A DNA stretch of 64,000 nt from Blastococcus saxobsidens DD2 (GTDB lineage Bacteria > Actinomycetota > Actinomycetes > Mycobacteriales > Geodermatophilaceae): NCBI RefSeq assembly GCF_000284015.1, contig NC_016943.1, positions 3,637,541 through 3,701,540 on the forward strand, written 5' to 3'. Positions 1 to 64,000 of this stretch are shown here, one piece after another (within the stretch, counting starts at the first letter, position 1; each line of letters begins with the position of its first letter). Made by a program: the position numbers and the translations under genes. The notes under the pieces are model-generated. The model saw only the letters and a list, made by a program, of their open reading frames with translations. It was not told the DNA's origin and did not search any database.

Positions 1-103
1 CGAGCACGACCCCGGGCAGGCCGGCCGCGATGTCGACCTCCACCTCCACCATCGCGCCCTGGACCCCGGCGAGCCCGACCGACCAGGTGCGGGCCAGGGT
101 CAC
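1..103 (-). CDS. comM: YifB/ComM-family Mg-chelatase-like AAA protein, N-terminus only (partial)
   Basis: Only the first 34 codons lie in the window; the gene runs off the left edge. The reading begins MTLARTWSVGLAGVQGAMVE and continues with VDIAAGLPGVVL, which matches the start of the YifB/ComM family, whose later part carries Mg-chelatase-like AAA and C-terminal domains. In transforming bacteria ComM is a helicase-like factor in recombination of incoming DNA; its role in actinobacteria is less clear. The GTG start overlaps the yraN stop as GTGA, so the two are probably co-transcribed. The yraN-comM order is common in actinobacteria, where dprA usually follows. Confidence 0.85.
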   Translation of the reverse strand, partial: MTLARTWSVGLAGVQGAMVEVEVDIAAGLPGVVL

Positions 104-459
104 GAGAACGCCGCCCGCAGGTGGGTGACCAGCGCCGGGCGCTCCGGGCGGACCAGCACGCCGACGACGTCGAAGCGCACCTCGGGCGCGTGCTCGTCGT
201 GAGCCGCCAGCCAGCGCTGCGCGAGCACCCGGATCCGCCGGGACTTGGCCTGCGTGACCGCCTCCACGGGCTGGCCGTAGCCGGTCCCCCGGCGGGTCTT
301 CACCTCGCAGAAGACGAGGGCGTCGCCGTCCCGGGCGACGATGTCGAGTTCGCCCTCTCGGCAGCGCCAGTTACGGTCCAGGACTCGTAGGCCGAGGTCG
401 GCGAGGAAGGCGACGGCGATCCGTTCGCCGTGGACGCCGAGTTCGGTAGTGGTGGGCAC
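100..459 (-). CDS. YraN/UPF0102 family predicted endonuclease-like protein
   Basis: This 119-residue protein has the normal UPF0102 length. The restriction-endonuclease-like core is visible as GELDIVARDGD followed by VFCEVKTR, so E37, D39, E52 and K54 are the likely active-site positions. The family is linked to DNA uptake and repair by its location beside comM and dprA, but its biochemical role is unsettled. It sits directly upstream of comM with a 4-base overlap. The gene on its 5' side is the RTX protein 95 bases away, which is probably a separate unit. Confidence 0.9.
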   Translation of the reverse strand: MPTTTELGVHGERIAVAFLADLGLRVLDRNWRCREGELDIVARDGDALVFCEVKTRRGTGYGQPVEAVTQAKSRRIRVLAQRWLAAHDEHAPEVRFDVVGVLVRPERPALVTHLRAAFS

Positions 460-554
460 CCGCCGACGGTCCCGCCGCGGCCACCCGGCGAGTACCCCTC
501 GGAAGAATCTGTGGAGACGCGGCGGCCCTGTGGACCGCCGCGTCCCCAGACCTG

Positions 555-1139
555 TCAGCCCTCCATCGAGACGGGCACGTCGCAGTCGAGGCCCGTGTCG
601 GTCCCGCCGCCCCCGAGGCAGACGTCCCGGGCGGGCCCGGGCACCGGGACGCCGGGCGGCGGGTTCTGCCCTCCCGGCGCCTCGCCGTACATCGTGTCGT
701 TCCCGGGCCCCCCGGAGACGACGTCCGCGTCGAACCCGCCCGCGACCTCGTCGTCGCCGGGTCCGCCTCCGACCACGTCCCGCCCGAACCCACCGATGAC
801 GCTGTCCGAGCCGGGGCCGCCGTCGCCGTAGTCGTTGCCCAGCGCCAGCGCGAGGAAGTCGTCCCCGCCACCGCCGAAGCCCCGGTCGTTACCGGGTCCG
901 GACAGCACCTCGTCGTCTCCTGCACCGGCGAACACCGTGTCGTTCCCGCCCGAAGCGTTCACGTTGCCGAAGAAGGTGGTGGTGTCTCCCAGGACCAGGT
1001 CGTCGCCCCCTCCGGCGTGGATGACGTCATTCCCGAGCCGGGCGCAGATGAGGTCAGGTCCGTCGGTGCCGATGAGCACCTCCGACCGGTCGGTCCCGAT
1101 GATGATGTTGTACTGATCCAGGGGGACGAACGGCGGCAC
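555..1139 (-). CDS. RTX-type calcium-binding repeat protein
   Basis: This 194-residue protein consists almost wholly of glycine/aspartate-rich nonapeptides of the hemolysin type (GGxGxDxxx), seen from about residue 42 to 150, for example GGGGDDLVLGD, GAGDDEVLSGPGND and GGPGNDTMYG. These normally fold into a calcium-filled beta roll. The C-terminus has two cysteines in a DVCLGGGGTDTGLDCD pattern, a common ending of actinobacterial RTX proteins. The GTG start has a GGAGG ribosome site 8 bases upstream, and no signal peptide follows it, although such proteins are usually exported. No catalytic domain is visible. Function unknown; surface or secreted calcium binding is only an inference. Confidence 0.75.
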   Translation of the reverse strand: MPPFVPLDQYNIIIGTDRSEVLIGTDGPDLICARLGNDVIHAGGGDDLVLGDTTTFFGNVNASGGNDTVFAGAGDDEVLSGPGNDRGFGGGGDDFLALALGNDYGDGGPGSDSVIGGFGRDVVGGGPGDDEVAGGFDADVVSGGPGNDTMYGEAPGGQNPPPGVPVPGPARDVCLGGGGTDTGLDCDVPVSMEG

Positions 1140-1209
1140 GGCGCAGTCCTCCGGTAGGCCCCTCCGGGACCGGTGAGCGGCGGCGGCGCATGCAACCGGC
1201 GTCAGGCGG

Positions 1210-1530
1210 TCAGGTGATCCGCGGGTTCTCGGGCAGCTCGAGGTCGGGCTTGTCCAGCTCCTCGACGTTGACGTCCTTGAACGTCAGGACGCGCACGTTG
1301 CGGACGAACCGGGCGGGCCGGTACATGTCCCACACCCAGGCGTCGGAGAGCTTCAGCTCGAAGAAGACCTCTCCCCCGGCCTCCCGCACCTGCAGGTCCA
1401 CGGAGTTGGCGAGGTAGAACCGCCGCTCGGTCTCCACCACGTAGGTGAACTGCCGGACGATGTCCCGGTACTCGCGATAGAGCTGCAGCTCCATCTCGGT
1501 CTCGTACTTCTCGAGATCTTCGGTGCTCAT
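1210..1530 (-). CDS. DUF2469 family protein
   Basis: This 106-residue protein begins MSTEDLEKYETEMELQLYRE and matches the DUF2469 family, which is nearly universal in actinobacteria and sits next to rnhB. It is acidic and soluble with no membrane segment or known catalytic motif. Its ATG overlaps the rnhB stop as ATGA, so translation is probably coupled and it is the distal gene of the rnhB unit. No function has been established for the family. Confidence 0.9.
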   Translation of the reverse strand: MSTEDLEKYETEMELQLYREYRDIVRQFTYVVETERRFYLANSVDLQVREAGGEVFFELKLSDAWVWDMYRPARFVRNVRVLTFKDVNVEELDKPDLELPENPRIT

Positions 1531-2315
1531 CGGTCCTCGGTGCTCGTGAGGGCTCGGGACTCAGGGCGCATGGACCCATCATCGACCATGGCGCCCGAAC
1601 CGGTCAGTCGGGCCGTCCGGGCGGCGTGCACGTCGCGGGCCCGGGCCACGTTCACATAGCGCATCCGGTGCTCAGGACACGGACCGTGACGCTCCAGCGC
1701 GGCGGTGTGGACATCGGTGATGTAGCCCTTGTGGCCGGCGAAGTCGTACTCGGGCCAGCGCGCGTGCAGGTCGACCATGATGCGGTCGCGGCTCACCTTG
1801 GCCAGCACGGAGGCGGCGGCCACGCAGGCCGCGACCCGGTCGCCCTTCCACACGGCCAGACCCGGCCGGGCGAGCCCGGGCACGGGGAAGCCGTCGGTCA
1901 GCACGTAGTCGGGCCCCGGGTCGAGCATGCTGACGGCGCGGCGCAGCGCCTCGATGTTGGTGACGTGCATGCCCCGGGCGTCCAGGTCCGCCACCGGGAG
2001 GACGACGACCGACCACGACACCGCCCGCTCGAGGATCTCGGCGTACACCCGCTCCCGGGCCGAGGCGGTGAGCAGCTTGGAATCCGCGAGCCCCGGCACC
2101 TGGCCCCGCCGGCCCGCGGGCAGGACGCAGGCCGCGGCGACCAGCGGGCCGGCGCAGGCGCCGCGGCCGGCCTCGTCGGCCCCGGCGACCGTCTGGAAGC
2201 CCCGACGGCGCAGCGCGCGTTCCATGTCCCAGAGCGCCTCGGGCCGGTCGTCGGCGAACGTGCGCCGGGCACGGGCCGCCGCAGCGGACGCGGTGTGGGT
2301 GGGACGGACAGCCAT
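1527..2315 (-). CDS. rnhB: Ribonuclease HII
   Basis: RNase HII cleaves RNA in RNA/DNA hybrids and starts removal of single ribonucleotides from DNA. The family's first acidic pair is in GADEAGRG (D47, E48), a further aspartate lies in VLTDGFP (D141), and the basic stretch KVSRDRIM follows. The protein is 262 residues, with an N-terminal extension of about 30 residues and a C-terminal tail of about 25 relative to the minimal fold. I chose the ATG at 2315 because the longer open frame upstream is low-complexity. It overlaps the DUF2469 gene by four bases. In many actinobacteria lepB is also close upstream, as here. Confidence 0.93.
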   Translation of the reverse strand: MAVRPTHTASAAAARARRTFADDRPEALWDMERALRRRGFQTVAGADEAGRGACAGPLVAAACVLPAGRRGQVPGLADSKLLTASARERVYAEILERAVSWSVVVLPVADLDARGMHVTNIEALRRAVSMLDPGPDYVLTDGFPVPGLARPGLAVWKGDRVAACVAAASVLAKVSRDRIMVDLHARWPEYDFAGHKGYITDVHTAALERHGPCPEHRMRYVNVARARDVHAARTARLTGSGAMVDDGSMRPESRALTSTEDR

Positions 2316-2424
2316 CGCGGCACGACAGTACGACGCCCCGGGGACACCGTCGTCGCCCCCCGGACGCACCGCGGGCCGGCCCCCGGGTAGGGACCGGCCC
2401 GCGGCGCGTCCGGCGGAGGACCGG

Positions 2425-3147
2425 TCAGATGTCGGCCGTCGCCTCGGGGGCGGCGGCCTGGAGGGCGTGGGCGCCGCAGGTGCAGCCCGGCGTCCGGTTG
2501 GAGAGGACCAGCGACACCGCATGCGCACGGTCCCGGGCACCCAGCTTGCGCAGGATGGCCTTGACGTGGGACTTGACGGTGTCCTCGCTGATGAACAGGT
2601 TGCGGCCGATCTGCCGGTTGGACTGGCCCTGCAGCAGCTCGTCGAGCACGTCCTGCTCGCGGCGGGTCAGCGGCACCTCGGGGGCGAACGGCTTGGCGGC
2701 CGGCACCGCCGACGGCTCGACCCGGCGGATCTGCGGATCGACGACGGTGCGCCCGGCGCGGGCGGCCAGGATGGCCCAGCCGAGCAGGGTCGGCGAGGTG
2801 TTCATCATCAGATATCCGCGGATGCCGGCGGCGAGGGCCTCGTTGACCACGGCCGGGTCCTCGGACGTGGCCAGGGCGATGATCGCGACCCGGGGGAAGC
2901 GACGGCGCAGATCACGGCAGGCGCCCAGGGTCGCTGCCCGGCCGGCGCCCAGCTCGACCACCACCGCGTCGGGACGGGCGGTCTCGACCAGCGTGAGTGC
3001 TCGCCGGATCTCGCCGGGGGTGCCCACCGACTGCATGCCGGCGGTCTCGTTGATCATGCTGACCAGCCCCCGACGCAGGACGGGCGCGTCGGCGAGGAGG
3101 AGCACGCGGGTGACCCCGCGGGCGGTGCTCGCCACAGGTGCAGACAC
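2425..3147 (-). CDS. LuxR-family regulator with degenerate receiver domain
   Basis: This 240-residue protein has a receiver-like N-terminal half (about residues 14-130) and a LuxR/NarL helix-turn-helix at about 160-215 (LTRREQDVLDELLQGQSNRQ, then ISEDTVKSHVKAILRKLGA). The receiver lacks the usual phosphorylation chemistry. The acceptor aspartate is replaced by Glu (VVVELG, E65), only one of the N-terminal acidic pair remains (LLADAP), and the conserved Lys is Met (GYLMMNTSP). It may therefore work without phosphorylation. The GTG at 3147 is preferred because GGAG lies about 9 bases upstream and the longer frame is unconvincing. No sensor kinase gene is adjacent. The tail has a CTC motif (GCTCGAH). 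Confidence 0.8.
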   Translation of the reverse strand: MSAPVASTARGVTRVLLLADAPVLRRGLVSMINETAGMQSVGTPGEIRRALTLVETARPDAVVVELGAGRAATLGACRDLRRRFPRVAIIALATSEDPAVVNEALAAGIRGYLMMNTSPTLLGWAILAARAGRTVVDPQIRRVEPSAVPAAKPFAPEVPLTRREQDVLDELLQGQSNRQIGRNLFISEDTVKSHVKAILRKLGARDRAHAVSLVLSNRTPGCTCGAHALQAAAPEATADI

Positions 3148-3296
3148 AACAGACTCCGTTTCGACTTCCGGGAAGGTGCAATGTCTCCAACGGAAGGGTG
3201 AAACGGTTGCTTGAACGCTTTTCCAGCATTTTTCTCTGGTGATACTGCGCATCACCATTCGGCGCACGGAAAGTCACGCCCGTAACGGCGCGACCA
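3148..3296. other. AT-richer spacer between lepB and the LuxR-type regulator
   Basis: This 149-base spacer is visibly less GC-rich than its surroundings and probably holds the promoter of the LuxR-type gene. It contains a 7-bp inverted repeat, TGGTGAT at 3237-3243 with ATCACCA at 3251-3257, that could be an operator or a weak terminator for lepB. No T-run follows on the minus strand. I found no convincing -10/-35 pair. Confidence 0.4.
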
Positions 3297-4247
3297 TTAC
3301 CGGTCGAGGTGGGTACTCCGTGTGCGCCGCCGCCGGCGCCAGGCGGTGACCGGCACGGCACCGGCCAGGCCCACCGCGTACGGCAGGACGGCGACGGCAC
3401 CGACCGGCGACACCCCGCCCCCGGCCGGCGCTCCGGGGACCGCTGCGGCCGCCGCGGGGTCCTGGATGTCGGGCGAGTCGAGCAGGCCGAACCGGTCGAT
3501 CGGCCAGACGATGAGTGCGGCCTTGCCGATGACGTCGTCCATCCCGATCGTCCCGGCGTACTCGTCCCCGACGTGCGAGCGGGAGTCCGCCGACGCCGAA
3601 CGGTGGTCACCCATGACCCACAGCCGCCCCTCCGGCACGGTCACCGGCCCGAACGCCCGCCGCTCGATCGGGTCGTTCTCGAAGATGTAGGGCTCCTCGA
3701 GCGGTTCGCCGTCCACGGTGACCCGGCCCTCGGCGTCGCAGCACTGGACCGTCTGCCCCTCGGTGGCGATCACCCGTTTGACGAAGTCGTCCTCGCGCGG
3801 CGGGGCGACGCCGATCGCCCGGCCCAGCCACAGCAGCGCCCCGGTGAACCAGTTGCCCGGCTCGTCCACGGAGATCTCCGGCGTCCAGGTGTCCGGCCCC
3901 CGGAAGACGACGATGTCTCCGGGCTCGGGCTCCCCGAACCAGTACGGCACCTTGTTGACCAGCACCCGGTCGCCGGTGCAGCCGGCGCAGCCGTGCAGCG
4001 TCTGCTCCATGGAGCCCGACGGGATGAAGAAGGCCTGCACGAAGAAGGTCTTGACCACCAGGGCCAGGACGAAGGCGATCAGCAGCAGGACGGGCAGCTC
4101 GCGCAGCAGCGAGCCCTTCTTCCCGTCGTCAGTACGAGGCCGGCGTCGCACCCTCCCGGACGCCGCGCCGGCGGTGGAGGTCTCGTCGGGCTCGCCGGGT
4201 TCACCCGGAACGACGTCGGCGGGCCCCCCGGGCCGGTCGCTGCTCAT
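3297..4247 (-). CDS. lepB: Type I signal peptidase
   Basis: LepB removes signal peptides from exported proteins at the outer face of the membrane. A charged cytoplasmic N-terminus of about 48 residues precedes a membrane anchor (about 50-70). The catalytic serine is S79 in IPSGSM and the general-base lysine is K157 in DDFVKRVIA; the later GDHRSASADSR motif is also intact. A CxxC-containing insert (HGCAGCTGDRVLV) follows the serine, as in mycobacterial LepB. A second hydrophobic segment near residues 270-300 is followed by RRRRR, so the C-terminus is probably cytoplasmic. It is 316 residues long and lies downstream of rplS. Confidence 0.95.
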   Translation of the reverse strand: MSSDRPGGPADVVPGEPGEPDETSTAGAASGRVRRRPRTDDGKKGSLLRELPVLLLIAFVLALVVKTFFVQAFFIPSGSMEQTLHGCAGCTGDRVLVNKVPYWFGEPEPGDIVVFRGPDTWTPEISVDEPGNWFTGALLWLGRAIGVAPPREDDFVKRVIATEGQTVQCCDAEGRVTVDGEPLEEPYIFENDPIERRAFGPVTVPEGRLWVMGDHRSASADSRSHVGDEYAGTIGMDDVIGKAALIVWPIDRFGLLDSPDIQDPAAAAAVPGAPAGGGVSPVGAVAVLPYAVGLAGAVPVTAWRRRRRTRSTHLDR

Positions 4248-4284
4248 CGGTAGCAGCGTACGGCGCGGGGGACCCGCCGAGATC

Positions 4285-4303
4285 CAGCCGGTCGGGCCGG
4301 CTG
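4285..4303 (-). terminator. Hairpin between rplS and lepB
   Basis: CAGCCGG and CCGGCTG form a 7-bp perfect stem with a 5-base loop in the 78-base gap after rplS. There is no T tract, so it may be only a partial terminator or an RNA-processing site that separates rplS from lepB. Confidence 0.4.
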
Positions 4304-4325
4304 CCAGGCGTGTCCTCGCAGGAGG

Positions 4326-4682
4326 TCAGCGCGCGACGGTCTCGCGCTTCTCCTTGATCTTGGCGGCCTTGCCGCGCAGCTCGCGGAGGTAGTACAGCTT
4401 GGCGCGACGCACGTCACCGCGGGTCAGGACCTCGATCTTCTCGACGACCGGGGTGTGCACCGGGAAGGTGCGCTCGACGCCGACACCGAAGCTGACCTTG
4501 CGCACGGTGAAGGTCTCGCGGATGCCACCGCCCTGACGGCGGATGACCGCGCCCTGGAAGACCTGGATGCGCGAGCGGTTGCCCTCGATGACGCGGACGT
4601 GCACCTTGACGGTGTCACCCGGGCGGAACGAGGGGATGTCGTCGCGCAGCGAGTCGGCGTCGAGTGCGTCCAGCGTGTTCAT
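4326..4682 (-). CDS. rplS: 50S ribosomal protein L19 (bL19)
   Basis: L19 sits at the 30S-50S interface. The protein has 118 residues with the family pattern [40 protein letters not shown] and a basic C-terminus ([18 protein letters not shown]). A slightly longer frame begins at 4697, but the GAGGA ribosome site overlaps that first ATG. The ATG at 4682, giving [17 protein letters not shown], is therefore the better start. It is the last ribosomal gene of the rpsP-khpA-rimM-trmD-rplS block, here separated from trmD by a Nudix gene and preceded by a structured leader. Confidence 0.95.
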
Positions 4683-4844
4683 CTCGGCAGTCCTCATGTT
4701 CTGGCTACGTACTAAGCAGCGGGGTCGATCTCGGTCCGGACAGCGGAACGCCCCGGCTGTCCGTTCCGGGGAGCTGCGGCTCCGGTGTGGAGCTCCCGGC
4801 GGCGAAGCCGTCGGTCAGCAGCAGCTCTCTACTGTGCCACACGT
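4683..4844 (-). promoter_or_regulatory. rplS leader with competing hairpins
   Basis: The 162 bases upstream of rplS hold three stems. One is 7 bp, AGCTCCC (4791-4797) with GGGAGCT (4769-4775). Another is 7 bp, CTGTCCG (4757-4763) with CGGACAG (4737-4743). The third is 6 bp, CGTTCC (4762-4767) with GGAACG (4745-4750). The last two share bases 4762-4763, so they cannot both form completely. Nested or exclusive stems like these are typical of ribosomal-protein leaders, but they could also end transcription from the Nudix gene. Confidence 0.4.
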
Positions 4845-5342
4845 TCAGCCGACGACGCGCGGCGGGCCGGTCCAGGGCCCGGTGGCCAGCTCGGCGAGCA
4901 GCGCCGGCAACTCGGCCGGGACGAGGTCCTCGCCGGCCGCCAGCTCCTCCGCCCTCCACCAGCGGTGCGGCTCGTCGGCGAGCAGCTCCAGCTCGGTGAG
5001 CGCCCCGGGCACCACCTCGTGGACGACGTCCCGCAGCACGAAGTAGGTCTCGCGGGTGTCGTAGAGCCGGTCGCCGAACGACCCGACGTGCCGGCGCAGC
5101 CAGACCGGCCCCTCGAGCGCGGCCGGGGCGACCACCAGTCCGATCTCCTCGGCGAGCTCCCGCACAGCGGCCGCGCGCAGCGTCTCGCCGTCCTCCACTC
5201 CCCCGCCGGGTGTGTACCAGAACAGCACCTCGCCGGGCGGCACGGAGGGATCGGGCAGGCGGGCGCCGAGCAGCAGCACCCGGCCTGCGGGGTCGAGGAC
5301 GACGACCCGCGCCGTGGTGCGCAGGACCGGCCGGTCAGTCAC
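4845..5342 (-). CDS. Nudix hydrolase
   Basis: This 165-residue protein has a complete Nudix box at about residues 46-68 ([10 protein letters not shown], then RELAEEIGL). Family members hydrolyse nucleoside diphosphates linked to another group, with the box glutamates binding Mg or Mn. The substrate cannot be read from the sequence. It is inserted between trmD and rplS, which are neighbours in most bacteria. Its start overlaps the trmD stop by 8 bases, so it is probably translated from the trmD mRNA. Confidence 0.88.
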
Positions 5343-6081
5343 CGGCCAGCGCCGCCCGCTCCGCGTCGGTGAGCGCGTCGCCCGGCAGGGCCGAGAGCAG
5401 GTCGGGACGGCGGGCCGCGGTGCGCCGCAGCGACTCCGCCCGCCGCCAGCGGGCGATGCCGGCGTGGTCGCCGGAGAGCAGGACGGCCGGCACCTCGTGG
5501 CCGCGCCAGGTCGCCGGGCGGGTGTAGGAGGGACCCTCGAGCAGGCCGTCGGCGTGCGAGTCGAACTCGACGGACTCCCGGTTCCCGACCACCCCGGGAA
5601 TCAGCCGGGTGACGGCCTCCGTCATGACCAGGACCGCGGACTCCCCGCCGGCGAGCACGTAGTCGCCGATGGAGACCTCCGAAACCGGCCCGGCGCCGGC
5701 GGCCCAGTCGGCGACCCGCTGGTCGATCCCCTCGTAGCGGCCGCAGGCGAAGACCAGCCCGGGCTCGGTGGCCCACTCGGCGGCCATCCGCTGGGTGAAC
5801 GGCCGGCCCGCGGGGGTCGGGACGACGAGCCGGGTGCCGGGCGGGCGGACGGCCTCCAGGGCCCTTCCCCACGGCTCGGGCTTCAGCACCATGCCGGGAC
5901 CGCCGCCGTAGGGGGCGTCGTCGACGGTGCGGTGCACGTCGTCGGTCCATTCGCGCAGGTCGTGGACGCCCACACTCAACAGGCCGCGCTCGATCGCCTT
6001 GCCGAGCAGCGACTGGCGCAGCGGCGCCAGGTACTCGGGGAAGATCGTGACGACGTCGATGCGGAAGGCGTCGGTCAGCAC
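5335..6081 (-). CDS. trmD: tRNA (guanine-N1)-methyltransferase
   Basis: TrmD methylates G37 beside the anticodon of tRNAs reading CNN codons, using S-adenosylmethionine, and prevents +1 frameshifting. The SPOUT knot is recognisable from [13 protein letters not shown] and [13 protein letters not shown], and the N-terminus has the typical [11 protein letters not shown] and [13 protein letters not shown] chose the GTG at 6081 (reading V-L-T-D-A-F) with GGGAG about 10 bases upstream, giving 248 residues, a normal length. It lies 71 bases after rimM and overlaps the following Nudix gene. Confidence 0.95.
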
Positions 6082-6152
6082 ACCCGGTTCGCTCCCGCGG
6101 GCCGCTCCGCTCCTCGCTCGTTCCTCGCTGCGATGCTCAGGCCCCTGTCCGC
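6082..6152 (-). repeat. Short purine-rich reiterated spacer between rimM and trmD
   Basis: Read on the minus strand, this in-operon spacer contains reiterated GAGCGAGGA-like words; the + strand carries TCCTCGCT at 6111-6118 and again at 6122-6129. Such GAGCGAGGAGCGGAGCGG-type tracts recall intergenic repeats of GC-rich actinobacteria. Only the local reiteration is seen; a dispersed family is inferred. Confidence 0.3.
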
Positions 6153-6698
6153 TCACAGGTCGAGCAGCCCCTCGGGCGGGTCCACCACCAGGAAGCCGCC
6201 CGCGACGTCGACGGTGGGCACGATCGCCGAGACGAACGGGATCAGCGCCTCCCCGCCCTCGCTGCGGCCCACCACCAGCAGGTCCTGGGCCTCGTGCCGG
6301 ACCGCGGTGACCTCGCCGAGGACCGAGTCGTCGGGCAGCCGGACGGTCAGCCCCACGAGCTGGTGGTCGTAGAAGGAGTCGGGCTCCTCGAGCTCCGGCA
6401 GGTCCGCGATCGGGACCACCAGGAGGGTGTTGCGGAGCTCGTCCACGGCCTCGCGGACGTCGTAGACCTCGCCGGTGGGCCCGGCCAGCTGCAGCAGCAG
6501 GGTGCCGCTGTGCCACCGCCGATCGACGACGGTCAGCGGGCCGCGCTCCGGCGGGTCGGTCAGCAGCACCGCCCCGGGGGCGAAGCGCCCCTCGGGGTCG
6601 TCGGTGCGCACCTCGACGGTGGCCAGACCACGGACACCGTGGGGCCGGCCGATGCGGCCGACCACCACGGTGTCGGTGGGTTCGTTCTCGGTGCTCAA
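6153..6698 (-). CDS. rimM: 16S rRNA processing protein RimM
   Basis: RimM assists maturation of the 30S head domain around S19. The N-terminal RimM domain begins [20 protein letters not shown], and the PRC-barrel half contains [14 protein letters not shown] and ends with a [11 protein letters not shown] signature. The 181-residue length is normal for actinobacteria. It lies between khpA (11 bases away) and trmD in the usual operon order. Confidence 0.95.
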
Positions 6699-6709
6699 AG
6701 AGCTGGTGC

Positions 6710-6946
6710 TCAGCGCCCGTCGGTGTCGACGACGTCGACCCGCAGGCCCCGTCCGCCGACCCCGGTCATCACCTGGCGCAGCGCCTTGGCGGTGCGCCCG
6801 CCGCGGCCGATGACCTTGCCGAGGTCGTCCGGGTGGACCCGGATCTCGAGGGTCTTGCCGCGGCGGTTGGTGAGCAGGTTGACGGTGACGTCGTCGGGGT
6901 TGTCGACGATGCCCCTGACCAGGTGCTCGAGCGCTTCTTCGAGCAC
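6710..6946 (-). CDS. khpA: KH-domain RNA-binding protein KhpA
   Basis: This 78-residue protein is a single KH domain with the GxxG loop as [12 protein letters not shown] at residues 46-57. KhpA binds RNA, in several Gram-positive bacteria together with KhpB, and influences cell division and small-RNA biology. It sits 3 bases after rpsP and just before rimM, its standard position, which supports the call. In mycobacteria the corresponding gene is also part of the rpsP operon. Confidence 0.93.
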
Positions 6947-6949
6947 GTC

Positions 6950-7474
6950 TTACTCGGCCGGCGTCTCGGCCGGAGCGGCCTCGGCCGGAGCGGCCTCAGC
7001 GGCGTCGGCCTTCGGAGCGTCGGCCTTCGGAGCGTCGGCCTTCGGAGCGTCGGCCTTCGGAGCGTCGGCCTTCGGAGCGTCGGCCTTGGGAGCGGCCTTC
7101 TTCTTCTGGGTGGTCGCCCCGGCGGCCGGCTCGTCCATGCCCGCGCGGACGGCGGCCTCGTAGATGGCCTTCTTGTCCGGCTTGGGCTCGGCGACCTTCA
7201 TGGGCGGCGGCGCGGCCTCGCCCTTGAACTTCTGCCAGTCACCGGTCACCCGGAAGATGGCGGCGACGGCCTCGGTCGGCTGTGCCCCGACACCGAGCCA
7301 GTACTGCGCCCGCTCGGTGTCGACCTCGATGAAGGACGGGTCCTCCTTCGGGTGGTACTTGCCGATCGTCTCGATCGAGCGGCCGTCACGCTTGGTCCGG
7401 GCGTCGGCGACGACGATGCGGTAGTACGGCGCGCGCATCTTGCCCAGGCGCATGAGCTTGATCTTGGTGGCCAC
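6950..7474 (-). CDS. rpsP: 30S ribosomal protein S16 (bS16) with extended Ala/Lys/Pro tail
   Basis: S16 is an early assembly protein of the 30S subunit. The first 80 or so residues are the S16 fold, starting [20 protein letters not shown] with [14 protein letters not shown]. An actinobacterial extension follows and ends in six PKADA pentapeptides and an [16 protein letters not shown] tail, making 174 residues. The GTG at 7474 is chosen because the family starts exactly there and GAGGAG lies upstream. It heads the khpA-rimM-trmD group. The tail is probably flexible and solvent-exposed. Confidence 0.95.
7002..7091 (-). repeat. rpsP: Six 15-bp tandem repeats inside rpsP
   Basis: Six direct copies of a 15-base unit (GCGTCGGCCTTCGGA on the + strand) run without gaps. 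The first five are identical and the sixth differs by one base. They encode (PKADA)6, so copy number changes stay in frame and would vary among strains by slippage. Confidence 0.9.
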
Positions 7475-7784
7475 GGTGGGTGGTGTACTCCTCGAACGCT
7501 GTGTGGTTGCTCGCCGGAGCGACGTGTGGGGGTACGCCGGGGCGGAGCCAGGGACACGGGCACCAACGGTGAGAGGGCCGCCGGCGCCGTGTTCGACGGT
7601 CCATGATGCCAGACGCACGGACCGGGCCTGGAATCAGCCGGGTCCGCTCCGCCGAGCACACCCGCCGTCGGCCGCCCGTGCAACCCAGCGGACGTCGTCC
7701 GCCCCCACCGTGGAGAGTCCTCCCGCACCGCAGACCATGAGGAAGGACACTCCACGATCAGGTCACCTGAGCGTGGTGCACCGA
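7475..7784. other. 310-base spacer between proS and rpsP
   Basis: No gene is evident. The end near 7785 carries a proS terminator hairpin. The end near 7475 carries the rpsP ribosome site GAGGAG about 10 bases from the GTG. The middle should hold the promoter of the rpsP operon and a leader, but I see no clear -10/-35 pair or conserved leader motif. Confidence 0.5.
7752..7776 (-). terminator. Hairpin downstream of proS
   Basis: CCACG-A-TCAGG and CCTGA-G-CGTGG form a 10-bp stem with one A/G mismatch and a 3-base loop, starting 9 bases after the proS stop. No T tract follows. It is the likely end point of the proS message. Confidence 0.5.
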
Positions 7785-9533
7785 TCAGCCGCGCACCGCG
7801 TTCAGGACCCGGTTCGCGGCGTCGTCGACCGGGATCTCCTCCCGCTCGCCGGTCTTCCGGTCGCGGAGCTCCAGGACGCCCTCGGCCAGTCCACGGCCGA
7901 CGGTGACGATCGTCGGCATGCCGAGCAGCTCGGCGTCCTTGAACTTCACCCCCGGGCTGACCTTCGGCCGGTCGTCGTAGAGGACGGTGAGACCGGCGGC
8001 GACCAGCTCCTGAGCCAGCGACTCGGCGGCCTCGAAGATCGCCGCGTCCTTGCCGGTGGCGACGACGTGCACGTCGGCCGGGGCGACCTCCCGCGGCCAG
8101 ACCAGGCCGAGCTCGTCGTGCGTGGATTCGGCGATCGCGGCCACCGCACGGGAGACGCCGATGCCGTAGGAACCCATCGTGACCGTGACGAGCTTGCCGT
8201 TCTCGTCGAGCACCTTGAGGTCGAGCGCCTCGGCGTACTTGCGGCCCAGCTGGAAGATGTGGCCCATCTCCACGCCGCGAGCGAGCTCCAGCGGGCCGGA
8301 GCCGTCGGGCGCCGGGTCGCCGGCGAGCACCTCGGCGACCTCGATGACGCCGTCCCAGGTGAAGTCGCGCCCGGCCACCAGGTCGAAGACGTGCTTGCCG
8401 GGTGCGTTGGCGCCGGTGATCCAGCGGGTGCCGGAGACGATCCGCGGGTCGACCAGGTAGCGGATCGTCGACTCGCTCCCGCTCCCGAGCACCTGCGGGC
8501 CGATGTAGCCCTTCACCAGCGCGGGATGCTTGTCGAACTCGGTGAACGGCTCGACCTCGGCCGGCGCCAGCTGGGCCTCCAGCCGCTTGGCCTCGACGTC
8601 CCGGTTCCCAGGGATGCCGATGACCAGCGGCTCGCGGGTGCCGTCGGGGTGCACCAGGGTGACGACGACGTTCTTCAGCGTCGACGCGGCGGTGTAGCCG
8701 GCGTCGGGGAACAGCTGCCGGGCGACGGCGACCAGCGTGTCGATGGTCGGGGTGTCCGGGGTGTCCTCGACGTGCGCCTCGGGCAGGCCGTCGAGCGGGA
8801 TCTCGTCGGGGACGACGGTGGTGACCGCCTCGACGTTCGCCGCGTAGCCACCCGGCGATCGGACGAAGGTGTCCTCACCGATCGACGTCGGGTGCAGGAA
8901 CTCCTCGCTCCTGGAGCCGCCCATGGCGCCCGACATCGCCGAGACGATGGCGTACTCGAGGCCGAGCCGGTCGAAGATGCGGATGTAGGCGTCGCGGTGT
9001 GCGGCGTAGGACCGGTCCAGACCGGCGTCGTCGACGTCGAAGGAGTAGCTGTCCTTCATGGTGAACTCGCGCCCGCGCAGGAGGCCGGCCCGGGGACGTG
9101 CCTCGTCCCGGAACTTGGTCTGGATCTGGTAGAGCGACAGCGGCAGGTCCTTGTACGACGAGTACAGGTCCTTCACCAGGAGCGTGAACATCTCCTCGTG
9201 CGTGGGGCCGAGCAGGTGGTCGACGCCGCGGCGGTCCTTGAGCCGGAACAGGTTGTCGCCGTACTCGGTCCAGCGGCCGGTGGCCTCGTAGGGCTCCTTG
9301 GGCAGCAGCGAGGGGAAGTGCACCTCCTGCGCGCCCATCCGGTCCATCTCCTCGCGGACGATGCGCTCGACGTTGCGGAAGACGCGGAACCCCAGCGGGA
9401 GCCAGCTGAACCCGCCGGGAGCGGCCCGGCGGATGTAGCCGGCGCGCACGAGCAGGCGATGGCTCGGGACCTCGGCGTCGGCCGGGTCGTCCCGAAGGGT
9501 CCGCAGGAACAGGGAGGACATCCGCAACAGCAC
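7785..9533 (-). CDS. proS: Prolyl-tRNA synthetase (bacterial type with insertion domain)
   Basis: ProS charges tRNA-Pro. The 582-residue length and the large insertion between class II motifs 2 and 3 mark the bacterial form, which edits Ala-tRNA-Pro. Motifs seen are the N-terminal [39 protein letters not shown], the motif 2 region [19 protein letters not shown] and the motif 3 region [17 protein letters not shown] chose the GTG at 9533 (V-L-L-R-M-S) with GGAG 9 bases upstream; ProRS proteins normally carry a few residues before the R-M-S. It is a single gene between the rpsP group and a small proline-rich gene. Confidence 0.96.
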
Positions 9534-9613
9534 GGAGGCAGTCTCCCAGGCGACCGCGCGCCGGCGTCCACGGGATTGGGGCCCCGGTGACCGCTGCCGC
9601 CCCGCCGGAGGGG

Positions 9614-9784
9614 TCAGGCAGGTTCGGGAACCCCGCCCGGGTCGCCGCCGGGGTCCTCGGGTGACGGTTCGATCGGCGCCGGCGGCAGCGTGTCGGGCGT
9701 GTCCGGCAGCAGCTCGCCCGGGTCGTCGGGCGCCGGCTCCGTCGGATCGATCAACGGGTCCGGCTCCGGGAGTGGCGTGACCAT
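9614..9784 (-). CDS. Small Pro/Asp/Glu-rich hypothetical protein
   Basis: This possible 56-residue protein starts [20 protein letters not shown] and is rich in proline and acidic residues with no predicted structure. The frame stays open upstream, but the ATG at 9784 is the natural start; the ribosome site is weak. It lies 19 bases after the amidohydrolase gene on the same strand. It could be a real disordered protein or a chance open frame in GC-rich DNA; no function can be given. Confidence 0.4.
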
Positions 9785-9803
9785 GCGCCAAGTCAACCTG
9801 CGG

Positions 9804-10916
9804 TCAGCCGACGACGCGACCGCGGAGGATCGTTCGCTGCGGTCGCTGCAACGAGTCGAGGTCGGCGCGCGGGTCGCGCTCGTAGACGACCACGTCGGCC
9901 GGCGCACCCTCCTCGATGCCGCGCAGCCCGAGCCATTCCCGCGCCCGCCACGAACCCGCGGCGAGCGCGTCCTCCGCGGGGATGCCGGCCTGGCACAGCG
10001 CGCGGATCTCGTCGGCGATGACGCCGTGGTCGATGCCGCCGCCGGCGTCGGTGCCGGCGAACACCGGGACGCCCGCCTCGTAGGCGGCGCGCACGACCGC
10101 GCCGGAGTTCGCGTACAGCCGCCGCATCGTGCTGGCGTAGGTGGGGAACTTCTTCTCCCCCGCCGCCGCGAAGCCCGGGAAGTTCTCCACGTTGACCAGC
10201 GTCGGCACGACGGCGGTGCCGCGGCGGGCCATCTCGCCGATCAGCTCCTCGGTCAGCCCGGTGCCGTGCTCGATGCAGTCGATCCCGGCCTCGACGAGTC
10301 CGGGCAGCGCGTCGGTGCCGAAGGTGTGCGCGGTGACCCGCGCCCCCTCTTCGTGCGCGGCCGCGATCGCCGCCGCCAGGGTGTCGGCCGGCCACTCGGG
10401 CGCGAGGTCGCCGACCGACCGGTCGATCCAGTCACCCACCAGCTTGACCCAGCCGTCGCCGCGGCGGGCCTGCACCCGCACCTGCGCCACGAGGTCGTCC
10501 GGCTCGACCTCGACGGCCAGCCCGGAGATGTACCGGCGGGTGCGCGCGATGTGCCGGCCGGCCCGGATGATCGTGGGCAGCTCGGGGTCGTCGTCCAGGG
10601 CGCGGGTGTCCACCGGGGAGCCGCAGTCCCGCAGCGCCAGCACCCCGGCGTCCCGCTCGGTGAGCGCCTGGCTGCGCGCGGAAGCGAGGTCCTCGACATG
10701 ACCGCCGCCGCGGGCGATGCCCACGTGGCAGTGCGCGTCGACCAGCCCCGGCAGCAGCCAGCCGCCCCGGCTGACCGTCTCCGCGCCCGGGACCGGCTCG
10801 AAGGTGAACCGGCCCTCGCGCACCCAGACGTCACGGTGCTCGCCCTCGGGCAGGACGACGCCGGACAGGTGCAGTGCCGACCCCGCCCGCCCGACCGATG
10901 ACGGCAGCGTGCTCAC
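9804..10916 (-). CDS. Metal-dependent amidohydrolase family protein
   Basis: This 370-residue protein has the amidohydrolase-superfamily TIM-barrel pattern: DAHCHV (H62, H64), a lysine in GWVKLVGDW, AHTFGTDA, CIEHGTGL and AGTDAGG, consistent with a binuclear or mononuclear metal site. It resembles imidazolonepropionase- and prolidase-like members acting on cyclic amides or peptides. The substrate is not predictable. Its ATG overlaps the ffh stop by four bases, so it is probably translated from the ffh message, an unexpected partner for a signal recognition gene. Confidence 0.85.
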   Translation of the reverse strand: MSTLPSSVGRAGSALHLSGVVLPEGEHRDVWVREGRFTFEPVPGAETVSRGGWLLPGLVDAHCHVGIARGGGHVEDLASARSQALTERDAGVLALRDCGSPVDTRALDDDPELPTIIRAGRHIARTRRYISGLAVEVEPDDLVAQVRVQARRGDGWVKLVGDWIDRSVGDLAPEWPADTLAAAIAAAHEEGARVTAHTFGTDALPGLVEAGIDCIEHGTGLTEELIGEMARRGTAVVPTLVNVENFPGFAAAGEKKFPTYASTMRRLYANSGAVVRAAYEAGVPVFAGTDAGGGIDHGVIADEIRALCQAGIPAEDALAAGSWRAREWLGLRGIEEGAPADVVVYERDPRADLDSLQRPQRTILRGRVVG

Positions 10917-12490
10917 CGGCCGCGCTCGTCCTTGAACTGGTCGAAGTTCAGCTTCGTGAGGTCGGGCATGCCCTGGCCCGGCGGAAGGCCGGGCATCCCG
11001 CCGCCGAAGGGGTTCCCCCCGAACGTGTTGCCGGCGCCCGGCGGCAGGCCGGGCGCACCCACGGGACGGCGGGCCGGGCCGCCCTTCCCCTTGCCGCCCT
11101 TGCCCTTCTTGCCCTTGCCGCGCGCCTGGGCCTGCTGCTGACGGCCGCGCTGCTTCTTCGACATGGGCCCCATGCCCGGCAGGCCCATGCTGCCGGCCAT
11201 CTGGCCCATCATCTTCTGCGCCTGGGCGAACCGCTCCAGCAGCGAGTTCACCTCGGTCACCGTCACGCCCGAACCGTTGGCGATGCGCACCCGACGCGAG
11301 GCGTTGATGATCTTCGAGTCGACCCGCTCCTGCGGGGTCATCGACCGGATGATCGCCGCGGTGCGGTCCAGATCGCGGTCGTTGACCTGCGCGAGCTGCT
11401 CCTTCATCTGCCCGGCACCGGGGAGCATGCCGAGCAGGTTCGCGATCGGCCCCATCTTCCGGATGGCCATCATCTGCTCGAGGAAGTCCTCGAGGGTGAA
11501 GCCCTCGCGGGACGCCAGCTTGCCGGCCATCTTCTCGGCCTGGTCGGCGTCGAAGGCCTGCTCGGCCTGCTCGATGAGGGTGAGCACGTCACCCATCCCG
11601 AGGATGCGCGAGGCCATCCGCTCGGGGTGGAAGACGTCGAAGTCGGTGAGCTTCTCGCCGGTGGAGGCGAACATGATCGGCTGCCCGGTCACGTACCGGA
11701 CCGAGAGCGCGGCACCACCGCGGGCGTCACCGTCGAGCTTGGTCAGGACGACGCCGCTGAAGCCGACGCCCTCCTGGAACGCCTGCGCCGTGGTCACGGC
11801 GTCCTGGCCGATCATCGCGTCGACGACGAACAGCGTCTCGTCGGGTTGCACGGCGTCGCGGATGTCGGCGGCCTGCTGCATCAGCTCGGCGTCGATGCCG
11901 AGCCGGCCGGCGGTGTCGACCACGACGACGTCGTGCATCGTGCGGCGGGCGTGGTCGATCGAGTCGCGGGCCACCTGCACCGGGTCACCGACGCCGTTGC
12001 CCGGCTCGGGGGCGAAGACGTCGACCCCGGCCTGCCCGGCCACGATCGCCAGCTGGTTCACCGCGTTCGGGCGCTGCAGGTCGGCGGCCACGAGCAGCGG
12101 CGTGTGGCCCTGCGACTTCAGCCAGCGGCCGAGCTTGCCGGCCAGCGTGGTCTTACCGGCACCCTGCAGACCGGCGAGCATGATCACCGTCGGCGACTGC
12201 TTGGCCAGCCGGACGCGGCGGGTCTCGCCACCGAGGATCTGGATGAGCTCCTCGTTGACGACCTTGATGACCTGCTGCGCCGGGTTCAGCGCCTGCGAGA
12301 CCTCCGCGCCCCGGGCGCGTTCCTTGACCGCGGTGATGAACGCCCGTACCGCCGGCAGGGCGACGTCGGCCTCCAGCAGCGCGATGCGGATCTCGCGCGC
12401 GGTGGCGTCGATGTCGGCGTCGGAGAGCCGACCCTTGCCACGCAGGCCGGTGAAGACCTTGTCGAGGCGGTCGGAGAGGGTCTCGAACAC
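10913..12490 (-). CDS. ffh: Signal recognition particle protein Ffh
   Basis: Ffh binds 4.5S RNA and hydrophobic signal sequences and delivers ribosomes to FtsY. It has an N domain (1-90), a G domain with GLQGAGKTT at about 107-115, DTAGRLG and TKLDGDARGG, and a methionine-rich M domain from about 310 (FLEQMMAIRKMGPIANLLGM). The tail is long and unusual in composition: a Lys/Gly block (ARGKGKKGKGGKGKGG) followed by a Gly/Pro/Met-rich end, making 525 residues. FtsY is encoded at 19.7-21.0 kb and LepB at 3.3 kb, so three members of the export path are in this window. Confidence 0.96.
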   Translation of the reverse strand: MFETLSDRLDKVFTGLRGKGRLSDADIDATAREIRIALLEADVALPAVRAFITAVKERARGAEVSQALNPAQQVIKVVNEELIQILGGETRRVRLAKQSPTVIMLAGLQGAGKTTLAGKLGRWLKSQGHTPLLVAADLQRPNAVNQLAIVAGQAGVDVFAPEPGNGVGDPVQVARDSIDHARRTMHDVVVVDTAGRLGIDAELMQQAADIRDAVQPDETLFVVDAMIGQDAVTTAQAFQEGVGFSGVVLTKLDGDARGGAALSVRYVTGQPIMFASTGEKLTDFDVFHPERMASRILGMGDVLTLIEQAEQAFDADQAEKMAGKLASREGFTLEDFLEQMMAIRKMGPIANLLGMLPGAGQMKEQLAQVNDRDLDRTAAIIRSMTPQERVDSKIINASRRVRIANGSGVTVTEVNSLLERFAQAQKMMGQMAGSMGLPGMGPMSKKQRGRQQQAQARGKGKKGKGGKGKGGPARRPVGAPGLPPGAGNTFGGNPFGGGMPGLPPGQGMPDLTKLNFDQFKDERGR

Positions 12491-12568
12491 AGCACGTCCT
12501 CAGCAGTCACGGGCGCGGGCTCGCCGCGCCACCTGGGACCCAGCGTATCGAGGGAACGCGCGCGCGGT

Positions 12569-12757
12569 TCAGGCCGCGCGGGAGACCGGGGCCACCGGCA
12601 CCACGGCCGGGGCGCCGGTGACGAGCGCGGTGCCGCAGTCGGCGCAGGCCCACTCCGGGCACTCGCCGCCGTCCTCGGTGTGCCCGTCGACGCAGGGCGG
12701 CTGCACGAAGTCGCGGTCGTCCCCGCAGGAGGGGCAGGGCCACTGGTGGCTGTCCAC
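12569..12757 (-). CDS. Small zinc-ribbon-like cysteine protein
   Basis: This 62-residue protein has six cysteines. CPSC lies at residues 8-11, single cysteines at 22 and 33, and CADC at 38-41, which suggests one or two bound zinc ions. A GTG at 12757 is chosen because GAGGAG is 6 bases upstream, an excellent site; the longer frame upstream is not needed. It lies between glnD and ffh on the same strand. No catalytic motif is present. It may bind nucleic acid or another protein; the function is unknown. Confidence 0.65.
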   Translation of the reverse strand: MDSHQWPCPSCGDDRDFVQPPCVDGHTEDGGECPEWACADCGTALVTGAPAVVPVAPVSRAA

Positions 12758-12841
12758 GATCGACTCCTCTCGGCAGAGGGGACCGGTCCGTCCCCCCACT
12801 CCTGCCGACGGTCGCACGCACCTCTGACAGAACCGCGGAGA

Positions 12842-15211
12842 TCAGCCCGGCGTGTCCGGGCCGGCGGGCATCACGCCGCCGCGGGTGGCCGCCACCAGAG
12901 CGGCGTCCACGCGCTCGCGCTGCCGGAGATCGACCGGGGAGCCCGAGGGGTTGGCCACGTAGAAGCAGTCGACCGCGTCACCGCCCAGGGTCTCGATCCG
13001 CGCACTCGTCACGTCCAGGCCCTCGCCGGCGATCGCCGCGGTCAGCCGGTAGAGGAGCCCGGCGCGGTCACCGGCGCGGACCTCCACGATGCCGGTGGCC
13101 CGGCCGCTCACCTCGTGGTTGTGCCAGGAGATCCGTGGCGGCGCGCCGCGGGTCTCCTCGCGGTAGTCGGCCTCGCGCTGCCGCAGCCGGTCGGACAGGG
13201 ACAGCGTCCCCTCGAGGGCGGCGCGCACGCCGTCGGCCAGGATCTCCGGCACCGGCGCCCGGCCGAAGCGGGGATGCACCGCGAACACGCCGGTGCCGTA
13301 GCCGTCGGCCACGGTGAGCTTCGCCGCCCGTACGTCCAGCTGGTTGAGCGCCAGCACCCCGGCACAGGTGCTGAGCAGGCCCGGCCGGTCGGGGGCGCCG
13401 ATCGTCACCTGTTGCCCGTCGGCGACCTCCGCGATGCCGACCGTCACCGCGCGGGTCACCCCGGGGATGTCGGGAGCCGGCGCGGTGACCTGGGCGCGGG
13501 TGGGGTGCAGCACCGGCTCCGCGTCGGCCAGCTGGGTGCCGCCGATCCGGGCCTGCACGCGGGCGACCAGCGCGGCCACCAGATGGGCCTTCCACGGCGA
13601 CCACGCCGAGGTGCTGGTCGCGGCGCCGTCGGCCTGGGCCAGGGCGTGCAGCAGCTGGAGCACCGAGGCGTCGGAACCGATGGTGGCCGCCACCCGCTCG
13701 ATGGTCGCGGGGTCGTCGATGTCCCGCCGGGTCGCCGTCGCCGGGAGCAGCAGGTGGTGGCGCACCAGCGTGCCGAGGACCGCGACGTCGGGCTCGGCGA
13801 ACCCCATCCGTGCGCCGATCGCCGCGGCGATCGGCTCGCCCGCCACGCTGTGGTCGCCGGGCCAGCCCTTGCCGATGTCGTGCAGCAGCGAAGCCACCAG
13901 GAGAAGGTCGGGCCGGTCGACGTCGCGGGTCAGCTCGGAGGCCGCGGCGGCGGCCTCGATGAGGTGGCGGTCGACGGTGTAGCGGTGCCACGGGTGCCGT
14001 TGCGGCAGCGACCGGACCCGGTTCCACTCGGGCAGCAGCCGGGACAGCAGGCCCTGCTGGTCCAGCTGCTCCAGGACGGGGACGGCAGCGCGGCCGCTGG
14101 CCAGCACCCGGAGGAACGACCAGCGGGCCTCCGCGGGCCATGGCTCGGGCATCGGCGGCCCGTGCACCGCGAGCACCTTGAGGGTGTACGGGGAGAGCAG
14201 CAGGCCGGCACGGGCGGCGGCCGCGGCGGCGCGAAGCAGCAGCCCCGGGTCGTCGGCCGGGCGGGCGTCGCGGGCGAGCACCACCTCGTCACCCTGCCGG
14301 ACGACGCCCTCGGCCAGCGGCTCGCGGCGCACCCGGCGGTGGCGGCCGCGCGGCCGGCGGACCAGCGCGGCCTCCACCCGGCGCCAGGTCTCGTCGGCGA
14401 CGAAGGCCAGCCGCCGTCCGGCGAGGCTGACCTCCCGCAGCAGCTGGTCCTCGTCGGCCAGCCCGAGCGCCGCGGCGACGCCCGACTGCTCCTGGCGCAC
14501 CAGGAGGTCGGAGGGCCGGCCGGAGCGACGCCGCAGCTCGTCGCGCACGTCCAGCAGGAAGGCGTAGGCCCGCTCGGCCTCGGCGGTGGGCTCGTCGGCG
14601 AGTTGCGCGGCGGCGGCCGCCCGCAGCACCTGCCCCTCGCGCAGCCCGCCGTAGGCGTCCTTGAGGTCAGGTTCGAGCAGGAAGGCGAGCTCCCCCAGCC
14701 GCCGGCCCCGCTCCCGGCGCAGGTCCCGCAGCTCCGGCAGCAGCCGGGAGGCGGACTGCCGCCAGCTGGCGAGAGTGGCCGTCCGCAGCCGGGTGGCCAG
14801 GTCCGCGTCCCCGGCGATCAGCCGGGCGTCGAGCAGGCCCAGCCCGGCCCTGGGGTCGGTCGAGGCGACGGTGACCGCCTCGGGCACCGAGCGCACCGAG
14901 TGGTCCAGGCGCAGGCCGGCGTCCCAGACCGGGTACCAGAGCGCGTCGGCGATCGCCGCGATCTCCGGGCGGTCCTCGTGCACGAGCACCAGGTCGAGGT
15001 CCCCGTACGGCGGCAGTTCCCGGCGGCCGAGACTGCCGACGGCGACGAGCGCCAGCCCGTCGGTGCCCGGCCCGGCCCCGGGGCTCCCCCGGTGGGCCGG
15101 CGGCACGGGCGTCCCGGCGACGGCATCGTGGAGCAGCCCGGCCAGCCACCTGTCCAGGGCCGCGACCCGCGCGGCCCGGCTCAGCCCCGGCAGCGCCTCG
15201 GTGTCCAGCAC
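12842..15211 (-). CDS. glnD: [Protein-PII] uridylyltransferase/uridylyl-removing enzyme
   Basis: GlnD senses glutamine and modifies PII; in actinobacteria the modification of GlnK/GlnB is adenylylation rather than uridylylation. The protein has 789 residues: a nucleotidyltransferase motif GSLGRRELPPYGDLD (59-73), an HD domain with LLHDIGKGW in the middle, and two C-terminal ACT domains (starting near DRPGLLSTCAGVL and DRAGLLYRLTAAI). The motif has G at the usual S of SDxD (YGDLD), a modest departure. It is the third gene after amtB and glnB, but a strong hairpin separates it from glnB. Confidence 0.95.
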   Translation of the reverse strand: MLDTEALPGLSRAARVAALDRWLAGLLHDAVAGTPVPPAHRGSPGAGPGTDGLALVAVGSLGRRELPPYGDLDLVLVHEDRPEIAAIADALWYPVWDAGLRLDHSVRSVPEAVTVASTDPRAGLGLLDARLIAGDADLATRLRTATLASWRQSASRLLPELRDLRRERGRRLGELAFLLEPDLKDAYGGLREGQVLRAAAAAQLADEPTAEAERAYAFLLDVRDELRRRSGRPSDLLVRQEQSGVAAALGLADEDQLLREVSLAGRRLAFVADETWRRVEAALVRRPRGRHRRVRREPLAEGVVRQGDEVVLARDARPADDPGLLLRAAAAAARAGLLLSPYTLKVLAVHGPPMPEPWPAEARWSFLRVLASGRAAVPVLEQLDQQGLLSRLLPEWNRVRSLPQRHPWHRYTVDRHLIEAAAAASELTRDVDRPDLLLVASLLHDIGKGWPGDHSVAGEPIAAAIGARMGFAEPDVAVLGTLVRHHLLLPATATRRDIDDPATIERVAATIGSDASVLQLLHALAQADGAATSTSAWSPWKAHLVAALVARVQARIGGTQLADAEPVLHPTRAQVTAPAPDIPGVTRAVTVGIAEVADGQQVTIGAPDRPGLLSTCAGVLALNQLDVRAAKLTVADGYGTGVFAVHPRFGRAPVPEILADGVRAALEGTLSLSDRLRQREADYREETRGAPPRISWHNHEVSGRATGIVEVRAGDRAGLLYRLTAAIAGEGLDVTSARIETLGGDAVDCFYVANPSGSPVDLRQRERVDAALVAATRGGVMPAGPDTPG

Positions 15212-15244
15212 GACTCCCCCTCGATGGTCGGACGCCGGGCAGGA

Positions 15245-15281
15245 GGACGCCGGCCGGGCCCGTGCGCCCCGGCCGGCGTCC
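15245..15281 (-). terminator. Strong hairpin between glnB and glnD
   Basis: A 14-bp perfect GC-rich stem (15245-15258 with 15268-15281) and a 9-base loop lie just after the glnB stop. No T tract is seen. It could reduce readthrough from amtB-glnB into glnD, giving less GlnD than PII protein. Confidence 0.6.
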
Positions 15282-15291
15282 CCGGCGGTGC

Positions 15292-16970
<1,679 letters not shown>

Positions 16971-17039
16971 GGTAACCTCCTCCAGTAGTGGGGCCGCGGA
17001 CGGCCGGTGGTCGAGTGGTGCTCACCGTGCCGGGGCGGT

Positions 17040-17078
17040 GTTTCCGGCGACGCCGCCGCCGCGTTTCGCGGCGGTGAA
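17040..17078 (-). promoter_or_regulatory. Possible GlnR binding site upstream of amtB
   Basis: Reading toward amtB, TTCAC-6 bases-GAAAC occurs at 17078-17063, matching the actinobacterial GlnR pattern gTnAc-n6-GaAAc. A second GAAAC lies at 17044-17040, 23 bases on. amtB-glnB-glnD is a standard GlnR target in streptomycetes and mycobacteria. Only one full half-site pair is visible, so support is moderate. Confidence 0.45.
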
Positions 17079-17160
17079 CTCACCGCCCGCGAATTCGGCC
17101 GCTCGTTGCGGGCGTGTTGCACGGGCCGTCCGCGGGCCCGGCCCGACCGCGAGTCGCTAG

Positions 17161-17177
17161 TTGCGAACGATGTGCAA
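17161..17177 (+). promoter_or_regulatory. Nur-like operator upstream of cbiM
   Basis: TTGCGA-ACGAT-GTGCAA is an imperfect palindrome in the 6-5-6 layout reported for the nickel-responsive Fur-family regulator Nur (TTGCAA-N5-TTGCAA). It ends 13 bases before the cbiM GTG, well placed for repression. No cobalamin riboswitch is recognisable in the 220-base spacer. Confidence 0.45.
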
Positions 17178-17190
17178 TAAGGTCGACCCC

Positions 17191-17895
17191 GTGCACGTAC
17201 CCGATGGATTCCTCGATGCGCCCACGTCCGTCGCGACCGGGGTGGTGGCCGCGGGCGCCGTGGCCGTCGCCCTCCGCAAGGCGCGGCAGGAGCTCGACGA
17301 CCGCACCGCACCCATGGCCGGGTTGACCGCCGCCTTCGTCTTCGCCGTCCAGATGGTCAACTTCCCCGTCGCGGCCGGCACCAGCGGTCACCTGATCGGT
17401 GGCGCGCTCACCGCCGTCCTCGTCGGCCCGTGGACAGCGGTGCTCAGCATGACCGTGGTGCTGCTGGTCCAAGCCGTGCTCTTCGCCGACGGCGGACTCA
17501 CCGCGCTGGGCACCAACGTCACCCTGCTCGGCGTGGTGGCCGTCGCGGTGGGCTACGGAGTGGCGCGCGCGCTCACCGCCGTCCTGCCACGCACCCGCCC
17601 CTCGCTGCTGGTCGCATCCGGGATCGGCGCCTTCCTGTCGGTACCCGTCGCGGCGCTGGCCTTCGTCGGGCTGTTCGGCCTCGGCGGCGTCGCAGACGTG
17701 CCGCTGGGCGCGGTCGCCGGCGCGATGACCGGAGTGCACCTGCTGATCGGCCTGGGCGAGGCGGCGATCACCGTCGCCGTCCTGGGTGCCGTGCTCACCG
17801 CCCGGCCCGACCTCGTGCACGCCGCCAGGCACCTGCGGCAGGACGTCGACCTGGCCAGCCGTCCGGGCCTCGAGCCGACGGGGGTCGCTCGATGA
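17191..17895 (+). CDS. cbiM: ECF-type Co/Ni transporter substrate-binding membrane protein CbiM
   Basis: CbiM is the metal-capturing component of CbiMNQO. The GTG at 17191, with AAGG about 8 bases upstream, yields M-H-V-P-D-G-F-L. This places histidine at position 2, where the family uses its N-terminal amine and His2 to bind the metal. Longer starts would destroy that site, so this one is firm. The 234-residue protein has about six hydrophobic segments, including FAVQMVNFPVAAGTSGHLIGG. It overlaps cbiN by four bases. Confidence 0.93.
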   Translation: MHVPDGFLDAPTSVATGVVAAGAVAVALRKARQELDDRTAPMAGLTAAFVFAVQMVNFPVAAGTSGHLIGGALTAVLVGPWTAVLSMTVVLLVQAVLFADGGLTALGTNVTLLGVVAVAVGYGVARALTAVLPRTRPSLLVASGIGAFLSVPVAALAFVGLFGLGGVADVPLGAVAGAMTGVHLLIGLGEAAITVAVLGAVLTARPDLVHAARHLRQDVDLASRPGLEPTGVAR

Positions 17896-18206
17896 GCCGC
17901 CGTCGCTGGTTCTGGATCACCGGACTGGCCGTGACCCTGCTGGTCGCGGCCGTGCTCAGCGGTTTCGCCAGCTCCGCACCCGACGGCCTGGAGTGGGCCG
18001 CCGAGGACGCCGGCTTCGGCCACACCGCCGAGGACAGCGCCGTGGCCGGTTCCCCCCTGGCCGACTACGCGATCGGCGGGCAGGAGGGCGCGCTGTCGGG
18101 CGGGACCGCGGGGATCATCGGCGTCGCCGTGACCCTGGTGCTGGCCGGCGGTCTTGCGTTCGTGGTCCGCCGGCGCGGGCGCGACACCACCCCGGTCGCC
18201 GACTGA
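17892..18206 (+). CDS. cbiN: Co/Ni ECF transporter auxiliary protein CbiN
   Basis: This 104-residue protein has the two-helix layout of CbiN: an N-terminal segment (WFWITGLAVTLLVAAVLSGF), an extracytoplasmic loop starting SSAPDGLEWAAEDAGF, and a C-terminal helix (GIIGVAVTLVLAGGLAFVV). PDGLEW is a family hallmark. CbiN stimulates metal uptake by CbiM and fills the same place as NikN in nickel systems, so it does not settle the metal. ATGA overlap with cbiM. Confidence 0.9.
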   Translation: MSRRRWFWITGLAVTLLVAAVLSGFASSAPDGLEWAAEDAGFGHTAEDSAVAGSPLADYAIGGQEGALSGGTAGIIGVAVTLVLAGGLAFVVRRRGRDTTPVAD

Positions 18207-18207
18207 C

Positions 18208-18990
18208 GTGAGTGCCGGCCATGCAGGCACGCTGAGCGCCCGCTACATCGCCGGCGCCAGTCCCGTCCACCGGCTGGCGCCGCAGGTCAAGCTCGTCGGG
18301 GTCCTGACGTTCGCCCTCGTCGTCGTCGCCACCCCGGTGGAGGCCGCGTGGGCGCCGGCCGTCTACGCCGGAGACCTGCTCCTCGTCCTCGGCGTCGCGG
18401 CGGTGGCCGGCGTCGCGCCCGCACGGCTGGCCCGCGGGCTGGTGGTCGAGGTCCCGTTCGTCGCATTCGCCGTCCTGCTGCCGTTCGTGGCCCGCGGGCC
18501 ACGGGTGGAGGTGTTCGGCCTGTCGCTGTCCGAGAACGGGCTGGCCACCGGCGGGGGCATCCTGGCCAAGGCGACGATCGCCGTGCTGGCGGCCACGGTG
18601 CTGGCCGCGACCACCGAGCCTCGCGAGCTGCTGCGCGGCCTGGAGCGGCTGCGGTTGCCGCAGCTGCTGGTGCAGATCCTGATGTTCATGATCCGCTACG
18701 CCGACGTGGTCGGCGGTGAGCTGCAGCGGATGCGGGTGGCCCGGGAGTCCCGCGGCTTCCGGAGCGGTGGCCTGCGGGGCCTGCGGGTGATGGCGGCGAC
18801 CGCGGGCGCGCTGTTCGTCCGGTCCTACGAGCGCGGTGAGCGGGTGCACCTCGCGATGCTCAGCCGCGGCTACGGCGGCCGCCTGCCCACCGGGCCGGCC
18901 GCCGCGGTCGATCCCCGCGCGTGGGCCGTGGCGCTGACCCTGCCCCTGGCCGCGGCCGCGGTGCTGCTGGCCGGGATGCTGCTGGGGTGA
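18208..18990 (+). CDS. cbiQ: ECF transporter transmembrane coupling protein CbiQ
   Basis: CbiQ is the T-component that links the ATPase to CbiM. The 260-residue protein starts at a GTG one base after the cbiN stop and begins with a cytoplasmic stretch SARYIAGASPVHRLAPQVKLV. Several membrane helices follow. The two coupling motifs of the family are recognisable as RVARESRGF and LAMLSRGYGG, both containing the A/S-R-G signature that docks on CbiO. It overlaps cbiO by GTGA. Confidence 0.92.
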   Translation: MSAGHAGTLSARYIAGASPVHRLAPQVKLVGVLTFALVVVATPVEAAWAPAVYAGDLLLVLGVAAVAGVAPARLARGLVVEVPFVAFAVLLPFVARGPRVEVFGLSLSENGLATGGGILAKATIAVLAATVLAATTEPRELLRGLERLRLPQLLVQILMFMIRYADVVGGELQRMRVARESRGFRSGGLRGLRVMAATAGALFVRSYERGERVHLAMLSRGYGGRLPTGPAAAVDPRAWAVALTLPLAAAAVLLAGMLLG

Positions 18991-19730
18991 CCGCCGCCCC
19001 GCCGTCCCTCCTGGTCGAGGACCTCGCCTACGCCTATCCCGACGGGCACCAGGCGCTGTTCGGTGTCGACCTGCGGATCGACCGCGGCGAGCGGGTGGCC
19101 CTGCTGGGCCCCAACGGCGCGGGCAAGACCACCCTGGTGCTGCACCTCAACGGCATCCTGCGGGCCGGCCGCGGGCAGGTGACCGTGGCCGGCCTGCCGG
19201 TCGGGAAGCGCGCGCTGCAGGAGATCCGCCGCCGGGTCGGCGTGGTCTTCCAGGACCCCGACGACCAGCTGTTCATGCCGACCGTCGGCGAGGACGTGGC
19301 CTTCGGCCCCCGCAACCTGGGGCTGCCCGAGCCCGAGGTCGCCGCCCGGGTCGCCGCGGCGTTGCAGCAGGTGCGCATGGCCGACGCCGCCGACCGCCCG
19401 CCGCACCACCTGTCGTTCGGCCAGCGGCGCCGGGTCGCCGTCGCCACGGTGCTGGCGATGCAGCCGGAGATCGTGGTGCTCGACGAGCCGTCGTCCAACC
19501 TCGACCCGGCGGGCCGGCGGGAACTGGCCGAGGTGCTGGCCGGGCTGCCGGTGACGCTGCTGATGGTCACCCACGACCTGCCCTACGCCGCTCAGCTGTG
19601 CTCGCGGTCGGTGATCCTCGACGGCGGGGTGATCGTCGCCGACGGCCCGACGCCGGACGTGCTGTCCGATGCCGGCCTCCTGGCCGCCCACCGGCTCGAG
19701 CTGCCCTACGGCTTCTCGCCCGCGGGCTGA
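18987..19730 (+). CDS. cbiO: ECF transporter ATPase CbiO
   Basis: This 247-residue ABC ATPase has Walker A GPNGAGKTT, the Q-loop FQDPDDQLF typical of ECF ATPases, the signature LSFGQRRRVA (S-F rather than S-G), Walker B IVVLDEPS and the H-loop VTHDL. It powers cobalt or nickel import with CbiMNQ. The GTG at 18987 overlaps the cbiQ stop. The stop is only 4 bases from the ftsY stop, which is convergent. Confidence 0.94.
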   Translation: MTAAPPSLLVEDLAYAYPDGHQALFGVDLRIDRGERVALLGPNGAGKTTLVLHLNGILRAGRGQVTVAGLPVGKRALQEIRRRVGVVFQDPDDQLFMPTVGEDVAFGPRNLGLPEPEVAARVAAALQQVRMADAADRPPHHLSFGQRRRVAVATVLAMQPEIVVLDEPSSNLDPAGRRELAEVLAGLPVTLLMVTHDLPYAAQLCSRSVILDGGVIVADGPTPDVLSDAGLLAAHRLELPYGFSPAG

Positions 19731-19734
19731 CCGC

Positions 19735-20961
19735 TCAGGCCTCGCCGACCAGCCCCTCCGCGAACGCCCGCGGCTCGAACGGCGCCAGGTCGTCGGGGCC
19801 CTCACCGAGGCCGATCAGCTTCACCGGGATGCCCAGCTCCTGCTGCACCCGGACCACGATGCCGCCCTTGGCGGTGCCGTCGAGCTTGGTGAGGACGACG
19901 CCGGTGACGTGCACGGCCTCGGTGAACACCCGTGCCTGCACGACGCCGTTCTGCCCCGTCGTGGCGTCCAGCACCAGCAGCACCTCGGTGACCGGCGCCT
20001 GCTTCTCCACGACCCGCTTCACCTTGCCGAGCTCGTCCATGAGCCCGGACTTGGTGTGCAGCCGCCCGGCGGTGTCGACGACGACGGTGTCGACCTCGGC
20101 CTCCACGCCGGTGCGCACCGCCTCGAACGCGACGGCGGCGGGGTCGCCGCCCTCGCGCCCCCGGACGGTGAGGACCCCGACCCGCTCGCCCCAGGTCTCG
20201 AGCTGGTCGGCGGCCGCGGCACGGAAGGTGTCGGCGGCGCCGAGGATCACGCTCCTGCCGTCGCCCACCAGCACCCGGGCGAGCTTGCCGACGGTGGTCG
20301 TCTTCCCGGCCCCGTTCACACCGACGACGAGGACGACGCCCGGGCGCCCCTCGCTCCGACCGGTGCCGAGCGTCCGGTCCAGGTCGGGGCCCAGCACGGC
20401 GGTCAGCTCGCGCACGAGGAGCTCGCGCAGGTCGGCGCCGGAGGCGGTGGCCAGCACCAGCGACTGGGTGCGCAGCCGCTCGACGATCCGGGTGGTCGAG
20501 GCGACCCCGACGTCGGCGGCGAGCAGGGTCTCCTCGATCTCCTCCCAGTCGTCCTCGGTCAGCTGCTCGCGGGCCAGGACGGTGAGCAGGCCGCGGCCGA
20601 GGGAGGACTGCGATCGGGCCAGGCGCGACCGCAGCCGCACCAGCCGGCCGGCCGACGGCAAGGGCGTCTCGAAGACCAGCCCCGGCTCGGGCTCGGCCGG
20701 GGGCAGCTCGACGGACGGCGGCGTCTCGGGGACGACCGCATCGGGCTGGTCGGTCTGCGGGAGGCCCAGCCCCGACGCGGTGGACCCGGTCGGCCGTGGC
20801 TGCTCGACCGGCGGCGCGGGCGGTCGCGGCCGGGTGAGCGTCGTGCCGCCGAGGGCGTCGTCGTCGAGTCGCGTCGTCCGCCGGCCACGGCCGACGAGGA
20901 GGCTCACCCCGAGGATCAGTCCGACGACCAGGATCGCGATGGCGATCAGCACGAATTCCAT
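19735..20961 (-). CDS. ftsY: Signal recognition particle receptor FtsY
   Basis: FtsY receives the SRP-ribosome complex at the membrane and pairs its GTPase with Ffh. The 408-residue protein begins with a real membrane segment (MEFVLIAIAILVVGLILGVS). An acidic/proline-rich linker follows, then the NG domain with GVNGAGKTTTVGKLA, DTFRAAA, DTAGRL and TKLDGTAKGG. A single N-terminal helix is the usual actinobacterial layout and differs from the acidic A domain of E. coli FtsY. It diverges from the PhoD-like gene. Confidence 0.95.
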   Translation of the reverse strand: MEFVLIAIAILVVGLILGVSLLVGRGRRTTRLDDDALGGTTLTRPRPPAPPVEQPRPTGSTASGLGLPQTDQPDAVVPETPPSVELPPAEPEPGLVFETPLPSAGRLVRLRSRLARSQSSLGRGLLTVLAREQLTEDDWEEIEETLLAADVGVASTTRIVERLRTQSLVLATASGADLRELLVRELTAVLGPDLDRTLGTGRSEGRPGVVLVVGVNGAGKTTTVGKLARVLVGDGRSVILGAADTFRAAAADQLETWGERVGVLTVRGREGGDPAAVAFEAVRTGVEAEVDTVVVDTAGRLHTKSGLMDELGKVKRVVEKQAPVTEVLLVLDATTGQNGVVQARVFTEAVHVTGVVLTKLDGTAKGGIVVRVQQELGIPVKLIGLGEGPDDLAPFEPRAFAEGLVGEA

Positions 20962-21045
20962 GGACCCGAGTCTCCCAGCCCCCGTCGGGGGAGGCGGCGG
21001 GGACACCGACTCCCTGCGCCCCGCGTCGTAGGCCAGGCTGTCCCC

Positions 21046-22740
21046 ATGCCGCAACCCGCCGCCAGCGCCCCCGCCCTCGTGCTCGGGCCGCTCCTGCGGC
21101 ACGTCGACCCGGTGTCGGCGACCGTGTGGGTGGAGACCGACCGCCCGTGCGAGGTCGACGTGCTGGGCCGGCGCGCCCGGACGTTCCGCGTCGGCGGTCA
21201 CCACTACGCCCTGGTCCTCGTCGAAGACCTCGAACCGGGCAGCACCACGCCGTACGAGGTGCACCTCGACGGCGTGCAGGTCTGGCCACCCGTGGAGTCG
21301 GAGTTCCCGCCCAGCCGGATCCGCACCCCCGGAGGCCCGGGTCCCTTCCGGCTGGCCTTCGGGTCGTGCCGGTACGCCAGCCGGCACACGGTCGCGGACT
21401 CCGAGGGCATCCCGCCGGACGCGCTCGACTTCTACGCGCAGCGGATCGCGACCCAGCCGGAGGAGGAGTGGCCGGATGCGCTGGTGCTGCTCGGCGACCA
21501 GGTGTACGCCGACGAGCTCACCGAGCGGACCCACGGATGGCTCGCCCGCCGGCGGGACCGGGAGCTGACGAGCACGGCCCCGAACGCCCAGGTGGCGGAC
21601 TTCGAGGAGTACACCCAGCTCTACGTTGAGTCCTGGCAGGACCCGCAGGTGCGGTGGCTGCTGTCCACCATCCCGTCCTCGATGATCTTCGACGACCACG
21701 AGATGATCGACGACTGGAACACCTCGGCGGCCTGGCGGGCGAAGATGTCGCGCAAGGACTGGTGGGCCGGGCGGATCACCGCTGGCCTGGCCAGTTACTG
21801 GATCTACCAGCACCTGGGCAACCTCAGCCCGCAGGAGCTGGCCGAGAACAAGACCTGGCGGGCGATCCAGGAGCTCGTCGACGCCTCCCCGGACGTGCCC
21901 GTCGACGCCGGGCCGCTGCTCCACGAGATGGCGACGCAGGCCGACGCGACCCCGGCCAGCACGCGGTGGAGCTACGTCCGGCACTGGGGTGACGCCCGGC
22001 TGGTCATGATCGACACCCGGGCCGGCCGGGTGCTGGAGGAGACCGGCCGCCGGATGCTGGACGAGGCGGAGTTCGACTGGGTCGAGGCGGCCATGCGCCG
22101 GGCGTGCGACGAGGGGGTGCAGCACCTCATCCTCGGCACGTCGCTGCCCTGGCTGCTGCCGCACGCCGTCGACTCGCTGGAGCGGTGGAACGCGACGCTG
22201 AACGTCCGCCACCACGGCCGGTGGCGCGGCACGCTGGCCGAGGCGCTGCGGCAGGCGTCGGACCTGGAGCACTGGGCCGCGTTCGCGCACTCCTTCGACC
22301 GGCTCGGCCGCGCGGTCACCGGCGTGGCCCGCGGCGAGCACGGGGCGGCCCCGGCGACGACGGTGGTCATCTCCGGCGACGTCCACCACGCCTACGCCGC
22401 GGAGGTGGTCGAACCGTCCGGGCTGGTCTCCCGGGTGCACCAGCTGACCGTCTCCCCGCTGCACAACCAGGCCCCGCACCCGATCAAGGTCGCCTTCAGG
22501 ATCGGGTGGAGCCGGCGCGCACGGCGGTTCACCGAGCGGCTGGCCCGCCTGGTGGGCGCCGAGCCGGCCGGGCTGGAGTGGGAGAAGCAGGTCGGCCCGT
22601 ACTTCGGCAACCAGATCGGCGAGCTCGTGCTGGACGGGCGGGAGGCGCGGTTCGTGCTGTCGGTGAGCGAACTGGGGTCGACGTCGCTGTCCGAGGTCGT
22701 CGACATGCCCCTGTCCGAGCCTGAGAGGGTGGAGCGGTGA
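21046..22740 (+). CDS. PhoD-like metallophosphatase
   Basis: This 564-residue protein has a beta-rich N-terminal domain (1-100) followed by a metallophosphatase core with LAFGSCRYA, LGDQVYADE, IFDDHEMIDDWNTS, DTRAGR and SGDVHHAYAAEV, as in PhoD-family alkaline phosphatases and phosphodiesterases. Unlike typical PhoD it has no twin-arginine signal peptide, so it probably acts in the cytoplasm or on an intracellular substrate. Its last bases overlap the GTG of the next phosphoesterase gene, so the two may act in one pathway. Confidence 0.85.
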   Translation: MPQPAASAPALVLGPLLRHVDPVSATVWVETDRPCEVDVLGRRARTFRVGGHHYALVLVEDLEPGSTTPYEVHLDGVQVWPPVESEFPPSRIRTPGGPGPFRLAFGSCRYASRHTVADSEGIPPDALDFYAQRIATQPEEEWPDALVLLGDQVYADELTERTHGWLARRRDRELTSTAPNAQVADFEEYTQLYVESWQDPQVRWLLSTIPSSMIFDDHEMIDDWNTSAAWRAKMSRKDWWAGRITAGLASYWIYQHLGNLSPQELAENKTWRAIQELVDASPDVPVDAGPLLHEMATQADATPASTRWSYVRHWGDARLVMIDTRAGRVLEETGRRMLDEAEFDWVEAAMRRACDEGVQHLILGTSLPWLLPHAVDSLERWNATLNVRHHGRWRGTLAEALRQASDLEHWAAFAHSFDRLGRAVTGVARGEHGAAPATTVVISGDVHHAYAAEVVEPSGLVSRVHQLTVSPLHNQAPHPIKVAFRIGWSRRARRFTERLARLVGAEPAGLEWEKQVGPYFGNQIGELVLDGREARFVLSVSELGSTSLSEVVDMPLSEPERVER

Positions 22741-23549
22741 CGAAGCCGGCCCCGGGTCCCGACCAGCCGCCGATCCCGGTGCGGCTGGTCACCTTCAACA
22801 CCCACCACGGGGTGGGCGACGACGACCGGCACGACCTCCCCCGGCTGGCCACGCTGCTGGCCTCGGTGGACGCCGATGTCATCTGCCTGCAGGAGGTCGA
22901 CCGCTACTACGGCGAGCGCAGCGAGGACGTCGACCAGGCGCTGCTGCTCTCCCGGGCGCTGGACATGCAGCTGGCGTGGGGGCCGGCCATCGACGAGCAG
23001 CGGGCGGGCACGAAGGCGGCAGACGCCCCGCGGCGCCAGTACGGCAACGCGCTGCTCTCCCGCCTGCCGATCCTGATCAGCGACGTCCACCGGCTGCCCG
23101 GCACCGGCGAGCCGCGGAGCGCGCTGCGCACCATGGTCGAGCTCGACGGCGGGGCGCTGTGGATCACCGCGACGCACCTGACCACCCGTTCGGCGCAGGA
23201 GCGGGCCGCCCAGGTGTCCACGCTCGCCGGGCTGCACACCGAGCCGATGGACACCGGCGTCCTGGTCGGCGACTTCAACACCGAGCCGGATGCCCCCGAG
23301 CTCGACGCGCTGCGGCAGCGGTTCACCGACGCCTGGCAGCTGGCCCGGGCGCGGAACGACCAGGCCGGCTGGAAGTTCTGGCAGTCCGACGCCGGGATGA
23401 CGCACCCGGCCGGCTCCCCGCACCGGCGGATCGACCAGGTGTGGGTCTCCCCCGGGGTCACCGTCGCCGGGGCCTACGTGCTCGACGCCGAGGGCGCCTC
23501 GGACCACCTGCCGGTCGTCGTCGACGTGGAGGTCCGCTCCGGGGTCTAG
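22737..23549 (+). CDS. Endonuclease/exonuclease/phosphatase (EEP) family protein
   Basis: This 270-residue protein has the EEP pattern: VTFNTHHGVG, ICLQEVDRYYG (Mg-binding Glu), ATHLTT, VGDFNTEPD, HRRIDQVWVS and the closing SDHLPVVVDV. EEP enzymes hydrolyse phosphodiester or phospholipid head groups or nucleic acids; the substrate is not readable. No signal peptide is visible. The GTG overlaps the preceding stop as GTGA, so it is translated with the PhoD-like gene. Confidence 0.88.
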   Translation: MTKPAPGPDQPPIPVRLVTFNTHHGVGDDDRHDLPRLATLLASVDADVICLQEVDRYYGERSEDVDQALLLSRALDMQLAWGPAIDEQRAGTKAADAPRRQYGNALLSRLPILISDVHRLPGTGEPRSALRTMVELDGGALWITATHLTTRSAQERAAQVSTLAGLHTEPMDTGVLVGDFNTEPDAPELDALRQRFTDAWQLARARNDQAGWKFWQSDAGMTHPAGSPHRRIDQVWVSPGVTVAGAYVLDAEGASDHLPVVVDVEVRSGV

Positions 23550-23641
23550 GGAGGCCGACCGGGCGGTACATCATTTGCCCTACGGCACACGGGCCGACCT
23601 GCCGTTACCCGGGACCACACGTGCGCCCCAGCATCAGCGCC

Positions 23642-24355
23642 ATGACCGCCGAGCCCGCAGCCCTTCCCACGATCGTCCTCGTCCACGGCGCCTGGCACGG
23701 GTCGTGGTCCTGGGACCACGTCGTTCCGCTGCTCACCGAGCGGGGCTTCCCGGTCCGCACCGTCGACCTGCCGAGCACCGGCCCGGACGTCGACGCGCTG
23801 GGGGACCTGGCCGACGACTCCGCGGCGGTGCGGGCCGTCCTGGACGACGTGGCCGGCCCCACGGTCCTGGTCGGGCACTCGTACGGCGGCCTGCCGATCA
23901 CCGAGGCCAGCGCCGGCCGGGACGACGTCGTCCGGCTGGTCTACGTCTGCGCGTTCCTGCTCGACGTCGGCGTGAGCCTGCTGGACGCCGCCGGTGGCGA
24001 GCCGCCGGCGTTCTGGCAGGTCTCCGAGGACGGCCGCTGGATGACCCCCGCACAGCCGGAACAGGTGTTCTACGCGGACTGCCCTCCCGACGTCACCGCC
24101 GCGGCCGTGGCCCGGCTGACCCCCCAGTCGCTGAGCTCGTGCACCACACCGCTGCGGGCCGCCGGGTGGTCGACACTCCCGACGACCTACGTCGTGGCGG
24201 ACGGGGACGTGGGGCTGCCGGCCGCCGTGCAGGAGCTGATGGCGGCGGGCAAGGCCGAGGACGTCCGGCACATCGACTCGGCCCACTCCCCGTTCTTCGC
24301 CCGACCACGGGAACTCGCCGACATCCTGATCGAGGCGTCCTCGGGAAGCCGCTGA
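23642..24355 (+). CDS. Alpha/beta hydrolase
   Basis: This 237-residue protein has an oxyanion-hole motif LVHGAWHGSW, the nucleophile S80 in VGHSYGG, a late DGDVG acid region and a C-terminal HIDSAHSPFF histidine. Salicylate esterase-like and other small esterases share this pattern. The natural substrate is unknown. The ATG at 23642 lacks a strong ribosome site. The 92-base gap upstream suggests its own promoter. Confidence 0.85.
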   Translation: MTAEPAALPTIVLVHGAWHGSWSWDHVVPLLTERGFPVRTVDLPSTGPDVDALGDLADDSAAVRAVLDDVAGPTVLVGHSYGGLPITEASAGRDDVVRLVYVCAFLLDVGVSLLDAAGGEPPAFWQVSEDGRWMTPAQPEQVFYADCPPDVTAAAVARLTPQSLSSCTTPLRAAGWSTLPTTYVVADGDVGLPAAVQELMAAGKAEDVRHIDSAHSPFFARPRELADILIEASSGSR

Positions 24356-24372
24356 TCGGGGATGGACGCAGC

Positions 24373-27300
24373 TCAGGCGGTGTCCAGCTCCCGGAGCCGC
24401 TGGCTGATCACGCCGGTGATGCCGTCGCCGCGCATGCTGACGCCGTAGAGGGCGTCGGCGATCTCCATCGTCCGCTTCTGGTGGGTGATGATGATCAGCT
24501 GCGACGTCGACCGCAGCTGCTCGACCAGCACCAGCAGCCGGCCCAGGTTGACGTCGTCCAGCGCCGCCTCGACCTCGTCGAGGACGTAGAACGGGGAGGG
24601 GCGTGCGCGGAAGATCGCCACGAGCAGGGCGACGGCGGTCAGCGAGCGCTCGCCGCCGGACAGCAGCGAGAGCCGCTTGACCTTCTTGCCCGGCGGCCGC
24701 GCCTCCACCTCGACGCCGGTGGTGAGCATGCTGTCGGGCTCGGTGAGCACCAGGCGCCCCGAGCCGCCGGGGAAGAGGGTGGCGAAGACCTGCTCGAACT
24801 CGCGGGCGACGTCGGCGAAGGCGGCGGCGAAGACGTCGTGGATCCGGCCGTCGACCTCGCGGACGACGGTGAGCAGGTCCCGCCGGGTGTTCTTGAGATC
24901 CTCCAGCTGGGTGGCGAGGAAGGTGTGCCGCTCCTCCAGCGCGGCGAACTCCTCCAGCGCCAGCGGGTTCACCTTGCCCAGGGTCGCGAGGTCGCGCTCG
25001 GCACGGGCGGCCCGCCGTTCCTGGACCGCCCGGTCGTAGGGCTGCGGCTCGGGGACGGGCTGCCCGGCGGCGTCGGCCTCGGCGACCTGCTGGGGTGCCG
25101 GCGGCACCGGCGCGCGCGGCCCGTACTCGGCGACCAGCGTGGGCAGGTCGACCCCGAACTCCTCGGCGGCCCGGGTCTCCAGCGTCTCGATACGGTACCG
25201 CTGCTCGGTGCGCGCCACCTCGTCGCGGTGCACCTCGTCGGTGAGCCGGTCCAGTTCGGCGGTGGCCGCACGCACCCGGCCGCGCACCTCCAGCAGCTCG
25301 GCCTCGAAGGAACTCCGGGACGACGCGAGCGCATCCCGCTCGGCAGCGGCCCGGGCCAGCGAGGAGCCCAGCGCCACCAGGGCGGCCTCGGCGTCGGCGC
25401 GGACCGCGGCCGCCACCGCCGCACCCCGCTGACGGGCGACCCGGGCGGCGGCCGCCCGCTCGCGGGCGGTGCGCTCCTGCCGGGCCTGGCGGCGCAGCGA
25501 CTCGGCCCGACCCTGCAGTGCGCGGGCCCGCTCCTCGGCCGTGCGCACCGACAACCGTGCCTCGGTCTCCCCCTGCCGGGCCGCCGCCACCTCGGCGCGC
25601 AGCCGGTCGCGAACCTCGGTGGGCGGCTCGTCCTCCAGCGGCGCGGCCTGGGCCTCGGCGAGCCGGCCCTCCAGGGTGGACAGGGCGGTGATCGCCCGCT
25701 CCAGCGACTCCTCGGCGCGCACCCGGGCGGCCGCGTGCCGCTCCGCCTCGGCCGACGCGGAGCGGGCCGCCGCGCCGAGCTCGGCCAGCGCGGTGGCCTC
25801 GGCGGAGCGGCTGCGGTCGGCGGCCTGCCGGGCGGCGAGCGCGGTGTCGACGTCGGCGGAGCGGTCCTGGGCGGTGCGCCGGGCGCGGGTCAGCTGCTCG
25901 GCGAGCTCGGCGGCGTGCGCGGTGGCGGCGGCCAGCTCGGCCGCCGCCTCGTCGACGCGGGCCCGCACCTCCAGGTTCGACGGCGCGTCGGTCTGCCCGC
26001 CGAGGGCCCAGTCGGCGCCGAGCAGGTCACCGGTGGCGGTGACGGCCCGGACCCGGGGGTGCACGCGCACCAGCGCCACCGCGGCGTCGAGGTCGGGCAC
26101 CAGGGCCACCCGCTCCAGGGCACGGGCCAGCGCCGGCCGGAGGGGCTCGGGCGCCTGCACCGCGTCCAGGGCCCAGCGGATCCCCTCGGGCAGCTCCGGC
26201 CAGCCTTCCCGCGGGACCGGGGGGAGTCCGCCGGTGACCAGCAGCCCGGCGCGGCCGCCGCCGGTGCCGGTCAGGTGGGCCAGCGCCTCGGCCGCCTCGG
26301 TCACCCCGGAGACGACGACGGCGTCGGCCATGCCCCCGAGCGCGGCGGCGACCGCCACCTCGTCACCCGGTGCCACGGTCAGCTGCTCGGTCAGCGGGCC
26401 GACCACCCCGGGAAGGCCCGAGCCGAGGACCGCGGCCGCGCCGTCGGCCGGCGCCAGCCCCAGGGCGAGCGCGTCCCGCCGGGCCTGCCAGGAGGCACGG
26501 TCGCTCTCTGCGGCGCGTTCGGCAGCAGCGAGCTCGGTGACCCGGCGGGCGGCGGCGGTGTGCGCGGCGACGGCGTCCTGGTGGGCCGCGACGAGCCCGA
26601 CGTCGGCGTCCTCGTGCTCGGCGAGCTGACCGCGGCGGTCGGCCAGCCGATCGGCGGCCACCTCCGCCCGGTCGGCCGCCTCGGCGGCGGCGACCGCGAG
26701 CCGGTCGATCTCGGCCTGACCGGCGCCGACCCGTGAGCGGGCCGCCGCCACCTCGCCGGACAGCCGGGCCAGGCTCTCCCGGCGGTCGGCCAGCGCCCGG
26801 GCGGCGGCAACCCAGGCCTTCTCCGCCTCGGCCAGGGCCCGCTCCAGGTCGGTGCGGCCGGCCACCACCCGCGCCAGCCGTTCCCGCTCGGCCGCCAGCC
26901 CGGCGGCGAGCTCGGCCTCGGTCGCGGCGACCTTGTCGGCCTCGACCTCCAGCTGCTCGGGGTCCCGCCCGGCCGCTGCGGCCGGGGCGGCCGCGGACAG
27001 GTGCCGGTGCCGCTCGGCGGCCAGCTGGGCCACGCTCCGGAACCGCTCGCCGAGGGTGGACAGCCGGTACCAGGTGTCGGAGGCGACCTGCAGCTGCGGG
27101 GTGGTGTGGGCCAACCGGCTCTCCAGCGCGCTCTCCCGGCGGGACACCTCGGCCAGCTCCCGCTCGACGACGGTCCGTCGCTCCCGTGCGGCGGTCTCGT
27201 CGGCGACGTCCCGGTCGAGGGCATCTCGCAGCTGCACGAGGTCGTCGGCCAGCAGCCGGAGCCGGGCATCTCGCAGGTCGGCCTGCACGCCGGCGGCACG

Positions 27301-27939
27301 GCGGGCCACCTCCGCCTGGCGGCCCAGCGGCTTGAGCTGGCGGCGCAGCTCGGCGGTGAGGTCGGCCAGCCGGTCCAGGTTGGCCTGCATCCCGTCGAGC
27401 TTGCGGAGGGCCTTCTCCTTGCGCTTGCGGTGCTTGAGGACGCCGGCCGCCTCCTCGATGAACGCGCGCCGGTCCTCGGGGCGGCCGGACAGGACGGCGT
27501 CGAGCTGGCCCTGGCCGACGATGACGTGCATCTCGCGGCCGATGCCGGAGTCGCTGAGCAGCTCCTGGACGTCGAGCAGCCGCACCTTGTCGCCGTTGAT
27601 CTCGTACTCGCTCTCCCCGGAGCGGTACATGCGGCGGGTGATCGACACCTCGGTGTACTCGATCGGCAGCGCGCCGTCGGAGTTGTCGATGGTGAGGGTC
27701 ACCTCGGCGCGGCCCAGCGCCGGACGGCCGGCGGTGCCGGCGAAGATGACGTCCTCCATCTTGCCGCCGCGCAGGCTCTTGGCGCCCTGCTCGCCGAGGA
27801 CCCAGGAGATGGCGTCGACGACGTTGGACTTGCCGGAGCCGTTGGGGCCGACGACGGCGGTGATCCCGGGTTCGAGCCGCAGCGTGGTGGCGGACGCGAA
27901 GGACTTGAAGCCCTTCAGCGTGAGGCTCGACAGGTGCAC
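24373..27939 (-). CDS. smc: Chromosome segregation protein SMC
   Basis: SMC forms the condensin core with ScpA and ScpB and extrudes DNA loops from ParB sites. At 1188 residues it has Walker A GPNGSGKSNV (31-40), long Ala/Glu/Arg-rich coiled coils and a hinge near residues 510-660. The C-terminal signature LSLLSGGERSLTAVALL and Walker B YVLDEVEAALDD complete the ATPase. It lies downstream of acyP and a small coiled-coil gene; smc-acyP-mutM-rnc is the usual actinobacterial order. It converges on the alpha/beta hydrolase with a 17-base gap. Confidence 0.96.
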   Translation of the reverse strand: MHLSSLTLKGFKSFASATTLRLEPGITAVVGPNGSGKSNVVDAISWVLGEQGAKSLRGGKMEDVIFAGTAGRPALGRAEVTLTIDNSDGALPIEYTEVSITRRMYRSGESEYEINGDKVRLLDVQELLSDSGIGREMHVIVGQGQLDAVLSGRPEDRRAFIEEAAGVLKHRKRKEKALRKLDGMQANLDRLADLTAELRRQLKPLGRQAEVARRAAGVQADLRDARLRLLADDLVQLRDALDRDVADETAARERRTVVERELAEVSRRESALESRLAHTTPQLQVASDTWYRLSTLGERFRSVAQLAAERHRHLSAAAPAAAAGRDPEQLEVEADKVAATEAELAAGLAAERERLARVVAGRTDLERALAEAEKAWVAAARALADRRESLARLSGEVAAARSRVGAGQAEIDRLAVAAAEAADRAEVAADRLADRRGQLAEHEDADVGLVAAHQDAVAAHTAAARRVTELAAAERAAESDRASWQARRDALALGLAPADGAAAVLGSGLPGVVGPLTEQLTVAPGDEVAVAAALGGMADAVVVSGVTEAAEALAHLTGTGGGRAGLLVTGGLPPVPREGWPELPEGIRWALDAVQAPEPLRPALARALERVALVPDLDAAVALVRVHPRVRAVTATGDLLGADWALGGQTDAPSNLEVRARVDEAAAELAAATAHAAELAEQLTRARRTAQDRSADVDTALAARQAADRSRSAEATALAELGAAARSASAEAERHAAARVRAEESLERAITALSTLEGRLAEAQAAPLEDEPPTEVRDRLRAEVAAARQGETEARLSVRTAEERARALQGRAESLRRQARQERTARERAAAARVARQRGAAVAAAVRADAEAALVALGSSLARAAAERDALASSRSSFEAELLEVRGRVRAATAELDRLTDEVHRDEVARTEQRYRIETLETRAAEEFGVDLPTLVAEYGPRAPVPPAPQQVAEADAAGQPVPEPQPYDRAVQERRAARAERDLATLGKVNPLALEEFAALEERHTFLATQLEDLKNTRRDLLTVVREVDGRIHDVFAAAFADVAREFEQVFATLFPGGSGRLVLTEPDSMLTTGVEVEARPPGKKVKRLSLLSGGERSLTAVALLVAIFRARPSPFYVLDEVEAALDDVNLGRLLVLVEQLRSTSQLIIITHQKRTMEIADALYGVSMRGDGITGVISQRLRELDTA

Positions 27940-28007
27940 GGGAAGGAGACTCTAGCCGGGATCCGCCCCGGTCAGGGTGGCCGCGAGGCCGCTGGTGCGG
28001 GTGTGAC

Positions 28008-28199
28008 TCAGGCGAGTGCGGGCTGGGCGGCGTCGCCGGCCATGGAGAGCAGCTCGTGGGCGATCGCGGCGTCGCGCTGGGCGCGCAGCTCGGCGAGCTC
28101 CTGCTCCAGCCGACGCACCTTCGCCCGCAGGACGGCGTTCTCCTCGGCTACGCGGAGCTGCGCGGGGGCGACGACGTGACCGAACAGGGCCTTGGCCAT
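28008..28199 (-). CDS. 63-residue coiled-coil protein next to smc
   Basis: This protein begins MAKALFGHVVAPAQLRVAEENAV and continues as a single heptad-rich helix (LRAKVRRLEQELAELRAQRD). Short proteins of this kind occur beside smc in many actinobacteria, though no function is known to me. Its start follows GAAAGG-type purines about 10 bases upstream. It could be a dimerising scaffold or a DNA-binding accessory; both are speculation. Confidence 0.75.
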   Translation of the reverse strand: MAKALFGHVVAPAQLRVAEENAVLRAKVRRLEQELAELRAQRDAAIAHELLSMAGDAAQPALA

Positions 28200-28276
28200 G
28201 GCTGGGACGGCCTTTCAGACAGTGGGAGGGAGTAGCCGGCGCCCCGGGAAACGGTCGGCGCGGCTGGGGTGCTTCC

Positions 28277-28355
28277 AGGGTGACAGCACCTGTGACGCAG
28301 GTCAACGCGAGCGGGCCAGCCTCCCATGTCCGGGCGATGTCGCGTTGGTCACCCT
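28277..28355 (-). ncRNA. Possible three-way-junction RNA element after acyP
   Basis: Three stems nest without gaps on one side. The outer 8-bp stem is 28277-28284 with 28348-28355. The 5-bp side hairpin is ACCTG/CAGGT at 28288-28302. The inner 7-bp stem is CAACGCG 28303-28309 with CGCGTTG 28341-28347, and its loop is 31 bases. It begins in the acyP stop codon and runs into the spacer before the coiled-coil gene. It may be a terminator, a processing site or a leader. No T tract is seen. Confidence 0.4.
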
Positions 28356-28618
28356 GTGGTGAACGTCCGCACCCCGCGTGCGGGCTCGTCGCGGACGTCG
28401 ACCCGCGTGACCGCCCCGGGCGCGTCCGGGCCGTCGAGGACGCCGAGGACGGCGGCCACGGCGTCCTCCGCCCCCTCGAGGACGACCTCGACCCGCCCGT
28501 CGGGCCGGTTCGTCGCCGAGCCGGACACCCCGGCCCCCTCGGCCCGGCCGCGCACGAACCACCGGTACCCGACGCCCTGCACCCGCCCCGAGACGACGGC
28601 CACCGCGCGGCGGCTCAT
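28349..28618 (-). CDS. acyP: Acylphosphatase
   Basis: This 89-residue protein has the family motif [20 protein letters not shown] with the catalytic arginine in GVGYR-type context and the asparagine in [15 protein letters not shown]. Acylphosphatases hydrolyse carboxyl-phosphate bonds such as in acetyl phosphate. The ATG at 28618 overlaps the mutM stop by four bases, so it is translated with mutM, upstream of smc. Confidence 0.93.
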
Positions 28619-29517
28619 GACCGGCGCGCTCGCGGGCGCGGCTGGCACACCGGACAGCTGTAGCTGCTGCGGTTCATGAACGACTCCCGGCGGATCGCCG
28701 TCCCGCAGCGCGGGCAGGGCCGGTCGGCCTGCCCGTAGACGGCCAGGTGCCGGGAGAAGTAGCCGCTCTGCCCGTTGACGTCGACGTACAGCGAGTCGAA
28801 GGAGGTGCCGCCCTGCGCGAGACTCTCGCCGAGCACGTCGCGGACGCCCTCCAGCAGGTCGGCGACCTGGGCGCCGGTGAGCTTGTCGGTGGGGCGGGCG
28901 CCGTGCAGCCGGGCCCGCCACAGCGACTCGTCGGCGTAGATGTTGCCCACCCCGCCGATCAGGGTCTGGTCGAGCAGGGCCCGCTTGACCTCGGTCCGCC
29001 GGCGGCGCAGCGCGACCGAGAAGGCGTCGACGTCGAAGGAGGGATCGAGCGGGTCGATGGCGATGTGCGCGAGCCGCGGCGGGATCTCCTCCGCTGCCGG
29101 TCCGGCCACCCCACCAGCCCGAGCGCACTCCTCCACCGCCAGCCCGCCGAAGGTGCGCTGGTCGACGAAGCGCAGCTCGCGGCCGCCGTCGGCGAAGGTG
29201 AACCGGGCCCGCAGGTGGGTCTCGTCGGGGGCCGACGGCTTCTCCACGAGCAGCTGCCCGCTCATGCCCAGGTGCGCCACCAGCGCCCGCCCCGACGGCG
29301 TGCCGTCCGGTTCGGCCAGCGGCAGCCAGAGGTACTTGCCGCGCCGGTGGGCGGCGGCCAGGGTGCGCCCGGTCAGGGCCTGCACGAAGTGGTCGGCGCC
29401 CTCCAGGTGCCGCCGGACGGCCCGGGGGTGCTGCACCTCCACGGTGGCGACCGTTCGACCGGCGATCCACTGCTCCAGTCCCCGGCGCACCACCTCGACC
29501 TCGGGTAGCTCGGGCAC
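28615..29517 (-). CDS. mutM: Formamidopyrimidine-DNA glycosylase MutM (Fpg)
   Basis: MutM removes 8-oxoguanine and formamidopyrimidines. The GTG at 29517 gives M-P-E-L-P-E-V-E, placing the catalytic proline at position 2 and glutamate at 3, so this start is firm. The lysine region MSGQLLV, the helix-two-turn-helix [13 protein letters not shown] and the C-terminal zinc finger (CPRCG ... CPVCQ) are all present. It is 300 residues long and follows rnc by 4 bases. Confidence 0.95.
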
Positions 29518-29521
29518 GGTC

Positions 29522-30307
29522 CTACTCCTCGGACAGGGCGCGCCAGGCGATCTCGGCCGCCTCCTGCTCGGCGGCCTTCTTCGTGCGGCCGCTGCCGGTG
29601 CCCCGGACGATGCCGGCGAGCAGCACGGCGGCGGTGAAGGTCTTGGCGTGGTCGGGTCCCTCGTCGTCCACCTGGTAGGTGGGCGCGCCCAACCCCTGCG
29701 CGGCACCGAGCTCCTGCAGGCTGGTCTTCCAGTCCAGGCCGGCGCCGCGGGTGGCGGCCTCGACCAGCAGCGGGTCGAACAGCCGGTGCACGACCGCGGA
29801 GGCGGTGTCCAGCCCGCAGCCGAGGTGGATCGCGCCGACCAGCGCCTCGAGGGCGTCGGCGAGGATCGAGTCCTTCTCCCGGCCGCCGGTCGTCTCCTCA
29901 CCGCGCCCCAGCAGCACGTGGGGGCCGAGGCCGCCGTCGCCGAGCCGGCGGGCGACCCGCGCCAGCGACGTCATGTTGACCACCGACGCGCGGAGCTTCG
30001 CCAGCTGGCCCTCGGGGAGGCCCGGCTGGCTGCGGTACAGCTCGTCGGTGACGACGAGGCCGAGCACGGAGTCGCCCAGGAACTCCAGGCGCTCGTTGGT
30101 CGGCAGGCCGCCGTTCTCGTACGCGAACGACCGGTGCGTCAGCATCAGGCCCAGCAGGTCGTCGGGCAGCCGGACGCCGAGAGCGTCGTCGAGCCACGCA
30201 GCGGCCCGCGCGGCGTGTGCCTCGCCGCCGGGGTGTGCCGCCCCGTCCGGGGCGCGACCGCCCGCCGCACTCTCGGCAGGGTGCGTCGCGGCGGCCGTCG
30301 TCCCCAT
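29522..30307 (-). CDS. rnc: Ribonuclease III
   Basis: RNase III cuts double-stranded RNA, including rRNA precursors. The catalytic motif [13 protein letters not shown] lies near residues 71-83, the later EDS-type acidic site is in [10 protein letters not shown], and a dsRNA-binding domain ends with [21 protein letters not shown]. The ATG at 30307 leaves an Ala-rich N-terminal extension of about 30 residues; a longer frame exists but is less convincing. It lies 20 bases after rpmF. Confidence 0.95.
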
Positions 30308-30327
30308 GGCGGTACGGGTGCCGGAGG

Positions 30328-30507
30328 TCAGACCGACAGGACCTGGCGGCCGTCGTACTGGCCGCACGTCGGGCACGCCTGGTGCGGGGGCTTGAGCTCG
30401 CCGCAGGCGCGGTTGGGACACGGCGACAGGGTCGGCGCGGTGGCCTTCCACTGCGACCGGCGCATGCGGGTGTTGGCGCGCGACATCTTCCGCTTCGGAA
30501 CGGCCAC
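30328..30507 (-). CDS. rpmF: 50S ribosomal protein L32 (bL32), zinc-binding form
   Basis: This 59-residue protein begins [20 protein letters not shown]. It carries the four-cysteine ribbon of the C+ type (CPNRAC, then CPTC). The GTG at 30507 has AGGAG about 9 bases upstream. It follows the YceD gene by 2 bases, the usual yceD-rpmF pairing. Confidence 0.96.
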
Positions 30508-30509
30508 GA

Positions 30510-31151
30510 TCAGTTCTCCTCTGGGGTGGTGGATTCGCCGGGGGTGCCCGGCGAGGAAGCGAAACGCTCCGCGAGGGCGGCCCACCGGGGGTCGGTCACC
30601 TCGTGGGTGTGGTCTGCCGGGAGGTCGTCGATCCGCTGACCGCAGTCGACGCACAGGCCGCCGCAGTCCGGGGTGCAGACCGGCGACAGCGGGAGGTTCA
30701 GGACGATGGTGTCGCGGGCCAGCGGCTCGAGGTCGAGGAAGTCACCCTCGACGCGGCGGACCTCGTCCTCCTCGCTGGTCGCCTCGGTGGTGCTGCCCGC
30801 GTAGGCGTAGAGCTCCTGGACGTCGAGGGTCAGGGTGTCCTCGGTCGGCTCGAGGCAGCGGGCGCAGGAGCCGACGACGGGGACGTCGAGGTCTCCGGTG
30901 ACCAGCACGCCCTCCATGACGGACTCCAGCCGCAGCCGCAGGTGCACGTCGGCCTTCTCCGGGACCCGGATCAGCTCCAGGCCCCAGCCGGCGGGCGCCG
31001 GGGCCCTGCGGTCGAGCTCCTGCATGGTGCCCGCGCGGCGGCCGAGCTCCCGGAGGTCGTACTTCCAGGGGTTGGCGGACGGACGCCGGTCCTCGGAGGC
31101 CGTTGGCCTTGAGGACGGGGCGCCGGAGGGGAACGGCTGAGCGGCAGGCAT
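30510..31151 (-). CDS. YceD/DUF177 family protein
   Basis: This 213-residue protein carries the family cysteines SCARCLEP and later [13 protein letters not shown], with [12 protein letters not shown] near the N-terminus. YceD-family proteins are linked to rRNA accumulation and are nearly always encoded directly before rpmF, as here. The N-terminus has a proline/serine-rich stretch of about 25 residues. The ATG at 31151 is chosen; no membrane segment is seen. Confidence 0.9.
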
Positions 31152-31268
31152 GTCAGTACTCGCGGTCGGGAGCAGGGAGGGGTGGCCGGCCGGGCGGGTA
31201 GCCGCCGGCGGTCGGACCAGGGGTCGAGCCTACCCGATGGCCGGGTGGCACCGACCGTGCGGAAGGTC

Positions 31269-31949
31269 TCAGGGCTCCCGCAGGGTGGTACGCGCCTTGT
31301 CCACCGACCGGAGCATGCGCTCGAGGGTGGCCCCGAACTCGGCCAGCCGGGTGTCGACGTACTCGTCGACCTCGGCCCGCATCCGGTTGGCATCGGCGTG
31401 CGACTGCGCGCCGAGCTCGTCGGCGCGGTCGACGGCGGTGCGGTAGACCTCGGTCTCGGTGATCAGCCGCTCGTGCTCGGCCTGCCCCTCGGCGATCAGC
31501 GCGGCCCGGTGCTGGCGCCCCTCGGCGACCAGCGCCTCGGCCTCCGCCTCGGCGTCGACCAGGATCTGCTCGGCCTCGCCCTGGGCCTGGGCGAGCAGCT
31601 CGTCCCGCTGGCGGCGGGCGGTGCCGAGGATCTCGTCGCGCTGCCGGCGGGCCTGGACGAGCAGCTGCTCGCTCTCGGCGCGGGTGCGGCCGGTCAGCCG
31701 CTCGGCCTCGGCCTGGGCCTGCTGCAGGATCTCGGTGCGCTGCTCGACGATCGCGCCGGCCGCCTGCACGTCCTCGGGCAGCGACTCCCGCAGGTCGTCG
31801 AGCAGGTCGAGCACGACGTCGCGGGGGACCATGCAGGAACTCGACATCGGCACGCTGCGCGCGTTCTCGATGACGGTCGTCAGCTCGTCGACCGTCTCGT
31901 ACAGCCGGTAGACGACCTCCGTGCTGGAACCGCGCGGCGGGCGGGTCAC
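31269..31949 (-). CDS. DivIVA-like coiled-coil protein
   Basis: This 226-residue protein has a short N-terminal region (VVYRLYETVDELTTVIENARSVPMS) and then a long helical section of Glu/Ala/Gln/Arg-rich heptads (EAERLTGRTRAESEQLLVQA and so on). It resembles the actinobacterial DivIVA-domain family encoded near coaD and rpmF (the mycobacterial Rv2927c neighbourhood). It may act as a cell-envelope or division scaffold; this is inferred. The start overlaps the coaD stop by four bases. Confidence 0.75.
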   Translation of the reverse strand: MTRPPRGSSTEVVYRLYETVDELTTVIENARSVPMSSSCMVPRDVVLDLLDDLRESLPEDVQAAGAIVEQRTEILQQAQAEAERLTGRTRAESEQLLVQARRQRDEILGTARRQRDELLAQAQGEAEQILVDAEAEAEALVAEGRQHRAALIAEGQAEHERLITETEVYRTAVDRADELGAQSHADANRMRAEVDEYVDTRLAEFGATLERMLRSVDKARTTLREP

Positions 31950-32431
31950 TGCGCATCCCGCCGGGCGCGCTCGGCCAGCCGGTCGTGGACGACCGTGGGC
32001 ACCAGCCGGGAGACGTCGCCGCCGAAGGTGGCGATCTGCTTGACCAGGCTGGAGGACAGGTGACCGACCTGCGGCGCGGTGGGCACGAACAGGGTCTCGA
32101 TGCCGGCCAGCTCCCGGTTCATCTGGGCCATCTGGAGCTCGTACTCGAAGTCGCTGACGGCCCGCAGCCCCTTGACGATCACCGGGATGTCGTGGCTGCG
32201 GCAGTAGTCGACGAGCAGCCCCTGGAAGCTGTCGACGGTGACGTTGGGCAGGTCGGCGACGGCCTCGCGGAGGAGGTCCATGCGCTCCTCGACCGGGAAG
32301 AACCCGGCCTTGCCCGGGTTGACCAGCACGGCGACGACCAGCTCGTCGTAGAGCCCGGCAGCCCGGCCGATGACGTCGACGTGCCCGTTGGTGACCGGAT
32401 CGAAGGAACCTGGGCAGACGGCACGCCTCAC
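31946..32431 (-). CDS. coaD: Phosphopantetheine adenylyltransferase
   Basis: CoaD makes dephospho-CoA from phosphopantetheine and ATP. The 161-residue protein shows the nucleotidyltransferase motif CPGSFDPVTNGH, KGLRAVSDFEYELQMAQMN, and the HLSSSLVKQIA signature. The GTG at 32431 overlaps the rsmD stop as GTGA. The rsmD-coaD pair is conserved in many bacteria. Confidence 0.96.
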   Translation of the reverse strand: MRRAVCPGSFDPVTNGHVDVIGRAAGLYDELVVAVLVNPGKAGFFPVEERMDLLREAVADLPNVTVDSFQGLLVDYCRSHDIPVIVKGLRAVSDFEYELQMAQMNRELAGIETLFVPTAPQVGHLSSSLVKQIATFGGDVSRLVPTVVHDRLAERARRDAQ

Positions 32432-32982
32432 GGACGCCGACCGTACCGGAGCACTGCCTCGCCGTAGCGCCGTTCGCGCAGAGCGTCCAGGGGTGTCGGC
32501 CATTCCCAGCCCGTCTCGCGGCTGGACCGCTCGACGACGACGACCCCTCCGGGGGCCAGCCACTCCCCCGTGACCAGCGCGCGCAGCACGTCCTGCACCT
32601 CGTCCACCGGCACCTCGTACGGCGGATCGGCGAGGACGACGTCGAACGCCCGCGGGGCCGCCCTGGCCAGCACCGCGGGCACCGAGCCGGCGATCACCCG
32701 GCCGCCGGGCAGCCCGACGGCGGCGAGGTTGGCCCGCAGCACCGGCAGCACCCTGGGCCCGGACTCGACGAAGACGACCTCGGTGGCCCCGCGGGACAGC
32801 GCCTCCAGGCCCAGCGCGCCGGAGCCGGCGTAGAGGTCGAGCACCGCGGCGCCCTCCAGGTCCAGCAGCGAGCCGAGGGAGTTGAACAGGGCGCCGCGGG
32901 CCTTGTCGCCGGTCGGCCGGACACCGGCGGGCGGAACCCGGAGCCGCCGGCCCCCCGCGACGCCCGCGATCAGCCGCGTCAT
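32428..32982 (-). CDS. rsmD: 16S rRNA (guanine966-N2)-methyltransferase RsmD
   Basis: This 184-residue methyltransferase has the SAM motif VLDLYAGSGALGLEALSRGA and the catalytic ADPPYE variant of NPPY. The opening is MTRLIAGVAGGRRLRVPPAG with TGDKARGALFNSL. It modifies G966 of 16S rRNA in the P site region. Its ribosome site GGAGAAGG nearly duplicates the end of recG, 17 bases away. Coupled to coaD downstream. Confidence 0.95.
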   Translation of the reverse strand: MTRLIAGVAGGRRLRVPPAGVRPTGDKARGALFNSLGSLLDLEGAAVLDLYAGSGALGLEALSRGATEVVFVESGPRVLPVLRANLAAVGLPGGRVIAGSVPAVLARAAPRAFDVVLADPPYEVPVDEVQDVLRALVTGEWLAPGGVVVVERSSRETGWEWPTPLDALRERRYGEAVLRYGRRP

Positions 32983-32995
32983 GCCTTCTCCGGCA

Positions 32996-35188
32996 CTATG
33001 CCTTCTCCAACCACTGGGCGCGCTCGTCGGTGGCCAGGGCGGCGACCTCGGCGGCGAGCCCCGGGTGGTCGGCGAGGCCGCGATCGGTCCCGAGCAGAGC
33101 GTGCGCCTCGGCGCGGGCCTGGCTGATGAGCTCCTCGTCCTCGAGGAGGGACAGCAGCTTGATGGCCGAGCGCCGGCCGGACTGCGCCGCGCCGAGGACG
33201 TCGCCCTCCCGCCGGGTCTCCAGGTCCAGCCGGGCGAGCTCGAACCCGTCGGAGGTGGCGGCCACGGCGGCCAGCCGCTGGCCGGTGGGCGAGGCCGAGG
33301 GGGCGTCGGTGACCAGCAGGCAGAGCCCGGCGTGCGTGCCGCGGGCCACCCGGCCGCGGAGTTGGTGCAGCTGGCTGACGCCGAACCGGTCGGCGTCCAT
33401 GACCACCATGACCGTGGCGTTGGGGACGTCGACACCGACCTCCACGACGGTGGTGGCGACCAGCACGTCGATCTCTCCCGTCGCGAAGGCGCGCATGACG
33501 GCGTCCTTCTCGTCGGGGGTCATCCGGCCGTGCAGGACGTCGAGCCGCAGCCCGGCCAGCGGTCCGGCGCGCAGTGCCTCGGCGACGTCGAGGACCGCCA
33601 GCGGCGGCCGCCGGTCGCTGCGGCCCTGCTCGTCGTCCGGGGCGCCGTCGGCGTCCTCGGGCTCGTCGCCGGGGCCGGTGACGTCGCCGATGCGCGGACA
33701 GACGACGTAGGCCTGGCGGCCGGCGGCGACCTCCTCCCGGAGGCGTTCCCAGGCCCGGTCGATCCAGCCGGGTCTCTCGACCACCGGGACCACGGAGCTG
33801 GAGACGCCGCCGCGGCCGCTCGGCAGCTGGCGCAGCGTGGAGATCTCCAGATCGCCGTAGACGGTCATGGCCACGGTGCGCGGGATCGGGGTGGCCGTCA
33901 TGACCAGCACGTGCGGCGGCCGGCCGCCCTTGGCGCGCAGCGCGTCGCGCTGCTCGACGCCGAACCGGTGCTGCTCGTCGACGACGACGAGCCCGAGGTC
34001 GGCGAACTCCACGCCCTCCTGCAGGAGCGCGTGGGTGCCGACCACGATGCCGGCCCGGCCCTCGGCGACCTCCGCCCGCGCGGTGCGGCGGGCCGCCGCC
34101 TTCAGCGAGCCGGTGAGCAGGGTGACGCGGGTACCGGCGGGGTCGCCGTCGATCTCCCCGGCCCGACCGAGCGGGCCGAGCAGCTGCCGGATGCCGCGGG
34201 CGTGCTGGGCAGCGAGCACCTCGGTCGGGGCGAGCAGTGCGGCCTGGCCGCCGGCGTCGACGACCTGCGCCATGGCGCGCAGCGCCACCACCGTCTTGCC
34301 GGAGCCCACCTCGCCCTGCAGCAGCCGGTGCATCGGCTGGTCGCGGTCGAGCTCCGCGGCCAGCTCCTCCCCCACCGCGCGCTGGCCTTCGGTGAGGGCG
34401 AAGGGCAGGGCGGCGTCGACCGCGTCGAGGAGCCCGCCGGGCCGGCGGGGCCGCGCGGTGCCCGGCTCCAGGGCCGCGGCCCGGCGGCGGGCGGCGAGGG
34501 TGAGCTGCAGGGTGAGCGCCTCGTCCCACTTCAGGCGGTGCTCGGCGCGCTCGACGTCCTCCGTCGTGGTCGGCCGGTGGATGTCGAGGAGTGCGGCGGC
34601 GAGCGGGAGCAGCCCGTGCCGGGCGCGGATCTCCTCGGGCAGCGGGTCCTCGACGAGCTCGGCGAGCCCACCGCCGGCGCCCAGCAGGAGCCGGACGGAC
34701 TTCTGGATCACCCAGCTGGAGACGTCCTTGCTCGCCGGGTAGATCGGTACCAGCGCGCGCGCCCAGTCGGTGTCCTCGTCGGAGGCGTCGATCAGGTGCA
34801 TGTCGGGGTGCGCGAACTGCTTCTCCCCCCGGTACTCGCCGACCGTGCCGGCGAACATGCCCCACGCGTTGACCTTCAGCTGTCCGTGCCGGTGGTTGAA
34901 GAACACCAGCTTCATCCGCCCGCCGCCGTCCCCGACCACGACCTCGGTGAGGCTGCCGCGGCGGTTGCGCATCGGGCGCGTCGTGACGCTCCTGACCTGG
35001 GCCAGGACGGTGACGCGGTCGCCGACCTGGACATCGGCCAGATCTGCCTGCTCCCCGCGGCGGGCGTAGCGGCGCGGGTAGTGCCGGAGCAGGTGCCGCA
35101 CGGTGTGCAGGCCGAGGGTCTCCGCCATCCCGGTGGCCGTCTTGGGGCCGAGGACCCGGGCCAGCGGCGTCTCCAGGGTGACGGCCAT
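32996..35188 (-). CDS. recG: ATP-dependent DNA helicase RecG
   Basis: RecG remodels stalled forks and branched DNA. The 730-residue protein has the wedge/OB domain (DRVTVLAQVRSVTTRPMRNRRG), helicase motifs GEVGSGKT, DEQHRFG and TATPIPRT, and the C-terminal VATTVVEVGVDVPNAT and HQLRGRVARG. The ATG at 35188 is chosen after the upstream gene's stop at 35191. It follows the DAK2 gene and precedes rsmD by 13 bases. Confidence 0.96.
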   Translation of the reverse strand: MAVTLETPLARVLGPKTATGMAETLGLHTVRHLLRHYPRRYARRGEQADLADVQVGDRVTVLAQVRSVTTRPMRNRRGSLTEVVVGDGGGRMKLVFFNHRHGQLKVNAWGMFAGTVGEYRGEKQFAHPDMHLIDASDEDTDWARALVPIYPASKDVSSWVIQKSVRLLLGAGGGLAELVEDPLPEEIRARHGLLPLAAALLDIHRPTTTEDVERAEHRLKWDEALTLQLTLAARRRAAALEPGTARPRRPGGLLDAVDAALPFALTEGQRAVGEELAAELDRDQPMHRLLQGEVGSGKTVVALRAMAQVVDAGGQAALLAPTEVLAAQHARGIRQLLGPLGRAGEIDGDPAGTRVTLLTGSLKAAARRTARAEVAEGRAGIVVGTHALLQEGVEFADLGLVVVDEQHRFGVEQRDALRAKGGRPPHVLVMTATPIPRTVAMTVYGDLEISTLRQLPSGRGGVSSSVVPVVERPGWIDRAWERLREEVAAGRQAYVVCPRIGDVTGPGDEPEDADGAPDDEQGRSDRRPPLAVLDVAEALRAGPLAGLRLDVLHGRMTPDEKDAVMRAFATGEIDVLVATTVVEVGVDVPNATVMVVMDADRFGVSQLHQLRGRVARGTHAGLCLLVTDAPSASPTGQRLAAVAATSDGFELARLDLETRREGDVLGAAQSGRRSAIKLLSLLEDEELISQARAEAHALLGTDRGLADHPGLAAEVAALATDERAQWLEKA

Positions 35189-35190
35189 CG

Positions 35191-36819
35191 TCACTCCACC
35201 CCGATCTGCACCGGCAGCGAGCTCGGGCCGCCGCCGTACCGGACGACCTCGATCGTGGGGTGCACTCCGGAGAGGTGCCCGCAGACGGCGTCGCCGAGCT
35301 CCTCGTCCGGACCGACGACGAGGGTGGCCATCTCCCCGCCGGCCGACAGCAGGCGGTCCAGCAGGTCGCAGGCCACGGACGCGAGGTCGGGGCCGATCAC
35401 GACCACGTCCCCTTCCGCGGATCCGAGCACGTCGCCGGGGTGGCACCGGCCGGCGGAGGTCAGCGCCTCCTGGTCGGCCACGGTGACCTCGGCCCAGCGG
35501 GTGGCCGCGGCGGCCTCGGCCATGGCGATGACGTCGTCCCCGAACCGCTGGCCGGGATCGGCGACCGCCACGGCGGCCAGCCCCTGCACGGGTGAACGGG
35601 TGGGCACGACGCCGACCTCGCGCCCCGCCTCCCGCGCCCGCGTGGCCGCCCGGGAGGCGACGGCGAGGAGGCCGGCGTCGTTGGGCAGCACGACCACCTC
35701 CTGCGCGCCCGAGGCGACGATCTCGTCGTGCAGATCGTCCTCGGTGATGCCGTCGGGGTCGCAGACGACGACACGGACGCCCTCGGCCCGGAAGAGAGCG
35801 GCCAGACCGTCGCTGTGGACGGCGGCGACGACCGCGCGGAGTCCGGGGACCGGTGCCGGCGGGGGCACCGGCGCGAGCGGGGTGACCGAGATGCGGTGCG
35901 GTCGCCCCGCCTCGATGCCGGCCTCGATGGCCGCGCCGACGTCGGACACGTGGACGTGGACGTTCCACTCGCGACCGGTCGGGGTGTCGACGCCGACGAC
36001 GACGAGGCTGTCGCCCAGCTCGGCCAGGCGCTGCTGGAGACGGGTGACCGCCACCTCGTCGGCGTCGGCGAGCAGGTACTGGACCTCGCTGCCCGGACCG
36101 GGCGGCGGCTGGTGGGGGGCGTGCTCGGAGCCGTGCCGGTGCCGGTCGGGCAGGGCCAGCGCCGGCCGGACGGGCTCGATGCCGGTGACGGTGCGCACCA
36201 GGGCGTCGAGCACCAGGCACAGCCCGGCGCCCCCGGCGTCGACGACCCCCGCCTCGCGCAGGACCGTGAGCTGGCCGGGCGTCCGGTCGAGAGCGGCGCG
36301 GGCGCCGTCGGCGGCCGCCACGACGACGTCGGCCAGTGCCGTGCGGCCCACGTCGACGGCCGCCACGGCGGACTCACCGCCGGCCCGGGCGACCGTGAGG
36401 AAAGTGCCCTCCTCCGGGTCGGCGACCGCGGTGTACGCGCCCTCGGCGGCCTTGCGCAGCGCCGCGGCGAGGACCGGCCCGTCCGCGGGGGGCTGGTCGG
36501 CCAGCTGGTCGGCGAGCCCGCGCAGGAGCTGGGCGAGGATCGTGCCCGAGTTGCCGCGGGCGGCCAGCACCGCACCCCGGGCCAGGACCGCCCACGGGGA
36601 CTCACCGGCGAGGGCGGCGTCGAGTGCGGCACGGGCGCCCTCGGCGGTGTGCAGGAGGTTGGTGCCGGTGTCCCCGTCCGGGACGGGGAAGACGTTGATG
36701 TCGTCCAGCCTGCTCCGCGCGCCGGACAGCGCCTCGACCGCGGCGCGGCACCACTGACCGACCGCGGCGTCGTCCAGCGCCTGCAGCACGGGTGGGAGGC
36801 TACCCACCCGGACCGACAT
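35191..36819 (-). CDS. DAK2 domain / FakA-like fatty acid kinase catalytic protein
   Basis: This 542-residue protein has an N-terminal DAK2 domain with INVFPVPDGDTGTN (D48, D50 for Mg-ATP) and GNSGTIL, a middle region and a C-terminal DegV-like half (RISVTPLAP ... YGGGPSSLPVQIGVE). This FakA layout supports phosphorylation of exogenous fatty acids with a FakB partner, which is not encoded here. The older label is dihydroxyacetone-kinase-like. It precedes recG with a 2-base gap and diverges from rpmB. Confidence 0.88.
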   Translation of the reverse strand: MSVRVGSLPPVLQALDDAAVGQWCRAAVEALSGARSRLDDINVFPVPDGDTGTNLLHTAEGARAALDAALAGESPWAVLARGAVLAARGNSGTILAQLLRGLADQLADQPPADGPVLAAALRKAAEGAYTAVADPEEGTFLTVARAGGESAVAAVDVGRTALADVVVAAADGARAALDRTPGQLTVLREAGVVDAGGAGLCLVLDALVRTVTGIEPVRPALALPDRHRHGSEHAPHQPPPGPGSEVQYLLADADEVAVTRLQQRLAELGDSLVVVGVDTPTGREWNVHVHVSDVGAAIEAGIEAGRPHRISVTPLAPVPPPAPVPGLRAVVAAVHSDGLAALFRAEGVRVVVCDPDGITEDDLHDEIVASGAQEVVVLPNDAGLLAVASRAATRAREAGREVGVVPTRSPVQGLAAVAVADPGQRFGDDVIAMAEAAAATRWAEVTVADQEALTSAGRCHPGDVLGSAEGDVVVIGPDLASVACDLLDRLLSAGGEMATLVVGPDEELGDAVCGHLSGVHPTIEVVRYGGGPSSLPVQIGVE

Positions 36820-36897
36820 GTCCCGCCGTCGCGAGCCGGAACGGGGCCCGCCGGGGCACGATCGGAGGGCACCGCGACGTCCCGCGCGAGGAACGGT

Positions 36898-36903
36898 TAG
36901 ACT
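36898..36903 (+). promoter_or_regulatory. Possible -10 element of the rpmB promoter
   Basis: TAGACT matches the actinobacterial -10 pattern TAGRRT at five of six positions, about 70 bases before the rpmB GTG. The -35 region is poor (GCGACG). Weak evidence. Confidence 0.3.
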
Positions 36904-36974
36904 CCATGACGGTCTTGATGCGGGTGCTGCCTTGCCCCGCCGTCTGTGAACGATTCTTCTGGGAGTGATCCACC

Positions 36975-37166
36975 GTGGCTGCCGTGTGCGATGTGTGTGG
37001 CAAGGGCCCCGGTTTCGGTATGTCGGTGTCGCACTCGCACCGCCGCACGCCGCGCCGTTGGAACCCGAACATCCAGTCCGTGCGGGCGCTGATCGCCCCC
37101 GGTAACCGTCGCCGGATCAACGCGTGCACCTCGTGCATCCGCGCCGGCAAGGTCGCCCGCAGCTGA
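36975..37166 (+). CDS. rpmB: 50S ribosomal protein L28 (bL28), zinc-binding form
   Basis: This 63-residue protein begins AAVCDVCGKGPGFGMSVSHS and has the second cysteine pair in CTSCIRAGK, so it is the C+ form. It is expressed alone from a GTG with GGGAG about 9 bases upstream. A strong terminator follows. Standing apart from rpmG is common in actinobacteria, which often carry two L28 genes. Confidence 0.96.
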   Translation: MAAVCDVCGKGPGFGMSVSHSHRRTPRRWNPNIQSVRALIAPGNRRRINACTSCIRAGKVARS

Positions 37167-37196
37167 CCCGGGGGCTTCGACCCCCAGCTGAACTGC

Positions 37197-37235
37197 CGAC
37201 GAACCCCGGAGGTCATCGACCTCCGGGGTTCGTCG
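37197..37235 (+). terminator. Strong terminator of rpmB
   Basis: A 17-bp perfect GC-rich stem (37197-37213 with 37219-37235) with a 5-base loop follows the rpmB stop by about 30 bases. No T tract is present, as is usual in GC-rich actinobacteria. It may also end the convergent transcript that leaves the cytidylate-kinase-like gene. Confidence 0.8.
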
Positions 37236-37313
37236 TGTGCGCGGCGATCGTCCCGCGCCTCCCGCAGGGCGGGCAGCGCCGCGACGTCGCGCCCGGCGCC
37301 GGCCGCGGACGGA

Positions 37314-37940
37314 TCACCGACCGATGCCGCGCCCGCGCGCCGCCGTCACCACGAGCTGCACGACCGTCTCGACCGGCAGCTCGGTGCTGTCCACCACCAG
37401 GTGGTAGTGGCCGGCCGCGGCGGGGTCGGCCCGGTAGAAGTGCCGCACGTAGGCCTCCCGCCCGCGGTCGGTCACCGCCATCTCCCGCGCCACCTCCTCG
37501 CGCGGTCGGCCCGACCGCGCCACCGCCGCCGACAGCCGGCGCTCCCGGGAGCCGTCGAGCCGCACGTGCAGCGCATCGGTCCGGCCGCGCAGGACCATCG
37601 CCGCGGCCCGCCCGAGCACGACGCCGCCGTCGCCCGCGGCGAGCTCGGCGAGCACCCGCTCGGTCTGCTCCCGGTAGGCCCGGGCGTCCGGCAGCGGCGC
37701 GCCCGGTACCACCCCGCCCACGGGGTCGGGCATGGTCCCGAGCGAGGCGACGAGCCGCCACAGCCCGCGGACGACGGTCTCGTCGTTGGCCTCGGCCTCG
37801 GCCACCGGCACACCCAGCCGGCCGGCCACCTGCGCCGGGATCGCCCGGTCGTGGAACGGCAGCCCCAGCTGCTCGGCGACGGCCGGGGCGATCTCCGCGC
37901 CCGCGGCACCGTAGGGGGCGGAGATGGTCACGATGCCCAC
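37314..37940 (-). CDS. Cytidylate-kinase-like family protein
   Basis: This 208-residue protein begins GIVTISAPYGAAGAEIAPAV and matches the cytidylate-kinase-like family, which resembles nucleotide kinases. The usual glycine-rich loop in these proteins is GSGG; here it is GAAG without a lysine. Later HVRLDGSRERRLSAAV and REAYVRHFYRAD fit the lid and base regions. The GTG at 37940 has AGGAG 5 bases upstream. Substrate unknown. It lies distal to a GNAT gene, overlapping it by 13 bases. Confidence 0.7.
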   Translation of the reverse strand: MGIVTISAPYGAAGAEIAPAVAEQLGLPFHDRAIPAQVAGRLGVPVAEAEANDETVVRGLWRLVASLGTMPDPVGGVVPGAPLPDARAYREQTERVLAELAAGDGGVVLGRAAAMVLRGRTDALHVRLDGSRERRLSAAVARSGRPREEVAREMAVTDRGREAYVRHFYRADPAAAGHYHLVVDSTELPVETVVQLVVTAARGRGIGR

Positions 37941-38458
37941 GTCGACTCCTCGCCGTGCGTCAGGGCTGCCAGCTCCTTGCCGAGGAACACGGCCTCCGGC
38001 GAGCACGCGTACACCCCGAACCCGGGGACGGGAACGTAGCCCAGGTCGGCGTAGAGAGCGACGGCCTCCGGCTGCCTCCGGCCGGTGTTGAGCACCACCG
38101 ACCGGTGCCCGGCACGTGCGGCGGAGCACTCGAGCTCGGCCATGATCGCCTGCGCGAGGCCGCGCCGGCGGAACCCAGCCGCCACGTAGACCCGCTTGAT
38201 CTCCACCCCGCCGGGTGGGTGGACCCGCCACGCGCCGCACCCCGCGGGCGCGCCGTCCAGCTCGGCGACGAGGAAGAGGCCCGCCGGCGGCCGGAACTCC
38301 GCCGGGTCGACGACGGCCTCGTCCCGGCCGCCGTACCGCGCCACGTACTCCTGCTGGACCGCCTCGACCAGGGTCCGCGCGAGCGGGTCGTCGTAGGGAA
38401 CGGCCCGCAGCCGGGCCACCGACCCGTCCGGCAGCACCCGCTCAGCCGAAGTGGACAT
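37928..38458 (-). CDS. GNAT-family N-acetyltransferase
   Basis: This 176-residue protein shows the GNAT core: beta strands around LFLVAELDGAPAGCGAWRVH, the acetyl-CoA loop RRRGLAQAIMAELE and the final VVLNTGRRQPEAVALYADLGY. The substrate is not readable. The ATG at 38458 is chosen and overlaps the thiL 3' end by 17 bases, so it is translated from the thiL transcript. Confidence 0.85.
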   Translation of the reverse strand: MSTSAERVLPDGSVARLRAVPYDDPLARTLVEAVQQEYVARYGGRDEAVVDPAEFRPPAGLFLVAELDGAPAGCGAWRVHPPGGVEIKRVYVAAGFRRRGLAQAIMAELECSAARAGHRSVVLNTGRRQPEAVALYADLGYVPVPGFGVYACSPEAVFLGKELAALTHGEESTWAS

Positions 38459-39482
38459 GGCCCCCCCGCTCCGCCCCGACGGCACGCAGCGCCTCCTCCG
38501 CGGCCTCGCCGTTCACCCGCACACCGGCCCCCCGCTTCCCGGGGCGCACGGTGCCGATGGGGACCCAGCCCTCCGGGAGGATGGCCTTGCGGGGGAAGGT
38601 CGCGAGCAGCGCGTGGTCCTCACCACCACTGAGCACCCACGCCATCGGGTCGACCCCGAGGGCCGAGCCCACCTGCTGCAGCGGCCCGACCGGTTCCAGG
38701 CAGGCCTGCTCCAGGGCGGCGCGGTCGAGGTCGATCAGCACGCCGCTGTCCCGGGCGAGATGTCCGGCGTCGGCCACCAGGCCGTCGCTCACGTCGCACA
38801 TCGCGGTGGCGCCCGCGTCGGCCGCCGCCGGACCCGCCGCGTAGGGCGGGGTCGGCCGGCGGTGCGCGGTCACGACGGCCAGCGGGCTGGCGAAACCGCG
38901 GCGCAGGACCGCGAGCCCGGCCGCCGACCAACCCAGCCGCCCGGCCAGCGCCACGACGTCGCCCGGCCGGGCCCCCGAGCGCAGCACCGGCGCCCGCCCG
39001 CCCAGGTCGCCGAGCGCGGTCACCGACAGCACGACACCGGCGCTGTCCGCCGCGGCGGCCACCGTGTCGCCACCGACCACCGCGGCACCCATCGGCGCGC
39101 ACTCGTCGGCCAGCCCGGTGGCGACCCCCTCCAGCCAGCTGGTGGGGGTGTCCGGTGGGCACGCCAGCCCCACGACCAGTGCCGTGGTGGTCGCGCCCAT
39201 CGCCGCGACGTCGGCCAGGTTCGCCGCCGCCGCCTTGTGCCCGACGTCCTCGGCCGACGACCAGTCCCGCCGGAAGTGCCGCCCCTCCACCAGCACGTCG
39301 GTGGTGACGACGACGCGCTGGTCCGGCGCCCGGAGCACGGCCGCATCGTCCCCGGGCCCCACCTCCGCGGCTGCCGCGGTCCCCGACCGGGCCAGCACCC
39401 GGGAGATGACGCCGAACTCGCCGACGACCCGGACGCTGTCGGCCGGATCACCGCGTGGGACCAGCGGGCGGGGTCGGCTCAT
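38442..39482 (-). CDS. thiL: Thiamine-monophosphate kinase ThiL
   Basis: ThiL makes thiamine diphosphate, the active cofactor, from thiamine phosphate. The 346-residue protein has the PurM-like fold with VGPGDDAAVL, TTDVLVEGRHFRRDW, GDTVAAAA-type GG(D/N) and MCDVSDGLVADAGHL. The ATG at 39482 is selected. It diverges from the Lrp-type regulatory domain. Confidence 0.94.
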   Translation of the reverse strand: MSRPRPLVPRGDPADSVRVVGEFGVISRVLARSGTAAAAEVGPGDDAAVLRAPDQRVVVTTDVLVEGRHFRRDWSSAEDVGHKAAAANLADVAAMGATTTALVVGLACPPDTPTSWLEGVATGLADECAPMGAAVVGGDTVAAAADSAGVVLSVTALGDLGGRAPVLRSGARPGDVVALAGRLGWSAAGLAVLRRGFASPLAVVTAHRRPTPPYAAGPAAADAGATAMCDVSDGLVADAGHLARDSGVLIDLDRAALEQACLEPVGPLQQVGSALGVDPMAWVLSGGEDHALLATFPRKAILPEGWVPIGTVRPGKRGAGVRVNGEAAEEALRAVGAERGGHVHFG

Positions 39483-39574
39483 CGGTGCTCTCCAGTTCCT
39501 GCGGTAGGTTGCCGACGAGTCCGCCAGCCGGCGGGGACGACGTCTCGGCACTGTTGCCGGAGGAAGGATCTCCC

Positions 39575-39808
39575 GTGGTCCACGCCTACATCCTCATCCA
39601 GACCGAGGTCGGCAAGGCCGCCCAGGTCGCCTCGACGATCAGCGAGATCAGCGGCGTCACCAAGGCCGAGGACGTCACCGGCCCGTACGACGTGATCGTC
39701 CGCGCCGAGGCGGAGACCGTGGACGACCTGGGTCGCCTGGTCGTCGCGCGCGTGCAGTCGGTCGACGGGATCACCCGCACCCTGACGTGCCCGGTCGTCA
39801 ACATCTGA
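39575..39808 (+). CDS. Stand-alone Lrp/AsnC ligand-binding (RAM) domain protein
   Basis: This 77-residue protein (VVHAYILIQTEVGKAAQVAST ... VDGITRTLTCPVVNI) is only the effector-binding domain of the Lrp/AsnC family, with no helix-turn-helix. Such proteins are frequent in actinobacteria and form octamers or decamers in related cases. It may bind an amino acid and modulate a partner; no partner is visible. The GTG at 39575 has an AGGAAGGA ribosome site. Confidence 0.88.
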   Translation: MVHAYILIQTEVGKAAQVASTISEISGVTKAEDVTGPYDVIVRAEAETVDDLGRLVVARVQSVDGITRTLTCPVVNI

Positions 39809-39819
39809 GCGGGTCCCCC

Positions 39820-40383
39820 GTGGACCCGCTCCGCCGGGCCGCGCTCCTGATCACGGCGATCACCGTGCCGGTGGTCATCGCGCTCATCGTGCTGGTCAAC
39901 GTGGTCGGCGACCGTGCCGAGGAGAGCTCGGCCGCCGGCCCGGCGGAGATCGACGGGGTCGCCCCCGTCCGGCCCGAGGACCTCCCGGTGCTGCCGCTGG
40001 ACACCCCGCCGGTCACCCCCGAGGCCGAGGCCTCGTGCCCGGCGCTCATGTCCGACCTGCCGCTGGAGCTGGCCGGCGAACCCTCCCGCCGGGTGCAGTC
40101 GGACACCCCGTACGTCTACGCCTGGGGTGACCCACCGGTGGTGCTGACCTGCGGCGTCGAGCGCCCCGCCGGCTGGACGGTCGGGGCCTCGGCCATCCAG
40201 ATCAACGGCGTGCAGTGGCACGTGGACACCAGCGATCCGGACACCACGGTGTGGACGGCGGTCGACCGGCCGGTCTACGTGGAGGTGCGGCTCCCGGCCG
40301 ACGTCGACAGCGCTCCGGTCACCGCCCTCACCATCCCGCTCGCCGAGGCGCTCCCCTACCAGGAGCCACGCCCCGCCCCCTGA
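39820..40383 (+). CDS. DUF3515 family membrane-anchored protein
   Basis: This 187-residue protein has an N-terminal membrane helix (ALLITAITVPVVIALIVLVNVV) and an external domain with cysteines (ASCPALMSDLPLELAGEPSR, LTCGVERPAGW). It matches DUF3515, commonly encoded beside thiL or ddl in actinobacteria. No function is known. The start is a GTG 11 bases after the RAM gene. Confidence 0.85.
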   Translation: MDPLRRAALLITAITVPVVIALIVLVNVVGDRAEESSAAGPAEIDGVAPVRPEDLPVLPLDTPPVTPEAEASCPALMSDLPLELAGEPSRRVQSDTPYVYAWGDPPVVLTCGVERPAGWTVGASAIQINGVQWHVDTSDPDTTVWTAVDRPVYVEVRLPADVDSAPVTALTIPLAEALPYQEPRPAP

Positions 40384-40418
40384 GCGCCGCACCCGGCCGT
40401 TCCCTGCCCGACCGGGGG

Positions 40419-41108
40419 TCATGCCGGGGGCAGCAGTGCCAGCTGCGTGTCCAGCACGGCGCCGACCTCCCGGACGGCGTCGTCGGCCGTCTCGGCCACG
40501 GCCGTGACCGACACGCTGAAGACGCCGTGCCAGCACCACGCGAATGCGGCGGGATCGGTGAGGCCGGCCTGCGGCACGGGAGCGTCCACCGTGAGCAGCC
40601 GGCAGTTCCCGGGCAGCTCCGGCGGGTCCTCGCTCAGCGTGCCGCCGTAGAGCTCGGCATCGTTGCGCGCCAGGTCCTCGGCGTAGGCCCGCGCCCCGGA
40701 CCGTTGCTGGAACTGGTCGACGAAGAGCCCCGTCATCGGGCCGGACTCCCGGCCCCAGAAGCGTTCCCAGCCGAACCGGTAGCCGTAGCTCGCGAGCACG
40801 GCCCGCTCGCGCGCCGGATCGGGGGCGTAGCCGGCGACGTCCTCCAGCCGCTTGGCCCCTGCCGGCGGCTCCACCTCGTCATCGGGCAGCCGCGGCAGCC
40901 CCGAGGGCACCACGGCCACCAGCAGCTGCTCGAGCTCGGCCGGGGTGGTCGGCCGGTCCGACGGTGCGGCGGCCGTCGGCACGCCGTCGACCGTGCGTCC
41001 GCAGCCGGGCACGAGGGACACGGCGGCGAGGAGCACCGGGACGAGGACAGCGAGCCGGGAGGGTGCGGCGGGCGCGCCCCCGCGGGAGGCCGGCCGCCAC
41101 GGGGTCAC
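40419..41108 (-). CDS. Predicted lipoprotein of unknown function
   Basis: This 229-residue protein has a signal peptide with hydrophobic stretch [17 protein letters not shown] and a lipid-attachment cysteine at C36 (LVPGC; the -2 proline is unusual). The rest carries [20 protein letters not shown] and [17 protein letters not shown] but no catalytic motif. The GTG at 41108 overlaps the ddl stop as GTGA, so it is probably translated with ddl. I found no family I recognise. Confidence 0.6.
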
Positions 41109-42241
41109 CGGCCCGGGCGGGCGCCGTCGGCCAGCGCCCCCGCCACCAGCCGGTCCACCAGCTCGGCGAAGTCCACGCCGGTGGCCGCCCACATGCGGGC
41201 GAACATCGAGATCGGGGTGAACCCGGGCATGGTGTTCACCTCGTTGATCACCAGCCGGTCCTCGCCGTCCGGACCCGTCCCGAGGAAGAAGTCGACCCGG
41301 GCCAGGCCACGGCAGTCCAGCGCCAGGTAGGCCCGCCGGGCGGCGTCCTGCACGGCGGCCATCCGGTCGGCCGAGAGGTCGGCGGGGATGTCGAACTCGG
41401 CGGCGTCGTCGAGGTACTTCGCGGCGAAGTCGTACCAGTCGACGCCGGGGCGCAACCGGATCTCGGCGGGCAGGCTCGCCTCGGGGAGCCCCGACCCTCG
41501 TGCGGCCAGCACACCGCACTCGACCTCCCGGCCGGGGATCGCCGCCTCGACGATCACCTTCGGATCGACCGCGGCGGCCTCGGCGACCGCGGCGGGGAAC
41601 TGCGCCCAGTCGGTGACCTTCGTGATGCCGATGCTGGACCCGGCCCGGGCCGGCTTGACGAAGACCGGCAGGCCGAGCCGCTCGCGCGCGGCCTCGTCGA
41701 GGACGGTGGGATCGGCGCAGACCGCCCCGTGCGCGTCCCGGAGGACGACGTGCGGCCCCTGGGGCAGGCCGGCGGCGGCCAGCAGCTTCTTGGTGAACTC
41801 CTTGTCCATCGACGCGGCGCTGGCGAACACGCCCGACCCCACGTAGGGCAGGCCGGTCATCTCCAGCAGCCCCTGGACGGTGCCGTCCTCGCCGAAGGCG
41901 CCGTGCAGGACCGGGAAGACCACGTCGACCTCGGTGAGCACCCGCCCGACGGCCGCACCGGCCTCCAGCACGGCCAGCCCCCGGGCCTCCGGGTCGCCGA
42001 CCAGGGAGACCGCCGTGCCCCCGGTGACCTCGGGGAGGCCGCCGTCGGTGATGGTGAGCTGCTGGCCGGGGTCGGGCAGCACCCAGCGGCCGTCCCGCGC
42101 GATGCCCACCGGGACGACCTCGTACCGCTCGGGGTCCAGCGCGGCCATCACGCTGCCGGCCGACACGCAGGAGATCGCGTGCTCCTCGCTGCGCCCGCCG
42201 AAGACGACCGCCACACGCACCTTGCCCGCCTGTCCGCTCAT
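41105..42241 (-). CDS. ddl: D-alanine--D-alanine ligase
   Basis: Ddl joins two D-alanines for peptidoglycan. The 378-residue ATP-grasp protein has [20 protein letters not shown] at its start, [20 protein letters not shown], the ATP-binding [17 protein letters not shown] and the Mg-binding [16 protein letters not shown]. The ATG at 42241 is selected. It diverges from the phosphatidylcholine-synthase-like gene. Confidence 0.95.
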
Positions 42242-42338
42242 TGCCGCGACCCTAACCGAGGGCTCCTGCACCGCCCTGGCGCGACGTCGGCACACCCGTC
42301 ACCCCACCTCCCACTCCGCGGTGTGGCAGCCTCGTCGC

Positions 42339-43127
42339 GTGCACGAGAACGCGGCCGGCACGGCGGCCACCACCGACGCGGACGCGGGGTTCTCCCGTCG
42401 GCTGCGGCTGGCCGGTGCCGCGGTGCACCTCTACACCGCCAGCGGATCGGTGCTCGGGCTGCTCATGGTGCTGGCGGCGATCGAGGGCGACGTGGTCACC
42501 GCGCTGTGGCTCGTACTGGCCACGCTGGTCATCGACGGGACCGACGGCATGCTGGCCCGCCGCACCAGGGTCAAGCAGACGATCCCCTGGTTCGACGGCG
42601 CCCGCATGGACGACATCGTCGACTACCTGACCTACGTGTTCGCGCCCGTGGTCCTGCTCTGGACGACCGACCGGCTGCCCGGCGGCCCCCTGGGCTGGGT
42701 GGTGGCCGCGCTGCCGCTGCTCGCCTCGTGCTACCAGTTCTGCCGGACCGACGCGAAGACCGAGGACCACTACTTCCTCGGGTTCCCGAGCTACTGGAAC
42801 GTGGTCGCGTTCTACCTGATCGTGCTGGACGTCGGGACCACCGGCGCCGCCGTGACGCTGGTCGTCCTGACCGTGCTGGTGTTCGTGCCGGTCAAGTACG
42901 TCTACCCGTCCCGCACCCGGACGCTGCGCAGCCTCAACCTGGCGCTCGCCGCCGTCTGGCTGGTCTCCTACGCGGTCCTGCTGGTCCAGTACCCGGATCC
43001 GCATCCCGTGGTCGTCGTCCTGAGCCTGGGCTACCTCGGCTACTACGCCGCCGTGAGCGTGTGGCTCACGGTGGCCGGCGCCCGCCGCCGGGCCGGGTCA
43101 GCCCAGAGCGTCGAGCGCGCCGGCTAG
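42339..43127 (+). CDS. pcs: CDP-alcohol phosphatidyltransferase, phosphatidylcholine synthase-like
   Basis: This 262-residue membrane protein has the CDP-alcohol phosphatidyltransferase signature as D69-G70-x2-A73-R74 ... G87-x3-D91-x3-D95. The spacing between R74 and G87 is 12 residues, longer than the canonical 8 and as in phosphatidylcholine synthases, followed by DYLTYVFAP. Pcs condenses CDP-diacylglycerol with choline. About six to eight membrane segments are seen. The call fits the phosphatidylcholine reported in Geodermatophilaceae lipids; a PI or PGP synthase is the alternative. The gene overlaps the convergent cystathionine lyase-like gene by 30 bases. Confidence 0.75.
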   Translation: MHENAAGTAATTDADAGFSRRLRLAGAAVHLYTASGSVLGLLMVLAAIEGDVVTALWLVLATLVIDGTDGMLARRTRVKQTIPWFDGARMDDIVDYLTYVFAPVVLLWTTDRLPGGPLGWVVAALPLLASCYQFCRTDAKTEDHYFLGFPSYWNVVAFYLIVLDVGTTGAAVTLVVLTVLVFVPVKYVYPSRTRTLRSLNLALAAVWLVSYAVLLVQYPDPHPVVVVLSLGYLGYYAAVSVWLTVAGARRRAGSAQSVERAG

Positions 43128-44252
43128 GTCGGCGACCAGGTCGGCGGTGTCCTCGATGCCGCACGAGAACCGGACGAATCCGGCCGGCACGTCGTCGCCA
43201 CCCCATTGCGCCCGCCGGTCGACGGTGCTGTGCACCCCGCCGAAGCTGGTCGCCGCCGCCCACAGCCGGCTGGCGCCCAGCAGCCCGGAGACGGCCACCT
43301 CGTCGGCCAGCTCCGCCGACACGACTCCGTTGGGCCGCAGCATCTGCACCGACGCCAGTGCGAACGACGGGTCACCGGCGCGCCACGGCCAGCGCAGGTT
43401 CGTGACGGCGGGATGCCCGGCGAGCACCTCCACGACGGCCGCGGCGTTGGCCGCCTGGCGGGCCAACCGCAGGTCCAGCGTGCTCATCGACCGGTGGCCC
43501 AGCCACGCCTCGAACGGGCCCGGCGTGCTGCCGGTGCGGTCGCGGAAGCCCTTCAGCTGCGCGTACAGGTCGTCGTCGGTCACGGTCACGTGCCCCAGCA
43601 GCACGTCGCTGTGCCCGGTCAGCGCCTTGGTGTCGCTGCCCACCGTGAGGTCGGCGCCGAGGGCGAGCGGCCGCTGTCCCAGGGGCGTCGCCGTGGTGTT
43701 GTCGACGGCGACCAGCGCACCGGCCGCGTGGGCCGCGTCGGCGACCGCGGCGATGTCGCAGACGTCGAGCTGCGGGTTGCTCGGCGTCTCCAGCAGGACC
43801 AGGCGCGCGCCGGCCAGGCCGCCCTCGGCGGCGACCCGCCCGATCTCCGGAGTGGGCACGTACCGGACGTCGATGCCGAACCGGGCCAGCTCCTCGGCGG
43901 CCAGCAACCGGGTCGTGTAGTAGCCGTCCGACGGCAGCACGATCCGGTCCCCGCTACGGGCGCAGGCGAGGACGGCGGCGGTCAGCGCCGCCATCCCCGT
44001 GGCGAAGGACAGGCACCGGCCGCCGTCCAGCGCACCGACGGCGTCCTCGAAGTGCCGGAACGTCGGGTGCTCTGTCCGGGCGTAGGCGTCCACCCCGCCG
44101 GCCCGCGGCGGCTGGTCGCCGAGGTGGAACGGTGCGGCGAACACCGGCGACGGCCGCAGCGGCGCCCCCGGCACCGCCGGGTCCTCACCGGCCCGGACGG
44201 CCCGCGTCCCGTCGCCGTAACCGGCCAGCTCGCCACTCACTGCACCCCTCAT
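43098..44252 (-). CDS. Cystathionine gamma-lyase-like PLP enzyme
   Basis: This 384-residue protein has the Cys/Met metabolism PLP-enzyme pattern: [44 protein letters not shown] with D184, and the Schiff-base lysine K209 in [12 protein letters not shown]. The exact reaction (lyase or synthase) cannot be fixed from the sequence. The ATG at 44252 overlaps the gpsA stop as ATGA. Confidence 0.85.
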
Positions 44253-45244
44253 TCCGGCTTCGCCTCCCGCGACATGATCTCCCGCACCATCCGGCCCGGG
44301 GCCTCCCCCTCGTGGCACACCCGCACGACCGCCTCGGTGATCGGCACGTCGATGCCGTGCGCCCGGGCCAGGTCGAGCACCGACCGGCAGCTCTTCACCC
44401 CCTCGGCGGTCTGCCGGGTGCTCTGCTGCACCTCCTCGACCGTCATCCCGCGGCCGAGCTTCTCGCCGAAGGTGCGGTTGCGGGACAGCGGCGAGCTGCA
44501 GGTGGCCACCAGGTCGCCGAGCCCGGCCAGGCCGGCGAACGTGGTCAGCTCCGCGCCCAGCGCCAGGCCCAGGCGCGCGGTCTCGGCCAGGCCCCGGGTC
44601 ATCAGCGACGCCCGGGTGTTGTCCCCGAACCCGAGCCCCTCGGCGATGCCGCAGGCCAGCGCGATGACGTTCTTCACGGCGCCGCCGAGCTCGCAGCCGA
44701 CCACGTCGGGATTGGTGTAGGGCCGGAAGTAGCGGGTGTGGCAGGCGGCCTGGAGCACGGCCGCGCGGTCGGCATCGGAGCACGCGATGACCGTGGCGGC
44801 CGGCTGCTCCTCGGCGATCTCCCGCGCCAGGTTCGGCCCGCTCAGCGCCGCCACCCGCTCCGGCCCGGCCCCGGTCACCTCGCAGATGACCTCGCTCATG
44901 CGCTTCGTGCTGCCGAGCTCGATGCCCTTCATCAGCGACAGCAGCGTCGCGTCCGGCGGCAGCAGGTCGCGCCAGGAGGCCAGGTTGTCCCGCAGCGACT
45001 GCGACGGGACCGCCAGCACCACGACCTGGGCGTCCAGCAGCGCCTCACCCGGGTCGGCGGTCGCCCGCAGCCGCTCCGGCAGCCGGACACCGGGCAGGTA
45101 GTCCCGGTTCTCGCCGTCCTCGGTGATCGCCTTGGCCAGCTCCGCCCGCCGCGCGTGGAGGACGACCTCGCAGCCGGCGTCGGCGAGGACCTTGGCGAAC
45201 GTCGTCCCCCAGGAGCCGGCACCGAGCACCGCGGCCCGCGTCAC
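44249..45244 (-). CDS. gpsA: Glycerol-3-phosphate dehydrogenase [NAD(P)+]
   Basis: GpsA provides sn-glycerol-3-phosphate for phospholipids. The 331-residue protein starts with [21 protein letters not shown] (Rossmann fold) and has [23 protein letters not shown], and the catalytic lysine in [25 protein letters not shown]. The GTG at 45244 overlaps the plsC stop by four bases, a plsC-gpsA unit for early lipid synthesis. Confidence 0.96.
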
Positions 45245-46056
45245 GCCGCGCTCCCCGGGACGCCGTGGGGACGGTCCTGCCCGGGCCCCGGGTGGAACGT
45301 CGCCGGCGCCGGTTCGCCCCGCAGCTCGGCCAGCTGGTCGCGCACCCTCGACATCATCAGGTCCGTCACCTCCCGCAACAGCTCACCGTCCAGCGGGCGG
45401 CCCGCCCGCACCTCTGCCCGGCGGGCGGAGAGGTCGATCGGCTCACCGACGAGGTGGTCGGTGGGCGTGCGTACCCGCAGGTGCAGCTTCTCGGCGTGGT
45501 AGTCGTGCACCCGCTGCGGCCCCCACTGCGCCACCGGGAGGACGACGGCGTCGGTGGTCAGGGCGAGGTGCGCGGCGCCGGTCCGGGCCCGCATGGGCCA
45601 CCAGCCGGGATCGCGGGTGACCGAGCCCTCGGGGTAGATGACCACGAGGCCGCCGGCCCGCAGGTCCTCCTCGGCGGCGTCCAGGGACCCCCGGGCGGCA
45701 CTGGAGTACCGCGCCACCGGGATCTGGCCCGCCGACCGCAGGATCGTCCCGGCCGGCCCGCGGAAGACCGCCTCCTTGGCCAGGAAGTGCGGGATGCGGC
45801 CGTGGTCGAAGACCAGCCGGGCGCAGGCCAGCGGGTCGAGCACCGACACGTGGTTGACCACCAGGAGCACCGGCCCGCGCACCGGGATGCGTTCACCGTG
45901 CCGGTACCGCAGCCGGAACAGCAGCGCGGACACCGGGTAGATCACCAGGATGCACAGCCACAGGGCGGAGGAGATGGGCCCGCGGGTGGCCCACCTGCCC
46001 GGGCGGCGGCCACCGGGCCGGCCCGCACGCGAGCCACGCGAGAACATCTGCGGCAT
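45241..46056 (-). CDS. plsC: 1-acylglycerol-3-phosphate acyltransferase (PlsC-like)
   Basis: This 271-residue protein has the acyltransferase motifs NHVSVLD (H and D of NHxxxxD) and YPEGSVTRD (EGS). A helix ([19 protein letters not shown]) precedes them. It probably acylates lysophosphatidate or another lysolipid. The C-terminal region is basic and ends in PRPH-like proline and glycine residues. The ATG at 46056 is chosen. It diverges from fbiD. Confidence 0.9.
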
Positions 46057-46170
46057 CGGCCGGCCTCCCCTCTCCTGCGAGCCAGCCCATGATCGACCCG
46101 TCCCGCTGCTCCCGGTGCACCGGGTCCCGGCCGGCCGGGCCTCCGGCACCGGTGTGCTCACATTGTCGCC

Positions 46171-46818
46171 GTGTCCAGCTGGTCGGTCGTGGTCCCGGCG
46201 AAGCGGCTCGCCGTGGCGAAGACGCGGCTGCAGCCGCTCACCGGCGCTCCCGGCGGGGACCACGGCGCCCTGGTGCTCGCCCTGCTCGGCGACACGGTCG
46301 CGGCCGCGCTGGCCTGCCCACGGGTGGGTTCGGTCGTCGTCGTCACCGACGAGCCGGCGGCCGCCGACCTGGTGCAGGGCCTCGGCGCGCGCCCCGTTCC
46401 CGACCGGCCCGACCGCGGGTTGAACCCGGCGCTCGAGCACGGCGCCGGGCTGGCCGACGGCCCCGCCGTGGCGGCGCTCTCCTCCGACCTGCCCGCCCTG
46501 CGGCCGGACGAGCTCGCCGCGGCCCTGACGGCCGCGGAGGCCTCGCCCCGCTGCTTCGTCGCCGACCGGCAGGGCACCGGGACCACCCTGCTCACCGCCG
46601 TCGGCACCGCGCTGCGCCCCCGGTTCGGCCGCGGCTCGGCGCGGGAGCACCGGAGCGGCGGCGCGGTGCCGTTGACGGGCGCCTGGCCGGGGCTGCTGCG
46701 CGACGTCGACACCCCCGCCGACCTGCGGGCGGCCCTGGAACTGGGCGTCGGACCCAGGACCACCGCGCTGGTGCGGCGGTCGCCGACTCTCGCCCTCGCC
46801 CTGGGTGCGGCACGATGA
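46171..46818 (+). CDS. fbiD: Phosphoenolpyruvate guanylyltransferase (F420 biosynthesis)
   Basis: FbiD (CofC family) activates phosphoenolpyruvate or 2-phospholactate with GTP, the first committed step of the F420 side chain. The 215-residue protein begins [20 protein letters not shown], and [16 protein letters not shown] and [15 protein letters not shown] fit this nucleotidyltransferase family. The other F420 genes are not in the window. It overlaps ppk1 by about 14 bases or sits 4 bases before it, depending on the ppk1 start. Confidence 0.9.
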
Positions 46819-48895
46819 CCAGGTGCCCAGCGAGAGCGCGTCCCCGACCAGCGACCTGCCCGCCGACCGATACCTGAACCGCGAACTGTCCTGGCTGGAC
46901 TTCAACGCCCGGGTGCTCGAGCTCGCCGAGGACGACTCGCTGCCCCTGCTGGAACGGGTCGAGTTCCTCGCGATCTTCGCCAGCAACCTCGACGAGTTCT
47001 TCATGGTCCGCATCGCCGGGCTGAAGCGCCGGCAGAGCACCGGCCTCACCGTCCGCTCGCCCGACGGGCTGACCATCCGCGAGCAGCTCGAGCGGGTGAC
47101 CACGCGGACCCAGGAACTCGTCCAGCGGCACTCCGACGTCTTCAACAAGGACGTGCTGCCCCGGCTGGAGGAGACCGGCATCCGGATCGTCCACTGGGAG
47201 GACCTGCAGGACGACGCCGCCCGGCGGCTGCGGGACTACTTCCGCGACCAGGTGTTCCCGGTGCTCACGCCGCTGGCCGTCGATCCGGCGCACCCCTTCC
47301 CCTACATCAGCGGGCTGTCGCTGAACCTCGCCGTGTCGGTGCGCGACCCCGACACGAACGCCCCCCGCTTCGCGCGGCTCAAGGTGCCGAACAACGTGCC
47401 CCGGTTCGTCCGGGTCGCCTCGCAGGACGACACGGCGACCTTCCTGCCGCTCGAGGACCTGATCGCCGCCCACCTGGCTCAGCTGTTCCCGGGCCTGGAG
47501 GTGCTCGACCACCACTTCTTCCGGGTCACCCGGAACGCCGACATGGAGGTGGAGGAGGACCGGGACGAGGACCTGCTGCAGGCGCTGGAGCGCGAGCTCG
47601 CCCGGCGCCGCTTCGGCCCGGCGGTGCGCCTCGAGGTGGGCGAGCCGATGGACCCCCGCATCCTCGAGGTCCTCATGTCGGAGCTGGAGGTCTCCCCCTC
47701 GGACGTGGTCCACGTGCCGGGGCTGCTCGACCTGGCCTCGCTGCTCGCCCTCTACGACCTCGACCGCCCCGAGCTCAAGGACGAGCCGTTCGTGCCGGCG
47801 ACGCACCCGCGGTTGAGCGAGGGCGAGACCCCCAAGAGCGTGTTCGCCACGCTGCGCGAGGGCGACGTCCTGCTGCACCACCCGTACCACTCGTTTGCCA
47901 CGAGCGTGCAGCGCTTCATCGAGCAGGCCGCCGCCGACCCCAACGTGCTGGCCATCAAGCAGACCCTCTACCGGACCTCCGGCGACTCGCCCATCGTCAA
48001 CGCGCTCATCGAGGCGGCGGAGGCGGGCAAGCAGGTCGTCGTCCTCGTGGAGATCAAGGCACGCTTCGACGAGGAGGCCAACATCACCTGGGCCCGGTCG
48101 CTGGAGCGGGCCGGCTGCCACGTCGTCTACGGCCTGGTGGGGCTCAAGACCCACTGCAAGACGGCGCTCGTGGTGCGGCGCGAGCAGGGCGTGATCCGGC
48201 GGTACTGCCACATCGGCACGGGCAACTACAACCCCAAGACCGCGCGCATCTACGAGGACCTCGGCATCCTCACCGCCGACCCGCGGGTGGGCGCCGACCT
48301 CACCGACCTGTTCAACACGCTCACCGGCTACTCCCGCCAGACCAACTACCGCACCCTCATGGTCGCCCCGCACGGCATTCGCAACGGGCTGCTCGAGAAG
48401 ATCCGGCGCGAGGCCCGGCACGCGGCCGAGGGACGCCCCTCGGGCATCCGGATCAAGGCCAACTCGATCGTCGACGAGCGCCTGATCGATGCCCTCTACG
48501 AGGCGTCGCGGGCCGGCGTCCCGGTGGAGCTGTTCGTCCGCGGGATCTGCGCGCTCCGGCCCGGCGTCCCGGGGCTGTCGGAGACCATCCGGGTGCGCTC
48601 CATCGTCGGCCGGTTCCTCGAGCACTCGCGGGTCATCTCGTTCCACAACAGCGGCGATCCCGAGTGGTGGATCGGCAGCGCCGACCTCATGCACCGCAAC
48701 CTGGACCGCCGCGTCGAGGTGCTGCTGAGGGTCTGCGACGAAACCCTGCGTACCCAGCTGGAGGAGTCGCTGTCCCCCGCCATGGCCCCGGGGGTGCGCA
48801 GCTGGGAGCTGCGCAGCGACGGGCAGTGGGAACGGCTGGAGGGGCGCGACTACCAGGCCGAGCTGATGCGCCGGATCCATGAGCTCGCCGGCTGA
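46805..48895 (+). CDS. ppk1: Polyphosphate kinase 1
   Basis: Ppk1 makes and uses polyphosphate. The roughly 690-residue protein has the opening [20 protein letters not shown], the autophosphorylating histidine H469 in CHIGTGNYN, the second histidine H450 in LKTHCKT and [16 protein letters not shown]. The longest frame starts at a GTG at 46805. A GTG at 46823 (M-P-S-E-S-A) is at least as plausible because it clears most of the fbiD end; neither has a good ribosome site. mutT1 begins inside its 3' end. Confidence 0.93.
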
Positions 48896-49799
48896 GCCGC
48901 CGGTGATCGCCGCCGCGGGCGGGATCGTGTGGCGCCCGGCCGACGACGGCGGCACTGAGATCGCGGTGGTCCACCGCGCCCGCTACGACGACTGGTCGCT
49001 CCCCAAGGGCAAGCTGGACCGGGGTGAGCACGCGCTCGGTGCGGCGCACCGCGAGGTGGTGGAGGAGACCGGCCTGGACGTGGTCGCCGGACGCCGCGGG
49101 CTCACCACCCGGTACGCCGTGGACGGGGCCGCGAAGCGGGTCGACTACTGGCTCATGCGCTGCGTGGGCGGCAGCTTCGTGGCCAACGACGAGGTCGACG
49201 AGTTGCGCTGGCTGCCGGCCGACGAGGCCGCAGGGCTGTGCAGCCACGACCACGACCGGCAGGTCATGGCCGACGCAGCCCGCGCCGACGTCCCGCGGGA
49301 GGTGGACCTGCTCCTCGTGCGGCACGGTCGCGCCGGCCACCGGCACGAGTTCGAGGGCCCCGACGAGCTCCGGCCGCTGGACGCCAAGGGACGGCGGCAG
49401 GCGCAGCGCCTGGCCGCGGCGCTCCCGCTGTTCGGTCCGACCACCGTGGCCGCCGCCGGGAGGGTGCGCTGCCGGCAGACGGTGGCGCCCCTGGCCGCGT
49501 CCCTCGCAGTGGAGACCCTGGAGTGGCCCGAGTTCGGCGAGCAGGAGTTCTCCAGCGACCCGGAGCGGGCCCTGACGGCGGTGCACCGGCTGCTGGCCGG
49601 CCCGGGCGTCACCGTGGTCTGCAGCCAGGGCGCAGCCATCCCGTCGCTGCTGCAGGCGCTCGGCGTGCACGGCCACGGCGTGCCAGGCCTGCTGCCGCCG
49701 GCCGCCAAGGGCAGCACGTGGGCCCTCGGCGGCCGGCCGGGCGCGCTGGTCGCCGACTACTACCGCGACTTCGACCCCGACCCCGACGCCCCGTCATAG
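48879..49799 (+). CDS. mutT1: MutT1-type Nudix/histidine phosphatase fusion
   Basis: This 306-residue protein joins a Nudix domain (box near residues 44-66, [18 protein letters not shown] then EETGL) to a histidine phosphatase domain (RHG at 148-150, then [20 protein letters not shown]). This two-domain form matches mycobacterial MutT1, which hydrolyses 8-oxo-dGTP and diadenosine polyphosphates. It begins 17 bases inside ppk1, so both are co-transcribed. It ends in a hairpin that includes its own stop codon. Confidence 0.88.
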
Positions 49800-49858
49800 G
49801 CAGAGGAACCTATGCACACGGTTTCGCGACGGAATCCACATGCACAGGTTCCTCTGCC
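49799..49858. terminator. Bidirectional terminator-like inverted repeat between mutT1 and leuD
   Basis: GGCAGAGGAACCT-A-TGCA at 49799-49816 is repeated inverted at 49841-49858 with one mismatch; the 24-base loop holds CACGGTTTCGCGACGG. It can stop both the plus-strand mutT1 transcript and the minus-strand leuCD transcript. The left arm starts in the mutT1 TAG stop codon. Confidence 0.7.
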
Positions 49859-49873
49859 CGGGGATGGGCGAGG

Positions 49874-50473
49874 TCAGCGCGCGGGGATCGCCTCCGGCAG
49901 CCAGGCCGGACGGCGGGCCTCGAAGGTCTCGACGTCGTCGAGGTGCCGCTCGGTCAGCCCGACGTCGTCCAACCCCTCCAGGAGCCGCCACCGGGTGTAG
50001 TCGTCGGCCTCGAACGGGACGGTCGTGTCGCCGTAGGTGACCTCCTTGGCCTGCAGGTCGACGGTGATCTGCGTGCTGGGGTCGGCCTCGATCGCGGCCC
50101 ACAGCTTCTCGACCTCGGCCTGCGCCATGACCACGGTGAGCAGCCCGGACTTGGTCGAGTTGTTCTTGAAGATGTCGGCGAACCGCGAGGAGATGACCAC
50201 CCGGAAGCCGCCGTCGAGGAGCGCCCAGACCGCGTGCTCCCGGGAGGACCCGGTGCCGAAGTCCGGGCCGGCGACCAGGACCGAGGCGTCGGCGTACTCG
50301 GACTTGTTGAGGACGAAGTCCGGCTCGTTGGTGCGCCAGGCGACGAACAGCCCGTCCTCGAAGCCGGTGCGGGTGATCCGCTTCAGGTACTCGGCCGGGA
50401 TGATCTGGTCGGTGTCGACGGCGCTGCGGCGCAGCGGCGCCGCGGTACCGGTGTGCGTGGTGAAGGCGTCCAT
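49874..50473 (-). CDS. leuD: 3-isopropylmalate dehydratase small subunit
   Basis: LeuD is the swivel domain of isopropylmalate isomerase. The 199-residue protein has [39 protein letters not shown], and [18 protein letters not shown], all family hallmarks. It is the second gene after leuC, with a 3-base gap. Both act in leucine synthesis. Confidence 0.96.
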
Positions 50474-50476
50474 GGC

Positions 50477-51883
<1,407 letters not shown>

Positions 51884-51922
51884 GGTCTCGTCCCCTTCGG
51901 GTGACTGGTCGATCCCGGAGTA

Positions 51923-51966
51923 GCTGTCCCACTCTGCGGGATGCGAGTATTGCTGTGTGGGACAGC
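51923..51966. promoter_or_regulatory. Inverted repeat operator between leuC and ndgR
   Basis: A perfect 10-base inverted repeat, GCTGTCCCAC at 51923-51932 and GTGGGACAGC at 51957-51966, covers the ndgR GTG codon (51957-51959) and lies 40-80 bases before leuC. IclR-family regulators such as NdgR control leuCD in streptomycetes, so autoregulation and leuC control fit. The 24-base spacer suggests two dimer contacts or a loop. Confidence 0.55.
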
Positions 51967-52658
51967 CTAACCCGGTAGCGGTCTTGGACAAAGCGGTCTC
52001 GATCCTGCACGCCGTCGCGCACGAGCCGGCGACCCTCGCCGAGCTCGTCGCACGCACCGGTCTCCCCCGCGCGACGGCCCACCGGCTGGCCGTCGCGCTC
52101 GAGGGTCACCGCCTGGTGCGCCGTACCGACGGCGGCAGCTGGGCCCCCGGCCCGGCGCTCGCGGAGCTGGGGCGCGGTACCGCCGACATCGGCGAGATGG
52201 CCGGCCGGCACCTGGTCACCCTGCGCGACGCCACCGGCGAGAGTGCCCAGTTCTACGTGCGCGACGGGGCCACCCGGGTCTGCGTCGCCGCCGCCGAGCG
52301 CACCAGCGGCCTGCGGGACACCGTGCCGGTGGGCGCGCGCCTGCCCATGACCGCGGGCTCGGCCGCGCACGCCCTGCTGGCCTTCATGCCCGTGGACGAG
52401 GTCAACCGGCTGCTGCCGAACGCCAGCTTCACCGCCCGCACGCTGCTCGACGTCCGCCGGCGCGGCTGGGCACACAGCGTGGCCGAACGCGAGCCCGGGG
52501 TGGCTTCGCTGTCGGCGCCGGTGCGTGACGCGACCGGGGCGGTGCTCGGCGCGGTGTCGATCTCCGGCCCGGTGGAGCGGCTGGGCCGCCGGCCCGGCGC
52601 CGAGGTCATCGGCGCGGTGCTCGACGCCTCCGCGGCCATCTCCCGCGCGGCACGCTAG
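51957..52658 (+). CDS. ndgR: IclR-family regulator, NdgR/LtbR-like
   Basis: NdgR (LtbR in corynebacteria) represses leucine and other amino acid genes. The 233-residue protein has a winged HTH ([39 protein letters not shown]), followed by the IclR effector domain ([43 protein letters not shown]). The divergent position beside leuCD is the diagnostic context. The GTG start lies inside its own inverted repeat, and there is no room for a ribosome site clear of it, so it may be leaderless or self-repressing. Confidence 0.9.
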
Positions 52659-52741
52659 CCCCGGGGCGCCGACGACACGACCGCCTGGCGGTGAGCGACG
52701 AAGCTCTGGACGTGACCGCGCGACCGGCTGGACACTGACCC

Positions 52742-53842
52742 ATGACCGCCACCGGCAATCGCGGAACGGCCCGTGTCGCCCAGCCCGGCGAGGGCATCGG
52801 TCTCGACGAGCTCGCCCTGGCCACCCGCAACCACGGCCTGCCGCTCGAGGCGCTCCGGTACGACGTCACCCCACCGGGCCTGCACTACGTCCTCACCCAC
52901 TTCGACATCCCCGCCGCCGACCCCGCGTCCTGGGAGCTGCGGATCGACGGCGCCGTCGACCGGCCGCTCACCCTGGGCCTGGACGAGCTCATGCGCCGAC
53001 CCGCCGTCACCTCTCGCGTCCTGCTCGAGTGCGCCGGAAACGGCCGGGCCCGCCTCGAACCCCGGCCGGTCAGCCAGCCGTGGCTCCTGGAAGCCGTCGG
53101 GACGGCGGAGTGGACCGGCACGCCGCTGGCGCCGTTGCTGAGAGAGGCGGGGGTCCACCCCGCCTCCGTCGACGTCGTCTTCACCGGCGCCGACCACGGC
53201 GTGGAGCGCGGCGTCGAGCAGGACTACGCCCGCGGGCTGCCGCTGGCCGAGGCGCTGCGTCCGGATGCGCTGCTGGTCTGGGCGATGAACGGGCAGCCGC
53301 TCCCGCCGCAGCACGGCGCCCCGCTCCGGCTGGTGCTCCCTGGCTGGTACGGGATGGCGCAGGTGAAGTGGCTGACCAGGATCGACGTCCTGACCGAGCC
53401 GTTCACCGGCTACCAGAACGCCACCGCCTACCGGCTGAAGGTGCACGCGGACGACCAGGGCGAGCCGGTCACCCGCATCCGACCGCGCGCCCTGCTGGCC
53501 CCGCCGGGCTGGCCCGACTTCATGACCCGGGAACGGTTCGTCCGCGCCGGTGCCGCGCCCTTGTCCGGGCGGGCCTGGTCCGGCCGCGCGGCCATCACGC
53601 GGGTCGAGGTCAGCACTGACGGCGGCCGGACCTGGGACGACGCCGTCCTGGCCCCGGCCGACCCCGCCCACCCGTTCAGCTGGCGGGCCTGGACCTACGA
53701 CTGGACCGCGGCCGCTGGTGTCCACGAGCTGATCGTCCGGGCCACCGACGAGCAGGGCACCCAGCCGGTCGAGCAGGAGTGGAACCGCCAGGGCATGGCG
53801 AACAACCTCGTGCAGCGGGTCGCGGTCACGGTCCTGACCTGA
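52742..53842 (+). CDS. Sulfite oxidase-family molybdoenzyme without export signal
   Basis: This 366-residue protein has the oxidoreductase molybdopterin domain with the Mo-ligand cysteine C97 in LLECAGNGRA, then AEWTGTPLAPLLREAGV, GADHGVE, LVWAMNGQPLPPQHGAPLRL and YGMAQVKWL. The Mo-co dimerisation domain follows (ITRVEVSTDGGRTWDDAVL). No twin-arginine signal is present, so it is probably cytoplasmic. The substrate may be sulfite or a related sulfoxide; this cannot be fixed. Starts with an ATG 83 bases after ndgR. Confidence 0.85.
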   Translation: MTATGNRGTARVAQPGEGIGLDELALATRNHGLPLEALRYDVTPPGLHYVLTHFDIPAADPASWELRIDGAVDRPLTLGLDELMRRPAVTSRVLLECAGNGRARLEPRPVSQPWLLEAVGTAEWTGTPLAPLLREAGVHPASVDVVFTGADHGVERGVEQDYARGLPLAEALRPDALLVWAMNGQPLPPQHGAPLRLVLPGWYGMAQVKWLTRIDVLTEPFTGYQNATAYRLKVHADDQGEPVTRIRPRALLAPPGWPDFMTRERFVRAGAAPLSGRAWSGRAAITRVEVSTDGGRTWDDAVLAPADPAHPFSWRAWTYDWTAAAGVHELIVRATDEQGTQPVEQEWNRQGMANNLVQRVAVTVLT

Positions 53843-53868
53843 CCGGCGTCGCTCCGGCCCGAAGACGG

Positions 53869-53902
53869 CGAGAGCCCCCGACCAGCAGGTCGGGGGCTCT
53901 CG
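53869..53902 (-). terminator. Terminator after tRNA-Glu copy 1
   Basis: CGAGAGCCCCCGACC and GGTCGGGGGCTCTCG form a 15-bp perfect stem with the 4-base loop AGCA, beginning 7 bases past the tRNA 3' end on the minus strand. No T tract follows, but stem strength suggests a real terminator. Confidence 0.8.
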
Positions 53903-53908
53903 AGCGCG

Positions 53909-53981
53909 TAGCCCCGAAGGGATTCGAACCCTCGCTACCGCCGTGAGAGGGCGGCGTCCTGGGCCGCTAGACGACGGGGCC
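53909..53981 (-). tRNA. tRNA-Glu (anticodon CTC), copy 1
   Basis: The 73-base minus-strand gene folds with a G1-U72 acceptor pair, the D arm, an anticodon stem CCGCC/GGCGG and loop CTCTCAC (CTC anticodon), and a T arm with TTCGAAT. The discriminator is A73 and CCA is not encoded. It is identical to the next tRNA-Glu. Confidence 0.96.
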
Positions 53982-54041
53982 GGACAGCGGACATGTTGCC
54001 ATGGCCGGAGAGCCGGCCCGCACAGGGGTCCCCGGAGACGG

Positions 54042-54075
54042 CGAGAGCCCCCGGCCGGAAGGCCGGGAGCTCTCG
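54042..54075 (-). terminator. Terminator after tRNA-Glu copy 2
   Basis: CGAGAGCCCCCGGCC and GGCCGGGAGCTCTCG form a 15-bp stem with one C/A mismatch and a GGAA loop. It copies the design of the first terminator, consistent with duplication of a tRNA-terminator unit. Confidence 0.75.
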
Positions 54076-54081
54076 GTCGCG

Positions 54082-54154
54082 TAGCCCCGAAGGGATTCGA
54101 ACCCTCGCTACCGCCGTGAGAGGGCGGCGTCCTGGGCCGCTAGACGACGGGGCC
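54082..54154 (-). tRNA. tRNA-Glu (anticodon CTC), copy 2
   Basis: This 73-base gene is identical in sequence to copy 1 and followed by its own hairpin terminator. Together they may supply the high GAG demand of a GC-rich genome. Confidence 0.96.
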
Positions 54155-54197
54155 GTGCTGTGTCACTGCTGTACTGCAAGAGGAACCAGGCTCCTCG

Positions 54198-54269
54198 CTG
54201 GGGTACCAGGACTCGAACCTAGACTAACGGAACCAGAAACCGTCGGGCTGCCAATTACCCCATACCCCA
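54198..54269 (-). tRNA. tRNA-Gln (anticodon CTG)
   Basis: This 72-base gene has acceptor TGGGGTA paired with TACCCCA, discriminator G, an anticodon loop TTCTGGT (CTG) and the T loop TTCGAGT. In bacteria lacking GlnRS it is charged by GltX and amidated; gltX is 1.2 kb away. Confidence 0.95.
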
Positions 54270-54348
54270 TGGGTAGCACCTCGCGGCGCCGGAGAAGACG
54301 ATACCTGACGCTCCGGCGGCCGGTCGAACCCACCCCCCGGCCAGCGGG

Positions 54349-55434
54349 TCAGTCCGCCGGAGCAAGCTCCGGCGCCGGCGGGCGGAGGTCCAGCGCCGGG
54401 GTGCGCGTCTCGGGCTGCGCGCGCCGCCGCCACCACGCGATCAGCGCCACGTAGCCTCCGAGGCCGGCCAGTCCGATGGCGGCCGGCACGGGGCCGGACA
54501 GCGCCGCAGCGGCCACTCCGGGGCCCAGCAGCCCGGCCAGCAGCAGCACCAGCACGTCGGTGACCACGTGCAGCGCGATCGCCGCTTCCAGCCCGCCGGT
54601 CAGGACCACGATCGCCGAGGCGGTCAGGCCGAACGCGAAGCGGGCGAGGAACGTCGCCAGGTCCGGCGGCAGGTGGACGAGCGAGAACAGGACCGAGCTG
54701 ACCACGGCGGCCACCACCGCTCCGCTCGTCCGGGCGCCGGTCCAGCCGGCGACCGTCTGGCTCAGGTACCCCCGGAACAGGTACTCCTCGGCCGCGGACC
54801 GCACCGGCGTGGTCAGCAGGACGACGACGAGCAGCCAGCCCCACGACCGGACCGGTCCCTCGCTGCCACCGTCCTCGGCAGTGACGTGGAGGAGCACCGA
54901 CAGCCCCAGGGCCGTTCCGGCGGCGAGCGTCGCCAGCAGGACCAGCCGAGGCAGCAGCCGCCGGCGCAACCGCGCGCGCACCGACGACGACCATCCCGCA
55001 GCCATGCCGTGCGCCACGGCCCACGCCAGCCAGACCACCGGCACCGCGACGGCGAGGGCGGCGTTCGTGAGCAGCAGGACGACCGGGTCGGTCGCGGCGA
55101 GCAGCGACAGGGCGGGGCGGACACCGGTGAGGATGCCGATCACGCCGAGGAGCGCGCCGACCACCACGGCGGCCACGCCCAGCAGGCCCCACCCGACCAG
55201 CGGCCGCCACCACGCCCAGTCGCGGGCGCGCATGGCGAGCAGGTACGGCTGCGGCTCGTCGTGCGGCGGCGTGCCGGGAGGCGGCGGCCAGACGACGGGC
55301 GCCGGAGCCGGGGCGGTACCGGCCGCCTGGGGCCACGGGCTGAGCGGGAACCGTCCCGGCTCCGGGCGCAGCGTCGGCGGCGGGCCGGCGTAGGGTGCCC
55401 CGGCCGGCCCGCCACCGGGTCCCGGCGGGGTCAT
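54349..55434 (-). CDS. CPBP-family intramembrane metalloprotease
   Basis: This 361-residue protein has a Pro-rich N-terminal 60 residues and about eight membrane helices. The CAAX-protease motifs are [27 protein letters not shown] and a later H in [12 protein letters not shown]. Such enzymes process prenylated or small peptide substrates; no partner is visible. The ATG at 55434 overlaps the gltX stop by four bases. Confidence 0.85.
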
Positions 55435-56906
55435 CCCGCGGTGGCGACCGTGCGGGCCGCGGCCAGGCGCGCCAACGTCCGCTCCCGGCCCAGCAGCTCC
55501 ATCGACTCGTACAGCGGCGGGGACACCGTCCGGCCGCTCACCGCGACGCGCACCGGCCCGAAGGCCTGCCGCGGCTTGCGGCCCAGGCCCTCCACCAGCG
55601 CCTCCTTCAGCGCCTGCTCGATCGCCGGAGTGGTCCACCCGGGGAGGTCGCGCAGCGCCGTCGCCGCCGCGTCGAGCACCTCGACCGCGGCCTCGCCGGA
55701 CAGCTGCTTTTCCGCCGCCGCAGGATCGATCTCCACCTCGTCGACGAAGAGGAAGCCCAGCAGGCCGACCGCCTCCGACAGCACGATCATGCGCTCCTGG
55801 GCCAGCGGCGCGATCGCCGACAGCACCGCGGCCTGCTCCGCCGTCGGCGGCTCCGCGACGAGGCCGGCGCCGGCCAGGTACGGGGTCACCCGCTCGGTGA
55901 ACTCCTCGACCGGCAGGGCCCGCAGGTGCGTGGCGTTGATCGCCTCGGCCTTCTTGAGGTCGAAGCGCGCCGGGTTGGCGCTGACGCGGGTGACGTCGAA
56001 GGCCGCGACCATCTCGGCCGTCGAGAAGATGTCCCGGTCCTCGGCGATCGACCAGCCCAGCAGCGCCAGGTAGTTGGCGAACCCCTCCGGCAGGAAACCC
56101 CGCTCCCGGTACACGTCGAGGTTGGACTGCGGATCGCGCTTGGAGAGCTTCTTGCTGCCCTCCCCGGTGACGTAGGGCAGGTGGCCGAACCGGGGGGTGC
56201 CCTGAGCGACGCCGATGTCGGTCAGCGCGCCGTAGAGGGCGAGCTGGCGCGGGGTCGAGGGCAGCAGGTCCTCGCCACGCAGCACGTCGGTGATCTGCAT
56301 CAGGGCGTCGTCGACCGGGTTGACGAAGGGGTACAGCGGCGCACCGTTGCCCCGGACGAGCACGAAGTCCGGCACGGACCCGGCGGCGAACCGCACCTCG
56401 CCGCGCACCAGGTCGGTCCAGACCAGGTCCTCGTCGGGCATGCGCAGCCGCAGCACCGGCTGGCGGCCCTCGTCCCGGAAGGCGGTCTTCTGCGCGTCGG
56501 TGAGGAACCGGTCGGCGTTGTCGTAGCCGAGCTTGGGGTCCTGGCCGGCCGCGCGCCGGCGGGCGTCGACCTCCTCGTTGGTGGAGAAGGACTCGTAGGC
56601 GTGCCCGGCCTCGAGCAGCTTCGCCGCCACCTCGCGGTAGATGTCGTACCGCTCCGACTGGCGGTAGGGGCCGTGCGGACCGCCGACCTCGGGGCCCTCG
56701 TCCCACTCCAGGCCCAGCCACCGCAGGCAGTCGAGCAGGTGGCGGTAGGACTCCTCGGAGTCGCGGGAGGCGTCGGTGTCCTCGATGCGGAAGACGAACG
56801 TGCCGCCCGAGTGCCGGGCGTGCGCCCAGTTGAACAGCGCCGTCCGCATCAGCCCGACGTGGACCATGCCCGTCGGGGACGGGCAGAAGCGGGTGCGCAC
56901 CGTCAC
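55431..56906 (-). CDS. gltX: Glutamyl-tRNA synthetase
   Basis: GltX charges tRNA-Glu and, in species without GlnRS, also tRNA-Gln. The 491-residue protein has the HIGH-like [19 protein letters not shown] and KMSKS-like [11 protein letters not shown]. The GTG at 56906 overlaps the FAH gene stop as GTGA. Its close linkage with tRNA-Glu and tRNA-Gln genes is notable. Confidence 0.96.
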
Positions 56907-57715
56907 CGGGCGCCACCGGCGGTGGAGACGGCCTCGGACTCGGTCACCGTGTTGGTGAGCGTGCCCAGCCCCTGGATCGTGACCGTGACCGTCTGGCCCG
57001 GGCGGATCGGGCCCACGCCCGACGGGGTGCCGGTCAGCACGACGTCACCGGGCAGCAGGGTCATCACCTGCGAGATGTAGGAGATCAGGGTGGGGATGTC
57101 GAAGAGCAGCTGGCTGGTGCGACCGGACTGGCGGCGCTCCCCGTCGACGTCGCAGGTGACCTCGAGGTCGGCGGCGTCCAGGCCGATGCCGGGCAGGTCG
57201 GTCTCGATCCACGGGCCCAGGGGGCAGAACGAGTCGAAGCCCTTGGCCCGGGTCCACTGTCCGTCGCTCTTCTGCATGTCCCGCTCGGTCACGTCGTTGC
57301 CGACCGTGTAGCCGAACACGCTGCCCAGCGCCTGCTCCGGCGTCACGTTGCGGGCACCGCGGGCGCCGATGACGACGGCGAGCTCCGCCTCGTGGTGCAC
57401 GTTCGTGCTGCCCGGCGGGATGCGGATGGCGTCGCCGGGGCCGATGACCGACGTGGACGGCTTGAGGAACAGCAGGGGCTGCTCCGGGGCGTCCCCGGTG
57501 TTCATCTCCTTGACGTGCTCGGCGTAGTTCTTGCCGACGCACACCACCTTGCTCGGCAGGATCGGCGAGAGCAGCCGGATGTCGGCCTGCGCGAAGCGCG
57601 TACCGGTGAAGGAGATCTGGCCGAAGGGGTGGCCCTCGATCTGGGCGACCTGGCCGTCCCCGTCGAGGACGCCGAAGGACATGCCCTGCGGGGAGGCGAA
57701 ACGGACGATGCGCAC
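56903..57715 (-). CDS. Fumarylacetoacetate hydrolase-family protein
   Basis: This 270-residue protein has the FAH metal and catalytic pattern [25 protein letters not shown] (E109, E111), [29 protein letters not shown] and TGTPSGVGP. The family includes fumarylpyruvate hydrolases and isomerases; the substrate is unknown. It overlaps gltX and diverges from the ABM gene. Confidence 0.9.
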
Positions 57716-57876
57716 GACCCGACACTAGCCGCCGGGCGGCAGGGTGCCTGCCGACCAGCCGGATCCCGGACGGAGCCCGGCTCTTTCCTCGCCCGCGGTC
57801 GGGGGCCGGGGACGTACCGCTCCGCGGGCCGGGGGACGGCGAATGGCGGCGGTGTCGTCCGGAGGACGACGATGTC

Positions 57877-58206
57877 ATGGTGATCCTGATCGTCGTGAAG
57901 TTCCCTGTCCGCCCCGACCGCGCCGACGAATGGGCCGGGCTGGCCGCCGACTACGCCCGCGCGGTGAACGCCGAGGAGGGCTCGCTGTTCTTCGAGTGGT
58001 CGCGGAGCCTCGAGGAGCCCGACACGTTCGTCTGCGTCGAGGGCTTCCGGGACGCCGCGGCCGGCGGTGCGCACGTGGCCACCGACGCCTTCACGCGCTT
58101 CGTCGAGCAGGCGCCGGACCTGGTGTCGGCCCAGCCGCAGATCATCTACGTGGACGCCCCCGAGGTCTCCGGCTGGGGCCCGATGGGCGAGATCCAGCCG
58201 CGCTGA
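57877..58206 (+). CDS. Antibiotic biosynthesis monooxygenase (ABM) domain protein
   Basis: This 109-residue protein has the ABM ferredoxin-like fold (VILIVVKFPVRPDRADEWAGLA, LFFEWSRSLEEPDTFVCVEGFRD, HVATDAFTRFV). Members act as small cofactor-free oxygenases or heme-related enzymes; the substrate is unknown. The ATG has GGAGG about 11 bases upstream. It lies 9 bases before the amidotransferase. Confidence 0.85.
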   Translation: MVILIVVKFPVRPDRADEWAGLAADYARAVNAEEGSLFFEWSRSLEEPDTFVCVEGFRDAAAGGAHVATDAFTRFVEQAPDLVSAQPQIIYVDAPEVSGWGPMGEIQPR

Positions 58207-58215
58207 CCCCCGGTC

Positions 58216-58944
58216 GTGCGCCCCTTCCTGCTGCTCTCGTCCCGCGCCGAGGACGAGGCGGCCGACGCGGAGTACGCCGCGTTCCGGCGCTTCACCCGGC
58301 TTTCCGCGGACCGGCTGCACCGCATCCGGCTGGAGGCCGGCCCGCTGCCGGCGCTGGACCTGGACGGCTACGCCGGGGTCTTCCTCGGCGGCGGGCCGTT
58401 CAACTCCAGCGACCCCGCGGCGGAGAAGTCGGCCGTCCAGGTCCGGGTGGAGCGGGAGGTCGGCGAGCTGCTGGACGAGCTCGTCGAGCGGGATCAGCCC
58501 TTCTTCGGGGCCTGCTACGGCATCGGCACGCTGGGCACCCACCAGGGCGGGGTGGTCGACCGCACGTACGCCGAGCCGGTGTCGGCGGTGGAGGTGACGC
58601 TCACGCCCGCGGGCCGCGACGACCCGCTGCTGGCCGGGATCCCCGACCGGTTCCAGGCCTTCGCCGGGCACAAGGAGGCCTGCCGGGAGCTGCCGCCCGG
58701 GGCGGTGCTGCTGGCGTCGTCGGCGACCTGCCCCGTGCAGATGTTCAAGGTGCGGCAGAACCTCTACGCCACCCAGTTCCACCCCGAGCTCGACGTCGCC
58801 GGGATCGTGCAGCGGGTGCGCATCTACCAGCACGCCGGGTACTTCGCGCCCAGCGAGACCGACGCGGTGATCGGGCGGCTGACCCCCGCGGCCGTGACCG
58901 CGCCCGGACGGCTGCTGGCGAACTTCGTCGCCCGCTACGGCTGA
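58216..58944 (+). CDS. Class I glutamine amidotransferase-like protein
   Basis: This 242-residue protein has FLGGGPFN, the nucleophile C100 in GACYGIGTLG, and the catalytic HPE in YATQFHPELD. It is GuaA-like but lacks a synthetase domain. The substrate is unknown; a partner may use ammonia it releases. It overlaps the convergent cimA 3' end by 10 bases. Confidence 0.88.
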   Translation: MRPFLLLSSRAEDEAADAEYAAFRRFTRLSADRLHRIRLEAGPLPALDLDGYAGVFLGGGPFNSSDPAAEKSAVQVRVEREVGELLDELVERDQPFFGACYGIGTLGTHQGGVVDRTYAEPVSAVEVTLTPAGRDDPLLAGIPDRFQAFAGHKEACRELPPGAVLLASSATCPVQMFKVRQNLYATQFHPELDVAGIVQRVRIYQHAGYFAPSETDAVIGRLTPAAVTAPGRLLANFVARYG

Positions 58945-60515
58945 GGACGGCGCAGGACGGCGTAGGCGAGCGCGTCCACCAGCGCGTGCCACGACGCCTC
59001 GACGATGTTGGCGTGCACCCCGACGGTGGTCCACTCCCCCGCCCCGTCGGTGGTGTCGATGAGCACCCGGGTGGTGGCGCTCGTGCCGCCCTTCCAGCCC
59101 AGGATGCGGACCTTGTAGTCGGCCAGCGCGACGTCGGCCAGCTGCGGGTAGCGGCTCACCAGCGCCTGGCGCAGCGCGTTGTCCAGCGCATTGACCGGGC
59201 CGTTCCCCTCGCCGGTGCTGATGATCCGCTCCCCGTCGACGTGCACCTTCACCGTGGCCTCGCTGACCACCACGCCGTTGCGCCAGTGCTCGACCGAGGT
59301 CCTGTAGCTCTCCAGCTCGAACAGCGGCGGCGGGGCCTCGGGCAGCTGGGACCGCAGCAGCAGTTCGAAGGAGGCGTCGGCAGCCTCGAACGACCAGCCG
59401 TCGGCCTCCAGGACCTTCACCTGGTCCACGACCCGGCCGATGGCATCGGCCTGGCCGGCGAGATCCACACCGAGCTCCCGGCCCTTGAGCTCGACCGACG
59501 CCCGGCCGGCCATCTCGGTGACCAGGATGCGCATGTCGTTGCCCACGACGGTGGGGTCGAGGTGGTTGTACAACCCCGGGCTGACCTTGATGGCGCTGGC
59601 GTGCAGACCTGCCTTGTGCGCGAAGGCCGAGGCACCCACGTAGGGCTGGTGGTCGTCGGGGGCGATGTTGGCCAGCTCCGCGATGGCGTGGCTGACCCGT
59701 TGCAGCTCCGGCAGGCACTCGGCCGGCACCGCGGGGATGCCCATCTTGGTGACCAGGTTCGCGACGAGCACGAAGGTGTCGGCATTGCCCGCCCGCTCCC
59801 CGTAGCCGTTCGCCGTCCCCTGCACGTGGGTGACCCCGGCCTCGACCGCGGCGAGGGTGTTGGCGACGGCGCAGCCGGTGTCGTCCTGGCAGTGGATGCC
59901 GAGCTTCCCGGGTGTCCGCGCCCGCACGTCGGCGACGACCCGGCCGACCCCCATCGGCAGCATGCCGCCGTTGGTGTCGCAGAGGACGCCGACCTCCGCG
60001 CCCGCGGCGAACGCCGCGTCCAGCACCCGCACCCCGTAGCCGGGGTCGGCGGCGTAGCCGTCGAAGAAGTGCTCGCAGTCGACGAACACCCGCCGGCCGT
60101 GTCCGACCAGGAAGGCGACGGTGTCGGCCACCATCGCCAGGTTCTCCTCCAGCGTGGTGCGCAGCGCCTCCCGCACGTGCCGGACGTCGGACTTGGCGAC
60201 CAGGCACACGACCGGCGTCTCCGCGTCCAGCAGGGCCCGCACCTGCAGGTCGTCCTCCACCGCGACCCCGGCCTTGCGGGTCGAGCCGAACGCGACCAGC
60301 TGCGCGTGCTTCAACTGGAGCTCGGTGCGCGCCCGGGAGAAGAACTCGGTGTCCTTGGGCAGGGCGCCGGGCCAGCCCCCCTCGATGTAGCCGACCCCGA
60401 TCTCGTCCAGCAGGCGGGCGACCGCGAGCTTGTCGGCGACCGAGTAGCTGACGCCCTCCCGCTGCGCGCCGTCGCGCAGGGTCGTGTCGAAGACGTGGAA
60501 GTCGGTGCTGGTCAT
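58935..60515 (-). CDS. cimA: (R)-citramalate synthase
   Basis: CimA condenses pyruvate and acetyl-CoA to citramalate, a threonine-independent path to 2-oxobutyrate and isoleucine. The 526-residue DRE-TIM protein begins FHVFDTTLRDGAQREGVSYS and has ARTPGKLGIHCQDDTGCAVAN and VQGTANGYGERAGNAD. The C-terminal LeuA dimer region senses the end product. The distance to the upstream leader is 32 bases; the leader shows attenuation features. Isopropylmalate/homocitrate synthases are the alternative, but length and TTLRDGAQREG favour CimA. Confidence 0.93.
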   Translation of the reverse strand: MTSTDFHVFDTTLRDGAQREGVSYSVADKLAVARLLDEIGVGYIEGGWPGALPKDTEFFSRARTELQLKHAQLVAFGSTRKAGVAVEDDLQVRALLDAETPVVCLVAKSDVRHVREALRTTLEENLAMVADTVAFLVGHGRRVFVDCEHFFDGYAADPGYGVRVLDAAFAAGAEVGVLCDTNGGMLPMGVGRVVADVRARTPGKLGIHCQDDTGCAVANTLAAVEAGVTHVQGTANGYGERAGNADTFVLVANLVTKMGIPAVPAECLPELQRVSHAIAELANIAPDDHQPYVGASAFAHKAGLHASAIKVSPGLYNHLDPTVVGNDMRILVTEMAGRASVELKGRELGVDLAGQADAIGRVVDQVKVLEADGWSFEAADASFELLLRSQLPEAPPPLFELESYRTSVEHWRNGVVVSEATVKVHVDGERIISTGEGNGPVNALDNALRQALVSRYPQLADVALADYKVRILGWKGGTSATTRVLIDTTDGAGEWTTVGVHANIVEASWHALVDALAYAVLRRPQP

Positions 60516-60547
60516 GGGATCTCCGCGGGGACGTGGGCCCGAACACG

Positions 60548-60574
60548 AAAAAGACCCCCCGGTACGGGAGGTCT
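60548..60574 (-). terminator. Attenuator terminator before cimA
   Basis: AGACCTCCCG and CGGGGGGTCT form a 10-bp stem (one U-G pair) with a 3-base loop, followed immediately by five Ts on the minus strand. This is the only terminator in the window with a clear T tract, and it lies upstream of, not after, a gene, as attenuators do. Confidence 0.85.
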
Positions 60575-60602
60575 GCGCGCAGTCGGGGAGCTGACTGCGC
60601 GC
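60575..60602 (-). promoter_or_regulatory. First hairpin of cimA attenuator
   Basis: GCGCGCAGTC and GACTGCGCGC pair over 10 bases with an 8-base loop AGCTCCCC. The loop can pair with the terminator's 3' arm (about 8 bp), creating an alternative fold. Confidence 0.75.
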
Positions 60603-60634
60603 TAGGCGATGAGAATCGTGCCGCTGGGGTGCAT
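60602..60634 (-). CDS. Putative cimA leader peptide
   Basis: ATG at 60634 encodes MHPSGTILIA and ends with TAG immediately at the first hairpin. The Thr-Ile-Leu-Ile codons ACG-ATT-CTC-ATC include ATT, rare in such GC-rich DNA. Ribosome stalling here would block the 5' arm of the first hairpin. Upstream TGTGATTCACTGACC may serve as a -10 with a leaderless start; the ribosome site is weak. Confidence 0.65.
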   Translation of the reverse strand: MHPSGTILIA

Positions 60635-60694
60635 CGCGGTCAGTGAATCACAGCGGGACGGTCTCGAGCACGATCGCCGTCCTCACCGTGGGTC

Positions 60695-60726
60695 CGCCGT
60701 CCTCGGGCTGCAGCCCGAGGACGGCG
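60695..60726 (-). terminator. Terminator after leuB (32-base palindrome)
   Basis: A perfect inverted repeat of 16 bases per arm, with no extra loop bases, begins 38 bases past the leuB stop. It probably ends the serA-leuB transcript and separates it from the cimA leader. Confidence 0.7.
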
Positions 60727-60764
60727 ACGGTGCGGCGAGGTCGGCCGCCCCGGGCTGGCCCCGC

Positions 60765-61787
60765 TCAGCCGCCGGCGAGCGCGGCCAGGCGGTCGCCGAC
60801 GTCCGAGGTGCGGATCGGCCGCTGCGGGTCGCGGGTGGACAGGTCGAAGGCGACGGCGGCGTCCACCTTGCGGGCCTGCTCCGCGCGACCCAGGTGATCC
60901 AGCAGCAGCGCGACCGACAGCACCGTCGCGGTCGGGTCGGCGATCCCCTGGCCGGCGATGTCGGGCGCGGAGCCGTGGACGGGCTCGAACATGCTCGGAT
61001 TGGTGCCCGAGGCGTCGAGGTTCCCGCTCGCGGCCAGGCCGATCCCCCCGGTCACCGCGGCGGCGATGTCGGTGACGATGTCGCCGAAGAGGTTGTCGGT
61101 GACGATGACGTCGTAGCGGCCCGGGTCGGTGATGAAGAACATCGAGGCGGCGTCGACGTGCTGGTAGGCGACGGCGACCTCGGGGAACTCGACCGAGACC
61201 TCCTCGACGGTCCGCGACCAGAGGCCGCCGGCATGGGTGAGGACGTTGGTCTTGTGGATCAGGGTCAGGTGCCTGCGCGGACGGGCGGCGGCCCGCTCGA
61301 AGGCGTACCGGACCACCCGCTCGACCCCGAACGCGGTGTTGAGGCTGACCTCGGTCGCGACCTCGTGCGGGGTGTCCCGGCGCAGCACACCGCCGTTCCC
61401 CACGTAGGGGCCCTCGGTGCCCTCCCGGACGCAGAGCATGTCGATCGGGCCGGGGTCGGCCAGCGGGCTCCGGACGCCGTCGAAGAGCCGGGCCGGGCGC
61501 AGGTTGACGTGGTGGTCGAGCTCGAAGCGCAGCCGCAGCAGGAGGCCGCGCTCCAGGATGCCCGGCGGCACCCCGGGGTCGCCGATCGCGCCGAGCAGGA
61601 TCGCGTCGTGCTGGCGCAGCTCGTCGAGCACGGTGTCCGGCAGCAGCTCACCGGTCCGCTGCCACCGGGCCGCCCCGAGGTCGTACGGGGCCGTCTCCAG
61701 ATCGGGGGCGACCGCGCGGAGGACCTTCAGTCCCTCCGCCACGACCTCCGGGCCGATGCCGTCTCCAGGGATCACTGCCAGGCGCAT
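60765..61787 (-). CDS. leuB: 3-isopropylmalate dehydrogenase
   Basis: LeuB oxidises 3-isopropylmalate in leucine synthesis. The 340-residue protein has [61 protein letters not shown] and [18 protein letters not shown]. It lies 16 bases after serA, a pairing frequent in actinobacteria. Confidence 0.95.
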
Positions 61788-61803
61788 GGGAAGCGACCCT
61801 AGG

Positions 61804-63405
61804 TCAGAGCGTCGTGAGGTCCGCGGCCCGGGCGTCCTTCGCCCCGATGAGCCCGGCGATCTCCTCGAGCAGCTCGGCTCCGACGGGGCTGTCCACGGTC
61901 ACGGCCATGAGCGCTTCGCCCCCCTCGTCGGCCCGGCTGACCTGGGCGCCGGCGATGTTGATCCCGGCCTCGCCCAGCGCCGCCCCGACCGCGCCGACGA
62001 TCCCCGGGCGGTCGGCGTAGACGAAGAACAGCAGGTGGCCGGACGCGGCCAGGTCGATCTCGAAGCCGGCCACCTCGGTCAGCCGCGGCACCTGGTTCTT
62101 GCCGAAGAGCGTGCCGGAGACGGTCACCTGGGTGCCGTCGGCCATGGCGCCGCAGACCCGGACGTAGTTCCGGTAGGTCGGGCTCTCCGGGTCGCTGGTC
62201 AGGGCGATCTCCAGGCCGCGCTGCTCGGCGAGCAGCGGGGCGTTGACGTAGGTGACCTGCTCCTCGACGACGTCGGAGAAGACGCCCTTGAGCACGGCCA
62301 GGGAGAGCACCGAGACGTCGAACTCGGCGAGCTTGCCGCGGACGTCCACGGTGACCGACTGCGCCAGGCCGCCGGCGACGGAGGTGAACACCCGCCCCAG
62401 CTTCTCGGCCAGCGGGAGCCCCGGGCGCACGTCCTCGGCCACCACGCCGCCGGCCTGCACGTTCACCGCGTCCGGCACGAACTCGCCCAGCAGCGCCAGG
62501 CGCACCGAGCGTGCGACCGCGGCGCCGGCCTTGTCCTGGGCCTCCGTCGTCGAGGCACCGAGGTGCGGGGTGACGACGGCGTTCGGCAGGGCGAACAGGG
62601 GGCTGTCGGTGCACGGCTCGGTGGCGTAGACGTCGATGCCCGCGGCGCCCACCTGCCCCGACCGCAGCGCGTCGGCCAGCGCCGCCTCGTCGACCAGCCC
62701 ACCACGGGCAGCGTTGACGACGATCACCCCCCGCTTCGTGGTGGCCAGCTCGGCGGCGCCGATGAGGCCGACGGTCTCCGGCGTCCTGGGCAGGTGGATG
62801 GTCAGGAAGTCCGACTCCCGGAGCAGCTCCTCGAGCGACACCATGCGCACACCCAGCTGGGCGGCACGCCCCGGCTGGATGTACGGGTCGTAGGCGATCA
62901 GCTCGACGTCGAACGCCGCCAGCCGCTGGGCCACCAGCTGACCGATGCGCCCGAGGCCCACCACGCCGACCGTCTTCTCGGTGACCTCGACGCCGGTGAA
63001 CGCCGACCGCTTCCACTGGCCCTCGCGCAGCGACGCGTCGGCGGCCGGGATGTGCCGGGCGGCGGCCAGCAGCAGGGCCACGGCGTGTTCGGCGGCGCTG
63101 ACGATGTTGGAGGTGGGGGCATTCACGACCATGACGCCGCGCTCGGTGGCGGCGGCCACGTCGACGTTGTCCAGGCCGATCCCCGCGCGGGCGACCACCT
63201 TCAGGTTCGGGGCCGCGGCGAGCGCCTCGGCGTCGATCTGCGTCGCGCTGCGGATCATCACGGCAGCCGCCTCGGCCAGCGCGGGCAGCAGTGCCGACCG
63301 GTCGGCCCCGTCGACATGCCGGATCTCGACGCCGGTCCCGAGCACCCCCAGGACGCTGGGCGCGAGCTCTTCGGCGATCAGGACGACGGGCGCGGACGTG
63401 GTCAC
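61804..63405 (-). CDS. serA: D-3-phosphoglycerate dehydrogenase
   Basis: SerA starts serine synthesis. The 533-residue long form has the Rossmann motif [17 protein letters not shown], the substrate region [10 protein letters not shown], the catalytic [17 protein letters not shown] and a C-terminal intervening plus ACT domain ([20 protein letters not shown]). The ACT domain suggests serine feedback. The GTG at 63405 (M-T-T-S-A-P-V) is the natural start. It diverges from the Q/Y/G-rich membrane protein. Confidence 0.96.
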
Positions 63406-63530
63406 GGGTGGACAGCCTAGGGAGGCGGCGGACCCGCGGGGCCACCGCCCAGGTCCTTGCTCCGGCGGGGGCGCCCCGACATCCTGACGGCGGAGAACCG
63501 GAATCATCCGGCGCCCGACGGAGGAGAACA

Positions 63531-64000
63531 GTGAGCCAGTCCGACGACCACGGTCGTTCCGAGTCCCAGCCCTCCGGTCCCGGCGGCGGGCCCCAGTACG
63601 GCCGGCCGGAGCACGGTCAGGGGCAGTACGGCGACCCCGCCTACACGCAGCAGTTCACGACGCCGGTCTCCTACGGCCAGCAGCCCTACCCCCAGCAGTA
63701 CGGCCAGCAGTACGGCCAGCCGGCGGGCTTCCAGCAGCCCTACGGCGCCTACGGCACGTCCGCGGCCCCCGCCAAGCCCGGTGGGGTGATCACCGCTGCG
63801 GTGCTCGGCTTCGTCTTCGGGGCCTTCGGTGCCCTGATCAGCTTGTTCCTGATCATCGCGGGGGCGACGGCCACCACCGTCGGGGACGACCTGGAGCAGG
63901 AGGTCCCCGGTTTCGGCTCGATGGCCGGCGCGGTCGGTGGCGCCCTGCTGGTGGTCGGCCTGCTGGCCCTGGCCTGGACGGTGGTGATGATCTGGGGCTC
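63531..64000 (+). CDS. Q/Y/G-rich N-terminus membrane protein (partial at right edge)
   Basis: The GTG at 63531, with GGAGGAG about 9 bases upstream, opens a frame that runs off the window. Residues 1-80 are Gln, Tyr, Gly and Pro-rich with YGQQ-type repeats. Two membrane helices follow at about 85-111 and 133-155. It resembles actinobacterial proteins with a disordered cytoplasmic tail and two to four membrane segments. Function unknown. Confidence 0.8.
   Translation, partial: MSQSDDHGRSESQPSGPGGGPQYGRPEHGQGQYGDPAYTQQFTTPVSYGQQPYPQQYGQQYGQPAGFQQPYGAYGTSAAPAKPGGVITAAVLGFVFGAFGALISLFLIIAGATATTVGDDLEQEVPGFGSMAGAVGGALLVVGLLALAWTVVMIWG

Follow-up and report, generated by a model that had tools for sequence, protein, structure and literature searches.

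A putative isoleucine-responsive leader-peptide attenuator without a recognisable antiterminator upstream of cimA in Blastococcus saxobsidens and other Actinomycetota

The window analysed in this study is a stretch of 64,000 nucleotides from Blastococcus saxobsidens DD2 (contig NC_016943.1, positions 3,637,541 to 3,701,540). Its minus strand carries all the parts of a candidate attenuator, namely a leader ORF, a hairpin (H1) and an intrinsic terminator, upstream of the citramalate synthase gene cimA (Table 1). This gene opens the threonine-independent route to isoleucine, which proceeds from pyruvate. A sequence-only reading of the same DNA had listed a 10-codon ORF, a 10-bp hairpin and a 10-bp terminator located 32 bases before cimA, and all of these are present at the locus, with 32 nt between the terminator and the cimA start codon. 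The hairpin was also said to touch the stop codon of the ORF. The two elements do adjoin, but they do more than touch, as the G of the TAG codon is the first paired base of H1. On its other side, H1 is followed by the terminator with a gap of 0 nt at the B. saxobsidens locus.

Table 1. Positions of the candidate attenuator parts and neighbouring genes, numbered from the first letter of the window.
Feature	Coordinates	Strand	Description and basis
leuB	60765..61787	-	Same-strand upstream neighbour, context rather than attenuator part; NF002898, 577 bits
Predicted extended −10 promoter element	60642..60650	-	TGn + TTCACT, 7 nt 5′ of the leader ATG; from comparison
Leader ORF	60602..60634	-	10 codons + TAG, MHPSGTILIA; ATG at 60634, TAG at 60604-60602; sequence and conservation in relatives
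Hairpin H1	60575..60602	-	10 bp; arms GCGCGCAGTC/GACTGCGCGC (60602-60575), loop AGCTCCCC; folding and covariation
Intrinsic terminator	60548..60574	-	10 bp; arms AGACCTCCCG/CGGGGGGTCT (60574-60552), loop TAC, T run reaching 60548; terminator scan, folding and covariation
Shine-Dalgarno-like GGAGA of cimA	60520..60524	-	Read from sequence
cimA	58935..60515	-	Citramalate synthase, putative controlled gene, ATG at 60515; TIGR00977, 615 bits (cutoff 450)

The 89-nt leader RNA is predicted to fold with a free energy of −42.9 kcal/mol (z −5.5), and none of 200 shuffled sequences was equally stable. The computed energy of the terminator alone is −16.8 kcal/mol. It is the sole terminator-like place within 5 kb on both strands, where three overlapping matches were obtained and 0.5 were expected. 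An Rfam scan of positions 55000-64000, with E values up to 1, returned two weak matches, neither of which is a T-box. These candidates, sR035 and PYLIS_2 (19.9 bits), were rejected as known elements, given that they fall far under the gathering scores and lie on the opposite strand. By inspection, a possible pause site was spotted 11 nt past H1. In addition, the segment after the terminator (60516-60551, minus strand) contains a CGTGTTCGGG-like stretch that is alike in many family members and that appears by eye to be partly complementary to the GGCACGA of the leader.

We looked for cimA in 112 genomes from the family and 150 from the order, with 18 genomes common to both samples. Upstream DNA was taken from 115 distinct loci representing a subset of these genomes, after removal of the duplicates L001 and L060. 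A motif filter that demanded TAG followed by GCGC, plus a second GCGC, located the element before cimA in 106 of the 115 loci, in each case as a short ORF with TAG, then a GCGC stem, then a terminator. Among the misses, L073 is cut by a contig end, and L049 (genome G136) and L057 (genome G194) have covariance-model matches just 5′ of cimA despite failing the motif. The element is lacking in L040, L052, L055, L108, L109 and L114, where the end of leuB lies no more than approximately 90 nt from cimA.

The covariance model, termed R1, was built from 40 of the family and order leaders. When applied to the 4.9-Mb genome of B. saxobsidens itself, R1 identifies only two sites with E < 1, which are the cimA leader (92 bits) and a leader upstream of ilvB. 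For the order sample, cimA places were available for 120 of the 150 genomes, with the short fragments in G116, G218 and G238 excluded from the count. An R1 match is located less than 400 nt upstream of cimA in 78 of these 120 genomes, and no match near cimA was retained by the strict filters in the remaining 42. The excluded G116 has a weak R1 match beside its cimA fragment.

An exact pattern, composed of the stop codon, H1 and the start of the terminator, was also scanned over the genome collection and yielded at least 120 records. The cimA gene lies immediately 3′ in 112 of the 120 records listed, including representatives from Blastococcus, Geodermatophilus, Micromonospora, Actinoplanes, Asanoa, Nakamurella, Cellulosimicrobium and Cellulomonas. 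Three records without a cimA match (L180, L183 and L217) are of the same type and are positioned at the edge of their stretch. Five apparent chance matches (L174, L197, L219, L235 and L254) were left out of the set of 115 pattern-scan leaders described below. At least 29 of the 112 cimA-linked loci, some of which are cut, have leuB on the same strand no more than 2.5 kb upstream. Because leuB is upstream in only this portion of the loci, the element is associated with cimA and not with leuB.

The leader peptide has a family consensus of approximately M-x-x-T-G-T-I-I-I-A. In B. saxobsidens, the codons at positions −4, −3 and −2 before the stop are ATT (Ile), CTC (Leu) and ATC (Ile), respectively. 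Isoleucine occupies these three positions in 75, 89 and 97 of the 106 family and order leaders, and position −1 in one. The corresponding counts for the 115 pattern-scan leaders are 95, 106 and 38. Outside the family type, isoleucine is found at −4 and −3 in 74 and 87 of 90 leaders and at −2 in 15 of 90. At least two isoleucine codons are present among positions −4 to −2 in 100 of 106 family and order leaders and in 110 of 115 pattern-scan leaders. Ten codons is the usual length (76 of 106 and 92 of 115, respectively), although the start was assigned by script as the in-frame start codon nearest ten codons (with ATG taken first in the set of 106), which biases the lengths. The stop codon is TAG in all 106 leaders, also when any stop is allowed, and TGA is used at locus L121.

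Codon choice at the isoleucine positions is also distinctive. The 106 family and order leaders use 240 ATC, 31 ATT and no ATA codons. The 115 pattern-scan leaders use 158 ATT and 84 ATC, whereas the cimA coding sequences of the same loci, counted from BLAST-aligned coding sequence with a best match above 200 bits, contain 11 ATT, 1539 ATC and 6 ATA. For 42 loci (L002-L044), which are mostly from Geodermatophilaceae, the leaders carry 8 ATT and 106 ATC codons, compared to no ATT and 567 ATC in cimA. The leaders are thus enriched in ATT, a rare codon, and the contrast is large, with p-values that are inflated by common ancestry. A slower, wobble-read ATT codon may sharpen the response to isoleucine. 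In seven loci with the cimA element (L142, L143 and L145-L149; positions ~1501-1622) from a family with large genomes, the leader carries the codon pair ATT ATT and H1 is larger by approximately 45 nt. The in-frame stop of these leaders is inside H1, yet the isoleucine codons hold their distance to H1, and a ribosome well supplied with isoleucine would be expected to open H1 there too.

A scan for the sigma-70 consensus gave no promoter match at the B. saxobsidens locus. Comparison among relatives reveals a TGn-NNNNNT box that precedes the leader start by 5-9 nt. This box is present in 93 of 106 family and order loci and in 86 of 90 loci of other lineages, compared to 11.3 and 4.7, respectively, in shuffled sequences. 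The start codon itself is ATG in 101 of the 106 and GTG in 84 of the 90, in the same position with respect to the box. Cores resembling a Shine-Dalgarno sequence are found before the leader in only 3 of 106 and 0 of 90 relatives; upstream of cimA, 92 of 106 have one within 40 nt. Because the −10 box abuts the start codon and Shine-Dalgarno-like cores are rare, the leader mRNA is predicted to be leaderless. Several leader peptides of Streptomyces lividans are likewise described as leaderless in an excerpt of PMC8079986. In loci of the Micromonospora type, a CCTCCCAAAA-like stretch recurs beyond the −10 box, approximately 30-37 nt 5′ of the leader start, and is possibly a −35 element or a regulator site.

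Both stems are supported by covariation. In a 40-row alignment, H1 and the terminator together contain 27 cells that changed on both sides, compared to 5.2 in shuffled alignments, and none of 500 shuffles reached the observed value. The same is true for 84 distinct rows outside the family type (39 changes versus 4.9; 0 of 500) and for 31 matches across cimA, ilvB and other genes (98 versus 28; 0 of 500), with the reservation that these two alignments were fitted to R1 and therefore lean towards the model. Controls in which the stems were slid from their true positions gave far lower pair counts. A comparison of relatives for a conserved leader ORF and covarying stems had been set beforehand as a check on the sequence-only reading, and both features are kept. 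A transcription start past the terminator would also have spoken against that reading, and the conserved promoter-like box is instead located 5′ of the leader. Of the 106 loci, 90 have a gap of 0 nt between H1 and the terminator, 10 have a gap of 1 nt and 6 a gap of 2 nt; these loci were found via cimA, though their filter demanded TAG-GCGC and a second GCGC. A 0-nt gap also occurs in 113 of 115 pattern-scan loci, a figure that is not independent, as the pattern itself demanded GCGCAGACCTCCC.

To model the ribosome, we folded the RNA left free when the A site is located at codon −4, −3, −2 or the stop. A ribosome covers 12 nt downstream according to an excerpt of PMC4833913, and the footprint at the stop codon was given a reach of 9 nt in one folding run and 12 nt in another. 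Under nested folding, the mean probability of the terminator did not fall below 0.967 in any ribosome state that was modelled. With the 12-nt reach the mean is at least 0.98 in each state for both the 106 and the 115 leaders, and with the 9-nt reach at the stop it is 0.967, with single loci as low as 0.62. The lowest single-locus probabilities are 0.18 (a pattern-scan locus, A site at −2) and 0.37 (L019, no ribosome). The effect of alternative folds is small and peaks at the stop with the 9-nt reach and at codon −2 with the 12-nt reach, and its sign consequently depends on the footprint. For most loci, nested folding (without pseudoknots or steric effects) produced no alternative fold that excludes the terminator. 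The computed structure upstream of the terminator weakens stepwise, being approximately −16 kcal/mol when codon −4 is in the A site, approximately −10 at −3, −3 to −6 at −2 and −2 to −4 at the stop. H1 thus weakens with ribosome position and could therefore read where the ribosome sits.

Attenuators are recognised by a short ORF with codons for the product of the pathway and by a predicted terminator between this ORF and the structural gene. Here, ATC and ATT isoleucine codons are conserved by position in the leader sequence, and terminator scan and covariation place a terminator between the leader ORF and cimA. Sequence comparison shows the leader ORF, its isoleucine codons, H1, the terminator, the promoter-like element and the linkage to cimA. 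The original proposal of a leader-peptide attenuator for an isoleucine-pathway gene is thus upheld by the conservation of the ORF, isoleucine codons, hairpin and terminator in relatives. We consider it very likely that the element controls cimA by ribosome-mediated transcription attenuation, with charged tRNA-Ile as the signal that is sensed; ribosome stalling and induction are expected by analogy with known biology.

In the proposed mechanism, transcription would begin at or next to the leader start codon, and a ribosome would load on the leaderless mRNA. When isoleucine is ample, a ribosome at the stop codon would cover the 5′ arm of H1 and block its formation, and the terminator would close before cimA is reached. 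When isoleucine is scarce, the ribosome would stall on the isoleucine codons, mostly at −4 to −2, with its leading edge at, or close to, the base of H1, permitting H1 to fold wholly or partly. Presumably, an intact H1 would hinder closure of the terminator base at the exit channel of the RNA polymerase, or would pause the enzyme, and cimA would be transcribed.

The least secure step is how H1 might antagonise a terminator with which it does not overlap. Our preferred candidate is a ribosome-gated H1 that touches the terminator, which we put forward tentatively, at somewhat below even chances. An intact H1 should correspond to read-through because the stalled state should be ON for a biosynthetic gene, and contact with the terminator foot, or timing, is proposed because the two stems share no nucleotides. 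The preference for isoleucine at −4 and −3 outside the family type implies that a stalled ribosome would leave much of H1 available. The frequent isoleucine at −2 in the family and order leaders fits less well, as a stall there would open most of H1. The contact model must also accommodate the 16 of 106 loci in which 1-2 nt separate H1 from the terminator. Moreover, the absence of translation would give read-through in the preferred model, unlike the untranslated state of the E. coli trp attenuator. A study of hairpin clusters (PMC8355165) argues that contiguous hairpins promote termination, which is contrary to a role for H1 as an antiterminator. Substitution of leader codons at Streptomyces coelicolor ilvB was without effect, as stated in PMC1262725, and this also counts against the model.

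The sequence-only reading had favoured a model in which the H1 loop and the terminator compete, with the C-rich loop base-pairing to the G-rich 3′ terminator arm and stalling promoting this interaction. The complementarity is indeed present in the window sequence. Loops are rich in pyrimidines in the Geodermatophilaceae type (mean 0.87 for 25 pattern-scan loci) and in one group of the Micromonosporaceae type (mean 0.93, with all loop positions pyrimidine in 37 of 54), and with the 12-nt reach the alternative is likeliest at codon −2 (terminator mean 0.984-0.986, lowest 0.18), which is the right sign. A model for Corynebacterium ilvB-II, in an excerpt of PMC10272879, has the same pairing between the P1 loop and the right shoulder of the terminator. 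However, such pairing does not covary in the cimA element, where 1 cell changed on both sides versus 2.6 in shuffled alignments and the covariation score is under the shuffle mean. The terminator also keeps its high mean probability in all states modelled by nested folding, and the H1 loops of several other lineages appear by eye to lack complementarity to the terminator arm. Competition of this kind is therefore not supported, and we regard it as unlikely. About equally improbable is a composite terminator, in which H1 and the terminator act jointly and termination falls when a ribosome stalled close to the stop opens H1. H1 does abut the terminator, and the isoleucine at −2 in 97 of 106 family and order leaders would place a stalled ribosome where most of H1 is opened. 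Outside the family type, however, isoleucine resides at −4 and −3 and seldom at −2, and the terminator is already strong alone. In addition, a ribosome at the stop codon would open H1 still more, which is the wrong sign.

Two other explanations are far less probable. The region might carry a plain terminator or insulator for leuB, with the short ORF being incidental. The position of leuB upstream on the same strand is compatible with this idea, as is its proximity to cimA in the six loci without the element, but leuB was seen upstream in only some of the pattern-scan loci that carry the element (at least 29 of 112). Moreover, different families share the isoleucine codons, the placement of these codons and the promoter box. 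We give a similarly minimal likelihood to the possibility that the released leader RNA also acts in trans, through its C-rich loop, on ribosome-binding sites resembling GGGAG. The RNA released would be short and would contain a pyrimidine-rich loop and a terminator, and a leader peptide with a trans role reportedly exists in another system. Nevertheless, the loop is not kept across all the lineages that retain the element.

As in the E. coli trp and his attenuators (PMC1183508), there are pathway codons in a leader peptide, a terminator before the gene and a hairpin that would be covered by a ribosome at the stop codon. The cimA element differs in that no antiterminator overlapping the terminator was found, the ORF usually has 10 codons, and the mRNA is predicted to be leaderless. 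The ilvB-II leader of Corynebacterium and the ilvB1 leader of Mycobacterium tuberculosis are alike in having codons for branched-chain amino acids in a short uORF and one stem before the terminator (PMC10272879 and PMC13236596, in excerpt). In those systems, a stalled ribosome is the ON state and a ribosome at the stop codon is the OFF state, and the same portion of PMC13236596 presents codon-swap evidence and a mutually exclusive antiterminator for ilvB1. Their antiterminators exclude the terminator, whereas in the cimA element the stems are non-overlapping, H1 starts at the stop codon and isoleucine dominates. Relative to ilvB-II as described in the excerpt of PMC10272879, the associated gene is cimA and the 10-codon ORF is upstream of H1. 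The leuL, trpL, ilvL and other leaders of S. lividans also comprise a short, mostly leaderless ORF followed by hairpins, and the set of eight leader peptides in the portion of PMC8079986 used here does not include cimA.

The leuA LEU element and the ileS T-box (PMC1262725, in part) are further cases of RNA control of branched-chain genes in the same phylum. The former is a pseudoknot and the latter is thought to act on translation according to the same part of that source, and the cimA leader has no T-box match. In the LEU element, a run of leucine codons pairs with the Shine-Dalgarno site of the gene. The cimA leader has two isoleucine codons and one leucine codon. A search of the open-access literature found no report of a leader-peptide attenuator for cimA or citramalate synthase, and cimA is absent from the portion of the 2005 survey of Actinobacteria that was examined (PMC1262725). 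We describe the element as a probable attenuator of the leader-peptide kind that has a new target gene and in which no antiterminator can be recognised. These comparisons suggest that isoleucine feedback acts at the RNA level on the pyruvate route in many actinobacteria. Actinobacterial attenuators with missing parts were already noted in 2005 (PMC1262725, in part), and a minimal leader of approximately 90 nt makes this puzzle directly testable.

The second R1 site in B. saxobsidens is a candidate attenuator of the same layout before ilvB (L119; G000:C1:3706306-3706386, minus strand), beyond the end of the window. It consists of the ORF MLADARTCGVLVIA, TAG, a hairpin and a terminator, and scores 36.7 bits with R1. 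For 17 of the 18 family genomes in the order sample, an R1 match is present on the cimA strand approximately 7.0-12.8 kb upstream, and only L119 among these was identified as preceding ilvB. In a sample of the phylum, 99 of 396 genomes have an R1 match with E up to 0.01. Among 31 R1 matches that were read in detail, 11 are associated with cimA, 18 with ilvB (one from B. saxobsidens itself), and one with a leuA-like gene, and one is unassigned. The ilvB leaders end mostly in codons for valine, leucine and isoleucine, and in distant families of the phylum (L124-L139 and L144) the two-hairpin layout occurs before ilvB with endings such as LVVVT or IVVVP, in some cases with weak T runs. The gene at L141 (1501-1577, minus strand), named by eye as leuA-like, is preceded by a leader ending in NLLLT and by the same pair of hairpin and terminator.

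Because the stems do not overlap, mutually exclusive folds do not readily explain this class. It is conceivable, though on balance doubtful, that these leaders constitute a class without a base-paired antiterminator that occurs widely across Actinomycetota, upstream of cimA, ilvB and probably leuA, and in which the neighbouring hairpin decides termination at the exit channel or by pausing and ATT codons sharpen the response. Finally, the R1 match at L140 (1501-1579, minus strand; 46 bits) is accompanied by a reading frame that resembles ilvD by eye and lies on the opposite strand.
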